Assembly (NCBI GenBank): GCA_021157415.1
Contig: JAGGWN010000038.1
Coordinates: forward strand, 1-44,388
Length of the DNA stretch: 44,388 nucleotides
Origin: Bacteroidales bacterium
GTDB lineage: Bacteria; Bacteroidota; Bacteroidia; Bacteroidales; VadinHA17
Direction of reading: 5' to 3'
Below the pieces are notes generated by a model. It was not told where the DNA came from, searched no databases, and saw nothing but the letters and a program-made list of their open reading frames with translations. A program made the position numbers and the translations under genes. Positions 1 through 44,388 of this stretch are shown here, piece after piece. Position 1 is the first letter of the stretch. Every line of letters begins with the position of its first letter.

Positions 1-1538
1 CTCCGGCACCCGGTCTGAATGATATTCTGGCTGACATACACAAGGCCAAAGAGGATGATAATATTACGGGCATCTATATTGAGGCAGGCATGTCATCGCC
101 TGGTATCGGAACCATCGAAGAGATCAGAAATGCATTGCTGGATTTCAAACAATCCGGGAAATTCGTACTTGTTTATTGTCCTGATCTCATGCTGCAATCG
201 GCCTATTATCTGGCTACCGCTGCCGATACGATATACATGAATCCGGCAGGGACCTTTCAGCTCACCGGCATGCGTTCGGAGATCATGTATTATAAAAAAG
301 CGCTGGAAAAACTGGGTGTTCATGTTCAGGTTATCAAACATGGTAAATTCAAAAGTGCCGTAGAGCCTTTCATCCGGCAGGACATGAGTCCGGAGAACCG
401 GGAACAAATCCGGGTTTATATGAACTCTATCTGGGATCATATTCTGCAAAACATTTCAACAGCCCGGGGGATCACCGTCAAGAGGCTCAATGAACTCGCA
501 GACAACCTGACCATTGACAGTCCGGAAGCTGCAGTCACCTATCACCTGATTGACGGAGTCAGGTATAAGGATGAGATACTGGACGAACTCAAAGAATGGT
601 CCGGATATTCCGGCAAAGAGGTTCGCCTTATCTCACTGAACAAATACACCAAAGTTCCTTCCGGGAAACATGGATCCTATAGCAAGAATAAAATTGCGGT
701 TATTTATGCTTTCGGAGACATTATAATGGGTGCAGGCAATGAGACAAATATCGGGGACAGGCGTTTTGCGATGGCCATTCGCAAAGCCCGGCTGGACACC
801 AATGTGAAGGCTATCGTCCTGCGTGTCAACTCTCCCGGCGGCAGTGCTTTGGCTTCCGATATTATCTGGAGGGAGGTCGAACTGGCCCATCAGACAAAAC
901 CTGTAGTGGCTTCCATGGGAAACTATGCTGCTTCGGGCGGATACTATATCCTTTCGCCGGCAGATTCGGTATTCACCCAGCCTGTTACTCTTACCGGCTC
1001 AATCGGTGTCTTCGGTCTTATTCCCGATGCAGGAAAATTGTTGCGGGATAAGCTGGGCATCACTTTTGATGTGGAAAAAACAAATAAACATGCTGATTTC
1101 GGCTCTGTTTACCGGCCCCTTTCTCCCGGCGAGAAAATGTTCCTGACCACACAGATAGAAAACACCTATCGGACCTTTGTAAATCACGTCAGCCAGGGCC
1201 GTCACCTGCGGGCTTCTTATGTTGATTCTATCGGACAGGGCAGGGTCTGGAGCGGCATCAACGCCGTTGAAAATGGCCTGGCCGATACCTTTGGCGGACT
1301 GTATGACGCCATAAATGCAGCAGCACAAATGGCCCACCTGGATCATTATCACACGATTACTTTGCCGGTAGTGGAGGATCCCTATCAGAAACTGATCAAA
1401 CAACTTACCGGTGACGTTAGGATGAGAGCCATACCCCGTGAACTGAGAGAACTCTATCAAACATGGAAGGTGATTATGGATACGAAAAATAACATGCCGG
1501 TGATGACAAGGTTACCTTACGAGATCAATGTATATTAA
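1..1538 (+). CDS. sppA: Signal peptide peptidase SppA, 67K type (5' end missing)
   Basis: This membrane-bound serine protease of family S49 digests signal peptides left after protein export. The reading frame is open from base 3 to the stop at 1538, giving about 511 residues. The E. coli protein has 618, so roughly the first 80-100 residues, including the membrane anchor, lie upstream of the window. Both tandem S49 domains are visible. The N-domain motif GKFKSAVEPF carries the likely general-base lysine (codon 351-353). The C-domain motif NSPGGSALASD carries the likely nucleophilic serine (codon 843-845). Together these form the split Ser-Lys dyad known for this family. The gene converges with gltX across a 110-base gap. 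Family assignment is secure; the start is not visible. Confidence 0.93.
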   Translation, partial: PAPGLNDILADIHKAKEDDNITGIYIEAGMSSPGIGTIEEIRNALLDFKQSGKFVLVYCPDLMLQSAYYLATAADTIYMNPAGTFQLTGMRSEIMYYKKALEKLGVHVQVIKHGKFKSAVEPFIRQDMSPENREQIRVYMNSIWDHILQNISTARGITVKRLNELADNLTIDSPEAAVTYHLIDGVRYKDEILDELKEWSGYSGKEVRLISLNKYTKVPSGKHGSYSKNKIAVIYAFGDIIMGAGNETNIGDRRFAMAIRKARLDTNVKAIVLRVNSPGGSALASDIIWREVELAHQTKPVVASMGNYAASGGYYILSPADSVFTQPVTLTGSIGVFGLIPDAGKLLRDKLGITFDVEKTNKHADFGSVYRPLSPGEKMFLTTQIENTYRTFVNHVSQGRHLRASYVDSIGQGRVWSGINAVENGLADTFGGLYDAINAAAQMAHLDHYHTITLPVVEDPYQKLIKQLTGDVRMRAIPRELRELYQTWKVIMDTKNNMPVMTRLPYEINVY

Positions 1539-1578
1539 AATAAAAAAAGGAAGCCTGTAAGTAAACTACTGTTCATAA

Positions 1579-1595
1579 TTTGTGCAAGGCACAAA
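1579..1595. other. Short hairpin between convergent sppA and gltX
   Basis: A perfect 7-bp inverted repeat, TTTGTGC-AAG-GCACAAA, sits between the two convergent genes. It has no T-run on either side, so it is not a standard intrinsic terminator. A role in 3'-end formation for either gene is only a guess. Confidence 0.3.
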
Positions 1596-1648
1596 GCACA
1601 ATGTTCGGAAAATACGGAAACGCTCCGTGTCTTGAGCGATGAGCAATA

Positions 1649-3166
1649 TTATTCCGGCAATTTCTTCAGTCCGTTCTCAATTCTCTTCAGTGTTTCTTCT
1701 TTCCCGATCATCTCCATGATATCAAAGAGATGAGGTCCTCTGGAAGCTCCAACCAACAGCAGGCGCAACGCATTCAGCACCTTTCCCATACCGGTCTCAC
1801 GCTGTTGGATCCATTGTTTCACACTCTCTTCCAGCGTATGGCTGTCAAAAGGGGCTGTCTCCGCCAGTATCTCAGACAGTTCCCGCATCAGTTCCGGTAC
1901 ATCTCCTTTCCATCGTTTTTTAACGACCTTTTCATCATATTGGTCCGGAGCTTTGAAAAAAAACGCGGTTTCGTCCCATAGCTCCTTTACAAAATCCACG
2001 CGTTCCCTGACCATGCTCACCGCTTTTTCCACGAATGGTAAATCAGCTGCTATTCCTTTTTCCATTAAAACCGGGAGAAACAGCTCTGCCACTTCACGTT
2101 CGGTTTTCAATTGCAAAAACTGGTGGTTGAACCAGCGGGCTTTCTGTGGGTCAAACCTGGCTCCCGCCTTGTTGATTCGTTCAAGAGAAAACTGTTCGAT
2201 CAGTTCAACCATGGAGAAGATCTCCTTATCCGTTCCCGGATTCCAGCCCAGCAATGCCAGCATATTTACAAAAGCTTCCGGGAAATAACCCTGCTCTCTG
2301 TAACCCGGATAAATTTCTCCTTCAGGCGTCTTCCAGTTGAGTGGAAATACGGGAAAACCCAACCGGTCCCCGTCTCTTTTGCTCAGCTTGCCTTTCCCAT
2401 CGGGTTTCAGGATAAGGGGAAGGTGGGCAAATAGCGGCGGCTCCCATCCGAAGGCCCGGTAAAGCAGTATATGCAAAGGCAGGGAAGGCAACCACTCTTC
2501 ACCGCGTATCACATGGCTGATTTCCATGAGATGATCATCCACAATGTTAGCCAGATGATAGGTGGGAAGGCCGTCCGATTTAAAAAGTACTTTATCATCC
2601 AGTGTGTCCGGATTGAAGGAGAGATTTCCGCGGATGATATCACGTACCTTTACAGGCTCTCCGGGATCAACCTTGAAACGTACTACATAAGGATCACCCT
2701 TATCAATCATCGTACGGGTTTTTTCTTCCGTCCACACCAAAGAGTTTTTCATCCTGTTACGGACAGCGTGATTATACATAAATGTCTTTCCGCCGGAAGA
2801 ATATTCCTGTCTTTTTTTCTCCAATTCTTCCGGCGTATCAAAAGCATAATACGCCTTTCCTTTTTCAAGAAGGTCCTGTATATATTTTTGATAGATGCTT
2901 TTGCGTTCCGACTGTCGGTAAGGGCCATATTCACCTCCTTCCCGGACCCCTTCGTCAACCTTCATACCACACCACTCCAGTGATTCCATGATGTATTCTT
3001 CAGCTCCGGGGATAAAACGTTTCTGATCCGTATCTTCGATACGAAGAATAAACGTCCCGTTGTTTTTTTTAGCAAAAAGGTAATTAAAAAGGGCTGTCCG
3101 GACACCTCCCAGGTGCAAGGGTCCTGTCGGACTGGGGGCAAAACGGACTCTCACTCGGTTTTCCAT
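1649..3166 (-). CDS. gltX: Glutamyl-tRNA synthetase
   Basis: This cytosolic class I aminoacyl-tRNA synthetase charges tRNA-Glu with glutamate. The N-terminus [21 protein letters not shown] carries the HIGH-type signature (HLGG, residues 18-21). The KMSKS-type motif appears as KLSKRDG in the middle, and the anticodon-binding region follows. The 505-residue length is normal for bacterial GluRS. I chose the ATG at 3166: an in-frame start 12 codons upstream would add an unconserved stretch and would overlap the promoter box at 3183-3190. The gene is divergent from tdh and convergent with sppA, and appears monocistronic. Confidence 0.97.
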
Positions 3167-3182
3167 GATCTGACATTTTCTG

Positions 3183-3190
3183 CAAAGGTA
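3183..3190 (-). promoter_or_regulatory. Bacteroidota -7 box TACCTTTG for gltX
   Basis: On the minus strand TACCTTTG followed by CA matches the Bacteroidota -7 consensus TAnnTTTG. It lies 16 bases upstream of the gltX ATG, implying a very short leader. No clear TTTG -33 element is seen at the usual distance. Confidence 0.45.
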
Positions 3191-3286
3191 ACAAATCTCC
3201 AAACGATCATATGTTAAAAATCATTTGTCCGCACCAAAATATTCATTTATTTCGTACTTGTGAATACTATAATGAAGCATTGATTT

Positions 3287-4243
3287 ATGAAAGAAAACAT
3301 TATGATCATCGGAGCTTCGGGCCAGATTGGATCGGAGCTGACAATGAAGCTGCGCGAAATATACGGTGCAGGACATATATACGCCACCGACCTGAAAGAA
3401 CCGGCTCCGGATGTATTGCAGAGCGGTCCGTTTGAACTGCTGGATGTCATGGATGACAAAAGACTGATTCATTTTGTCATACGTCACCATATCACACAGA
3501 TATATCACCTGGCCGCGGTTCTGTCGGGCAATGCGGAAAAACTTCCGATGCAGGCCTGGCATATCAACATGAACAGTCTGCTGAATGTGTTGGATCTGGC
3601 CAAAGAAGTAGAAGAGATCAAAAAGGTTTTCTGGCCTAGTTCTATAGCCGTTTTCGGGCCGACCACCCCGAAAAAAAAGACCCCGCAACTTACCATAATG
3701 GAGCCCAATACGGTGTATGGCATCAGCAAGCTGGCCGGCGAGAGGTGGATCGAATATTTTCATAAAAGATACCATGTGGATACACGAAGCATCCGTTATC
3801 CCGGGCTGATAAGCTACAAGACAGAACCTGGTGGCGGAACGACGGATTATGCCGTGGAGATTTTTTACCATGCCATCAAACATGGTCGGTATGAATGTTT
3901 TCTGGATAAGAATACCACACTGCCCATGCTCTATATGTCGGATGCCATTGAAGCAACGGTAAAACTGATGGAATCGGACGTTTCTTCCCTGAGCATTCAG
4001 TCCGCTTATAATATCGGAGGCCTGAGTTTCAGCCCGGAAGAGCTGGCTGTCGAAATACGAAAACACATCCCTGATTTCATCATCACCTATAAACCGGATT
4101 TCCGCCAGGACATTGCCGCAACCTGGCCGGAAAGCATAGAGGATAAGGTGGCCAGAAACGACTGGGGCTACCATCCGCAATATGACCTGTCTGCAATGAC
4201 GGAACTGATGCTGAATGAGATACGGGAAAAGTTAAACAAATAA
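3287..4243 (+). CDS. tdh: L-threonine 3-dehydrogenase, short-chain (SDR/epimerase-like) type
   Basis: This enzyme oxidises L-threonine to 2-amino-3-ketobutyrate with NAD+. The N-terminal Rossmann motif GASGQIG (residues 9-15) and the SDR catalytic pair Tyr144-x3-Lys148 (VYGISK) are present, with the upstream Ser of SSIAVFG. The 318-residue length fits the UDP-galactose-epimerase-like TDH class, not the zinc-dependent alcohol-dehydrogenase class. The kbl gene follows after 12 bases and encodes the next step, which makes the assignment firm even though the SDR fold alone would be ambiguous. The pair converts threonine to glycine and acetyl-CoA. Confidence 0.9.
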   Translation: MKENIMIIGASGQIGSELTMKLREIYGAGHIYATDLKEPAPDVLQSGPFELLDVMDDKRLIHFVIRHHITQIYHLAAVLSGNAEKLPMQAWHINMNSLLNVLDLAKEVEEIKKVFWPSSIAVFGPTTPKKKTPQLTIMEPNTVYGISKLAGERWIEYFHKRYHVDTRSIRYPGLISYKTEPGGGTTDYAVEIFYHAIKHGRYECFLDKNTTLPMLYMSDAIEATVKLMESDVSSLSIQSAYNIGGLSFSPEELAVEIRKHIPDFIITYKPDFRQDIAATWPESIEDKVARNDWGYHPQYDLSAMTELMLNEIREKLNK

Positions 4244-4255
4244 ATATCCATCATC

Positions 4256-5449
4256 ATGTATAGCGAAAAAATTAAACAACATTTCAGGAATGAACTTGAC
4301 AGTATCCGGGATGCCGGTCTGTTTAAGGACGAAAGGATCATCGCCTCCCCACAGGGTGCTGAGATCACGATCTCAACAGGGGAAAAGGTTCTGAATTTTT
4401 GTGCCAATAATTACCTGGGTCTCTCCAACAGTCCCGAATTGATCCGGGCTGCCAAAGAGGCCATGGACACCAGAGGCTATGGGATGTCCTCGGTACGGTT
4501 TATATGCGGCACCCAGGATCTGCATAAGGAACTGGAATACAGGATTGCAAAATTCTTCGGGACGGAAGATTCGATCCTGTATGCTGCCTGCTTTGATGCC
4601 AATGGCGGTCTTTTTGAACCACTGTTGACGGAAGAGGATGCCATTATTTCCGATATGCTTAATCATGCGTCCATTATTGACGGAGTAAGGTTATGCAAAG
4701 CCCAGCGATTCAGATACCGTAACGGTGATATGCAAGACCTGGAAGAAAAACTAAAAGAAGCACAATCCGCCCGTTTCAGGGTCATTATTACGGATGGTGT
4801 GTTCTCGATGGACGGAAATGTTGCCCCGGTGGATGAGATTGTCCGTCTGGCCGATCAATATGATGCGATGGTTATGGTAGATGAGAGTCACTCGGCCGGC
4901 GTAGTGGGAGAAACCGGCAGAGGAGTGACCGAACTGTTCAACATCCGCGGACGGGTAGATCTTATCACCGGCACCCTGGGGAAAGCTTTCGGCGGAGCGA
5001 TCGGAGGATTCACCACGGGCAGGAAGGAGATTATCGAAATGCTGAGACAACGGTCACGACCTTATCTTTTCTCTAACTCCCTGCCTCCGGCAGTGGTGGG
5101 TGCTGCCATCAAAATGTTTGATATGATGGATCAGACTTCTGCCCTGCAGGAAAAACTACACCGCAATACCGGTTACTTCATGGAGAAAATGGAGAAACTC
5201 GGATTTGACCTGAAACCCACCCAATCGGCTATTTGTGCCGTAATGCTCTATGATGCCAAGCTTTCCCAGGATTTTGCCGAAAAGCTTCTGGATGAAGGGA
5301 TTTATGTCATAGGTTTTTATTATCCGGTGGTACCGAAAGGACAAGCTCGTATCCGGGTACAGCTCTCGGCGGCACATGATACGGAACATATCGACCAGGC
5401 CGTTGCCGCTTTTGAAAAAGTCGGAAAAGAACTGGGAGTGATAAAATAA
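4256..5449 (+). CDS. kbl: Glycine C-acetyltransferase (2-amino-3-ketobutyrate CoA ligase)
   Basis: This PLP enzyme of the alpha-oxoamine synthase family cleaves 2-amino-3-ketobutyrate with CoA to glycine and acetyl-CoA. Visible features are FCANNYLGL near residue 48, the PLP-contacting DESHSAG (209-215) and the Schiff-base lysine in TGTLGKAFGG (Lys243). The 397-residue length is typical. Related enzymes are serine palmitoyltransferase and 8-amino-7-oxononanoate synthase; the close sequence and the upstream tdh favour Kbl. It is co-transcribed with tdh and ends at an intrinsic terminator. Confidence 0.95.
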   Translation: MYSEKIKQHFRNELDSIRDAGLFKDERIIASPQGAEITISTGEKVLNFCANNYLGLSNSPELIRAAKEAMDTRGYGMSSVRFICGTQDLHKELEYRIAKFFGTEDSILYAACFDANGGLFEPLLTEEDAIISDMLNHASIIDGVRLCKAQRFRYRNGDMQDLEEKLKEAQSARFRVIITDGVFSMDGNVAPVDEIVRLADQYDAMVMVDESHSAGVVGETGRGVTELFNIRGRVDLITGTLGKAFGGAIGGFTTGRKEIIEMLRQRSRPYLFSNSLPPAVVGAAIKMFDMMDQTSALQEKLHRNTGYFMEKMEKLGFDLKPTQSAICAVMLYDAKLSQDFAEKLLDEGIYVIGFYYPVVPKGQARIRVQLSAAHDTEHIDQAVAAFEKVGKELGVIK

Positions 5450-5451
5450 GA

Positions 5452-5478
5452 AAAGGAGCTTTCGGCCCTCCTTTCTTT
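5452..5478 (+). terminator. Intrinsic terminator after tdh-kbl
   Basis: The stem AAAGGAG/CTCCTTT (5452-5458 with 5468-5474) and a 9-base loop are followed by the T-rich CTTT. It begins right after the kbl stop codon. Confidence 0.65.
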
Positions 5479-5479
5479 G

Positions 5480-5649
5480 TTATCCCAAATTCCGCCATAG
5501 AAAACACAAAACAGTAAATTCCTAAGTCAGCATCGCTTTCGCGTAGCTTCAGCGGAGCAAAGGATTTACCCGGTACGACCTACGGCTTGTGCGCCATAGA
5601 AGATATTTTCGAGATTTCTATTGCGAAAACTGGGTTTAACAACCCCGGA
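5480..5649. other. Intergenic stretch between kbl and nrdJ, possible degenerate repeat
   Basis: About 170 bases lie between the kbl terminator and the nrdJ stop codon. No gene or RNA is recognised. The part from about 5533 to 5600 is richer in CG dinucleotides than the flanking sequence (CGCTTTCGCGTAGC, CAGCGGAGC, CTACGGC) and looks like a dispersed intergenic repeat remnant. I cannot show a second copy inside this window. Confidence 0.2.
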
Positions 5650-8271
5650 TCATCCGCATTTGGATGACCCGCAATCCATACAGATCAGGCAACCTTCCTG
5701 GTAGATAAGGTTTGTCGAACCGCAGGCCTGGCATTTTTCGCCGTCAAAAGCCTTGGTACCGTCCGGTATAAATTTTTTCAGTGTCCTGGCTACGCCGGCT
5801 TTCCAGGTATTGATGCTCTCGTTGTCTAACTGCAGTTTGGATACCAGCTCAACAACATTCGGAATAGGCATGCCGTGCCTGAGCACTCCGGAGATCAGCT
5901 TGGCATAGTTCCAGAATTCTTTGTTAAACATATGGGACAAACCGCCTACCGTATTCTTATATCCGTATTTATCAGTATACTGAAAATCATACCGGGCACT
6001 TCCGTCGGTTTCGCGAACCTTGATGATCTTCCCTTTGGTAATGCTCTTCGGAATGACCAGAGCATCTTCTTCTTCCATCCCCGTAAATATCTCATAGGGT
6101 CTTCCATCCTTGATTCCCACAAAAGCAACCCATTTTTCATTGTTGTTATGAAAGCGAACGATCTCCGCATCCAGCACTTTGGGTCTTTTTTCAAAATTAG
6201 GTTTTTCGGCAGATACGGTTCCTTTCTTGTCATGGGAGACTAGCACCCCATCGCGGGAACCTTCCCGATACACGGTCACCCCTTTACACCCCGCATTCCA
6301 GGCTGTAACATATAGATTCCCTACCAGATCTTCCGTAGCTGCAGAAGGTAGATTGACCGTGACACTGATGGAGTGATCCACCCATTTCTGGATCTCTCCC
6401 TGCATTTTGACCTTGGCCACCCAGTCAATATCGTTGGACGTGGCATTGTGGTAGGGAGATTTCCTGATCACCTCGTTCAGCTCTTCATCCGAGTATTTTT
6501 CCACATCCTCAATCTTGTAACCGTTTACTTCCAGCCATGTTTTAAATTTATGATGGAAGACATTGTATTCTTCCCAGGTATCTCCCACATCATCGATAAA
6601 GGAAACGTGAACATCACTGTCATTGGGGTTTACTTTTCTTCTTCTCTTATAAACGGGCCGGAATACAGGTTCAATTCCGGAAGTGGTCTGTGTCATCAGA
6701 CTGGTAGAGCCGGTGGGAGCAATGGTAAGCAAGGAAATATTTCTCCGACCATGTTTAACCATTTCTTCATAGAGAGCCGGATCTGCCTCTTTAAGACGTA
6801 AGATAAAAGGATTGTTCTTTTCCTTGTTGGCATCATATATTTCGAAAGCGCCTCTTTCCTTAGCCATTTCCACCGAAGCGCGGTATACTTCAATCGCCAG
6901 GGTTTTATGAATTTCTACGGAAAAATCGATGGAATTATCATTCCCGTACTGCAAACCGAGGGCCGCATGCATGTCTCCTTCAGCCGTGATGCCAATCCCG
7001 GTTCGTCTGGCTTCGAGAGCTTTGTGACGGATGTTTTCCCACAATTTCCTTTCCACAAATTTTACATCTTCGCTCTCCGGGTCTTTGTTAATTTTATCCA
7101 GAATTTTATCAATCTTTTCGAGTTCAAGATCAATGATATCATCCATGATGCGTTGCGCGTGATGAGCGTGCTCCCTGAACTTCCCGAAGTTGAATTTGGC
7201 TTTCGGTGTGAAGGGATTATCCACATAACCGTATAGATTGATGGCCAGCAAACGGCAACTGTCATACGGACATAGCGGGATCTCTCCGCAAGGGTTGGTA
7301 GCCACGGTACGATACCCGAGGTCGGCATAGGAATCGGCCACAGACTCGCGGATAATGGTGTCCCAGAAAAGAATCCCTGGTTCTGCAGATTGCCAGGCAT
7401 TGTGAACGATCTTATCCCACAGTTTACGTGCATCCACTTCTTTTTTTACCCAGGGGTTGTCCGAATCTATGGGAAACTGTTGCACGTAAGGTTTGTTGTC
7501 CACTACGGCCTGCATGAATTCATCGTCGATTTTTACCGAGACATTGGCCCCTGTCACTTTTCCTGATTCCAGCTTGGCGTCAATAAACGTCTCTGCATCC
7601 GGATGTCTGATGGAGATGGTTAGCATCAAAGCTCCGCGACGGCCATCCTGGGCTACTTCCCGTGTCGAGTTCGAGTAGCGCTCCATAAACGGAACCACCC
7701 CCGTTGAGGTAAGCGCGCTGTTCAGCACCGGACTGCCGGCAGGACGTATATGTGACAGGTCATGGCCTACCCCGCCGCGACGTTTCATGAGTTGTACCTG
7801 TTCCTGGTCGATCTTCATGATGGCCCCATAAGAGTCCGAAGCACCTTCATTGCCTATCACAAAACAATTGGATAACGAAACAATCTGGTGATCATTCCCG
7901 ATTCCGGACATAGGACCTCCCTGTGGCACAATGTATTTAAAATCCTTCAGCAACTCAAATAATTTTTCTTCCGGCATGGGATTGGGATATTTGCTCTCTA
8001 TCCTTGCCAGCTCCCTTGCCAGCCGGCGATGCATATCATCCGGTGTTTTTTCATAAAGGTTTCCTTCCGAGTCTTTCAGTGCATATTTTGTTACCCATAC
8101 CTTTGCTGCCAGTTCATCCCCTTTAAAATATTCCCTGGAAGCCTGCAAGGCTTCCTCAAAAGAAAAAATCCTCTTCCCCGCTTTTTTATCCTGAATCTTT
8201 ATGGGTTTAAAGATTGGTGAATTCTCTTCTTTAACTTTGGTTTTGGTTTGACCGGCAAATAAATCGTCCAT
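5650..8271 (-). CDS. nrdJ: Adenosylcobalamin-dependent (class II) ribonucleoside-diphosphate reductase
   Basis: This enzyme reduces ribonucleotides to deoxyribonucleotides using a radical from adenosylcobalamin, so it works with or without oxygen. The 873-residue protein has the three active-site cysteines expected for the family: SNCF (Cys136), NPCGE (Cys328, thiyl radical) and Cys339. The 11-residue spacing of the last two matches the class II pattern. The motif APTGSTS, typical of the substrate phosphate site, follows. The C-terminus is a cysteine-rich tail (CQACG...CLICMDCGSSKCG), resembling a zinc ribbon plus a redox-active CxxxC end. No ATP-cone is evident at the N-terminus, so activity regulation by dATP is not expected there. 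It is a single gene with an inverted-repeat-rich upstream region. Confidence 0.95.
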   Translation of the reverse strand: MDDLFAGQTKTKVKEENSPIFKPIKIQDKKAGKRIFSFEEALQASREYFKGDELAAKVWVTKYALKDSEGNLYEKTPDDMHRRLARELARIESKYPNPMPEEKLFELLKDFKYIVPQGGPMSGIGNDHQIVSLSNCFVIGNEGASDSYGAIMKIDQEQVQLMKRRGGVGHDLSHIRPAGSPVLNSALTSTGVVPFMERYSNSTREVAQDGRRGALMLTISIRHPDAETFIDAKLESGKVTGANVSVKIDDEFMQAVVDNKPYVQQFPIDSDNPWVKKEVDARKLWDKIVHNAWQSAEPGILFWDTIIRESVADSYADLGYRTVATNPCGEIPLCPYDSCRLLAINLYGYVDNPFTPKAKFNFGKFREHAHHAQRIMDDIIDLELEKIDKILDKINKDPESEDVKFVERKLWENIRHKALEARRTGIGITAEGDMHAALGLQYGNDNSIDFSVEIHKTLAIEVYRASVEMAKERGAFEIYDANKEKNNPFILRLKEADPALYEEMVKHGRRNISLLTIAPTGSTSLMTQTTSGIEPVFRPVYKRRRKVNPNDSDVHVSFIDDVGDTWEEYNVFHHKFKTWLEVNGYKIEDVEKYSDEELNEVIRKSPYHNATSNDIDWVAKVKMQGEIQKWVDHSISVTVNLPSAATEDLVGNLYVTAWNAGCKGVTVYREGSRDGVLVSHDKKGTVSAEKPNFEKRPKVLDAEIVRFHNNNEKWVAFVGIKDGRPYEIFTGMEEEDALVIPKSITKGKIIKVRETDGSARYDFQYTDKYGYKNTVGGLSHMFNKEFWNYAKLISGVLRHGMPIPNVVELVSKLQLDNESINTWKAGVARTLKKFIPDGTKAFDGEKCQACGSTNLIYQEGCLICMDCGSSKCG

Positions 8272-8309
8272 AGGTAATAACTTTAAAGCATTGAAAACAA
8301 ACAGATAAG

Positions 8310-8329
8310 TTCCGAAAAATTTTTCGGAA
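8310..8329. promoter_or_regulatory. Perfect 20-bp palindrome upstream of nrdJ
   Basis: TTCCGAAAAATTTTTCGGAA is its own reverse complement and lies 39-58 bases upstream of the nrdJ ATG. The position suits an operator for a dimeric regulator or a leader hairpin. No T-run follows it on the nrdJ strand, so it is not a terminator. The function is inferred from position only. Confidence 0.45.
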
Positions 8330-8418
8330 GACGGGAATCAAATTTAGTAACTGAACCGTGACCTCACAATAGCAGATCATTCGTTTTTATTAACATTTTG
8401 CTAAAGTTATAAACTACA

Positions 8419-8472
8419 ATCTGTATCTGATTAAGCATAAAACGATTATCTGTAATAATCAGAAATACAGAT
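8419..8472. repeat. Long imperfect inverted repeat upstream of nrdJ
   Basis: Bases 8419-8433 pair with 8456-8472 over 15 bp, interrupted only by two unpaired A residues at 8463-8464, around a 22-base loop. A competing inner hairpin, GATTAT-CTGTA-ATAATC (8444-8460), overlaps the right arm. If transcribed toward nrdJ, the two structures are mutually exclusive. Confidence 0.5.
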
Positions 8473-8545
8473 AGATATAAAATTCATATATCTTCGTCTT
8501 TTGTATCTTTCCTTACTGTACAAAGGGTTGTAAGCAGATTGGATT

Positions 8546-8581
8546 CAAAAAAAAAAGAGAGAAATTTTTCTCTCTTTTTTT
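8546..8581 (-). terminator. Intrinsic terminator of the TonB-dependent receptor gene
   Basis: On the minus strand the stem AGAGAGAAA/TTTCTCTCT is flanked by A and T runs, about 20 bases after the receptor's stop codon. The symmetry means it could also act on the other strand, but no plus-strand gene reads into it. Confidence 0.75.
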
Positions 8582-8599
8582 GAACAAAAGTTTTAAATT

Positions 8600-11500
8600 C
8601 TAAAAAAGATATCTAAAGCCGATCTGTGCCTGCCAACGGGAACTGCTGATTCCGGAGTCATCCACATTCCAGACATCGCCATGGGGTTTGGAGAAACTGA
8701 ACGTGGGTGTAGTTCCATCAGTATCAAACCCTTCAAATGAGATCAACCTGTAATATCCGTAAGGTACATAGTAACGGCGTCCCCAGTTTTTGTTAAGTAT
8801 ATTCGTGAAATTGAAAATGTCAAGCGTAAATTGCAGGGTGTGCTTCCGCGTACCGATATTGGTAAAGATATCCTGAGCAATTTTCAGGTCGAAGATATTG
8901 GTGAACGGGGTACGGGAACCGTTACGTTCGGCATACTCACCCCGATGTTTGCTCAGATACGGATCATTACTAATGAATTCATCCAGATCATTCCATTGCT
9001 GAGAAGCAGTGGCTGCATCTGCAAAGACAATTTCACCCTGATTTTCGGGGATGTAGATCAGGTTATTATCACTTTCTCCGTTACCATTCAGGTTTCCCCG
9101 GTCTCTGTAAACATAGGAATAGCGCTGACCGGATTGTCCGTTGTAAAACAAACTGATGGTAGTTGCCATATGCTTTAGGTATTCGAGACGGTAACTCAGG
9201 AAACCGACAATCCGGCTGCCCAGGTCAAAGTCAGAAATGCTCAAGTCAAGGTTATTCAGACCGTTTACCTGTTCCATATACCTCCATTGGGAAGAGTTTT
9301 GTGAAGAAGTTCCGTCATTTACAGACATTGCTCTTCCATAAGTGTAAGCCAGACTCCCGGTAAATCCTTTGGAGAAATTTTTCTGCAGCTGTATGGTAAA
9401 GTTGTAAGAATACCCTTTACTGGCATTGGTGCCTACCATCACTCTGGTATAGGAAGGATCCAGTTTGCTGTTGTCGTAATGTGGTCTGTTATCCGCTCCG
9501 GTAAGATAAAAATCAGGCGTTGGCGAGACATTCATGTTATAATAAAGCACATTGTTCAGGGTCTTGGTGAAAATCCCCTCAACCGTCAGGACCATTCCTC
9601 CGAAGATCTTTTTGTCAAACGCCAGGTCGGTACGTGCCACCTGCGGGAATTTATAATTAGCCGCAAACAGGTCCATTTGTCCGCCGTATGGAGCATCTGT
9701 TTCTCCGAAGTCTGAATTTTTATACTGATGATCCCAGCGGCTTTCAAAGGGTATGTAATAACCCCATGTATTTCTCACGTAAACTCCGCCTATCGTCAGA
9801 CCGTTGTTTGTATAGGATCCTCCGGGCCATACCAGAGGCAGGCGGCTGGTGAAGATCCCGGTGCCGCCGCGAACCTGGAAAGATTCGTCCCCGGAGACAT
9901 CCCAGTTAAATCCGAACCGGGGAGAGAAAAGCAATTTCGACTTTGGCATTTTTCCGGCACTGGCACCGTACATATCCCAGCCGGCTCCTTCAATTACGGG
10001 CACAGTCTCAGAGTTGAAATGGGTGTCTTCTTTCGGATCCTGAAGGAATACAGGCATATCCACACGCAGTCCTGCGGTTAGTTTGAAATTCTCATTTACC
10101 TGGATCTCATCTTGTGCGTAAATACCCCATTGTAACATACTGAAATCTGCAGCAGCAGCAGAACCGTCACCGGTGATCTCATCTACGAGGGAGTACCCTC
10201 TTTCATACTGATAAGCTGAGGCCACACCTATAGTGTCTGCAAAGCCCTGTCCTTTGACAGTAAGAAAATCAGCAACACTGGAATAACGATATTCCCCGAA
10301 ATTTTTTCGCATAAACAAATTATAGGTATGGGACAATTCGATGTTGGCCCCGAAAGTAAAGGTATGTTTTCCTTTGTAAATGTTAAAGTTGTCGGTAATT
10401 GTCATCACGCCCTGTTTCAATTGATTTGCGGTGGAATAAGGTTCCGATCCGGCATATATGGTGGCACTGCCGTCATAGATGGTTAAGGAGGGAAAGTTTC
10501 CACCCAATGGGTCCCTGTCATCCAGTACCGACGTATAACCCAGGATCAGGCTGTTGGAGAATGTATTATAGTTGCTTTTCAGTTCCAGCGAAGTAGAGTT
10601 TGTTTTGCTGGGAAAATATTGGCTGTTGTTTTCAAAACTGAGTGCTCTGGAGCTGGAAGCTCCCACTTTCTTGGCTTCCAGGAATGTATAGGAATGTCTC
10701 AGCATTAATTTATGATGCTGACTGATATTCCAGTCAATGCGGGCAAAGAGTTTATCCGAATTCAGGGAAGCTTTTTTATTCAGGTAAGGGCCCGGCTCAT
10801 ATCCGAAATTCCTGAGTTTTTCGGCAATTGCATCAATCTGACTCTGGGAGGAATTTCCGTCGTAATCAGAAAAACTAAAAGGTTTGGGAGTCTGGTCCCG
10901 CCCCAGTTCGGCGCTCACAAAATAAAACAGTTTATTTTTAACAATGGCTCCACCCACCCGGGCGCCATAAGTGGCTGAGGTGAAATCAGGGAGTTTTTCC
11001 CTTGTAACACTCTCATCACTGGTAGGTGTTTTTCCGGCGAGATTTTCATTGCGCATGTAATAATAAACCGATGCTTTCACATCATTCGAGCCACTGCGTG
11101 TTACGGCGTTGATGCTGGCGCCGGCAAAACCCGACTGCCGCACATCATACGGTGCCAGAACGATCTGGAACTGCTCGATGGCATCCATACTGACCGGTGA
11201 ACCGCCGGTCTGTCCGCCATTGGTACCTGTAGGTGACAAGCCGAATACATCATTATTCACAGCTCCGTCAATCGAGATGGCATTGAAACGGTTGTTGATC
11301 CCGGCTACGGAGATCGCTCCGTTATCATCTACCGCAGCCTGGGGGGTTAACCGTGCCATATCGGCAATGCTCCGCTCCACTGTGGGCATCATGGAGATTT
11401 GTTCACTGTTGACCATGGTCTGTGCTCCGGTTTTGTTGCCGTCAAACTCATTGTAGGAAACCCGCTTCCCTGTTACGGCTACTTCAGCCAGTTGGGTTGT

Positions 11501-11845
11501 GGAGGTCTTCATGACCACATTCAGTTTATACGTCTGACCCAGAGTGAGATAAATTCCCTTTTTCTCCACTTTCTGATATCCGACAAAAGAAAAAGTCACC
11601 GAATACGGCCCGCCAATATTCATATTAGGTAAACGGAAATAGCCTTCCGAATCCGTTATGCCGCCAAATTGTGAACCGGTGGGCTCATGTATGGCGACAA
11701 CCGTAGCTCCGGGCAAGGGATTCCCCTGATCATCTACTACCCGGCCGTTCATGGCAGCCGTGGTTGTTCCCTGTCCGAAAGACAGGCTTCCCACAATAAC
11801 AAATGTTATTGCAACAAATAACAAACGAATCATTGATTTCTTCAT
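8600..11845 (-). CDS. Oar-like TonB-dependent outer-membrane receptor
   Basis: This is a 1081-residue outer-membrane protein. A signal peptide (basic MKKSMIR, then a hydrophobic stretch to about residue 24) is followed by a carboxypeptidase-regulatory-like beta-sandwich (about 27-115; GRVVDDQGNPLPGATVVA). Then come a plug domain (about 130-255; SIDGAVNN, QSGFAGASINAVTRSGSN) and a long beta-barrel ending in the aromatic FRYLF typical of barrel proteins. The plug and barrel resemble the Oar subclass of TonB receptors, named after a Myxococcus protein. No SusD partner, glycosidase or peptidase is adjacent, so the substrate is unknown. It has its own -7 box and terminator and appears monocistronic. 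Confidence 0.9.
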   Translation of the reverse strand: MKKSMIRLLFVAITFVIVGSLSFGQGTTTAAMNGRVVDDQGNPLPGATVVAIHEPTGSQFGGITDSEGYFRLPNMNIGGPYSVTFSFVGYQKVEKKGIYLTLGQTYKLNVVMKTSTTQLAEVAVTGKRVSYNEFDGNKTGAQTMVNSEQISMMPTVERSIADMARLTPQAAVDDNGAISVAGINNRFNAISIDGAVNNDVFGLSPTGTNGGQTGGSPVSMDAIEQFQIVLAPYDVRQSGFAGASINAVTRSGSNDVKASVYYYMRNENLAGKTPTSDESVTREKLPDFTSATYGARVGGAIVKNKLFYFVSAELGRDQTPKPFSFSDYDGNSSQSQIDAIAEKLRNFGYEPGPYLNKKASLNSDKLFARIDWNISQHHKLMLRHSYTFLEAKKVGASSSRALSFENNSQYFPSKTNSTSLELKSNYNTFSNSLILGYTSVLDDRDPLGGNFPSLTIYDGSATIYAGSEPYSTANQLKQGVMTITDNFNIYKGKHTFTFGANIELSHTYNLFMRKNFGEYRYSSVADFLTVKGQGFADTIGVASAYQYERGYSLVDEITGDGSAAAADFSMLQWGIYAQDEIQVNENFKLTAGLRVDMPVFLQDPKEDTHFNSETVPVIEGAGWDMYGASAGKMPKSKLLFSPRFGFNWDVSGDESFQVRGGTGIFTSRLPLVWPGGSYTNNGLTIGGVYVRNTWGYYIPFESRWDHQYKNSDFGETDAPYGGQMDLFAANYKFPQVARTDLAFDKKIFGGMVLTVEGIFTKTLNNVLYYNMNVSPTPDFYLTGADNRPHYDNSKLDPSYTRVMVGTNASKGYSYNFTIQLQKNFSKGFTGSLAYTYGRAMSVNDGTSSQNSSQWRYMEQVNGLNNLDLSISDFDLGSRIVGFLSYRLEYLKHMATTISLFYNGQSGQRYSYVYRDRGNLNGNGESDNNLIYIPENQGEIVFADAATASQQWNDLDEFISNDPYLSKHRGEYAERNGSRTPFTNIFDLKIAQDIFTNIGTRKHTLQFTLDIFNFTNILNKNWGRRYYVPYGYYRLISFEGFDTDGTTPTFSFSKPHGDVWNVDDSGISSSRWQAQIGFRYLF

Positions 11846-11910
11846 AAAACATTCTTGTTTAGGTTAATACTCTCAAAAATAAAAAAATTATACCTGGTTT
11901 TTAACCGAAG

Positions 11911-11918
11911 CAAATGTA
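11911..11918 (-). promoter_or_regulatory. Bacteroidota -7 box TACATTTG for the Oar-like receptor
   Basis: TACATTTG on the minus strand matches TAnnTTTG and lies about 65 bases upstream of the receptor's ATG. No clear -33 TTTG is found at the usual spacing. Confidence 0.4.
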
Positions 11919-11950
11919 ATAATTCGAAACCGCTAAATATTTATATGATT

Positions 11951-13186
11951 TTATTTAATCATTAACAAATTGTTAACAATTATTTCCGAGCCGCCGGAGG
12001 AATTGTTGACAAACTGCTGACAGATTTGCCCGGATTTGTTTCGTATGGGTTCATTATCATAAAATTCCGATAATAGTGTGCTCAGTTGATCCCCCTTTTG
12101 ATAGGAAAAAGCTCCTTTCAGGCGGATCAATTCAGTAGCTTCCCTGAATTTCCGGTATTTTGGACCGAAAATAACAGGTACACCAAACACGGCGGCTTCC
12201 AGAATATTATGGATGCCATTGCCAAATCCCCCACCGATGTAGGCTACATCGGCATAAGCGTACAGAGAGGAAAGCATTCCTATGTTGTCTATCACCAGGA
12301 CATCGGCATTCGAATAGTCTTTTTGTCCCGCTTCACTGTAAAAAACAAAAGGAACCTGCAGCCTGCCTGCTATCCATTTCAGATGTGCCGGATAAATCTC
12401 ATGGGGTGCGATGATCCATTTAAAAGGTCTGATCTTTTGATTTATGTATTTAAAAAGGTATTCCTCATCTTCTTTCCAGGTGCTGCCGGCGACAACCGCC
12501 AAATGGTCCGCCTTGAAATTTTCGGCCACCGGAATTTTTTTCCGGGCCCTGGCGATCGTCAGCACCCGGTCGAAACGGGTATCCCCTGCTACCCGGACAT
12601 TTTTAAGGCCGTGTTTTTTTAAAAGTTGTTCCGAGGCGGTATCCTGTACGAAAATTTCACTGAATACATTCAATAACTTCCTGAACTTGCCGGCATACCC
12701 CTTAAAAAACCATTGATCATGCATGAATATTGCGGAAATCAGAAAAACGGGAATCCTTCTCTCTTTCAATGCCATCAGGAAAAAATACCAGAACTCATAT
12801 TTAACAAAAACCGCAATATCCGGTTGTATGATTTCCATAAAACGCCTGGCATTACGGGGTGTATCCAGGGGAAGATACAATACATAATTCGCTTCTTTGT
12901 AGTTTTTACGCACTTCATATCCTGAAGGAGAGAAAAAGGTTAAAACAACGGAGATATCCGGATTCTTTTTTTTCAGGGATTCAATGACGGGACGGCCTTG
13001 TTCAAATTCTCCCAGGGAAGCACAATGCACCCAGACGGTTTTTCCTTTACGCCGGTATGTTTTTTTCAGTCGGGTAAAATAGTTTTTTCGACCTGAACAC
13101 CAGGCTCCTGCCTTTTTATTAAACAAAGAAGCCAGACATATGGAAAATCCGTATATTAAGAGAATGCTCCGGTAAATAAAGATCAC
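11951..13186 (-). CDS. waaA: 3-deoxy-D-manno-octulosonic acid (Kdo) transferase
   Basis: This GT30 glycosyltransferase transfers Kdo from CMP-Kdo to the lipid A precursor at the cytoplasmic face of the inner membrane. An N-terminal membrane helix (IYRSILLIYGFSICLASLF) is followed by the N-terminal GT-B half with VWVHCASLGEFEQ, in which Glu60 matches the catalytic base of the family. The C-terminal half has IGGGFGNGIHNILEAAVFGVPVIFGP, the CMP-Kdo binding signature. The 411 residues are normal. The start is GTG at 13186; no nearby ATG fits. The gene lies 36 bases after ald and ends the porX-tsaE-ald-waaA run. Confidence 0.95.
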   Translation of the reverse strand: MIFIYRSILLIYGFSICLASLFNKKAGAWCSGRKNYFTRLKKTYRRKGKTVWVHCASLGEFEQGRPVIESLKKKNPDISVVLTFFSPSGYEVRKNYKEANYVLYLPLDTPRNARRFMEIIQPDIAVFVKYEFWYFFLMALKERRIPVFLISAIFMHDQWFFKGYAGKFRKLLNVFSEIFVQDTASEQLLKKHGLKNVRVAGDTRFDRVLTIARARKKIPVAENFKADHLAVVAGSTWKEDEEYLFKYINQKIRPFKWIIAPHEIYPAHLKWIAGRLQVPFVFYSEAGQKDYSNADVLVIDNIGMLSSLYAYADVAYIGGGFGNGIHNILEAAVFGVPVIFGPKYRKFREATELIRLKGAFSYQKGDQLSTLLSEFYDNEPIRNKSGQICQQFVNNSSGGSEIIVNNLLMIK

Positions 13187-13222
13187 GGTTACATTATTTT
13201 ACAGGTAAAAACAGAAAAACGA

Positions 13223-14446
13223 TCAAAAGGCAGCGAGCAACAGATCAAGATCTTTGGATAATATTCCGAATCTTCTACCGATCACCTCATTGGTGAGAAT
13301 TCCATTAAAGATATAAACTCCTTTACGCAATCCTGCATCTTCCCGCAAGCGGTTTTTCACCCCTCCGGCATCACCAATATCCCTGAGGATAGGTGCAAAC
13401 ACATTGCTGAGAGCGATGGAGGCCGTGCGGGCTACCCGTGAAGGGATATTGGGCACACAGTAATGAATAACTCCGTGTTTGGTAAAAACGGGATTTCCAT
13501 GATCCATACATTTAGAGGTTTCTACGCAACCTCCCTGATCTATGCTTATATCTATAATCACGGATCCTTTCTTCATCCCCCTGACCATCTCTTCGGTAAC
13601 ATAATATTGTGTACGTTCGGCTCCCGTAAGATGGACTGCCCCCACCACCACATCGGCAGACTTCAGGGCTTTGGTCAACACACGCGGGTGGAACACAGAG
13701 GTTTGAATTCTCTGTCCCAGATAGGTCTGTAATCTTTTCAGTTTATAGACCGAGTCATCAAAGACTTTCACCACCGCCCCCAGACCCAGGGCAGCACGGG
13801 CAGCATATTCAGCCGCCGTTCCGGCACCCAGAATCACTACTTCCGTCGGCGTAATCCCGCTGATTCCTCCCAGTAAAACACCTTTTCCCTTGTGTACATT
13901 GCTCAAATACTCTCCTGCTATCAGGATAGAGGCCATACCTGCAATCTCGCTCATGGAGCGTACCACAGGGTAATGTTCATATTTATCCCGGATATTTTCA
14001 AAAGCAATGGCCGTAACCTTTTTCTGCATCAGTTTTCTGATATATTTATCGGTATGGTTTGTCAGATGAAGGGAAGAAATAACCGTCAGCCCACCCTTCA
14101 GTTGTGCAATTTCCTCAAGGGTAAGCGGGGAAACTTTTAGCACGATATCCGATTGAAAAACTTCTTTGTTGGTATCCACGATCATTCCGCCGCATTCACT
14201 GTAGTCGTGATTCGTATAACTGGCCTGAAGACCGGCATCCCGGGCAATAATTACCTGATGACCGTCATTGACCAGGATCTCCACCGCTTCAGGCGTGAGG
14301 GAAACCCTGTTTTCATAAGCATCGGTTTCCTTGGGCATGCCGATGATCATTTCTTTCTTTTTCAGGGTGGTTTCCAGCATCTCTTCCTGGGGGAGCAACC
14401 CTTCCTTGTTCAGGGAATAACGTAAAGAATTACTTGATTCAACCAT
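13223..14446 (-). CDS. ald: Alanine dehydrogenase, Bacteroidota type with N-terminal extension
   Basis: This enzyme interconverts L-alanine and pyruvate plus ammonia with NAD. The family core starts at MIIGMPKETDAYENRVSLTP (about residues 33-52), with Arg47, Lys104 (VLKVSP) and His127 (SSLHLT) at the substrate site. The NAD-binding Rossmann motif is VVILGAGTAAEYAA. About 30 residues precede the usual alanine dehydrogenase start. A related possibility is a transhydrogenase alpha subunit, but the length (407) and C-terminus fit Ald. It follows tsaE by 53 bases on the same strand. Confidence 0.88.
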   Translation of the reverse strand: MVESSNSLRYSLNKEGLLPQEEMLETTLKKKEMIIGMPKETDAYENRVSLTPEAVEILVNDGHQVIIARDAGLQASYTNHDYSECGGMIVDTNKEVFQSDIVLKVSPLTLEEIAQLKGGLTVISSLHLTNHTDKYIRKLMQKKVTAIAFENIRDKYEHYPVVRSMSEIAGMASILIAGEYLSNVHKGKGVLLGGISGITPTEVVILGAGTAAEYAARAALGLGAVVKVFDDSVYKLKRLQTYLGQRIQTSVFHPRVLTKALKSADVVVGAVHLTGAERTQYYVTEEMVRGMKKGSVIIDISIDQGGCVETSKCMDHGNPVFTKHGVIHYCVPNIPSRVARTASIALSNVFAPILRDIGDAGGVKNRLREDAGLRKGVYIFNGILTNEVIGRRFGILSKDLDLLLAAF

Positions 14447-14499
14447 GGTACTGTCTTCAATTTTTCAGGATTCCTAAATTAATACTTTCCACGGGAATT

Positions 14500-14943
14500 T
14501 CAAATATCGGGATATGATCCGTTATCAACTTCAATGATCCGGGTCTGGCCAGTATCCACACGAATCCGTATGTTAACAATATCAGCAGGCAGTAATGACT
14601 CTATCTTTTCAGGCCATTCAATGAAACAATAATTTCCGCTGTCAAGGTATTCTTCCAGTCCGATATCGTACGCTTCTTCCGGTTTTTCAATGCGGTAAAA
14701 ATCCATATGATAGACGGGTCCGTACTTCGGTGAGCTGTACTCGTTTATGATCGCAAAAGTGGGACTTTGTATGGTGTTTTGTACGCCCAGTACATTGCAA
14801 AACCGTTTGATAAAAGTGGTTTTTCCTGCTCCCAGATTTCCATATAAGACAAAAATTCTTTTCCCTGAAAATAATTTCAGCAGATACTCCGCCAGAGGAA
14901 GCAACTCCTTTTCGTCAGATATGTGAACGACATGCTTTCCCAT
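14500..14943 (-). CDS. tsaE: tRNA threonylcarbamoyladenosine biosynthesis ATPase TsaE
   Basis: TsaE is the P-loop ATPase that assists TsaB-TsaD in making N6-threonylcarbamoyladenosine at position 37 of ANN-decoding tRNAs. The Walker A motif GNLGAGKTT spans residues 35-43. Family motifs SPTFAIINEY and HMDFYRIE follow, with FIEWPEKI near the C-terminus. The length of 147 is typical. It begins 3 bases after the porX stop codon, so translation is probably coupled. No other t6A genes are in the window. Confidence 0.95.
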   Translation of the reverse strand: MGKHVVHISDEKELLPLAEYLLKLFSGKRIFVLYGNLGAGKTTFIKRFCNVLGVQNTIQSPTFAIINEYSSPKYGPVYHMDFYRIEKPEEAYDIGLEEYLDSGNYCFIEWPEKIESLLPADIVNIRIRVDTGQTRIIEVDNGSYPDI

Positions 14944-14946
14944 CAG

Positions 14947-16506
14947 TTATTGTTCCTGTTGTCTTGGCTTTAGTACTGCAAAAGGTATCAGCATCTCTTC
15001 CATGGATATCCCGCCATGCTGAAAGGTCCCTTTGAAAAACCGAATATAATAATTCATATTCTTGGGATAAATCAGATATTGTTTTTCCCTGGCAAAAACG
15101 TAAGTAGAGGTGATATGATCTTTGGGCAGGTGTATCTGTTCGGGCTGACGAACGCCAAAAACCTCTTTGGGATTATAATTCAGATTTCTGCCCAGCTTGT
15201 ACCGTAAATTGGTTGTAGTATCCCGGTCTCCCACAACTTTTACGGGAGTTTCCACATCAATGCTTCCATGGTCTGTGGTAATACATAACCGGATGTTTTT
15301 TTTCGCCAGGAGACGCACCAGAGGATACATGTAAGAATGTTCAAACCAGGTGCGTGTCAGGGCTCTGAAAGCTTTTTCATCCCTTGCCAGTTCACGGATC
15401 ATATTCATCTCCGTTCTTGCATGTGACAACATGTCCACAAAATTATAAACCAGAACCACCAGGTCGTTGTTCAGCAGGTTCGGTATTCCCTCCAGAATCT
15501 TTTTCCCTTCGTTCTGATTCAGTATCTTCCTGTACACATGTTTGATATTTAAGCCTTCTCTTTTAATCTGTTCCGCCAGCAAGGCTGCTTCAAACTCATT
15601 TTTATTTCCCTCTTCCTCGTCAAAACGCCAGTATTGCGGTAATAACTTGTGGATCTCCAATGGCATAAGTCCCGCAAATATGGCATTTCTGGCATACTGC
15701 GTTACGGTAGGCAGGATACCGTAATAAATATTTTCCTCCTCCAGCATAAAATATTCCTGAATCAGACCATACAGAATCTTCCACTGATCCAGACGCAAAT
15801 TATCAATTACGATCACCACGGTTTTGGTTCCGTTTTTCACCTGTGGGAAAACCCACTTACGGAAAACCTGGGGGGACAACACGGGGTTATCTCCTTCCCC
15901 AAACCAACGGGGATAATTTTTTTGTATAAACCGGGAAAATTCCCTGTTGGCTTCGGTACGCTGGTCTGCCAGTACGGAAGCCATCCCGCTCGACCCGGCC
16001 TCTTCCAGTTCTATGTCCCAGAAGACAAGACGTTCATATATATCTACCCAATCCCTGAAACTCCCGGCCATCATGATTCTTTGAGAAAGCCGCATGAATT
16101 CAGATTGGTATTTTGATGCGGAATGGCTCTCCCTGATCTTCGATCGTTCCGTAAGTTTTTTCAGCGTTAATAACAATTGCTGCGGACGTACCGGCTTAAT
16201 CAGATAATCGGCAATTTTTGATCCTATTGCCTGTTCCATCAGATCCTCTTCTTCGCTCTTGGTGATCATGACCACCGGTAATTCTGAGAAAGAATTCTTT
16301 ATCTGCTCCAGGGTTTCCAGCCCACTCAAACCAGGCATCTGCTCATCCAGTAATACTACATCGTAAATCTCCTCCCTGACTTTTTCCACAGCATCTACAC
16401 CATTGTTGGCAGTGTCTATCTCATATCCCTTATCCTGCAGAAAAAGAATCTGAGAATGCAGTAAGTCAATCTCATCATCTATCCATAGTATTTTTATCTT
16501 TCTCAT
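14947..16506 (-). CDS. porX: PorX: response regulator with PglZ domain, type IX secretion regulator
   Basis: PorX controls transcription and function of the type IX secretion system with the kinase PorY. The N-terminal receiver domain (about 1-125) has the acidic pocket Asp10/Asp11, phosphoacceptor Asp54 (VVLLDEQMPG), Thr82 and Lys104. From about residue 160 to the end is a PglZ/alkaline-phosphatase-like domain with VVIVIDNLRLDQW and a later ITTDHGSIDVETP metal-site motif. In the literature this domain acts as a zinc phosphodiesterase on oligonucleotides. The length of 519 is normal. It heads the tight run porX-tsaE-ald-waaA, and porW lies just upstream on the same strand. No PorY-like kinase is in the window. 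Confidence 0.94.
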   Translation of the reverse strand: MRKIKILWIDDEIDLLHSQILFLQDKGYEIDTANNGVDAVEKVREEIYDVVLLDEQMPGLSGLETLEQIKNSFSELPVVMITKSEEEDLMEQAIGSKIADYLIKPVRPQQLLLTLKKLTERSKIRESHSASKYQSEFMRLSQRIMMAGSFRDWVDIYERLVFWDIELEEAGSSGMASVLADQRTEANREFSRFIQKNYPRWFGEGDNPVLSPQVFRKWVFPQVKNGTKTVVIVIDNLRLDQWKILYGLIQEYFMLEEENIYYGILPTVTQYARNAIFAGLMPLEIHKLLPQYWRFDEEEGNKNEFEAALLAEQIKREGLNIKHVYRKILNQNEGKKILEGIPNLLNNDLVVLVYNFVDMLSHARTEMNMIRELARDEKAFRALTRTWFEHSYMYPLVRLLAKKNIRLCITTDHGSIDVETPVKVVGDRDTTTNLRYKLGRNLNYNPKEVFGVRQPEQIHLPKDHITSTYVFAREKQYLIYPKNMNYYIRFFKGTFQHGGISMEEMLIPFAVLKPRQQEQ

Positions 16507-16616
16507 TTACCTTTTCCTTTCTTCAAAAGTCCTGCTTGAAATTCCCCACTAATCTTATTATCCAGGAAAAAAATCATAAAACAGCCTACTCCCGGAAATA
16601 AGAAGATTATTTTATA

Positions 16617-19289
16617 CTACCGAAGATAATATTTTTTATAGAAAACGCGGTAAGTATCCAGGGACTTGTTTTTCAGGAATGTTTTAAAACCGGATTCGGA
16701 GAAAATGAAAACCTCTATTCCCGGATTGTGTACATAAGGGGTCAACGCAGGATATTGATCAAAGGCTTTCATATAATCCATGGCTTCCTTATATTTTCCA
16801 AGAGTTTTAACGGATATTACACTCATGCCCTTCACTGCGTCTTTGTCGGTCTTTACCTCAAAGTCCGTCTGGGGATACTGGTCCGTGTTAAAATTGATGA
16901 TCTCGAATTTCAGTTGGTTGAGATTTATCGACGGGTCGTTTACAAAAATGGTCAACAAATGATCTTCTTTTGGATTAAAATGATACATGACGCTGGCTGT
17001 TTTCTCTATTTCTTCCTGTTTGAGAACAGGGTGTTCCTGATTCAAATATGAGATCATGTTTTTGGCCCGGTCGGCAATATCCTGATCCGTCACAGAATCG
17101 GCCACCTGCATCAGCACCTTCTTAAATGTTCTGGGATCACTGGTTTTACCAATCGAAACAGCCCGCAAAAACATATATTTTGATTTCAGATCTGCCCCGG
17201 TTCTTTTCTGAAGAGCCTGATCACACCTTCTAATTACTTCCTGGTAATGGCCGGTTTTGAACAGGTGATATACCTGCTCATATTTTCGATCTTCTTCAAG
17301 CCTTTGTTCATTGATCTTTTTCAGATACAAAGGGTCTTTCAATACCTTGGCCTGCTCACTGTCGGGAAATTTTTCGATGATAAGATTTTTATATTTATCG
17401 GCCAGGTTTGTTTTCCCTGTTTCGCGGTAAAGACTGTAAAGAGTATAATAAGTTGCCAGAAGGTATATGCTCTGTGGGAAATCTGTTGCAAGCCGTTCCA
17501 GGTTGTGAATGGCCTTGTCATAATCTTTCAGATCGTTGTAAAAGATCATGGCCGACTCAAAAAGACCTTCCTGAAGCTGCGCATTGGAAGCAACCATCAT
17601 GGAATCATTCAAAGGTATTTGACGCAGATAATAGCTCCGGCTTTTTTTGTTGGTTTTCTGCACAGATTTAATAACTTGTTCTGTTGAAAGGGAATCTTCT
17701 TCTTGGGTGGCCGATTCAAATGAAACGGAAGCCTTGTTTTTTCTGCGCCAGTTATCTTCCAGCTTGCGGTTCCCCCATCTTCTTTTGAATTCGGTTCTTC
17801 CGAAACCCAGTGCTGTGGGGTTATAAAAGTACCATTGTCCGCTGCGGTTTAACTCACTTTGATAGCGAATATCGGTTTGCATTGCCTGTCCGCGTGAATA
17901 TGCCTGGGAAGCATTCTGTTCTGCTTCCTGTTTTTCCTGCAAAACCAGCTGTTCAATGATCCCGTCAATAATAGCCAGTCGTTTTTTCTCAGGCAAGGCG
18001 GCCAGATGCTGCAAACTATCCTGAAGGGTGATTTCCCGGGTATACCGGACCAGCCGGTTCAGACTGTTACTCTCGTTTTTATAATTTTCATAACCGGCAT
18101 AGTTCCCCGGAAGAAATGCCACGGTACTGTCATAAAACATCTGGGCATGATCATAATCGTTCCTGTCGAAATATATTTCAGCTACCGCGAGATAGGACAG
18201 ACCCTTCTGAACATCATTGGATACCGAATAATGTGCTGATTTTATGAAATACGCTATGGCTTCATCGGGTTTGTTTTCTTTCATGGCAATTTTCCCGAAA
18301 GCATAATAGATCTGATCCCGGTATTCTTTATTTTTCTCGTCACGGAGCAGTTTGCGCAAATCTTTTTTTATTTGTTTCAGATTCCCGGCATAAGTTTCTG
18401 TGTCCTCTGCAATACGGATATGTGCATTAAAAGCCATTTCATAAGGAGGATTGAGATGAAAAACCATCCGGTAGTATTTTACGGCATCTGCCATATCCTT
18501 TTTTTCTTCATACAGTTGTCCCAATAAATAGGCAGTAAATGCCTTCTTATCCTTTTTCTTAATGTATTCAAAAGCTTTTTTCAGTTCTTCAATGGCAAGA
18601 TCGGTCTCCCCATGCAATAAGTAATGATTGGCCCTCACTTTATAATAATCCTCAAGCAGGGACGACGGAATCTTGTTTTTTTCTTTTTCCAGCCCTTGCA
18701 GGGTTTCTTCTGCAGCGCGGAAGTCCTTCGTCCGGTCATAAACCTTTGCAGCCCAGAGACGCGCTTCCAGGACCACTTCGGGATCAGGGTATTTTTTGTT
18801 GATAATGTAATTGAAGGAGATCAACGCCGAAGGAAGGTCGTTCTTCATATATTGCGCTTTTCCCATCAACAGGTAACTGTCATCCACCCATTTATTGTAC
18901 TCGGGCAGATTAAAAAAATCTTTCTCTTTTTTTGTGAGTCTGGTTTTTTTCTGTTTGGGTTTGGCTGTGATCGAGTGATACGTGATCAACTTGGAAGCTT
19001 TTTTTACCACACGATCCATCTCCGAAGTGATCAGGCCGGCTGTTTCTTTGGTCTCCAGAGGGAAAACGGGCATGGTCTTGGTAAAATCCGGTTGTAGTTG
19101 TTTTGAGGCTTTCCTGATTCCGCTTTTATAACTTTCCTTTGCATTAAAATAAATATTGTAATGAGATACCAGGTTGTGAAAGGCGCGGCTGGATGCAGTG
19201 TTTTTCTTTACCGAACAACCCAAACTCCCCAGCAGAAACACAAGAAAGAAACAATATAATACCTTTTTAATTAAATTAATCAAAGCCAC
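16617..19289 (-). CDS. porW: PorW/SprE-like TPR lipoprotein of the type IX secretion system
   Basis: This is an 890-residue lipoprotein. A signal peptide ends at a relaxed lipobox with Cys25 (GSLGC), so it should be anchored in a membrane facing the periplasm. Several tetratricopeptide-like helical repeats follow (for example DYYKVRANHYLLHGETDLAIEELKKAFEYI and AFGKIAMKENKPDEAIAYFIKSA). Long charged helices lie in the middle. The N-terminal FHNLVSHYNIYFNAKESY is characteristic of the PorW/SprE family, which is needed for type IX secretion and, in gliding species, motility. The start is GTG at 19289, as no ATG is near. porX follows after 110 bases. Confidence 0.88.
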   Translation of the reverse strand: MALINLIKKVLYCFFLVFLLGSLGCSVKKNTASSRAFHNLVSHYNIYFNAKESYKSGIRKASKQLQPDFTKTMPVFPLETKETAGLITSEMDRVVKKASKLITYHSITAKPKQKKTRLTKKEKDFFNLPEYNKWVDDSYLLMGKAQYMKNDLPSALISFNYIINKKYPDPEVVLEARLWAAKVYDRTKDFRAAEETLQGLEKEKNKIPSSLLEDYYKVRANHYLLHGETDLAIEELKKAFEYIKKKDKKAFTAYLLGQLYEEKKDMADAVKYYRMVFHLNPPYEMAFNAHIRIAEDTETYAGNLKQIKKDLRKLLRDEKNKEYRDQIYYAFGKIAMKENKPDEAIAYFIKSAHYSVSNDVQKGLSYLAVAEIYFDRNDYDHAQMFYDSTVAFLPGNYAGYENYKNESNSLNRLVRYTREITLQDSLQHLAALPEKKRLAIIDGIIEQLVLQEKQEAEQNASQAYSRGQAMQTDIRYQSELNRSGQWYFYNPTALGFGRTEFKRRWGNRKLEDNWRRKNKASVSFESATQEEDSLSTEQVIKSVQKTNKKSRSYYLRQIPLNDSMMVASNAQLQEGLFESAMIFYNDLKDYDKAIHNLERLATDFPQSIYLLATYYTLYSLYRETGKTNLADKYKNLIIEKFPDSEQAKVLKDPLYLKKINEQRLEEDRKYEQVYHLFKTGHYQEVIRRCDQALQKRTGADLKSKYMFLRAVSIGKTSDPRTFKKVLMQVADSVTDQDIADRAKNMISYLNQEHPVLKQEEIEKTASVMYHFNPKEDHLLTIFVNDPSINLNQLKFEIINFNTDQYPQTDFEVKTDKDAVKGMSVISVKTLGKYKEAMDYMKAFDQYPALTPYVHNPGIEVFIFSESGFKTFLKNKSLDTYRVFYKKYYLR

Positions 19290-19411
19290 CGGTTTTTTTC
19301 AAACAAACAGTAAAACTAAAAAAATAGTATTTTACCGGATTGTTTTTTGCAAATAATTATATACGGAAGCTTATTTAAACTTCCGGAAACAACAAATGTT
19401 TATGCTGAAAA

Positions 19412-19654
19412 TTAATGCTCCGGAGTTTCAAGTTTTTTTACTTCGGACACTTCTTTAACGATGGCCTGCTCTATTCCGGCCAGTGTCTGCTGGCGGTACG
19501 GGCAATTCTTACAGGTTCCCGTAAGTTGCACTTTAACAGTCCCCTCATCTGTAATTTCAAGCAACCTGACATCACCGCCGTCAGCCTGAAGGTAAGGCCT
19601 CATTCTTGCAAGGACTGCAAGTACCTTGTTTTTTATGCGCGCTTTATTGTCCAT
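19412..19654 (-). CDS. NifU C-terminal-domain (Nfu-type) iron-sulfur protein
   Basis: This 80-residue stand-alone NifU-C domain is expected to bind or transfer a [4Fe-4S] cluster as a carrier dimer. The core signature LQADGGDVRLLEI is followed by the cluster-binding Cys48-x2-Cys51 (CKNCPYRQQTL). A clear GGAGG ribosome-binding sequence lies about 9 bases upstream of the ATG, which is unusual in this phylum. It starts 16 bases after the mrp stop, so the two are almost certainly co-transcribed and act together in Fe-S cluster delivery. Confidence 0.93.
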   Translation of the reverse strand: MDNKARIKNKVLAVLARMRPYLQADGGDVRLLEITDEGTVKVQLTGTCKNCPYRQQTLAGIEQAIVKEVSEVKKLETPEH

Positions 19655-19670
19655 TGAATGTTATCCTCCG

Positions 19671-20768
19671 TTAATGTTGTATAATAACCCTTTTGGTCGG
19701 AGGCAGTTCCTTGTTTCTTTTATCTACTTGTTCTACAAACCGGTTTGCCAAATCCTGAAATATCTGTCCCAGCATGGTGTTTTCATCCAGAGCCACCGGC
19801 TTACCGGTATCTCCGCTCTCACGGATTTTCTGGACAATAGGGATGCTTGTCAGTATAGGAACATTGTATTTTTCAGCCAGTTTCCGGGTTCCTCCTTCTC
19901 CGAAAATGTAATATTTTTTATCAGGCATTTCTTCCGGAGTAAACCAAGCCATATTTTCTACCAGCCCCAATACCGGGACTTCGATTTTATCACTCCTGAA
20001 CATGGCAATACCCCTGATTACATCTGCCAGAGCTACATCCTGGGGAGTGGTGACCATCAAGGCTCCAGTTACCGGGATTTCCTGTACCATGGTCAGGTGG
20101 ATATCACTGGTTCCGGGAGGTAAATCCACAATAAGAAAATCTAGCTCACCCCAGTCTCCCTGTTGTAACAGTTGTTTAAGGGCGCTTGTGGCCATGGGTC
20201 CGCGCCAAATCAAAGCATCATCCGTATCAATAAAAAATCCGATGGACAATATTTTCATATTGTATTTTTCCAGGGGGATGATCATATCGATCCCGTTCAT
20301 TTTATGAACCCGTGGTACGGAACCTTCCAGATCCATCATCTTCGGTACGGAAGGCCCGAAAATATCAGCATCCAGCAATCCGGTTTTCCACCCTTGTTTC
20401 GATAAGGCCACTGCCAGATTGGCTGCAACCATCGATTTGCCTACGCCGCCTTTTCCCGACGCTACCACAATGACATTTTTTACCTCCGGCAAAACCTCCG
20501 GTCCGGTTTTTAACGATCCTACTTTTACCGGAACCGTGATCAACACCTCAATATCCTCTCCGAATTCCTTCTTCAACTGACGGTCACACAACTTTTTGAT
20601 CGAATTGAAAAAAGGATCATTGGACTTGGGCAGAGCCAGCGTGAAAATAATCTGACGACCATCAATACGCAAATTTTCTACCATATTGGAGGAAACAATA
20701 TCCCCGGCAGTTTCGGGATGCTTGATCTTCTTCAAGATCTCCAGTACTTTTTCTTTAGATATTTCCAT
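19671..20768 (-). CDS. mrp: Mrp/NBP35-type Fe-S carrier P-loop ATPase (ApbC)
   Basis: This is a cytosolic Fe-S cluster carrier ATPase. The N-terminal MIP18/DUF59 domain spans about residues 1-85. The deviant Walker A SGKGGVGKS is at 104-112, with LLDADIFGPSVP, the Walker B-like FLIVDLPPGTSD and GLVENMAWF following. The protein has only one cysteine (Cys61). The CxxC that normally follows the VENM motif and holds the bridging cluster in Mrp/ApbC is replaced by FTPEEMPDKKYYIFG. This replacement may be common in the phylum, and the function may depend on the neighbouring Nfu-type protein. Confidence 0.93.
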   Translation of the reverse strand: MEISKEKVLEILKKIKHPETAGDIVSSNMVENLRIDGRQIIFTLALPKSNDPFFNSIKKLCDRQLKKEFGEDIEVLITVPVKVGSLKTGPEVLPEVKNVIVVASGKGGVGKSMVAANLAVALSKQGWKTGLLDADIFGPSVPKMMDLEGSVPRVHKMNGIDMIIPLEKYNMKILSIGFFIDTDDALIWRGPMATSALKQLLQQGDWGELDFLIVDLPPGTSDIHLTMVQEIPVTGALMVTTPQDVALADVIRGIAMFRSDKIEVPVLGLVENMAWFTPEEMPDKKYYIFGEGGTRKLAEKYNVPILTSIPIVQKIRESGDTGKPVALDENTMLGQIFQDLANRFVEQVDKRNKELPPTKRVIIQH

Positions 20769-20834
20769 AATAAAATCTGAATTTTAACCTTGATTAATTA
20801 CCCGGGCTATTTTTATTTAATATAAATAAGTGTG

Positions 20835-20842
20835 CAAATATA
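20835..20842 (-). promoter_or_regulatory. Bacteroidota -7 box TATATTTG for mrp-nfu
   Basis: TATATTTG followed by CA on the minus strand matches TAnnTTTG. It lies in the 99-base gap between atl and mrp, about 66 bases upstream of the mrp ATG. It suggests that mrp and the Nfu gene form their own transcript. No convincing -33 element is seen. Confidence 0.4.
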
Positions 20843-20867
20843 AGGATTCTTTGAACAGGTTGATCTA

Positions 20868-21203
20868 TTATTTGTTTAAATTTTCAGCCGGATCCCAAAA
20901 TATTTCTCCGAAACGAACAATCCGGTCGTTTACGACCTCGATCCCTTCGTTTTCCAGCAATTGTTTCATGGTGTCCCCGAAACCGAAATAATGTTTTCCC
21001 GTTAGCATACCCTGCCGGTTTACCACACGGTGGGCAGGAATAAAAGTACCAGTGTGTAAAGATTGATTCAGGGCCCAGCCCACAACACGGGCCGATCTTC
21101 CCGACCCCAGATATCGGGCAATGGCGCCATAGGTAGTCACCCTGCCGGGAGGGATCTGATGCACTACCGCATATACTTTTTCAAAAAAATCCCTATTCTC
21201 CAT
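20868..21203 (-). CDS. Alkyltransferase-like protein (ATL), MGMT family without the active cysteine
   Basis: This 111-residue protein matches the DNA-binding domain of O6-alkylguanine-DNA alkyltransferase. The helix-turn-helix (RVTTYGAIARYLG) and the arginine-finger segment (SARVVGWALNQ, about 38-47) are present. The acceptor motif PCHRV is PAHRV (Ala57), so it cannot accept an alkyl group. Known ATLs bind O6-alkylguanine lesions and hand them to nucleotide excision repair. The gene overlaps the end of trmB by 11 bases, so it is probably translationally coupled. It is the last gene of the holB-ricT-gldH-trmB-atl run. Confidence 0.92.
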   Translation of the reverse strand: MENRDFFEKVYAVVHQIPPGRVTTYGAIARYLGSGRSARVVGWALNQSLHTGTFIPAHRVVNRQGMLTGKHYFGFGDTMKQLLENEGIEVVNDRIVRFGEIFWDPAENLNK

Positions 21204-21897
21204 GAACAGGATTTTTTAAGGGATGCTCACGCACAGGGACAAAGCGAAGATAACAGATTTTCTTTCCCTCCTCCAGAAACTTCTTTTCGTAAAAGGTCCG
21301 GATACCGAATACAAACTCATCTTTCTTTTCGCCATAAAGATCGGCAGTACATTCTTCCAGAGGGAAATCGTTCAGACGAATCACTTCCAGTGAATATTGA
21401 AACATATCCACATTATCCGTCTTCAGGTGTACGTATCCTCCCGGTTTCAGGATATTCCGGTACACCTCCAGAAAACGGGGATGGGTAAGTCTTTTTTTCT
21501 CCCTGCGTTTCCGGGGTTGAGGATCCGGAAAAGTAATCCATATCTCAGAAACCTCTCCCCGGTCAAAAAAAGAATGCAGCAACTCAATTCTTGACCGCAG
21601 AAAAGCCACATTTTTCAATCCTTTATCGAGGGTGGTGACCGCGCCACGCCACATTCGGGCTCCTTTAATATCTATTCCGATAAAGTTTTTTTCGGGGAAT
21701 TTTTCAGCCAGGCCTACCGTGTACTCTCCTTTGCCACAACCCAGTTCCAGTACAATAGGGTGTTCGTTGTGGAAAAAATCCTCTCCCCAACGGCCTTTTA
21801 AAACATAATCTTTTTTGTATATCTCCTCAAAACGGGGCTGCAGAACAAAGTCCATTTGTTCCATTTCAGCCCACCGGGCAAGCTTATTTTTTCCCAC
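21193..21897 (-). CDS. trmB: tRNA (guanine-N7)-methyltransferase TrmB
   Basis: TrmB makes m7G at position 46 of tRNA from S-adenosylmethionine. The SAM motif LELGCGKGEYT, the acidic IGIDIKGARMWRG and the tRNA-contacting FPDPQPRKRREKKRL are all visible. The start is uncertain. An ATG at 21936 would give 247 residues but would overlap gldH by about 50 bases. The GTG at 21897 gives VGKNKLARWAEM, which matches the usual MGKNKL N-terminus of the family and overlaps gldH by 14 bases, so I prefer it (234 residues). The end overlaps atl. Confidence 0.93.
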   Translation of the reverse strand: MGKNKLARWAEMEQMDFVLQPRFEEIYKKDYVLKGRWGEDFFHNEHPIVLELGCGKGEYTVGLAEKFPEKNFIGIDIKGARMWRGAVTTLDKGLKNVAFLRSRIELLHSFFDRGEVSEIWITFPDPQPRKRREKKRLTHPRFLEVYRNILKPGGYVHLKTDNVDMFQYSLEVIRLNDFPLEECTADLYGEKKDEFVFGIRTFYEKKFLEEGKKICYLRFVPVREHPLKNPVHGE

Positions 21898-22408
21898 TTT
21901 TATTCGTTTTCTCACGTTCAACACGTAACCCCACATCCCGGATCCCTTTCAGGTTGGTACGCATTCCCTGTTCAATATCAAAAGTGTAAACGCCCCGGTA
22001 GGGGAAACGGATATGTTGTTTATAGGGTAACCGTAAAAAGTAAAGATCTCCGATTCCTCTTCCCAGCCACTTTCCCCGTTTGTCAGCAAGAAGAAAATTA
22101 ACGGTGTCCGTCAGCTCAGCACCGGTCGGGGAAGCCACATGAATGAAAAGATAAATATTACTATATGGATAATCGGAATAATTACGGATGTTTACATAAA
22201 CGGCATGGGATGACACGGTGTCCTTAACCAGCACCTTAAACCGCACTGGCTCTTTCATTTTCCAGGTATGGTCGGGTATTTCCTTGTTTTCATCAAACAC
22301 TCTGCCCGGGTCACATCCGGTTAGCAGCATACTCAGGGGCAAAACCATCGACAAAAGAAGCATGAACTGTCTTGTAATCCGGTTTCTGTAATTTTTGTCA
22401 GCTTTCAT
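21884..22408 (-). CDS. gldH: Gliding motility lipoprotein GldH
   Basis: This 174-residue lipoprotein has a long hydrophobic signal peptide and a lipobox ending at Cys32 (LLTGC). The remainder is a compact beta-rich domain with the family-typical GIRDVGLRVER near the end. GldH is needed for gliding in Flavobacterium, but it also occurs in non-gliding Bacteroidota, so it does not prove motility here. It follows ricT by 8 bases and overlaps trmB. With porX and porW it supports a type IX secretion lineage. Confidence 0.88.
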   Translation of the reverse strand: MKADKNYRNRITRQFMLLLSMVLPLSMLLTGCDPGRVFDENKEIPDHTWKMKEPVRFKVLVKDTVSSHAVYVNIRNYSDYPYSNIYLFIHVASPTGAELTDTVNFLLADKRGKWLGRGIGDLYFLRLPYKQHIRFPYRGVYTFDIEQGMRTNLKGIRDVGLRVEREKTNKSGKK

Positions 22409-22416
22409 AAGGGACC

Positions 22417-23565
22417 TTACCTGTTGTTCCTTTTATTTCTGTTTTTGTTTTTCTTCCGTTTTTTCTTATTACGGCTGCTTTTCCGGTCAAATCGGGTGAG
22501 GCTGTCCTGACCCACCACATTCTCAAAATTCAGGGATATGTCTGTTTCTTCCTGCTGGTACCGGGCATCCAGCAGTTGTTCGGGTTTTTTCCCTCCCTTG
22601 TTCATCTGTTGGATTTCCAGGACCCTCTCCACAGGTACCAGGACCAGGTTTGCCGAAGAATTGGGATCGGAAGAATACCACATTGCCTTTTTGAATATAT
22701 CTGTTTTCTGGTGATAATAATTTCCTTCCATGGTTTCCAGAACGATATCGGCACGGGGGAAGTTTTTCTGAGCGTCGAGATAAACATCCAGTTCATAGTT
22801 GAGACAGCATTTCAGTTTTCCACATTGTCCGGCCAGTTTTAACGGGTTGAGAGAGAGCTCCTGGTATTTGGCAGCACTGGTGGAGACGGAAACAAATTTA
22901 TTCATCCACGAAGCACAACACAACTCTCTGCCACAGGATCCAATGCCTCCGATTCGGCCGGCTTCCTGGCGTGCTCCTATCTGCCGCATCTCGATTCTGA
23001 CCCTGAACTGTTCAGCCAGCACCTTGATCAACTCTCTGAAATCTACCCTTTCATCGGCAATATAGTAAAAAATAGCCTTGGTTTTATCCCCCTGATATTC
23101 CACATCCCCGATCTTCATGTTCAGCCTGAGATCCCCTGCAATCTTACGGGCTTTGATCATGGTTTCATGCTCAAGACTGATGGCTTCTTTCCATTTTTCA
23201 ATGTCTGCAGGCTTAGCCTTGCGATAAACTTTTCTGAACTCGGTTTTTTCAGGGTCTATCTGGTTGCTGCGCAACCGCATGGTTACTAACTCGCCGGTAA
23301 GGGTAACAATTCCGATATCATGACCCGGCGAAGCTTCCACCGCCACAATATCCCCGTTTGCCAGCCTCAAATGATTCACATTTCTGTAAATCCCTTTCCG
23401 GGTATTTTTGAAATGAACCTCTATCAGTTCAAGCTCAAAAGGATCTGTCGGTATATTCTGCAGCCAGTTATATGATGTCAGTTTGCAACAAATATCGGAA
23501 TGATAAGCAAATCTGTCCTGTACGTCCAGCAAGCACCCCCGTCCTTCCAATACTTTTTTTTCCAT
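22417..23565 (-). CDS. ricT: PSP1-domain protein RicT (YaaT-like)
   Basis: This is a PSP1 C-terminal-domain protein related to Bacillus RicT/YaaT, a subunit of an Fe-S-containing complex that affects RNA processing. Cysteine clusters CGRELCC (Cys211, 216, 217) and CGKLKCC (Cys248, 253, 254) match the conserved cluster-binding region. A strongly basic Lys/Arg/Asn-rich tail of about 25 residues ends the protein, possibly for nucleic-acid contact. I start at the ATG at 23565 (MEKKVLEGRG). An ATG 10 codons upstream lies inside a hairpin and adds unconserved residues. No ricA or ricF partner is seen. It sits between holB and gldH. Confidence 0.87.
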   Translation of the reverse strand: MEKKVLEGRGCLLDVQDRFAYHSDICCKLTSYNWLQNIPTDPFELELIEVHFKNTRKGIYRNVNHLRLANGDIVAVEASPGHDIGIVTLTGELVTMRLRSNQIDPEKTEFRKVYRKAKPADIEKWKEAISLEHETMIKARKIAGDLRLNMKIGDVEYQGDKTKAIFYYIADERVDFRELIKVLAEQFRVRIEMRQIGARQEAGRIGGIGSCGRELCCASWMNKFVSVSTSAAKYQELSLNPLKLAGQCGKLKCCLNYELDVYLDAQKNFPRADIVLETMEGNYYHQKTDIFKKAMWYSSDPNSSANLVLVPVERVLEIQQMNKGGKKPEQLLDARYQQEETDISLNFENVVGQDSLTRFDRKSSRNKKKRKKNKNRNKRNNR

Positions 23566-23579
23566 AGTTTCAAAAATTA

Positions 23580-23608
23580 ACCTGCATGGCAACATTTACA
23601 ATGCAGGT
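23580..23608 (-). promoter_or_regulatory. Inverted repeat just upstream of ricT
   Basis: A perfect 8-bp inverted repeat, ACCTGCAT (23580-23587) with ATGCAGGT (23601-23608), surrounds a 13-base loop in the 80-base gap between holB and ricT. It ends 14 bases upstream of the preferred ricT ATG and contains the alternative upstream ATG. It could be a leader hairpin or an operator. Confidence 0.35.
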
Positions 23609-23645
23609 GAGATATATTGTCATATGCCAAAGGAAGCAAAATTAA

Positions 23646-24779
23646 CTATTTTTTTAACAGTTTGTGTATCTTCAGGGATACATCCATGAAGACAAGCTTT
23701 CCGTACACATTTCCCGAAATATGATCAAACGCCTCATTGAGCAGAGCATATAGATTTTCCATATTTCCCGGGGAGATAAAAGCGGAAAATTTTTTGGAGA
23801 ACTCAAATTCCTGTTTTGTCATCCGGTGGATTTTCTTATCGTTAGGAAGAATGTGCAGCAACAGGTTTTCCCGGAGGATGTGTATGGTATATTTCAGAAA
23901 AGCCTTTTGTTTCTCCCGGCCCAACGAGGCCATTTCGTCGGACCAGGTTGTCAGGCCCGGCACATCAGGGACCCAGGCCAGACGCATCCACCGGATGAAT
24001 AACTCCATAAATTCATTTCCTTCTTTTTCTTCTTCTATCAGTCGCAAAGCATCCCGTACATTCCCTCCTGCCCAACTGACCGCCCGTTCCAGCTCATCCT
24101 CTGTTAAACGGTATCGTTCCTGGAGAAACCGTCCCAGACTGTCATGGTCAATCTTGGGGATTTTCAGGGCCTGACACCGAGACATAATGGTGGGAAGGAT
24201 TTTTTCCGGCTCGATAGATACCAATAAAAAAACAGTTTTGTCGGGAGGTTCTTCTATGGATTTCAGCAACTTATTGGCCGCATGGACGTTCATTTTTTCA
24301 GGGAGCCACAGAACAAGAACTTTATATTCCGACTCAAAGGATTTCAGGCTGATCTTGCGAATGATCTCATCACTCTCTTCGGTATAAATCATTCCCTGTT
24401 TGTTTTCCACCCCCAGCTGTTCATACCATTGCGCCGGTCCGATATAAGGATTCTCCAGAATGATTTCCCGCCATTTTTCAATCTGCAGGCTACTGCGGGA
24501 GTCCCGGACCATGGCCCCGGATTTTACCACCGGATAAGAAAATATTATATCCGGGTGGATCAACTCCTGTGCCTTGATACAGGAAGCACAAACACCACAT
24601 GAATCTTCCTCTTGCCTGTCCAGACAGGTGATATACTGAGCATAAGCCATGGCCAGCGCCAGAGCTGCCGACCCCTCTTCTCCGTAAAACAACTGTGCAT
24701 GACTGATCCTGTTTTCCAGAACTGTCTGGCGCAAACGGTGTTTTATTTCTTCCAGACCGGGTATATCCTTAAACTGCAT
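23646..24779 (-). CDS. holB: DNA polymerase III delta' subunit
   Basis: This AAA+ clamp-loader subunit helps load the beta sliding clamp. The chosen ATG at 24779 gives MQFKDIPGLEEIKHRL, the standard N-terminus, and a 377-residue protein. The P-loop is degenerate (YGEEGSAAL), as expected for the non-ATPase delta' subunit. A zinc knuckle of four cysteines is present (Cys52, 61, 64, 67; CGVCASC), as is the sensor-1-like ILPTIMSRCQALKIP. It is the first gene of the minus-strand run that continues with ricT and is divergent from pgk. Confidence 0.93.
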   Translation of the reverse strand: MQFKDIPGLEEIKHRLRQTVLENRISHAQLFYGEEGSAALALAMAYAQYITCLDRQEEDSCGVCASCIKAQELIHPDIIFSYPVVKSGAMVRDSRSSLQIEKWREIILENPYIGPAQWYEQLGVENKQGMIYTEESDEIIRKISLKSFESEYKVLVLWLPEKMNVHAANKLLKSIEEPPDKTVFLLVSIEPEKILPTIMSRCQALKIPKIDHDSLGRFLQERYRLTEDELERAVSWAGGNVRDALRLIEEEKEGNEFMELFIRWMRLAWVPDVPGLTTWSDEMASLGREKQKAFLKYTIHILRENLLLHILPNDKKIHRMTKQEFEFSKKFSAFISPGNMENLYALLNEAFDHISGNVYGKLVFMDVSLKIHKLLKK

Positions 24780-24798
24780 ATTCGTGTTTCTGAAGAAA

Positions 24799-24806
24799 CA
24801 AAAATA
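24799..24806 (-). promoter_or_regulatory. Possible -7 box TATTTTTG for holB
   Basis: TATTTTTG on the minus strand matches TAnnTTTG, 19 bases upstream of the holB ATG. The sequence is AT-rich, so a chance match is possible. Confidence 0.3.
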
Positions 24807-24859
24807 AGGAAATTTTCTACCACACCGCAAAAATCATTTTTCAGGGAACGGTAAGTTAT

Positions 24860-24867
24860 TATTTTTG
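24860..24867 (+). promoter_or_regulatory. -7 box TATTTTTG for pgk
   Basis: TATTTTTG on the plus strand matches TAnnTTTG, 40 bases upstream of the pgk ATG. A T-rich stretch near 24836-24841 is at about the -33 position but lacks the final G. Confidence 0.4.
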
Positions 24868-24907
24868 TAGTCCTGTTTTGTCCGATCATCATTAAAAAGT
24901 TATAAAA

Positions 24908-26101
24908 ATGAAAAATATCGATAATTACGATTTCACCGGAAAAAGAGTCCTGGTAAGAGTGGACTTTAACGTCCCACTGGACGAGAACTACCATATTACC
25001 GATGATACCCGTATCCGGGCTGCCTTGCCTACCGTCAATAAGATACTGGAAGGAGGAGGCCGACCCATTCTGATGTCCCACCTGGGCCGGCCAAAAGATG
25101 CCTACGAGGAAAAATTTTCCCTGAAACATGTTGTCCCTCATCTCTCCGGTTTGCTGGGCAGGGAAGTGAAATTTGCCGCCGATTGCATTGGCCCTGAAAC
25201 CGAAAAAATGGCCGGGGATCTGAAACCCGGCGAGGTCATGTTATTGGAAAATCTGCGTTTTCATGCCGAAGAGAAAAAAGGGGACGAAGGTTTTGCCGCT
25301 CAACTGGCCAAACTGGCCGATGTCTATGTCAATGATGCTTTCGGAACAGCTCACCGGGCGCATGCCTCTACCACTATTGTGGCTAAGTTTTTCCCGGAAG
25401 ACAAAATGTTCGGATACCTGATCGAAAATGAGTTGAAAAACATGGACAAAGTGCTGCATAACCCCGAACATCCCTTTACTGCGATCATGGGAGGGGCCAA
25501 GGTGTCCGACAAGATTCTTATCATTGAGAACCTGCTGGAACGGGTGGACAACCTGGTGATAGGTGGCGGAATGGTTTATACTTTCGTCAAGGCCCGGGGA
25601 GGAAAGATCGGCAACTCGCTGGTGGAAGAGGACAAACTGGACCTGGCCCTCCGACTGCTGAATATCGCCACGGAGAAAAATGTCAAAGTATATCTGCCGG
25701 TGGATAATGTGATTGCAGATGCTTTCAGCAACGATGCCAATACAAAGGTTATTCCGGTGGATGAGATCCCTGACGGCTGGATGGGTCTCGATGCCGGCCC
25801 CGAGACCATCAAAACGGTCAGGGAGGTGATTATGAATTCCAAAACGATCCTGTGGAACGGTCCAATGGGGGTTTTTGAGATGGAAAAATTTGCCGAAGGT
25901 ACCAAACAGGTGGCCTTGGCCATCGCCGACGCTACCGCTGCCGGCGCATTCAGCCTCGTGGGAGGCGGGGATTCGGTAGCTGCCGTTAATAAATATAACC
26001 TGAAGGATAAAATGGGCTATGTCTCTACCGGCGGCGGTGCTATGATGGAATATATGGAAGGTAAAGAATTGCCCGGTATTAAGGCCATTCGTGAAGCATA
26101 A
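24908..26101 (+). CDS. pgk: Phosphoglycerate kinase
   Basis: This glycolytic enzyme transfers phosphate between 1,3-bisphosphoglycerate and ADP. Visible motifs are [10 protein letters not shown] (about 15-24), the substrate arginines in SHLGRPKD and [23 protein letters not shown], and the nucleotide-site GGGDSVAAV near the C-terminus. The length of 397 is normal. It is monocistronic, with its own -7 box and a strong terminator. Confidence 0.98.
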
Positions 26102-26116
26102 ACGTTACTCTGTCAA

Positions 26117-26147
26117 GTAAAAGCCCCGCCGTTTGTGGGGCTTTTAC
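26117..26147 (+). terminator. Intrinsic terminator of pgk
   Basis: GTAAAAGCCCC (26117-26127) pairs with GGGGCTTTTAC (26137-26147) around a 9-base loop, 16 bases after the pgk stop. The T-run is inside the right arm. The symmetry would allow action on both strands. Confidence 0.85.
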
Positions 26148-26168
26148 TACGTAGGTACCTACGTAGGT
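26147..26168. repeat. Palindrome with internal direct repeat after the pgk terminator
   Basis: Bases 26147-26166 form a perfect 20-bp palindrome (CTACGTAGGT followed by its reverse complement). The decamer CTACGTAGGT also occurs as a direct repeat at 26147-26156 and 26159-26168. It abuts the pgk terminator and lies about 57-78 bases upstream of the lipoprotein start, where an operator would be expected. The function is unknown. Confidence 0.5.
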
Positions 26169-26224
26169 GACCTGTGGTGCGATTTTTGTTGCCTTTATAT
26201 TCTGGAATCAAGAATGATTGAACA

Positions 26225-26764
26225 ATGAAGTATCTTTTACCGTTTCTGCTGATGCTGGCTATGACAACCCCCGGATGTAAAAAAACAACAGAGCCTAAAG
26301 TCTCCGGGGAAGTGACAATCAATTCAAAACTATATGGGACAGGCCCTTACTATATTATCGGATATTCTTTTTCTAAAGGAGCACTGGTGGAATCGGGCTC
26401 AAACCCTGAACCCGACATTACGATATCGGCGCAGACCAGTCCCGACAACACATCCATCGACTGGGTGTATCTGAGTACGGATAACTTTCAGAACTCTTTT
26501 TCTCTGAACGCTTCTTTTGACAATAGCGTGACAGCAGAAGATTTTTTCAACAATTATCTGACCGTACCGGATACAATCGGGTACACAGGTATCGCTAAAG
26601 ATATCAAACCTTATCAGGTATGGACCTTCCGGACCCGAGAACAAAAATATGTGAAACTGCTTATCCTTAAAGTAGTGGCCGAGATCCGGGATGGAGAACC
26701 TTATGCTGAAACGACCTTCCGGTATGTTTACCAATCCGACGGCACAAAGGTCTTTCCCAAATAA
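26225..26764 (+). CDS. Small hypothetical lipoprotein
   Basis: I do not recognise this 179-residue protein. It has a lipoprotein signal peptide (MKYLLPFLLMLAMTTPGC) with Cys18 as the likely lipidated residue. The mature part is Ser/Thr-rich and probably beta-structured (GEVTINSKLYGTGPYYIIGYSFSKG). Its stop codon TAA overlaps the ATG of the LuxE-like gene by one base, so the two are translated together. This suggests a linked role, but none is known. A palindromic repeat lies upstream. Confidence 0.75.
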   Translation: MKYLLPFLLMLAMTTPGCKKTTEPKVSGEVTINSKLYGTGPYYIIGYSFSKGALVESGSNPEPDITISAQTSPDNTSIDWVYLSTDNFQNSFSLNASFDNSVTAEDFFNNYLTVPDTIGYTGIAKDIKPYQVWTFRTREQKYVKLLILKVVAEIRDGEPYAETTFRYVYQSDGTKVFPK

Positions 26765-27795
26765 TGCAAACCCGGAAAATAAGATACCTCTTGCAAGATC
26801 AGATCAACCATATCCGGAAAAGTATTTTTCAGATCACGGATGAACGTTCTTTCAGGGAAGTGACCCTGGAAGTCTTCCGGTTTCAGGCAATATACAATCC
26901 TGTTTACCGGAAATACATTCATTTGTTGGGGATTAATCCTTCATTGGTAAAGGATATAAAAGAAATTCCTTTTCTGCCGGCGGCTTTTTTTAAAGATCAT
27001 ACGATCAGCATTACGAACGGACCCTTTGAAACCGTTTTTTTCAGCAGCGGCACTGCCGGCAGCAGTCCTTCCCGACATCCTGTTCCGGACCTTTCAATCT
27101 ATGAGGAAAGCTTTAGCCGGGCCTTTCAACATTTTTACGGGGACATCACAGCTTATTGTATCCTGGCGTTGCTGCCTTCCTATCTGGAACGCCACGGATC
27201 GTCACTGGTATATATGCTTGATGCTCTGATCAAAAAAACAGACTGTAAGGCAAGCGGTTTTTATCTGTATGACCACGACAGGCTTTATAAGACCCTGCTC
27301 GCCCCGCGTATGCGGAACAAGAAAGTTCTGCTTTTCGGGGTCAGTTTTGCCCTGCTCGACTTTGCCGAAAAACATGAATTGCCTGGAGAGATGGATCTCA
27401 CTGTAATGGAAACGGGCGGCATGAAGGGGCGGCGGAAAGAGATGGTAAGGAAAGAGTTGCATGATTTTTTGAAAGAGCGATTTCGTGTCTCTTCCGTCCA
27501 TTCCGAGTATGGCATGACCGAGCTCCTGTCCCAGGCTTATTCTTCCGGTAACGGGATTTTTCGACCCCCCCCCTGGATGCGGATCCAGGTGCGGGACAGC
27601 TATGATCCGTTTGCTTATTCTCCTCCCGGTCATACAGGGGGTATCAATGTAATCGATCTGGCCAACCTCTATTCCTGTGCTTTCATTGAGACACAGGATC
27701 TGGGACGTTTGCATCCCGACGGCAGCTTCACTGTCGAAGGCCGCTACGATCACAGCGATATCCGCGGGTGTAATTTAATGGTACAGGAAATATAA
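26764..27795 (+). CDS. LuxE-like acyl-protein synthetase / PaaK-like adenylate-forming enzyme
   Basis: This 343-residue protein resembles LuxE, which activates a fatty acid with ATP and passes it to its own cysteine. ANL-superfamily features are visible: the phosphate-binding FFSSGTAGSSPSRH (92-105), SEYGMTELLSQAY (248-260), the ribose-binding ETQDLGRLHPDG (309-320) and the hinge-like EGRYDHSDIRGCNLM (325-339). Candidate acyl-carrying cysteines are Cys305 (NLYSCAF) and Cys336. No luxC, luxD or acyl carrier gene is nearby, so the substrate and acceptor are unknown. It overlaps the upstream lipoprotein gene by one base. Confidence 0.82.
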   Translation: MQTRKIRYLLQDQINHIRKSIFQITDERSFREVTLEVFRFQAIYNPVYRKYIHLLGINPSLVKDIKEIPFLPAAFFKDHTISITNGPFETVFFSSGTAGSSPSRHPVPDLSIYEESFSRAFQHFYGDITAYCILALLPSYLERHGSSLVYMLDALIKKTDCKASGFYLYDHDRLYKTLLAPRMRNKKVLLFGVSFALLDFAEKHELPGEMDLTVMETGGMKGRRKEMVRKELHDFLKERFRVSSVHSEYGMTELLSQAYSSGNGIFRPPPWMRIQVRDSYDPFAYSPPGHTGGINVIDLANLYSCAFIETQDLGRLHPDGSFTVEGRYDHSDIRGCNLMVQEI

Positions 27796-27840
27796 GCCTG
27801 AAGATACTACAAACCCCTATTGTCCTATCCGGCTCCTCAA

Positions 27841-29007
27841 CTACCTGATGCCTAATTTCTTCCTGATGTCCTTCGGCAGGGCATTCTTATGCACCATAAT
27901 GGCCAGGGTTTTCAGTTCGACGAAAGGCTCTGACATAAATAAGTAACCGCCATATTTGTTGCTCTTGGTGCCCCAGGAATTTTTGGTCAGATAATACAGG
28001 GTGCCGTTTTCATCTTTCCCCGTTCCGACAAGGTGCATCAGATGATCGTCGGTTGTTTGATAATCATCGAAAGTCTTCTGACGCATTGCCTGTGTGACCA
28101 ACAATTCTTTTACCGGATGTTTGAAAGCCGAATCCACCTCAGCCCCTGACATACTCTCCCAGGGTTTTTCCGGAAGAATGGCTACTCCGTTTTTATGCGA
28201 AAATCCTTTTTCGCTTACATCTCCGTCCCAGGCTACCGAAAACCCGTGATCCAGAGCATAGTTGATTACGTCCATGAGCTCATTCACGGGCAGGTTATAA
28301 TAAAGGTCATGTGTCCAGTTATCCGGTACTTCCAGGCCGAACCGCGTATAAAAAGGATGATGGGTGTAAGACGTCAGTTCCACATAATCGTCCGGATTAA
28401 AGTGAAAATGATTCCGGAAAGATTCCGGTGTAAATTCTTTCCCTTCCCAGGTAAAAGTTTCCGGATCTCTTCCCAGATAAGCATCCAGTACCGACGCATA
28501 TCCCTTTGGCCAGGCTGTGGTGAGTTTCCGGCTCTTTACCACAGCATCGAGATAAGCATTGAGTACCTTGTTCAGCTCGCTGTGATTATGAATGGTATCC
28601 CCGTAATTTTTGCCGGGATACACTTCTTCAGGCACGAAACCATACTGTCGGATCACGTTGATCACATCATGGGCCTGTCCTCCCGGGCCGAAATTGGCCA
28701 GACCGTGGAAACGTACATACAAGTTCCCTTTTCGTTCATAGGCATGCCGTACCGTGAACATCTCCGACAAATTCAAAACTGGGCCTCCCTGCCGGAGGAT
28801 TTCCGTTTCTACAAAGGAAGTGGTTGCAAAACACCAGCAGGTACCGGTTCGTTGCTGGTTCTTGACAGGTGTAGTCCTTATCTTCCGGATATCCTGAAAA
28901 TGATAGGGATGGTTCTCAAACTGGGCGTTGCCGGCAAAAACAAAAGCAGACAACAGAATGATTACAAAGAATCCTCTTAGTGCGAAAACATTTCTGTTCT
29001 TTTTCAT
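27841..29007 (-). CDS. Exported C1-family cysteine peptidase, bleomycin hydrolase/aminopeptidase C type
   Basis: This is a papain-like peptidase of the bleomycin hydrolase group, which usually trims N-terminal residues from peptides. The catalytic residues are in order: Gln51 and Cys57 in NQQRTGTCW, His322 in TDDHLMHLVG, and Asn343 in TKNSWG. Unlike classic cytosolic PepC it has a signal peptide (about residues 1-28, cleavage near GNA-Q), so it should act in the periplasm or beyond. It has no recognisable type IX C-terminal sorting domain. The 388 residues are shorter than the typical 440-450 of PepC. It follows the MmcQ/YjbR gene by 42 bases. Confidence 0.9.
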   Translation of the reverse strand: MKKNRNVFALRGFFVIILLSAFVFAGNAQFENHPYHFQDIRKIRTTPVKNQQRTGTCWCFATTSFVETEILRQGGPVLNLSEMFTVRHAYERKGNLYVRFHGLANFGPGGQAHDVINVIRQYGFVPEEVYPGKNYGDTIHNHSELNKVLNAYLDAVVKSRKLTTAWPKGYASVLDAYLGRDPETFTWEGKEFTPESFRNHFHFNPDDYVELTSYTHHPFYTRFGLEVPDNWTHDLYYNLPVNELMDVINYALDHGFSVAWDGDVSEKGFSHKNGVAILPEKPWESMSGAEVDSAFKHPVKELLVTQAMRQKTFDDYQTTDDHLMHLVGTGKDENGTLYYLTKNSWGTKSNKYGGYLFMSEPFVELKTLAIMVHKNALPKDIRKKLGIR

Positions 29008-29033
29008 GTTTGTTGGGTTTTATGTTTGGTGTC

Positions 29034-29041
29034 CAAAATTA
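29034..29041 (-). promoter_or_regulatory. Possible -7 box TAATTTTG for the C1 peptidase
   Basis: TAATTTTG on the minus strand matches TAnnTTTG, 26 bases upstream of the peptidase ATG. It lies in the 42-base gap after the MmcQ/YjbR gene. No -33 element is clear. Confidence 0.3.
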
Positions 29042-29049
29042 GGGAAAAA

Positions 29050-29415
29050 TTACTCTTCCTGTTCATCATATTTAAGTTTTTCCCGTAATCTGGCGGGAAG
29101 TCCGGCCACCACCAGATCGTACGATGCATCAATCCACGTGTAGATAAGATCGTCAGGCAATGAACCGTCCAGAAGAATCGTATTCCAGTGACGTTTATTC
29201 ATGTGCCACCCGGGGACGACAGCAGGATAAAACTCCCTTAGTTCAATGGCTTTCAAAGGATCACATTTGATATTGATAGAGTCGGTTTTTTCTATATTGG
29301 TCAGGAGGAACATTTTTCCCATCACTTTGAACACCAAGGTGTCCTTATCGAAAGGCAACGCTTCGGTCACCCCCTTTTTACTGATACAATATTCGCGTAA
29401 TTCTTCAATATTCAT
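29050..29415 (-). CDS. MmcQ/YjbR family (DUF419) protein
   Basis: This 121-residue protein belongs to the MmcQ/YjbR family (CyaY-like fold, proposed to bind DNA). Family features are the N-terminal LREYCISKKGVTEALPFDKDTLVFKVMGKMFLL and the C-terminal HMNKRHWNTILLDG with ISYDLVVAGL-like ending (here ASYDLVVAGLP). No biochemical role is established. It is on the same strand as yraN (72-base gap) and the C1 peptidase. Confidence 0.9.
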   Translation of the reverse strand: MNIEELREYCISKKGVTEALPFDKDTLVFKVMGKMFLLTNIEKTDSINIKCDPLKAIELREFYPAVVPGWHMNKRHWNTILLDGSLPDDLIYTWIDASYDLVVAGLPARLREKLKYDEQEE

Positions 29416-29487
29416 AACGTTATATTTTATACCGTTTCATCTCCTGATATTTCATCCTTCCACCATCCTTTTCTTATCTTATTTTCT

Positions 29488-29868
29488 TCACAAGGTGGGG
29501 TAAAACGCTTCGGGGATATGTTGCAGGGTATGTTCACCGTTATGTTGAACATAGATCAGGATTACATCAAAGCGGGTATCCGTCTGTACCGCATGCCACC
29601 GGATATAGGCATCGGCTGCATTGATCAGAAAACGCTGCTTCGACAGGGGGATAAGATCACCGGGAAGCAGCATACTTTTGCCTTTTCGTGTTTTCACCTC
29701 TACCATCACCAGTTCATTTTTTTCCGTATCCCTGGCAATGATGTCAATCTCCTTATGTCCGAAACGCCAGTTTCTTTCCAGGATTTTATACCCTTTGCCC
29801 AGAAGATATTCTACGGCCATATTTTCTCCGAGTTCGCCCAATTCGGCATTGTGGGTTTTCTCTGCCAT
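29488..29868 (-). CDS. YraN family (UPF0102) endonuclease-like protein
   Basis: This 126-residue protein has the restriction-endonuclease-like fold of the YraN/UPF0102 family. The order GELGENMAVEYLLGKGYKILERNWRFGHKEIDIIARD, then LVMVEVKTRKG, gives the metal-binding acidic residues and Lys of a PD-(D/E)XK nuclease. A biological role is not established; Holliday-junction or recombination functions have been proposed. The gene is divergent from metG. Confidence 0.92.
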   Translation of the reverse strand: MAEKTHNAELGELGENMAVEYLLGKGYKILERNWRFGHKEIDIIARDTEKNELVMVEVKTRKGKSMLLPGDLIPLSKQRFLINAADAYIRWHAVQTDTRFDVILIYVQHNGEHTLQHIPEAFYPTL

Positions 29869-29906
29869 ACTCTTGCTGTGATTTAACGGGGTTTGTATTC
29901 CAAATT

Positions 29907-29914
29907 CAAACTTA
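29907..29914 (-). promoter_or_regulatory. Possible -7 box TAAGTTTG for yraN
   Basis: TAAGTTTG on the minus strand matches TAnnTTTG, about 38 bases upstream of the yraN ATG, in the divergent region shared with metG. Confidence 0.35.
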
Positions 29915-29953
29915 CATAATTTTGCCGGATTTTACACATTCGACTTCTTGTCT

Positions 29954-29961
29954 TATCTTTG
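29954..29961 (+). promoter_or_regulatory. -7 box TATCTTTG for metG
   Basis: TATCTTTG followed by CA is a very typical Bacteroidota -7 element, 70 bases upstream of the metG ATG. The nearest TTTG upstream (29921-29924) is 29 bases away, a little far for a -33 element. Confidence 0.5.
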
Positions 29962-30031
29962 CAGGGATCAATTTAAGGAAGCCTGGCTGGCAAGAAACAT
30001 TTGTTTATCAATTTAAAAAAGATATCATCGC

Positions 30032-32068
30032 ATGAAGAAATTTAAGAGACACCTGATTACCTCGGCACTGCCTTATGCCAACGGACCCATTCACATTGGG
30101 CACCTGGCCGGCGTTTACATCCCGTCTGATATCTATACCCGGTATCTGCGTCTGAAAGGGGAAGACGTGATCTCCATTTGCGGGTCTGATGAACACGGAG
30201 TTCCTATTACGTTGAAAGCCAGGCAGGAAGGAGTCTCTCCCCAGGTTATCGTTGACCGGTACCATGAACTGAATAAAACCTCTTTCGAAAAATTCGGCAT
30301 CGCCTTCGATATTTATTCCAGGACTACCTCAAAAGTGCATTATGATACCGCTTCTGGATTTTTCAAAACTTTATATGACAAAGGGGTCTTTATTGAAAAA
30401 ACCAGCGAACAATTTTATGATGAAGAGGCCGGACAATTTCTGGCCGATCGGTATATCACCGGCACATGCCCCCATTGCGGATACGAAAAAGCTTATGGAG
30501 ACCAGTGTGAGCGCTGCGGTACATCGCTGAGTCCTACCGAATTGATCAATCCGCGTTCTACCATTTCAGGGAGCAAACCTGTTTTGCGCAAGACAAAACA
30601 CTGGTACCTGCCGTTGGACCGTTATGAACCTTTTTTGCGGAAGTGGATACTGGAAGATCACAAGGAATGGAAAACAAATGTTTATGGCCAGTGCAAGTCC
30701 TGGCTCGACAAGGGATTGCAACCCCGGGCTGTCAGCCGCGATCTTGACTGGGGTGTGCCGGTACCCGTGGAAGGTGCAACTGGAAAAGTACTGTACGTAT
30801 GGTTCGATGCTCCTATCGGATATATCTCTGCTACCCGTGAACTGACAGAAGACTGGGAAAAGTATTGGAAAGATCCGGACACCCGCCTAGTCCATTTTAT
30901 CGGGAAAGACAATATCGTTTTTCATTGCATTATTTTTCCCACCATGCTGAAGACAGAAGGATCCTACATCCTGCCGGATAACGTGCCGGCCAATGAGTTC
31001 CTGAATCTGGAAGGCGACAAAATCTCCACCTCCCGTAACTGGGCCGTATGGTTGCATGAGTATCTGGAAGATTTCCCGGGCAAGGAAGATGTGCTTCGCT
31101 ATGTGCTGACGGCCAATATGCCGGAGACCAAAGACAATGACTTTACCTGGAAAGATTTCCAGGCCCGTAATAATAATGAGTTGGTAGCTATTCTCGGAAA
31201 CTTCGTTAACAGGACTGTTGTCCTGACAAATAAATATTTTGAGGGCACTGTGCCTCCACTGGGTGATCTGTTGGAGGAAGACAAACAGGTTTTGGAGCAG
31301 ATACCGGTCATCCGGAAAAGAACCGAACACAGTCTGGATCATTTCCGGTTTCGCGAAGCCCTGAAGGAAGCAATGACTCTGGCCCGGATGGGAAACAAGT
31401 ACCTGGCCGATACCGAACCGTGGAACCTTATCCGTAACGACAAAGAGAAAGTCGGAAGCATTCTTAATATATGTCTGCAGATTACTGCTAACCTGAGTCT
31501 TCTGATGGAGCCTTTTCTGCCTTTTTCCATGGAAAAACTGAGGCAGTTTATTTGTTTTGAGAAAGCCGACTGGAAACTTATCGGTAAACCGGATCTGCTG
31601 TCTGCCGGACATAAAATCGATAAACCTTCCCACCTGTTTGAAAAAATAATGGATGATGAAATAGAAAATCAAATCAACAAGCTGAAGGCAACCAAAACGG
31701 AAAATGAAAAAATTGAAAATAAAAATCCGGATCTTCAGAAAAAACAGATCGGCTATGACGATTTTTCCAAACTGGATATGCGGCTGGCGACCATTGTGGC
31801 TGCCGAGAAAGTCCCCAAAACCCAAAAGCTGCTGAAGCTGACACTGGATACCGGGCTGGATCGAAGGACCGTTGTCTCGGGGATTGCTGAATTTTTTACC
31901 CCGGAAGAAATTATTGGTAAACAAATCGCCGTACTGATCAATTTGGAACCCCGTAAAATCAAAGGCATAGAGTCGCAGGGGATGATCCTGATGGCAGAAG
32001 ATCCTTCCGGCAAATTGCACTTTATCATCCCGGAGGAAAAAACCGACAACGGATCGGCAATCAAGTAA
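30032..32068 (+). CDS. metG: Methionyl-tRNA synthetase with C-terminal tRNA-binding (EMAP-like) domain
   Basis: This class I synthetase charges both initiator and elongator tRNA-Met. HIGH is at residues 21-24. A four-cysteine zinc knuckle (Cys146, 149, 159, 162; CPHCG...CERCG) lies in the connective peptide. The KMSKS-type motif is KISTS at 330-334. The anticodon domain follows, then a Lys/Asn-rich linker and a C-terminal OB-fold (from about residue 572; [18 protein letters not shown]) that aids dimerisation and tRNA binding. The length of 678 matches the E. coli type. It ends at a bidirectional terminator. Confidence 0.97.
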
Positions 32069-32072
32069 AATA

Positions 32073-32099
32073 AAAAACCCCCGGATTCCGGGGGTTTTT
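32073..32099. terminator. Bidirectional terminator between metG and the HU/SPOR gene
   Basis: CCCCCGG (32078-32084) pairs with CCGGGGG (32088-32094) around ATT, flanked by five or more A on the left and T on the right. It lies 4 bases after the metG stop and 1 base beyond the convergent HU/SPOR stop, so it can serve both genes. Confidence 0.9.
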
Positions 32100-32100
32100 A

Positions 32101-33249
32101 TTATTTTCTGAGTAGCCAATAGCTGTTGCTGTCAGGCTTTCTTTTTTGTTCCTTCAGAATACCCAGCGCCGTTGATTTATCTGTAAAACCTCCGATGGCT
32201 ACACGATAAAATCCTTTGGGCCCGTTCAGGATCGTTACTCTGTAATCCTCTTCTTCGAGTTGTTTTTTCAGAACATTGGCATTGGCTCTTTTTCTAAAAC
32301 TTCCTGCCACGATATAATACATAGAGCTTTTGTCCACAGTACGATCCGTAAAAGCCGGTTTTTTGGCCGGTTCTGCCGGGGCTTTGTCAGCGACAGTACC
32401 GGTTTCAGTGGTGGCCGGTGCAACCGGATTGTTTTCCCCGGTAGCTTTCTCTTCAGTAGTAATAGAGGTTATATTTTTCTTTTCTGTCTGTTTGTCAGAT
32501 GGTTTAGATGTTGTTTCAGGCGTTTCTTTTGCTGTGGAGGGAGCAGTCTCCGTTTCCGTTTTTTCTGCAACCGGTTGGACCATTTTGGTTTTTTTCACCG
32601 CTGGTATGGCCGGATGAACAACCTCCTGATTGGTCGTTTTGTGTCCGAAAGGATTCAGGGAAGAAAAATCAACCGGAACAAGATTGGTGGTTAACGGAAT
32701 CAGGACCAGGGCTGCGGCAAGGGGAACGGCGATCAACACCCGGCGCAATGTTTTCCGGTTGCGGATATCTTCCGCTGCCGGTTTTTTTATCGTAATCTTT
32801 CCTGTGCCGGCTTTTGCTTTCCGAAGCTCTTCCAGCGGAGCCATCTGAAAATCCGGAAGACCATAGGCATCAACCAGGAAATTTACGGTATTCAATGGTT
32901 CAAAAAGAAGATTCTTGTCTTTCCCCAGCTGAAAAACCCCGATGTCTTTTACCTCGATCTTCTTGCCTTTTTCCAGTTTTCTCTTCCACTCTTTAACCCG
33001 GGTGCTTACCCAGTTACGGGCATCTACATAAGACATATCCGTCTTTTCGGAAATATGTCCGATCAGTAATCCGTCGTTATTGGTCAGGCTCCGGTTAAAA
33101 GAAATATCTTTCCCCGGAGGGGAAAAAGAATTAAGATCATAATTGATGTATGCCGGCCTGTAATTGGCTACAAAACCGCCAAAATCAGGGACGATCACAC
33201 AATCATGAAGAAATAAGAGATCCTTGATAAAAATGTCCAGTTCCATCAT
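32101..33249 (-). CDS. HU-CCDC81 and SPOR domain membrane protein
   Basis: The N-terminal half (about residues 1-140) matches the paired HU-CCDC81 domains of Bacteroidota (MELDIFIKDLLFLHDCVIVPDFGGFV). One membrane helix follows (RRVLIAVPLAAALVLIPLTT, near 170-190), then a Thr/Glu/Pro-rich linker and a C-terminal SPOR domain (MYYIVAGSFRKRANANVLKKQLEEEDY...) that binds denuded septal peptidoglycan. The layout suggests a link between a cytoplasmic filament or nucleoid-type domain and the division-site wall. I use the first of two adjacent ATGs (33249). A TTG further upstream falls within the promoter box. Confidence 0.88.
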   Translation of the reverse strand: MMELDIFIKDLLFLHDCVIVPDFGGFVANYRPAYINYDLNSFSPPGKDISFNRSLTNNDGLLIGHISEKTDMSYVDARNWVSTRVKEWKRKLEKGKKIEVKDIGVFQLGKDKNLLFEPLNTVNFLVDAYGLPDFQMAPLEELRKAKAGTGKITIKKPAAEDIRNRKTLRRVLIAVPLAAALVLIPLTTNLVPVDFSSLNPFGHKTTNQEVVHPAIPAVKKTKMVQPVAEKTETETAPSTAKETPETTSKPSDKQTEKKNITSITTEEKATGENNPVAPATTETGTVADKAPAEPAKKPAFTDRTVDKSSMYYIVAGSFRKRANANVLKKQLEEEDYRVTILNGPKGFYRVAIGGFTDKSTALGILKEQKRKPDSNSYWLLRK

Positions 33250-33261
33250 CACTATTTTGAA

Positions 33262-33269
33262 CAAAATTA
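33262..33269 (-). promoter_or_regulatory. -7 box TAATTTTG for the HU/SPOR gene
   Basis: TAATTTTG on the minus strand matches TAnnTTTG, 12 bases upstream of the preferred ATG, which implies a very short leader. Confidence 0.3.
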
Positions 33270-33429
33270 ATGAAAAAAACCGGAAAACGAAATTCTCATA
33301 CGGGAGGATTTTTTCAACATTTTTTTTACGACGCCCACTCCGGAAAAAATTGATAAATTTAACCCCTTAAAATCAGGTGAAAGGATTTCAATACCTGTTG
33401 ATAACTTTTGCCGGAAAGAACATATATAA

Positions 33430-34560
33430 ATGAAAGATCTTAAAATGGTTGATTTGTACGGGCAATATGTCCGTCTGAAAGATGAAATAGATCAGGTCAT
33501 TAAGGAAGTCATTGAGTCAAGCGCCTTCATCAATGGCCCTGCTGTCAGGGCCTTTGCCGGGCACCTGTCCGAATATACGGGGGCCGGGTACATCATTCCC
33601 TGCGGCAACGGAACCGACGCGCTGCAGGCCGCTCTGGTCTCACTGCATCTGCAACCGGGCGATGAAGTGTTGGTCCCTGATTTCACCTTTATCGCCACAG
33701 TAGAAACGGTGGCTTTACTGGGACTTACCCCCGTAATCATGGATGTGAATCCTGATACTTTTCTGATTGACCCTGCTTCCATCGAAAAATATATCACCCC
33801 GAAAACCAAAGCCATCATCCCGGTACATTTGTTTGGGCAATGTGTGGATATGGCTCCCCTGTTGGAAGAGGCGGAAAAATATGAGCTGAAAGTGATTGAA
33901 GATGCTGCCCAGGCTTTGGGGACCTGGTATACCTTTCCTGACGGCACAAGGAAGATGGCAGGTACCATGGGCGATATCGGGTGCACCTCTTTTTTCCCCT
34001 CCAAAAACCTCGGTGCTTTTGGTGACGGCGGTGCCGTATTTACGAATGATGAAGAACTTGCCGGCACCATACGTTCCTATGTAAATCACGGGACACAAAA
34101 AAAATATTACCATAAACGGATAGGCATCAACTCCAGGCTGGATACTCTGCAGGCCGCTATCCTGGATGTGAAACTGAACCATCTCGATGAATTTATTGAA
34201 GCCCGGCAACAGGCCGCCGCCTGGTATGACGAACACCTGGGGCTCTTATCTTTTCTCAAGATTCCGGCCCGTGCTCCGAATACCACACACACCTTTCATC
34301 AATACACGCTGGTAACCCGGGGTATTGACCGCAGGCATCTGATGAATTATCTCAAAGACGCCGGCATCCCTTCCATGATCTATTATCCGCTGCCTATGCA
34401 TCGCCAGGAAGCTTTTTCCGGGTTTTCTTTTTATAACGGAGCATTTCCGGTGACCGATCAACTGTGCAACACCGTGATGTCCCTGCCGGTACACACGGAA
34501 ATGGAAGAAGAACAACTGGATTATATCACCACTAACATTAAAAATTATCCACATGGCTGA
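33430..34560 (+). CDS. wbpE: DegT/DnrJ/EryC1/StrS aminotransferase, WbpE-like
   Basis: This PLP sugar aminotransferase is expected to convert UDP-2-acetamido-3-keto-glucuronate to the 3-amino sugar with glutamate. Family motifs are [12 protein letters not shown] (58-69), [19 protein letters not shown] and the Schiff-base lysine in [14 protein letters not shown] (Lys192). It is the first gene of the operon. The exact substrate is inferred from the three co-encoded enzymes (wbpD, wbpB, wbpA); alone it would only be a DegT-family enzyme. The end overlaps wbpD by 8 bases. Confidence 0.88.
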
Positions 34561-35137
34561 ACGAAACTATTTTGCTCATGAAACAGCGGTACTTGACGAA
34601 GGATGTCAGATTGGTGAAGGAACGAAGATCTGGCATTTTTCTCATGTGATGACCGGTGCAGTTATCGGGGAAAAATGCAACCTGGGGCAAAATGTAGTAG
34701 TCTCTCCCGGCGTGGTGCTGGGCGACAACGTTAAGGTGCAGAACAATGTCTCGATCTATACCGGCGTGATCTGTGAAGATGACGTTTTCCTGGGACCATC
34801 CATGGTCTTTACCAACGTAATCAATCCGCGAAGCGCTGTAGTACGTCGTGATCAATACCAAAAAACCAGGGTAAAAAAAGGCACTTCCATTGGAGCCAAT
34901 GCCACCATCATCTGCGGTGTCACCCTGGGAGAATATTCTTTTGTGGGGGCTGGAGCTGTGGTGAACAAAGATGTCCAACCCTATGCCCTGGTGGTGGGGA
35001 ATCCGGCACGTCATATCGGATGGATGAGTGAATATGGTCACCGGCTGCATTTTGATAAAGAAGGCTTCGCTGTGTGCCCCGAAAGTGGTGAACGGTATCA
35101 ATTACGTGACAAAAATGTTGTTAAAATCACCGATTGA
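34553..35137 (+). CDS. wbpD: WbpD-like sugar N-acetyltransferase (left-handed beta-helix)
   Basis: This 194-residue hexapeptide-repeat acetyltransferase is predicted to acetylate the 3-amino group of UDP-2-acetamido-3-amino-glucuronate with acetyl-CoA. The repeated I-G-x4 pattern ([32 protein letters not shown] and later [25 protein letters not shown]) forms a beta-helix trimer. The N-terminal [24 protein letters not shown] is typical of the WbpD/WlbB group. It overlaps wbpE, and wbpB follows 31 bases later. Confidence 0.9.
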
Positions 35138-35168
35138 CCTTACATTTGCTCAGGGAAATGAATACAGT

Positions 35169-36125
35169 ATGATTGAAAAACCGGAATCTAAAAACTTTGC
35201 TATCATCGGGGTGGCAGGATATATTGCCGAGCGTCATCTCAGAGCCATACGCGATACGGGGAATAATCTGGTAGCCGCCCTCGATCCGCACGACAGCGTG
35301 GGTATTCTGGACAGTTATTTTCCGAAATCCGATTTCTTTGTGGAGTTTGAGCGCTTCGACCGTCATATCGACAAGCTGCACCGGCAGGGGACCAATGTGG
35401 ATTATGTTTCTATCTGCTCTCCCAACTACCTGCATGATGCCCATATCCGGTTTGCCCTGCGACAAGGCGCCGATGCGATCTGCGAAAAGCCCATGGTGCT
35501 GAACCCCTGGAACGTCGATGCCCTGCAACTTTTCGAAGAAGAAACAGGGAGACATGTAAATAATATCCTGCAATTGCGATTGCATCCTTCGATTATAAAA
35601 CTTAAACAGGCAGTGGATGCTGCTCCGGAAGATAAAAAATTTGATATTGACCTTACTTATATCACCAGCCGTGGACATTGGTATTATATATCATGGAAAG
35701 GAGATATTCAGAAATCAGGGGGTGTCGTCACAAATATAGGGATTCACTTTTTTGATATGCTGGGATGGATATTCGGGAAGGTTCGGGAAAATAAGGTACA
35801 TGTGCTTGATGAGAACAAAGCGGCCGGATACCTTGAACTGGAACGGGCCCGCATCCGCTGGCTTCTCAGCATCGATTACCAGGATATCCCCGAAAAGACC
35901 AGGGAATCCGGCCAGAGAACCTACCGGTCTGTTCTGATCAATAAACAAGAGGTGGAATTCAGTTCGGGCTTTACGGATCTGCACACCCAAAGCTATCGGA
36001 AAATCCTGGAAGGAAAAGGCTTTGGAATAGACGATGTACGAAAAGCTATTGAAATTGTTTACCAGATCAGAAACAGCACTCCGGCAGGCCTGAAAGGGGA
36101 GTACCATCCTTTACTGAAAAGGTGA
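35169..36125 (+). CDS. wbpB: Gfo/Idh/MocA oxidoreductase, WbpB/WlbA-like
   Basis: This enzyme is predicted to oxidise C3 of UDP-N-acetylglucosaminuronic acid. The N-terminal Rossmann segment NFAIIGVAGYIAERHLRAIRDTGN and the catalytic-type motif CEKPMVLNPWNVD are present, as in the WbpB/WlbA group. In characterised members the cofactor is recycled with 2-oxoglutarate. I start at the ATG at 35169 (MIEKPESKNFAI; 318 residues), since earlier in-frame ATGs lie inside wbpD and add unconserved sequence. Confidence 0.9.
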   Translation: MIEKPESKNFAIIGVAGYIAERHLRAIRDTGNNLVAALDPHDSVGILDSYFPKSDFFVEFERFDRHIDKLHRQGTNVDYVSICSPNYLHDAHIRFALRQGADAICEKPMVLNPWNVDALQLFEEETGRHVNNILQLRLHPSIIKLKQAVDAAPEDKKFDIDLTYITSRGHWYYISWKGDIQKSGGVVTNIGIHFFDMLGWIFGKVRENKVHVLDENKAAGYLELERARIRWLLSIDYQDIPEKTRESGQRTYRSVLINKQEVEFSSGFTDLHTQSYRKILEGKGFGIDDVRKAIEIVYQIRNSTPAGLKGEYHPLLKR

Positions 36126-36190
36126 TTCTGTGAAACATTCTCCTGTGGATTACCGTAGTATCATGATATTAAAAAAAACAGTTATACTTC

Positions 36191-37477
36191 ATGGTAGAAA
36201 AACTAAAGAACAGAGAAGCAAAAGTATCCGTATTGGGATTGGGGTATGTGGGACTGCCTATTGCCCTCGAACTGGCAAAGCATTTTTCCGTGATCGGTTT
36301 CGATATACGGGAAGACCGTATTGAGCAGATGCAGAATGGAATAGATCCCAGCAAGGAACTGTCGGAAGAGAATTTTAAAAACAGGGATATTACTTTTACC
36401 ACCGACGCACGAAAACTGAAGGAAGCCCATTTCCATATTATCGCGGTGCCCACACCGATAGATGATCATAATCTCCCGGATCTGGAACCTCTTTTGTCAG
36501 CTACGGCGACACTTTCAAACTATCTGAAAAAAGGAGATTATGTGGTATATGAATCCACAGTTTATCCGGGATGTACCGAAGAAGAATGCATCCCGCTGCT
36601 TGAAAAGGAGTCGGGTCTCAAACTCAACGAGGATTTCAAGGTGGGATATTCTCCCGAAAGGATAAATCCGGGGGATACGTTACACACCCTGACAAAGGTC
36701 ATCAAAGTGGTATCCGGGTCTGATGAAGAAGCGCTTCACCATATTTCGGAAGTCTATAAAACCATCATTGAGGCAGGCGTTCATCCCGTCAGCGCCATCA
36801 AAGTAGCCGAAGCTGCCAAGATTATAGAAAACACACAGCGTGATATTAATATCGCCTTTATGAACGAGCTTTCTATTATTTTCAGCAGGATGAATATCAA
36901 TACCTTTGAGGTGCTTGAAGCTGCCGGAACCAAATGGAATTTTCTCAAATTTTCCCCCGGTCTGGTAGGAGGTCATTGTATCGGCGTCGATCCCTATTAT
37001 CTCACCTATAAATCAGGTGAGCTGGGTTACCATGCACAGATCATTACCGCGGGACGTTTTATCAATGATTCTATGGGAGGTTATATTGCCAAACAGGTGG
37101 TGAAAAAACTTATAGCCACTGAAAAGATCTTGCAGGATGCCCGGATTCTGGTCATGGGCATTACCTTTAAAGAAAATGTCAGTGATATCAGAAATTCGAA
37201 AGTGGTCAATATCATCCGGGAACTTAATTCTTTCGGACTTCAGACAGATGTTACTGATCCGTATGCCGAGCCGGAACAGGTGCTGGAAGAATATGGCATT
37301 GAATTAACGGAACCGGAAGGAACCTATGACGCCGTGGTTGTGGCTGTCGGTCATAATCCCTATGTCGCCATGGAAGAAATAGATTTTGCCGGTTTGCTGG
37401 ATAAAAATGGAGTTTTTGTTGACGTAAAAGGCGTTTTCCGGAAAAAGATCAGGAACTTTGAATACTGGAGCTTATAA
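36191..37477 (+). CDS. wbpA: UDP-N-acetylglucosamine 6-dehydrogenase, WbpA/TviB type
   Basis: This NAD-dependent enzyme oxidises C6 of UDP-GlcNAc (or UDP-GalNAc) to the uronic acid. GLGYVG (16-21) binds NAD, YSPERINPGD is a family signature, and the catalytic cysteine is Cys263 in GGHCIGVDPYYL. The length of 428 is normal. As the first step of the UDP-diacetamido-glucuronate pathway it fits the three genes before it. A Vi-antigen-type GalNAc-uronate role cannot be excluded from sequence alone. galE begins two bases after its stop. Confidence 0.9.
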   Translation: MVEKLKNREAKVSVLGLGYVGLPIALELAKHFSVIGFDIREDRIEQMQNGIDPSKELSEENFKNRDITFTTDARKLKEAHFHIIAVPTPIDDHNLPDLEPLLSATATLSNYLKKGDYVVYESTVYPGCTEEECIPLLEKESGLKLNEDFKVGYSPERINPGDTLHTLTKVIKVVSGSDEEALHHISEVYKTIIEAGVHPVSAIKVAEAAKIIENTQRDINIAFMNELSIIFSRMNINTFEVLEAAGTKWNFLKFSPGLVGGHCIGVDPYYLTYKSGELGYHAQIITAGRFINDSMGGYIAKQVVKKLIATEKILQDARILVMGITFKENVSDIRNSKVVNIIRELNSFGLQTDVTDPYAEPEQVLEEYGIELTEPEGTYDAVVVAVGHNPYVAMEEIDFAGLLDKNGVFVDVKGVFRKKIRNFEYWSL

Positions 37478-37479
37478 TC

Positions 37480-38514
37480 ATGGATAAAATTTTGGTTACC
37501 GGCGGAACCGGGTATATCGGATCACATACTGTAGTTGAGCTTCTGGACCAGGGCTATGAGGTTATTATTGTGGATAATCTTTCCAATTCCGAAGAACGGG
37601 TTCTGGATGGCATAGAAAAGATTACAGGTTTGCGGCCTGCGTTTGAATGTTTTGATCTGTGCAACGAGACCGCGTTGGAAACATTTTTTAAGAAGCATGC
37701 CGACATACGGGCGATCATCCATTTTGCAGCGTTTAAGTCGGTGGGCGAATCGGTCCGTGAACCCCTGAAATATTACCGGAACAACCTTGTCTCACTGATG
37801 AACCTGCTGAAAGCCATGGAAGAACATAACATCAGAAATATGGTGTTTTCTTCTTCCTGTACGGTATATGGCGAGCCGGATGAACTACCCGTTACCGAAT
37901 CTGCCCCTGTAAAAAAACCGGAATCTCCTTACGGGAACACCAAGCGTATCTCGGAAGAGATCATTGAAGATTTTATCAAAGCCGTTCCTGAATGGCATAG
38001 TATTGCTCTTCGTTATTTTAATCCCATCGGGGCCCATCCTTCCGGATTGATCGGGGAGCATCCCATCGGAGAACCGGAGAATCTGGTACCTTATGTTACC
38101 CAGACAGCTATCGGCGTAAGGAAACAACTTAGGGTATTCGGCAGTGATTATAATACACCGGACGGATCAGCCATACGCGATTACCTGCATGTGGTTGACC
38201 TGGCCAAAGCTCACATTGTAGCCATAGAACGAATGATAAACAGCAAACAGAAAAAGTCGTATGAGGTCTTTAACCTGGGCACCGGTAAGGGCGTTTCCGT
38301 GTTTGAGATCATCAATACTTTTGAAAAGGTTACCGGTATCAAAGTGAATTATGTGATTACGGAACGCCGTCCCGGCGATATCGAAAAAATATGGGCAGAT
38401 CCGGCCTATGCCAACCGGGAACTGGGCTGGAAAGCACAGAGCACGCTGGGAGAGGCCCTGCTTTCTGCCTGGAAATGGGAGCAGTATTACCGCACGCACC
38501 TGGAGAAAGATTAA
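37480..38514 (+). CDS. galE: UDP-glucose 4-epimerase
   Basis: This SDR enzyme interconverts UDP-glucose and UDP-galactose (some members also the N-acetyl forms). GGTGYIG (8-14), the Ser of SSSCTVYG (about 125) and the catalytic Tyr151-x3-Lys155 (YGNTK) are visible. The length is 344. The two-base gap to wbpA shows that it belongs to the sugar operon and is not a general Leloir gene. It could therefore act on an N-acetylated or uronic-acid substrate. Confidence 0.93.
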   Translation: MDKILVTGGTGYIGSHTVVELLDQGYEVIIVDNLSNSEERVLDGIEKITGLRPAFECFDLCNETALETFFKKHADIRAIIHFAAFKSVGESVREPLKYYRNNLVSLMNLLKAMEEHNIRNMVFSSSCTVYGEPDELPVTESAPVKKPESPYGNTKRISEEIIEDFIKAVPEWHSIALRYFNPIGAHPSGLIGEHPIGEPENLVPYVTQTAIGVRKQLRVFGSDYNTPDGSAIRDYLHVVDLAKAHIVAIERMINSKQKKSYEVFNLGTGKGVSVFEIINTFEKVTGIKVNYVITERRPGDIEKIWADPAYANRELGWKAQSTLGEALLSAWKWEQYYRTHLEKD

Positions 38515-38523
38515 GCATCCTAC

Positions 38524-39588
38524 ATGAAAACATTCGACAATGCCATATTGATCACGGGAGGTGCTGGTTTCATCGGATCCCATGTGGTCCGGCTGTTTGT
38601 AAATAAATATCCGGACACCCTGATTATCAATCTTGATAAGTTGACGTATGCCGGCAATCTGGAAAATCTCACTGATATCGAAGACAAGAAAAACTACTTG
38701 TTTGTCAAGGGGGATATCATGGATGAAAAGCTGGTGATCAGTTTATTTGAGCAACACCCTGTCACGGGGGTGATCCATCTCGCTGCCGAATCGCATGTCG
38801 ACCGTTCCATTACAAACCCCCTGGAATTTATCGGGACCAATGTTATCGGAACGGTTACCCTTTTGAATGCGTGCCGCGATCATTGGAAAAACAACTTTAA
38901 AGGAAAATGTTTTTACCAGATCTCTACAGATGAGGTTTACGGCAGTCTCGGCCCCGAAGGTTATTTTACGGAAGATACTCCTTACGACCCGCAAAGTCCA
39001 TATTCCGCTTCCAAGGCCGGTGCCGACCATTTTGTCCGGGCTTATGGAAACACTTATAATCTGCCGTTTCTGATTACTAACTGTTCCAATAATTACGGGC
39101 CGAATCAGTTCCCTGAAAAACTGATTCCGTTAACTATTAACAATATCCTCCACAACCGGCTGATTCCTGTTTACGGTAAGGGGGAAAATATTCGTGACTG
39201 GCTTTATGTTGTCGATCATGCACGGGCCATTGATCTGGTATACCACAAAGGAGACAAAGGTGAAACGTACAACATCGGAGGCAACAACGAATGGAAAAAT
39301 ATCAATCTTGTCTATCAATTGTGCGATATAACAGACAAATTGCTGGGGAGAGCCGCCGGCACCTCACATAAACTGATCACGTTTGTCAAAGACCGGGCCG
39401 GGCATGACTTGCGTTATGCCATTGATTCCTCAAAGATCAGGAATACCCTCGGTTGGATGCCGGAAACTTCGTTTGAAGAAGGTCTTACAAAAACCATCCA
39501 ATGGTATCTTGATCATCAGGATTGGCTTCATCACGTACTGACAGGGGAATATGAAAAATATTACGAGCAGCAATATCTGAAAAGATAG
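38524..39588 (+). CDS. rfbB: dTDP-glucose 4,6-dehydratase
   Basis: This SDR enzyme makes dTDP-4-keto-6-deoxyglucose, the precursor of rhamnose and other deoxysugars. GGAGFIGSH (12-20), the dehydratase Asp136-Glu137 in STDEVYG, and Tyr160-x3-Lys164 (YSASK) are present. The length of 354 is normal. It ends the operon. The usual partners rfbA, rfbC and rfbD are not in the window, so the final sugar is undetermined. Confidence 0.95.
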   Translation: MKTFDNAILITGGAGFIGSHVVRLFVNKYPDTLIINLDKLTYAGNLENLTDIEDKKNYLFVKGDIMDEKLVISLFEQHPVTGVIHLAAESHVDRSITNPLEFIGTNVIGTVTLLNACRDHWKNNFKGKCFYQISTDEVYGSLGPEGYFTEDTPYDPQSPYSASKAGADHFVRAYGNTYNLPFLITNCSNNYGPNQFPEKLIPLTINNILHNRLIPVYGKGENIRDWLYVVDHARAIDLVYHKGDKGETYNIGGNNEWKNINLVYQLCDITDKLLGRAAGTSHKLITFVKDRAGHDLRYAIDSSKIRNTLGWMPETSFEEGLTKTIQWYLDHQDWLHHVLTGEYEKYYEQQYLKR

Positions 39589-39602
39589 CTTTTCTTTTTC
39601 CG

Positions 39603-40895
39603 TTACTCTCTGGTATAAACAAGCTCCAGTTTCAACGGTTCACTGTTGAGCCGTGATTTCAGGACGACCCTTTCGGTATTGACTCCCGGGTTGTTTACCA
39701 TAAGATAAAGAGTGGTATAATCATTTTTTCCCAACAGATAATCCTGAAAATGTTTCGTCATGCCGATCTTATAGATCCCGCTGTCTTTATACAGATATCC
39801 ATTATAGAACTCGGGAAGACCGACATCAATAATCTGATAAAAAACGCCATTCTCTTTGATCATAACGGATAAATTCGATGGCTTTTGTATAGGTGTGGAT
39901 ATGGTAGTATCTACGGGTATGATCAGATTCACTCCGTTAAGAATGATGGAAGAGTCCCTGAACTGTTTCATCCCTGGTATGTCCATACGGGTATAGACCC
40001 CGCTCATGCCCTGAACGTACATCACGGAATCTTCTTTCCCCTGATTCAGGTATCTGATTCTGGTTTCCGCAGGTGCCTCATCATAATTATGATTGAAAAT
40101 ATTTACCCTGGATGAGTAACTGTTGATATAAAAAGGATACGCCGCCTGGGTAGTGAGATCATTATGATAATAGATTGCCATGTAAGACTCTGCAGCCAGC
40201 AGGTGAATTCTGATAAAACCACCCTCATTATTTCCTGACGTTTTATCTGTGTTGATATAAAAACCCTTAAAATGATTCAGAAAAAGATCCTGGTTGTCAA
40301 GTACGGCCGTATCTCCGATAATCTTTCTTCCGAATGTTTTGGACAGATAAACCACGATCACAGAGTCTTCCGGATGAAAGGTGGAAGATCCCACAGGCCA
40401 TTCACTGATAGAATCCGTAACATGAAGATTGGAATAATAAAGTGAATCAAAGAAAAGGGTTTTATAAAGTTCGTATACATTTACGGTGAGGGGTGTGGTT
40501 TCATTTCCGTTATACCTATCCACCAACAGGAAGAGTTTTACCGAATCCACATCTGCGTTATGTCCCGGATTCCAGGGTTCCGATAAACGGTATTGTGTAA
40601 TAAAAGAGGCGTCGCTCCAACCAAAGACAGGATCCCGGAAGTTTCCCAGAAGGGCATAGTCAAAATGATCTGTCCGCACAGAATCCATGGATTCTGCAGA
40701 CGTAAAAACGCTTATGGTATCAACGGTAACAGGCTGTATCTGTCCCAATACACTTTTCAGCTCCAAACCCACCTGTGAAGGGTCGTCTTCACAAGAGATC
40801 ATCAATAACCCTGCTAAGAAGACGGGTAAAAGCAAAAACCATGATATTATTCTCCGGGAAAACCGGAAAAGATCTTTTTTTTCAGATAGATGCAT
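39603..40895 (-). CDS. DUF4270 family lipoprotein
   Basis: This is a Bacteroidota-specific lipoprotein family of unknown function. From the ATG at 40895, a basic stretch and a hydrophobic helix lead to the lipobox MISC (Cys35), then acidic EDDPSQVGLEL. The mature part of about 395 residues is beta-rich and includes DHFDYALLGNFRDPVFGWSDASFITQYRLS, the N-terminal signature of DUF4270. Another ATG lies 4 codons upstream. The gene overlaps the end of the GT5-like gene by 14 bases, so the pair is likely co-translated. It converges with rfbB. Confidence 0.88.
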   Translation of the reverse strand: MHLSEKKDLFRFSRRIISWFLLLPVFLAGLLMISCEDDPSQVGLELKSVLGQIQPVTVDTISVFTSAESMDSVRTDHFDYALLGNFRDPVFGWSDASFITQYRLSEPWNPGHNADVDSVKLFLLVDRYNGNETTPLTVNVYELYKTLFFDSLYYSNLHVTDSISEWPVGSSTFHPEDSVIVVYLSKTFGRKIIGDTAVLDNQDLFLNHFKGFYINTDKTSGNNEGGFIRIHLLAAESYMAIYYHNDLTTQAAYPFYINSYSSRVNIFNHNYDEAPAETRIRYLNQGKEDSVMYVQGMSGVYTRMDIPGMKQFRDSSIILNGVNLIIPVDTTISTPIQKPSNLSVMIKENGVFYQIIDVGLPEFYNGYLYKDSGIYKIGMTKHFQDYLLGKNDYTTLYLMVNNPGVNTERVVLKSRLNSEPLKLELVYTRE

Positions 40896-41709
40896 GAATC
40901 TTCCCATTTAAAATTGTCTCATAAAAATCCGAATATGACGCAAGATAATTTTCTTCATCCTGATATGATAAATGGGGAAGATCCTTTTGTTTGGCAAATT
41001 TGTTTAATTCTTCCGGGACATCGGAGCCTCCGTAAATGACCGCATCGGAATGCTCCAAAGCAAGTTTCATAACGCTTTCCCAACTGGTGTCAGACAAAAC
41101 ATCCAGATCTTGGTCTGTCACTCCGTCCATCCGGAGTTTTTCCCTGAAGGAAGGCCTTAATGTCCCCTTATATTTGTCGTTGTATACGGAATACACCACT
41201 TTAACATTTGTAAAGATGGGATCATCATGATAGGTCTTTTTCAGATACAACGGGACTAACCCCCCAAACCATCCGAAGCAATGCACAATATCCGGTGACC
41301 AACGCAGTTTTTTCACGGTTTCCAAAACTCCTCTGGCAAAAAAGATGGCTCGTTCATCATTATCTTCAAAAGGATTTCCCTTTTCATCCGATAAAACGAA
41401 CTTACGCTGAAAATAGTCTTCGTTCTCAATAAAATATACCTGCATTCTGGCAGCCTGAATGGATGCCACCTTGATAATCAACGGGTGATCCGTTTCATCA
41501 ATGATGATATTCATTCCGGAAAGCCTTATTACTTCATGTAATTGATTACGTCGCTCATTAATGTTCCCGTATTTGGGCATAAACGTCCGTATCTCATTTC
41601 CCTGTTCCTGTATCCCCTGCGGCAGATATCTTGCCACTTTTGACATTTCACTCTCCGGTAGGTAAGGGGTAATTTCCTGGGACACAAACAGAACTTTATA
41701 TTTTTTCAT
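40882..41709 (-). CDS. GT5 (glycogen/starch synthase) N-terminal-domain protein, probably not a glycogen synthase
   Basis: This 275-residue protein resembles only the N-terminal Rossmann half of glycogen synthase (KVLFVSQEITPYLPESEMSKVARYLPQGIQEQGNEIRTFMPKYG, later DIVHCFGWFGGLVPLYLK). Full-length enzymes have about 475 residues. The ADP-glucose-binding KTGGL near residue 15 is replaced by ESEMS, and the whole C-terminal nucleotide-binding half is missing. Catalysis as a glycogen synthase is therefore unlikely. The gene is next to panC in this phylum and overlaps the DUF4270 gene. The true role is unknown. Confidence 0.8.
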   Translation of the reverse strand: MKKYKVLFVSQEITPYLPESEMSKVARYLPQGIQEQGNEIRTFMPKYGNINERRNQLHEVIRLSGMNIIIDETDHPLIIKVASIQAARMQVYFIENEDYFQRKFVLSDEKGNPFEDNDERAIFFARGVLETVKKLRWSPDIVHCFGWFGGLVPLYLKKTYHDDPIFTNVKVVYSVYNDKYKGTLRPSFREKLRMDGVTDQDLDVLSDTSWESVMKLALEHSDAVIYGGSDVPEELNKFAKQKDLPHLSYQDEENYLASYSDFYETILNGKIHASI

Positions 41710-41839
41710 TCCACGTTAATTTTTTCGTTAATTTCCAATCTTCAGATAGGGCAAGCCAGGACATACGCTCTGTATATATCTGATATATCGGGGGTTGTTC
41801 GGCAAGAAACTCCATTGTTTTTATTTACAAAAATTTATG

Positions 41840-41847
41840 CAAAGATA
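41840..41847 (-). promoter_or_regulatory. -7 box TATCTTTG for the GT5-like gene
   Basis: TATCTTTG followed by CA on the minus strand is a typical Bacteroidota -7 element, giving a leader of about 125 bases to the GT5-like ATG. A near match on the other strand (CATATTTG, 41860-41867) may serve panC. Confidence 0.45.
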
Positions 41848-41933
41848 ATAAAATTTCTTCATATTTGTGTTTTAATCAGGGACTAAACCTGGATATCTGG
41901 AATCCCCGGCGGTTTGGTCGTAATTTTTTTGTT

Positions 41934-42794
41934 ATGATAATTGTCAAAACCCGGAAAGAACTTGAAGAAAAGCGGAATATACTGAAGAAAGAACACCTTT
42001 TTCATGGTTTTGTTCCTACCATGGGAGCCCTTCATGAAGGACACCTGTCTCTGATTCGCTGTTCCCTGTCAAACGATCCGGTAACCGTTGTATCGATTTT
42101 CGTGAACCCTACGCAGTTCAATGATCCGGAAGATTTGAAAAAATATCCCCGCAATCCTGAAGCAGACATGGGTCTTTTGGAAAAAGTCCTGCGTACAGGC
42201 GACCTTGTTTTTTTACCTGAAGAAAATGAGGTATATCCTGAACCTGATTCCCGTGTATTTGATTTTGGGATTCTTGATAAAGTTATGGAAGGGAAATACC
42301 GGCCCGGTCATTTCAACGGGGTGGCCCAGGTAGTAAGCCGGTTATTTAACATGGTACAACCCCGGAATGCGTATTTCGGATTAAAGGATTTTCAGCAACT
42401 GATCGTCATAAAAGAAATGGTGCGTATGCTGAAGCTGCCTGTAAACATTGTTCCCTGTCCCATTATCAGGGAACCGGACGGCCTGGCTATGAGTTCCCGC
42501 AATGTGCGCCTCGGGGAAAAAGAACGCGAAGAAGCCCCGCTGATATTCAAAACCCTGAAAGAGGCTGTCAGCCAGAAAAACAAACTTCCCGTCAACAAAG
42601 TAAAGGAATGGGTAATCTCTCGCATTGAAAACAATTCCTCTCTCAAAGTGGAATATTTTGAGATTGTTCATGCTGAGACCCTCCAACCGGTTTTGTCCTG
42701 GGATGAACCCGGTGATAAACAAGGGTGTATCGCCGTCTGGGATGGGAAGGTGCGGCTTATCGACAATATCTCTTTCAGCCGTGAAAAAGATTGA
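41934..42794 (+). CDS. panC: Pantoate-beta-alanine ligase
   Basis: PanC joins pantoate and beta-alanine with ATP to make pantothenate. The HIGH-like motif appears in PTMGALHEGHLSLI, with VSIFVNPTQFNDPEDL, the pantoate-site FNGVAQVVSRLFN and KDFQQL following. The ATG at 41934 gives MIIVKTRKELEEK and a normal 286 residues. An in-frame ATG 23 codons upstream adds an unconserved stretch. panD follows after 78 bases; together they form the last two steps of pantothenate synthesis. Confidence 0.96.
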   Translation: MIIVKTRKELEEKRNILKKEHLFHGFVPTMGALHEGHLSLIRCSLSNDPVTVVSIFVNPTQFNDPEDLKKYPRNPEADMGLLEKVLRTGDLVFLPEENEVYPEPDSRVFDFGILDKVMEGKYRPGHFNGVAQVVSRLFNMVQPRNAYFGLKDFQQLIVIKEMVRMLKLPVNIVPCPIIREPDGLAMSSRNVRLGEKEREEAPLIFKTLKEAVSQKNKLPVNKVKEWVISRIENNSSLKVEYFEIVHAETLQPVLSWDEPGDKQGCIAVWDGKVRLIDNISFSREKD

Positions 42795-42831
42795 TCTTCT
42801 TACTACCTGAAAATTGTTTTTTAGCATGATT

Positions 42832-42865
42832 TTTGATATTCTGTCCTAAAGTTTCAGTATATTTG
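42832..42865 (+). promoter_or_regulatory. Bacteroidota promoter (TTTG - 22 - TATATTTG) for panD
   Basis: A -33-like TTTG (42832-42835) is followed after 22 bases by the -7 box TATATTTG (42858-42865) and CA. The box ends only 7 bases before the panD ATG, so the transcript would be almost leaderless. This would give panD a promoter of its own besides read-through from panC. Confidence 0.45.
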
Positions 42866-42872
42866 CAGTGTT

Positions 42873-43226
42873 ATGTGGATAGAAGTAGTCAAATCGAAAA
42901 TTCACAAGGTGACCGTTACTGAGGCCAACCTGCAGTATGTGGGGAGCATCACCATTGACGCAGACCTTATGGAATCTGCCAACATCATGGAAAACGAGAA
43001 AGTCCAGGTGGTGAATATCAATAACGGGGAACGTCTGGAGACGTATGTGATTAAGGGTAAACGCGGAACAGGGGAGATCTGCCTGAATGGTCCCGCAGCC
43101 CGGAAAGCCGCGGTAGGCGATGTGATCATTATTATTTCCTATGCTTTCCTGTCGCCGGAAGAAGCACGTACCTTCCATCCCTCACTCGTCTTCCCGGATA
43201 CGGTTACAAACAAACTGGTAAAGTAG
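42873..43226 (+). CDS. panD: Aspartate 1-decarboxylase proenzyme
   Basis: This pyruvoyl enzyme makes beta-alanine from L-aspartate. The self-cleavage site is Gly24-Ser25 in QYVGSITID, which generates the pyruvoyl group on Ser25. Other conserved features are [29 protein letters not shown] and the C-terminal IIIISYAF. The length of 117 is normal. It sits between panC and the flippase-like gene, 7 bases before the latter. Confidence 0.97.
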
Positions 43227-43233
43227 ATTCCCC

Positions 43234-44271
43234 TTGAAACAGCGAATCTTTCAAATTATCCGATTCCTGGTATTCCTGCTCACAGCTCTTTTCCTTCTGT
43301 ATCTTGCATTCCGTGGTATCGACCTGAATAAAGTTTGGGAAGATGTTAAGCACGCCCGCTATGCATGGTTGCTGATTACTATTCCTGCCGGCATACTGAG
43401 CCATATCTTTCGGGCCTGGCGCTGGAACTTATTGATAGAGCCTCTGGGCTATAAACCTCGTCTGATAAACACTTTCTATGCCGTTATGTCAGGGTATCTG
43501 GCTAATCTGGCTCTTCCGCGTCTCGGAGAAGTCGTGCGGTGCGGATCGCTCGCCAAAACAGACAAGGTCCCTTTTGACGCCCTGCTCGGGACTGTGATTA
43601 TCGAACGTGTGGTGGATATAATTATATTGCTGATCCTGCTTGTGGTTACCTTCCTGATCAAAGTCGGGTTTTTCGGAAAATTTTTTGTCACCCATGTTTT
43701 CCGGCCCCTGGAAGTGAAATTCTCTGCTATGACCGGCCATCCGCAGACCATTATACTTTTATTAAGTATAATATTGATTCTGATCCTGCTTACATGGTTG
43801 TTTCGTACAAAACTTAAAAACATTGGTTTAACAAAAAAGATATTTGACTTTTTACGGGGTATTGTTGATGGAATAAGCACCATTGGAAACCTGAAAAACA
43901 AACCATTGTTCCTTCTTTCTTCTTTTCTGATATGGCTGATGTATTTTATGACAGCCTGGCTGATCCTGTACATGTTACCCGAAACTTCTTCTCTGACCGC
44001 TGTCGACGGATTGTTTCTGCTGGTTGTGGGAAGCTTAGGGATGGTCATCCCGGTACAGGGGGGTATCGGGGCTTATCACTGGATCGTCTCCATGGCTCTG
44101 ACTTTGTATGGGATATCCCGGGAAACGGGTCTGGCACTGGCCACCCTGGCCCATGAGTCACAGACATTGCTTATTCTGGTCGTAGGAGGATTTTCCATGA
44201 TCATGGTAGCCCTCCAACGAAATAAAAAATTATCTTTATCTTCAAATGGGATAAAAGATGGCCAAATCTAA
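43234..44271 (+). CDS. Lysylphosphatidylglycerol synthase TM-region (UPF0104) family membrane protein
   Basis: This 345-residue integral membrane protein has about 7-8 hydrophobic segments and the UPF0104/YbhN-type motifs [33 protein letters not shown] and [18 protein letters not shown]. The fold is that of the flippase half of MprF. The catalytic aminoacyl-transfer half is absent, so lipid or glycan flipping is only inferred. The start is TTG at 43234, the only reasonable start just after panD. It overlaps the start of radA by 14 bases, so it is coupled. Confidence 0.88.
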
Positions 44272-44388
44272 AACCGTATGGGTTTGTCAGAATTGCGGGG
44301 CAGAATCACCCAAGTGGATCGGCCGGTGTCCTGTATGCGGAGAGTGGAATACATACGTTGAAGAGATCATTACCAAACCTTCCGGGAA
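44258..44388 (+). CDS. radA: DNA repair protein RadA (3' end missing)
   Basis: The first 43 codons of RadA are visible. RadA is a RecA-like ATPase/helicase that helps branch migration in recombination. The N-terminal zinc finger Cys-x2-Cys ... Cys-x2-Cys ([28 protein letters not shown]) identifies it clearly. The KNRFG motif and ATPase core lie beyond the window end. It overlaps the flippase-like gene by 14 bases. Confidence 0.95.

Follow-up and report, generated by a model that had tools for sequence, protein, structure and literature searches.

A divergent LuxE-family synthetase, core to the Bacteroidia, co-occurs with an unlinked gene for a LuxC-like protein

Results

The window, the whole 44,388-nucleotide stretch of a Bacteroidales genome analysed here (GCA_021157415.1, contig JAGGWN010000038.1), carries adjoining open reading frames for a lipoprotein and a LuxE-family synthetase (Table 1). 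The two frames are joined by a one-base overlap at AAATAATGC (TAATG), as the preliminary description of this DNA had stated. This coupling is not kept among relatives: intergenic gaps vary, and one genome of the same family (G005) has the two genes in tail-to-tail orientation, on opposite strands. Upstream of the lipoprotein is a gene that we take to encode phosphoglycerate kinase (pgk), recognised from its sequence and named without a family search. At the loci of four relatives (neighbour cluster 7), pgk directly adjoins the synthetase with no lipoprotein between them, so the link between pgk and the synthetase may be older than the lipoprotein's placement. The hairpin downstream of pgk is a possible terminator; it is absent from the output of a consensus terminator scan, and promoter and terminator scans returned no more than chance. 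On the other side, a gene for a papain-like C1 peptidase converges on the synthetase, and a relative of this peptidase (cluster 10) is a neighbour in 21 of 110 LuxE loci. Neither LuxC nor LuxD, nor any other lux gene, was found among the 22 window open reading frames scanned against Pfam; within that set, the absence of LuxC and LuxD near the synthetase is borne out.

Table 1. Features of the synthetase locus, in window coordinates
Feature	Position	Strand	Remarks
Phosphoglycerate kinase gene (pgk), presumed	24908..26101	+	Upstream of lipoprotein
Hairpin, 14 pairs	26116..26148	+	Between pgk and lipoprotein; MFE -23.2 kcal/mol for 26109-26150
Lipoprotein ORF	26225..26764	+	179 aa; HmuY-like fold model
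Synthetase ORF, LuxE family	26764..27795	+	343 aa; Pfam LuxE match
Cys305 codon	27676..27678	+	Conserved in Bacteroidia orthologues; position not Cys in LuxE of 7XC6 or L112
Cys336 codon	27769..27771	+	In low-confidence tail 330-343; aligned with Gly-Cys of LuxE
Papain-like C1 peptidase gene	27841..29007	-	Pfam Peptidase_C1_2; converges on synthetase

Two other parts of the window drew our attention. A family search identified a response regulator fused to a PglZ domain at 14950-16506, a fusion that, to our eye, resembles PorX of type 9 secretion. At 3287-5446, the same kind of search found an NAD-dependent epimerase-family gene followed by a class I/II aminotransferase-family gene, which we presume may be a threonine degradation pair.

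The synthetase passes the Pfam LuxE (PF04443) cut-off of 24.9 with 31.7 bits. It does not reach the NCBIfam equivalog for bioluminescence LuxE (NF052244), scoring 38.7 bits against a cut-off of 550. When the single sequence was searched against the PDB, the top match was the LuxE of 7XC6 (7xc6_E, E 2.9e-8), which was also the sole match at E 0.01; two further matches, at E 0.73 and 0.95, we regard as chance. A profile of 45 synthetase sequences, with ranges set to open frames, likewise had chain E of 7XC6 as its sole PDB match at E 0.1 (E 1.6e-20), and found no PaaK at that threshold. Judged by these searches, the synthetase is a divergent LuxE-family protein.

Conservation was mapped on an alignment of the window synthetase with 109 homologues (n = 110). 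SSGT (94-97), HSEYGMTE (246-253), D312 and GR (326-327) are each present in 105 to 110 of the 110 sequences. We take these residues to be the adenylating motifs, and the earlier claim that ANL-type nucleotide motifs are kept holds across the alignment. Cys336 is conserved in 109 of the 110 synthetases, the single exception being a gap, and Cys305 in 108, while Cys132 and Cys161 are variable. The profile alignment to 7xc6_E extends through the C-terminal tail and places Cys336 on the Gly-Cys of LuxE. The Arg-Gly-Cys tail of a classical LuxE from another locus (L112) also pairs with Cys336, and a second classical LuxE (L111) has the same RGC tail. Cys305, by comparison, pairs with no cysteine in either the LuxE of 7XC6 or that of L112. 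Passages of one paper (PMC8301110) place the acyl site of the Photobacterium enzyme at Cys364, near the C-terminus, and describe transfer of the acyl group to LuxC, where it is reduced with NADPH. Because Cys336 aligns with the Gly-Cys of the LuxE acyl site and Cys305 with no LuxE cysteine, Cys336 is the better candidate for the acyl carrier of the two cysteines first put forward.

An AlphaFold model of the synthetase (mean pLDDT 88.3, pTM 0.87) is poorly defined at residues 330-343, Cys336 included, where pLDDT falls below 50. In structural comparison it scores best against PaaK1, PaaK2 and other PaaK-like ligases (Z 24.6 to 21.5), with which it shares the N-terminal adenylating fold. The model aligns to residues 17..344 of the 425-residue PaaK1 chain and then ends, so that the C-terminal domain of PaaK is missing. 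In PaaK, this mobile domain has a role in the formation of the CoA thioester; in its place, the synthetase has a tail cysteine. As modelled, the synthetase thus consists of an adenylating domain like that of PaaK, with the C-terminal domain absent, and a loose tail bearing Cys336. The comparison with LuxE and PaaK that the preliminary description had proposed yields the N-domain fold of PaaK together with a tail that aligns on the Gly-Cys of LuxE.

These matches raise the question of whether the synthetase is a ligase of the PaaK kind, acting on CoA or another acceptor, that has been mislabelled as LuxE. Not only are its top structural matches PaaK1, PaaK2 and their relatives, but they include short phenazine-biosynthesis proteins (3hgv, 3l2k, 3hgu; 346-352 residues; Z 21.6-22.3), which means that a PaaK-like protein can be short without being a LuxE. 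The LuxE of 7XC6 is not among the 50 structural matches listed, although this excludes nothing. We nonetheless consider a mislabelled ligase very improbable, given the missing C-terminal domain, a tail cysteine that is invariant save for one gap, and a sequence profile whose PDB matches at E 0.1 include LuxE but no PaaK. Family match, fold and C-terminal cysteine instead agree on a LuxE-type acyl-protein synthetase, the identity originally assigned.

The synthetase is widespread. It was matched at E <=0.001 in 31 of 40 relatives (the window's genome counted) and in 92 of 99 genomes of the class Bacteroidia, mostly as a single match; the class sample was evenly drawn, each genome being at least 90% complete. 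The synthetase is therefore a core gene of Bacteroidia. Presence was scored with single-protein queries; searches of the window's genome with the PF04443 and PF05893 families gave no match, missing even its LuxE gene, and these negatives were disregarded. A scan of a public genome collection confirmed at least 592 synthetase stretches among at least 594 candidates, and the best 80 of these (at least 592) matches lie in Marinifilum, Maribacter, Mucilaginibacter, Pedobacter, Flavobacterium and other Bacteroidota. Two genomes of our set also carry classical LuxC and LuxE genes side by side, G122 at locus L111 (1423-4004) and G042 at locus L112 (1471-3799); the L112 pair scores 195 and 120 bits in Pfam. 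Since both genomes hold the core LuxE as well as the classical pair, core LuxE and classical LuxE are separate families. At both loci the classical pair adjoins what we recognise from its sequence as a methyltransferase-like gene.

The lipoprotein has a much narrower distribution. A profile of 20 lipoprotein relatives was searched in 64 of the 138 genomes, 24 from the window's family and 40 from outside it. It matched 22 of the 24 same-family genomes, always beside the synthetase (within 270 bases by match coordinates) and on the same strand in 21 of them, G005 being the one with opposite strands. Adjacency thus holds in 22 of the 23 LuxE-bearing genomes of the family: G009 (68% complete) has the synthetase and no lipoprotein match, and G020 has neither. 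Outside the family, a nearly full-length lipoprotein was found in two of the 40 genomes (G030 and G037), 12.7 kb from the synthetase and on the other strand, with weak partial matches in G029 and G101. None of the 25 LuxE-bearing genomes tested outside the family has an adjacent lipoprotein, and a conserved operon of the two genes was rejected there on this count. Across the 110 LuxE loci, 25 hold a lipoprotein relative, four of them in named records (L031, L048, L057, L100) that may lie within or outside the family.

The coupling to the lipoprotein that the preliminary description had emphasised, and whose conservation it had proposed to survey, is therefore a feature of one family: the genes are adjacent in nearly all LuxE-bearing genomes tested within it and in none tested outside, so that the refutation proposed there, rare adjacency in relatives, half applies. 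With adjacency at 22/23 within and 0/25 outside, a shared function as a general rule is unlikely. The two proteins could still form one functional unit, with the synthetase acylating the lipoprotein or supplying it with a ligand, and the unbroken adjacency wherever a same-family genome has the lipoprotein (22/22, 21 on one strand), its recurrence in the four named-record loci and the start-stop overlap in the window are all in keeping with this. We find it improbable in light of the 25 outside genomes, the distant and oppositely oriented copies in G030 and G037, the opposite strand of the synthetase in G005, and the presumption that one protein is cytosolic and the other exported. The lipoprotein is probably a bystander or lineage-specific neighbour that takes no part in catalysis.

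The lipoprotein's Cys18 is invariant in 20 of 20 relatives. In many of them the alignment has Lys and Asp/Glu residues after this lipidated cysteine, a stretch that we take to resemble the surface-export signal of Bacteroidota lipoproteins. For an AlphaFold model (pLDDT 82.6, built on five sequences), eight PDB entries stand out as similar, with Z 9.4-11.7 and 119-128 residues aligned, the next row falling to Z 3.7. The eight are two HmuY proteins, an HmuY analogue, an HmuY-like protein, PinO, BfrB, a putative lipoprotein and a DUF4466 protein; Foldseek TM-scores for several of the HmuY-type matches are modest (0.40-0.45). The predicted fold is thus like that of the HmuY haemophore-like lipoproteins. 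Unlike HmuY, the mature protein (after Cys18) contains no His and no Met, the residues that usually ligate haem iron, and neither Pfam nor NCBIfam gave a match up to E 1. Across the 20 relatives, His or Met occupies any given aligned position in three sequences at most. According to one paper (PMC12106395), the HmuY proteins rely on paired His or Met residues, although some of them take up haem in the absence of iron ligands. Haem binding by the lipoprotein is therefore unlikely.

A Pfam LuxC (PF05893) search of the 99 class genomes brought up a protein that is common among them and whose open frame spans about 340-400 residues. Matches with open frames of about 470-630 residues look, by their length, like general aldehyde dehydrogenases and were not counted as LuxC-like. 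Two examples of the shorter protein pass the Pfam cut-off of 21 with 41.6 and 32.0 bits; they score 17 and 28 bits against the LuxC equivalog and do not reach its cut-off of 750. For the shorter protein, chain A of 7XC6 (LuxC) is the sole PDB match at E 0.1, with E 0.0022 from one LuxC-like sequence and 9e-5 from a 20-sequence profile. The LuxC-like protein is shorter than LuxC (about 350 against 477 residues), and the matches are limited to the N-terminal part of LuxC. Cys221, in the numbering of the homologue from a sister of the window's genome (G003), is invariant in 24 of 24 LuxC-like proteins, these being what remained of 28 loci after L147, L148, L151 and L160 (duplicate or partial) had been dropped. 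Profile comparison pairs Cys221 with a Gly-Cys of one classical LuxC at 57% probability.

The LuxC-like gene is encoded away from the synthetase. BLAST at E 1e-6 against the 110 LuxE loci, taken with up to 1.5 or 6 kb of flank, turned up no LuxC-like open reading frame, and linkage of LuxC to LuxE was rejected on this basis. Its own neighbourhoods vary. In L113, L115 and L119 the LuxC-like gene is divergent from a gene for a YfhL-type 4Fe-4S ferredoxin (a family match for L113), and in L113 and L115 the next gene looks to us like phosphoserine aminotransferase. Several LuxC-like genes of Bacteroidales adjoin what we take to be a pRiA4b ORF-3-like gene and miaA. At one LuxE locus (L075), the synthetase gene lies near a ferredoxin gene resembling that of the LuxC locus L113; the sequence upstream, as far as the contig end, showed no LuxC reading frame.

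With one L116 protein as the query, a LuxC-like match was obtained in 90 of the 99 class genomes. In the two-by-two table, based on this query alone, both genes are present in 89 genomes, LuxE only in three (G000, which is the window's own genome, G067 and G133), LuxC only in one (G062), and neither in six (G063, G070, G080, G085, G108 and G117), with a Fisher p of 5e-7. G067, G133 and G062, which break the pattern, are good assemblies; G063, with neither gene, is a 0.5-Mb genome. Counted by family, with the window's own family (f1) left out and one mixed family (f37) scored as having both, the figures are 48/1/1/4 (both, LuxE only, LuxC only, neither; p 8e-5), and four separate families within the class set lack the two genes jointly. 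Among the 40 relatives the raw association is weak (26/5/5/4, p 0.17). It rises to 22/0/2/3 (p 0.003) in 27 relatives under a filter, picked after seeing the data, that dropped 13 of the 40: 11 below 90% completeness and two with a contig break at the locus. Of the five relatives with LuxC and no LuxE, three (G024, G028, G036) have remote matches (E 4e-43 to 4e-16), and the other two (G020, G032) have strong matches in genomes that are 85-88% complete. Since the co-occurrence was computed without an unlinked control gene, part of the association may reflect general gene loss, such as co-loss in shrinking genomes. Taken together, the synthetase is stand-alone, as it had been called, in its neighbourhood alone; across the class, an unlinked LuxC-like gene co-occurs with it.

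Co-occurrence might mean little if LuxC accompanies the synthetase merely as another core gene. The synthetase would then work without LuxC, its Cys336 passing the acyl group to a different acceptor within a core Bacteroidia pathway, whether an acyl carrier protein, some other protein or an amine. The empty count at the 110 LuxE loci, the two good assemblies that keep LuxE alone (G067 and G133) and co-loss figures computed without a control gene are all in keeping with such an arrangement. Harder to reconcile with it are the joint absence of the genes from four separate families and the fact that the two proteins match the two kinds of chain in one solved complex (7XC6), and no other PDB chain at E 0.1. 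On balance, we rate a LuxC-free role as rather unlikely.

The window's own assembly, although rated 100% complete, gave no LuxC-like match with two queries. In the sister genome G003, the gene order is a TPR-type gene, a gene for a 421-residue protein, LuxC, miaA, a nudix gene and a gene for a 242-residue exported protein; the TPR-type, miaA, nudix and exported-protein names are our reading of the sequences, not the outcome of family searches. About 900 bases separate the end of the TPR-type gene from the end of one contig (C30) in the window's genome, and the homologue of the 242-residue protein starts about 240 bases into another (C90); the genes between them were not found in this genome. 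In G003 the missing block spans roughly 4 kb, with LuxC and a second miaA among its genes. The window's assembly also lacks the LuxC-linked miaA; the only miaA found there is a paralogue at 37% identity. At its end, C30 runs into short repeats. In another genome without a LuxC match (G006), a contig ends inside the LuxC-linked miaA. Because the syntenic place of LuxC falls between two contig ends, we infer that its absence from the window's genome is most simply an assembly gap.

Discussion

We lean, with limited confidence, towards a two-protein carboxylic-acid reductase to which the synthetase would contribute the LuxE-type half, the LuxC-type half coming from a gene at another genomic site. 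The family, fold and motifs, the conservation of the cysteines and the co-occurrence in genomes are established. Building on them, we infer a contact between the two proteins, an acyl transfer and an aldehyde product, along with the use of an acid. In the proposed sequence, the synthetase would adenylate an acid with ATP, and the acyl group would move to Cys336 on the enzyme's own mobile tail. From there it would be handed to the invariant cysteine (Cys221 in the G003 homologue) of the LuxC-like protein of about 350 residues, where its reduction with NAD(P)H would give an aldehyde. The HmuY-fold lipoprotein would probably play no part in this chemistry.

The proposed pair both resembles and departs from known systems. 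With the LuxE of the luciferase operon (PF04443; 7XC6 chain E), the synthetase shares its family match, adenylating motifs and a Gly-Cys tail cysteine. It differs from that LuxE in its equivalog score (38.7 against 550 bits), its status as a core gene of a class, its extra conserved Cys305 and the lack of a LuxC-like gene nearby in 110 loci. The LuxC-like protein is similarly like LuxC (PF05893; 7XC6 chain A) in its Pfam match, its sole PDB match and its invariant Gly-Cys, and unlike it in length (about 350 against 477 residues), in a match confined to the N-terminal part and in equivalog scores of 17 and 28 against 750. Passages of two papers place LuxE and LuxC genes in flagellar glycan islands of Aeromonas and Enterobacteriaceae (PMC7874193, PMC4875605). 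Those islands and the present genomes have LuxE plus LuxC in common, as do the adjacent classical pairs of L111 and L112. Unlike the glycan-island and classical pairs, however, the present one is unlinked, mostly single-copy and core to the class, with the LuxC side shortened.

More tentatively, and with doubts that outweigh our confidence, we suggest that Bacteroidia may possess a conserved, unlinked acid reductase of the LuxE/LuxC type. It would supply an aldehyde to a core pathway, so far undescribed, of lipid or envelope synthesis, and where a lineage can do without the product, both genes would be lost together. In the open-access literature, judged by titles and the openings of abstracts, we found no paper on LuxE or LuxC genes of Bacteroidota. 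If the proposal is correct, an enzyme pair that ranks among the best known in bioluminescence has a widespread relative in a large bacterial class, where it is unconnected with light and would supply aldehydes for a product yet to be named. Cultivated species of Flavobacterium, Pedobacter and Maribacter carry the synthetase.
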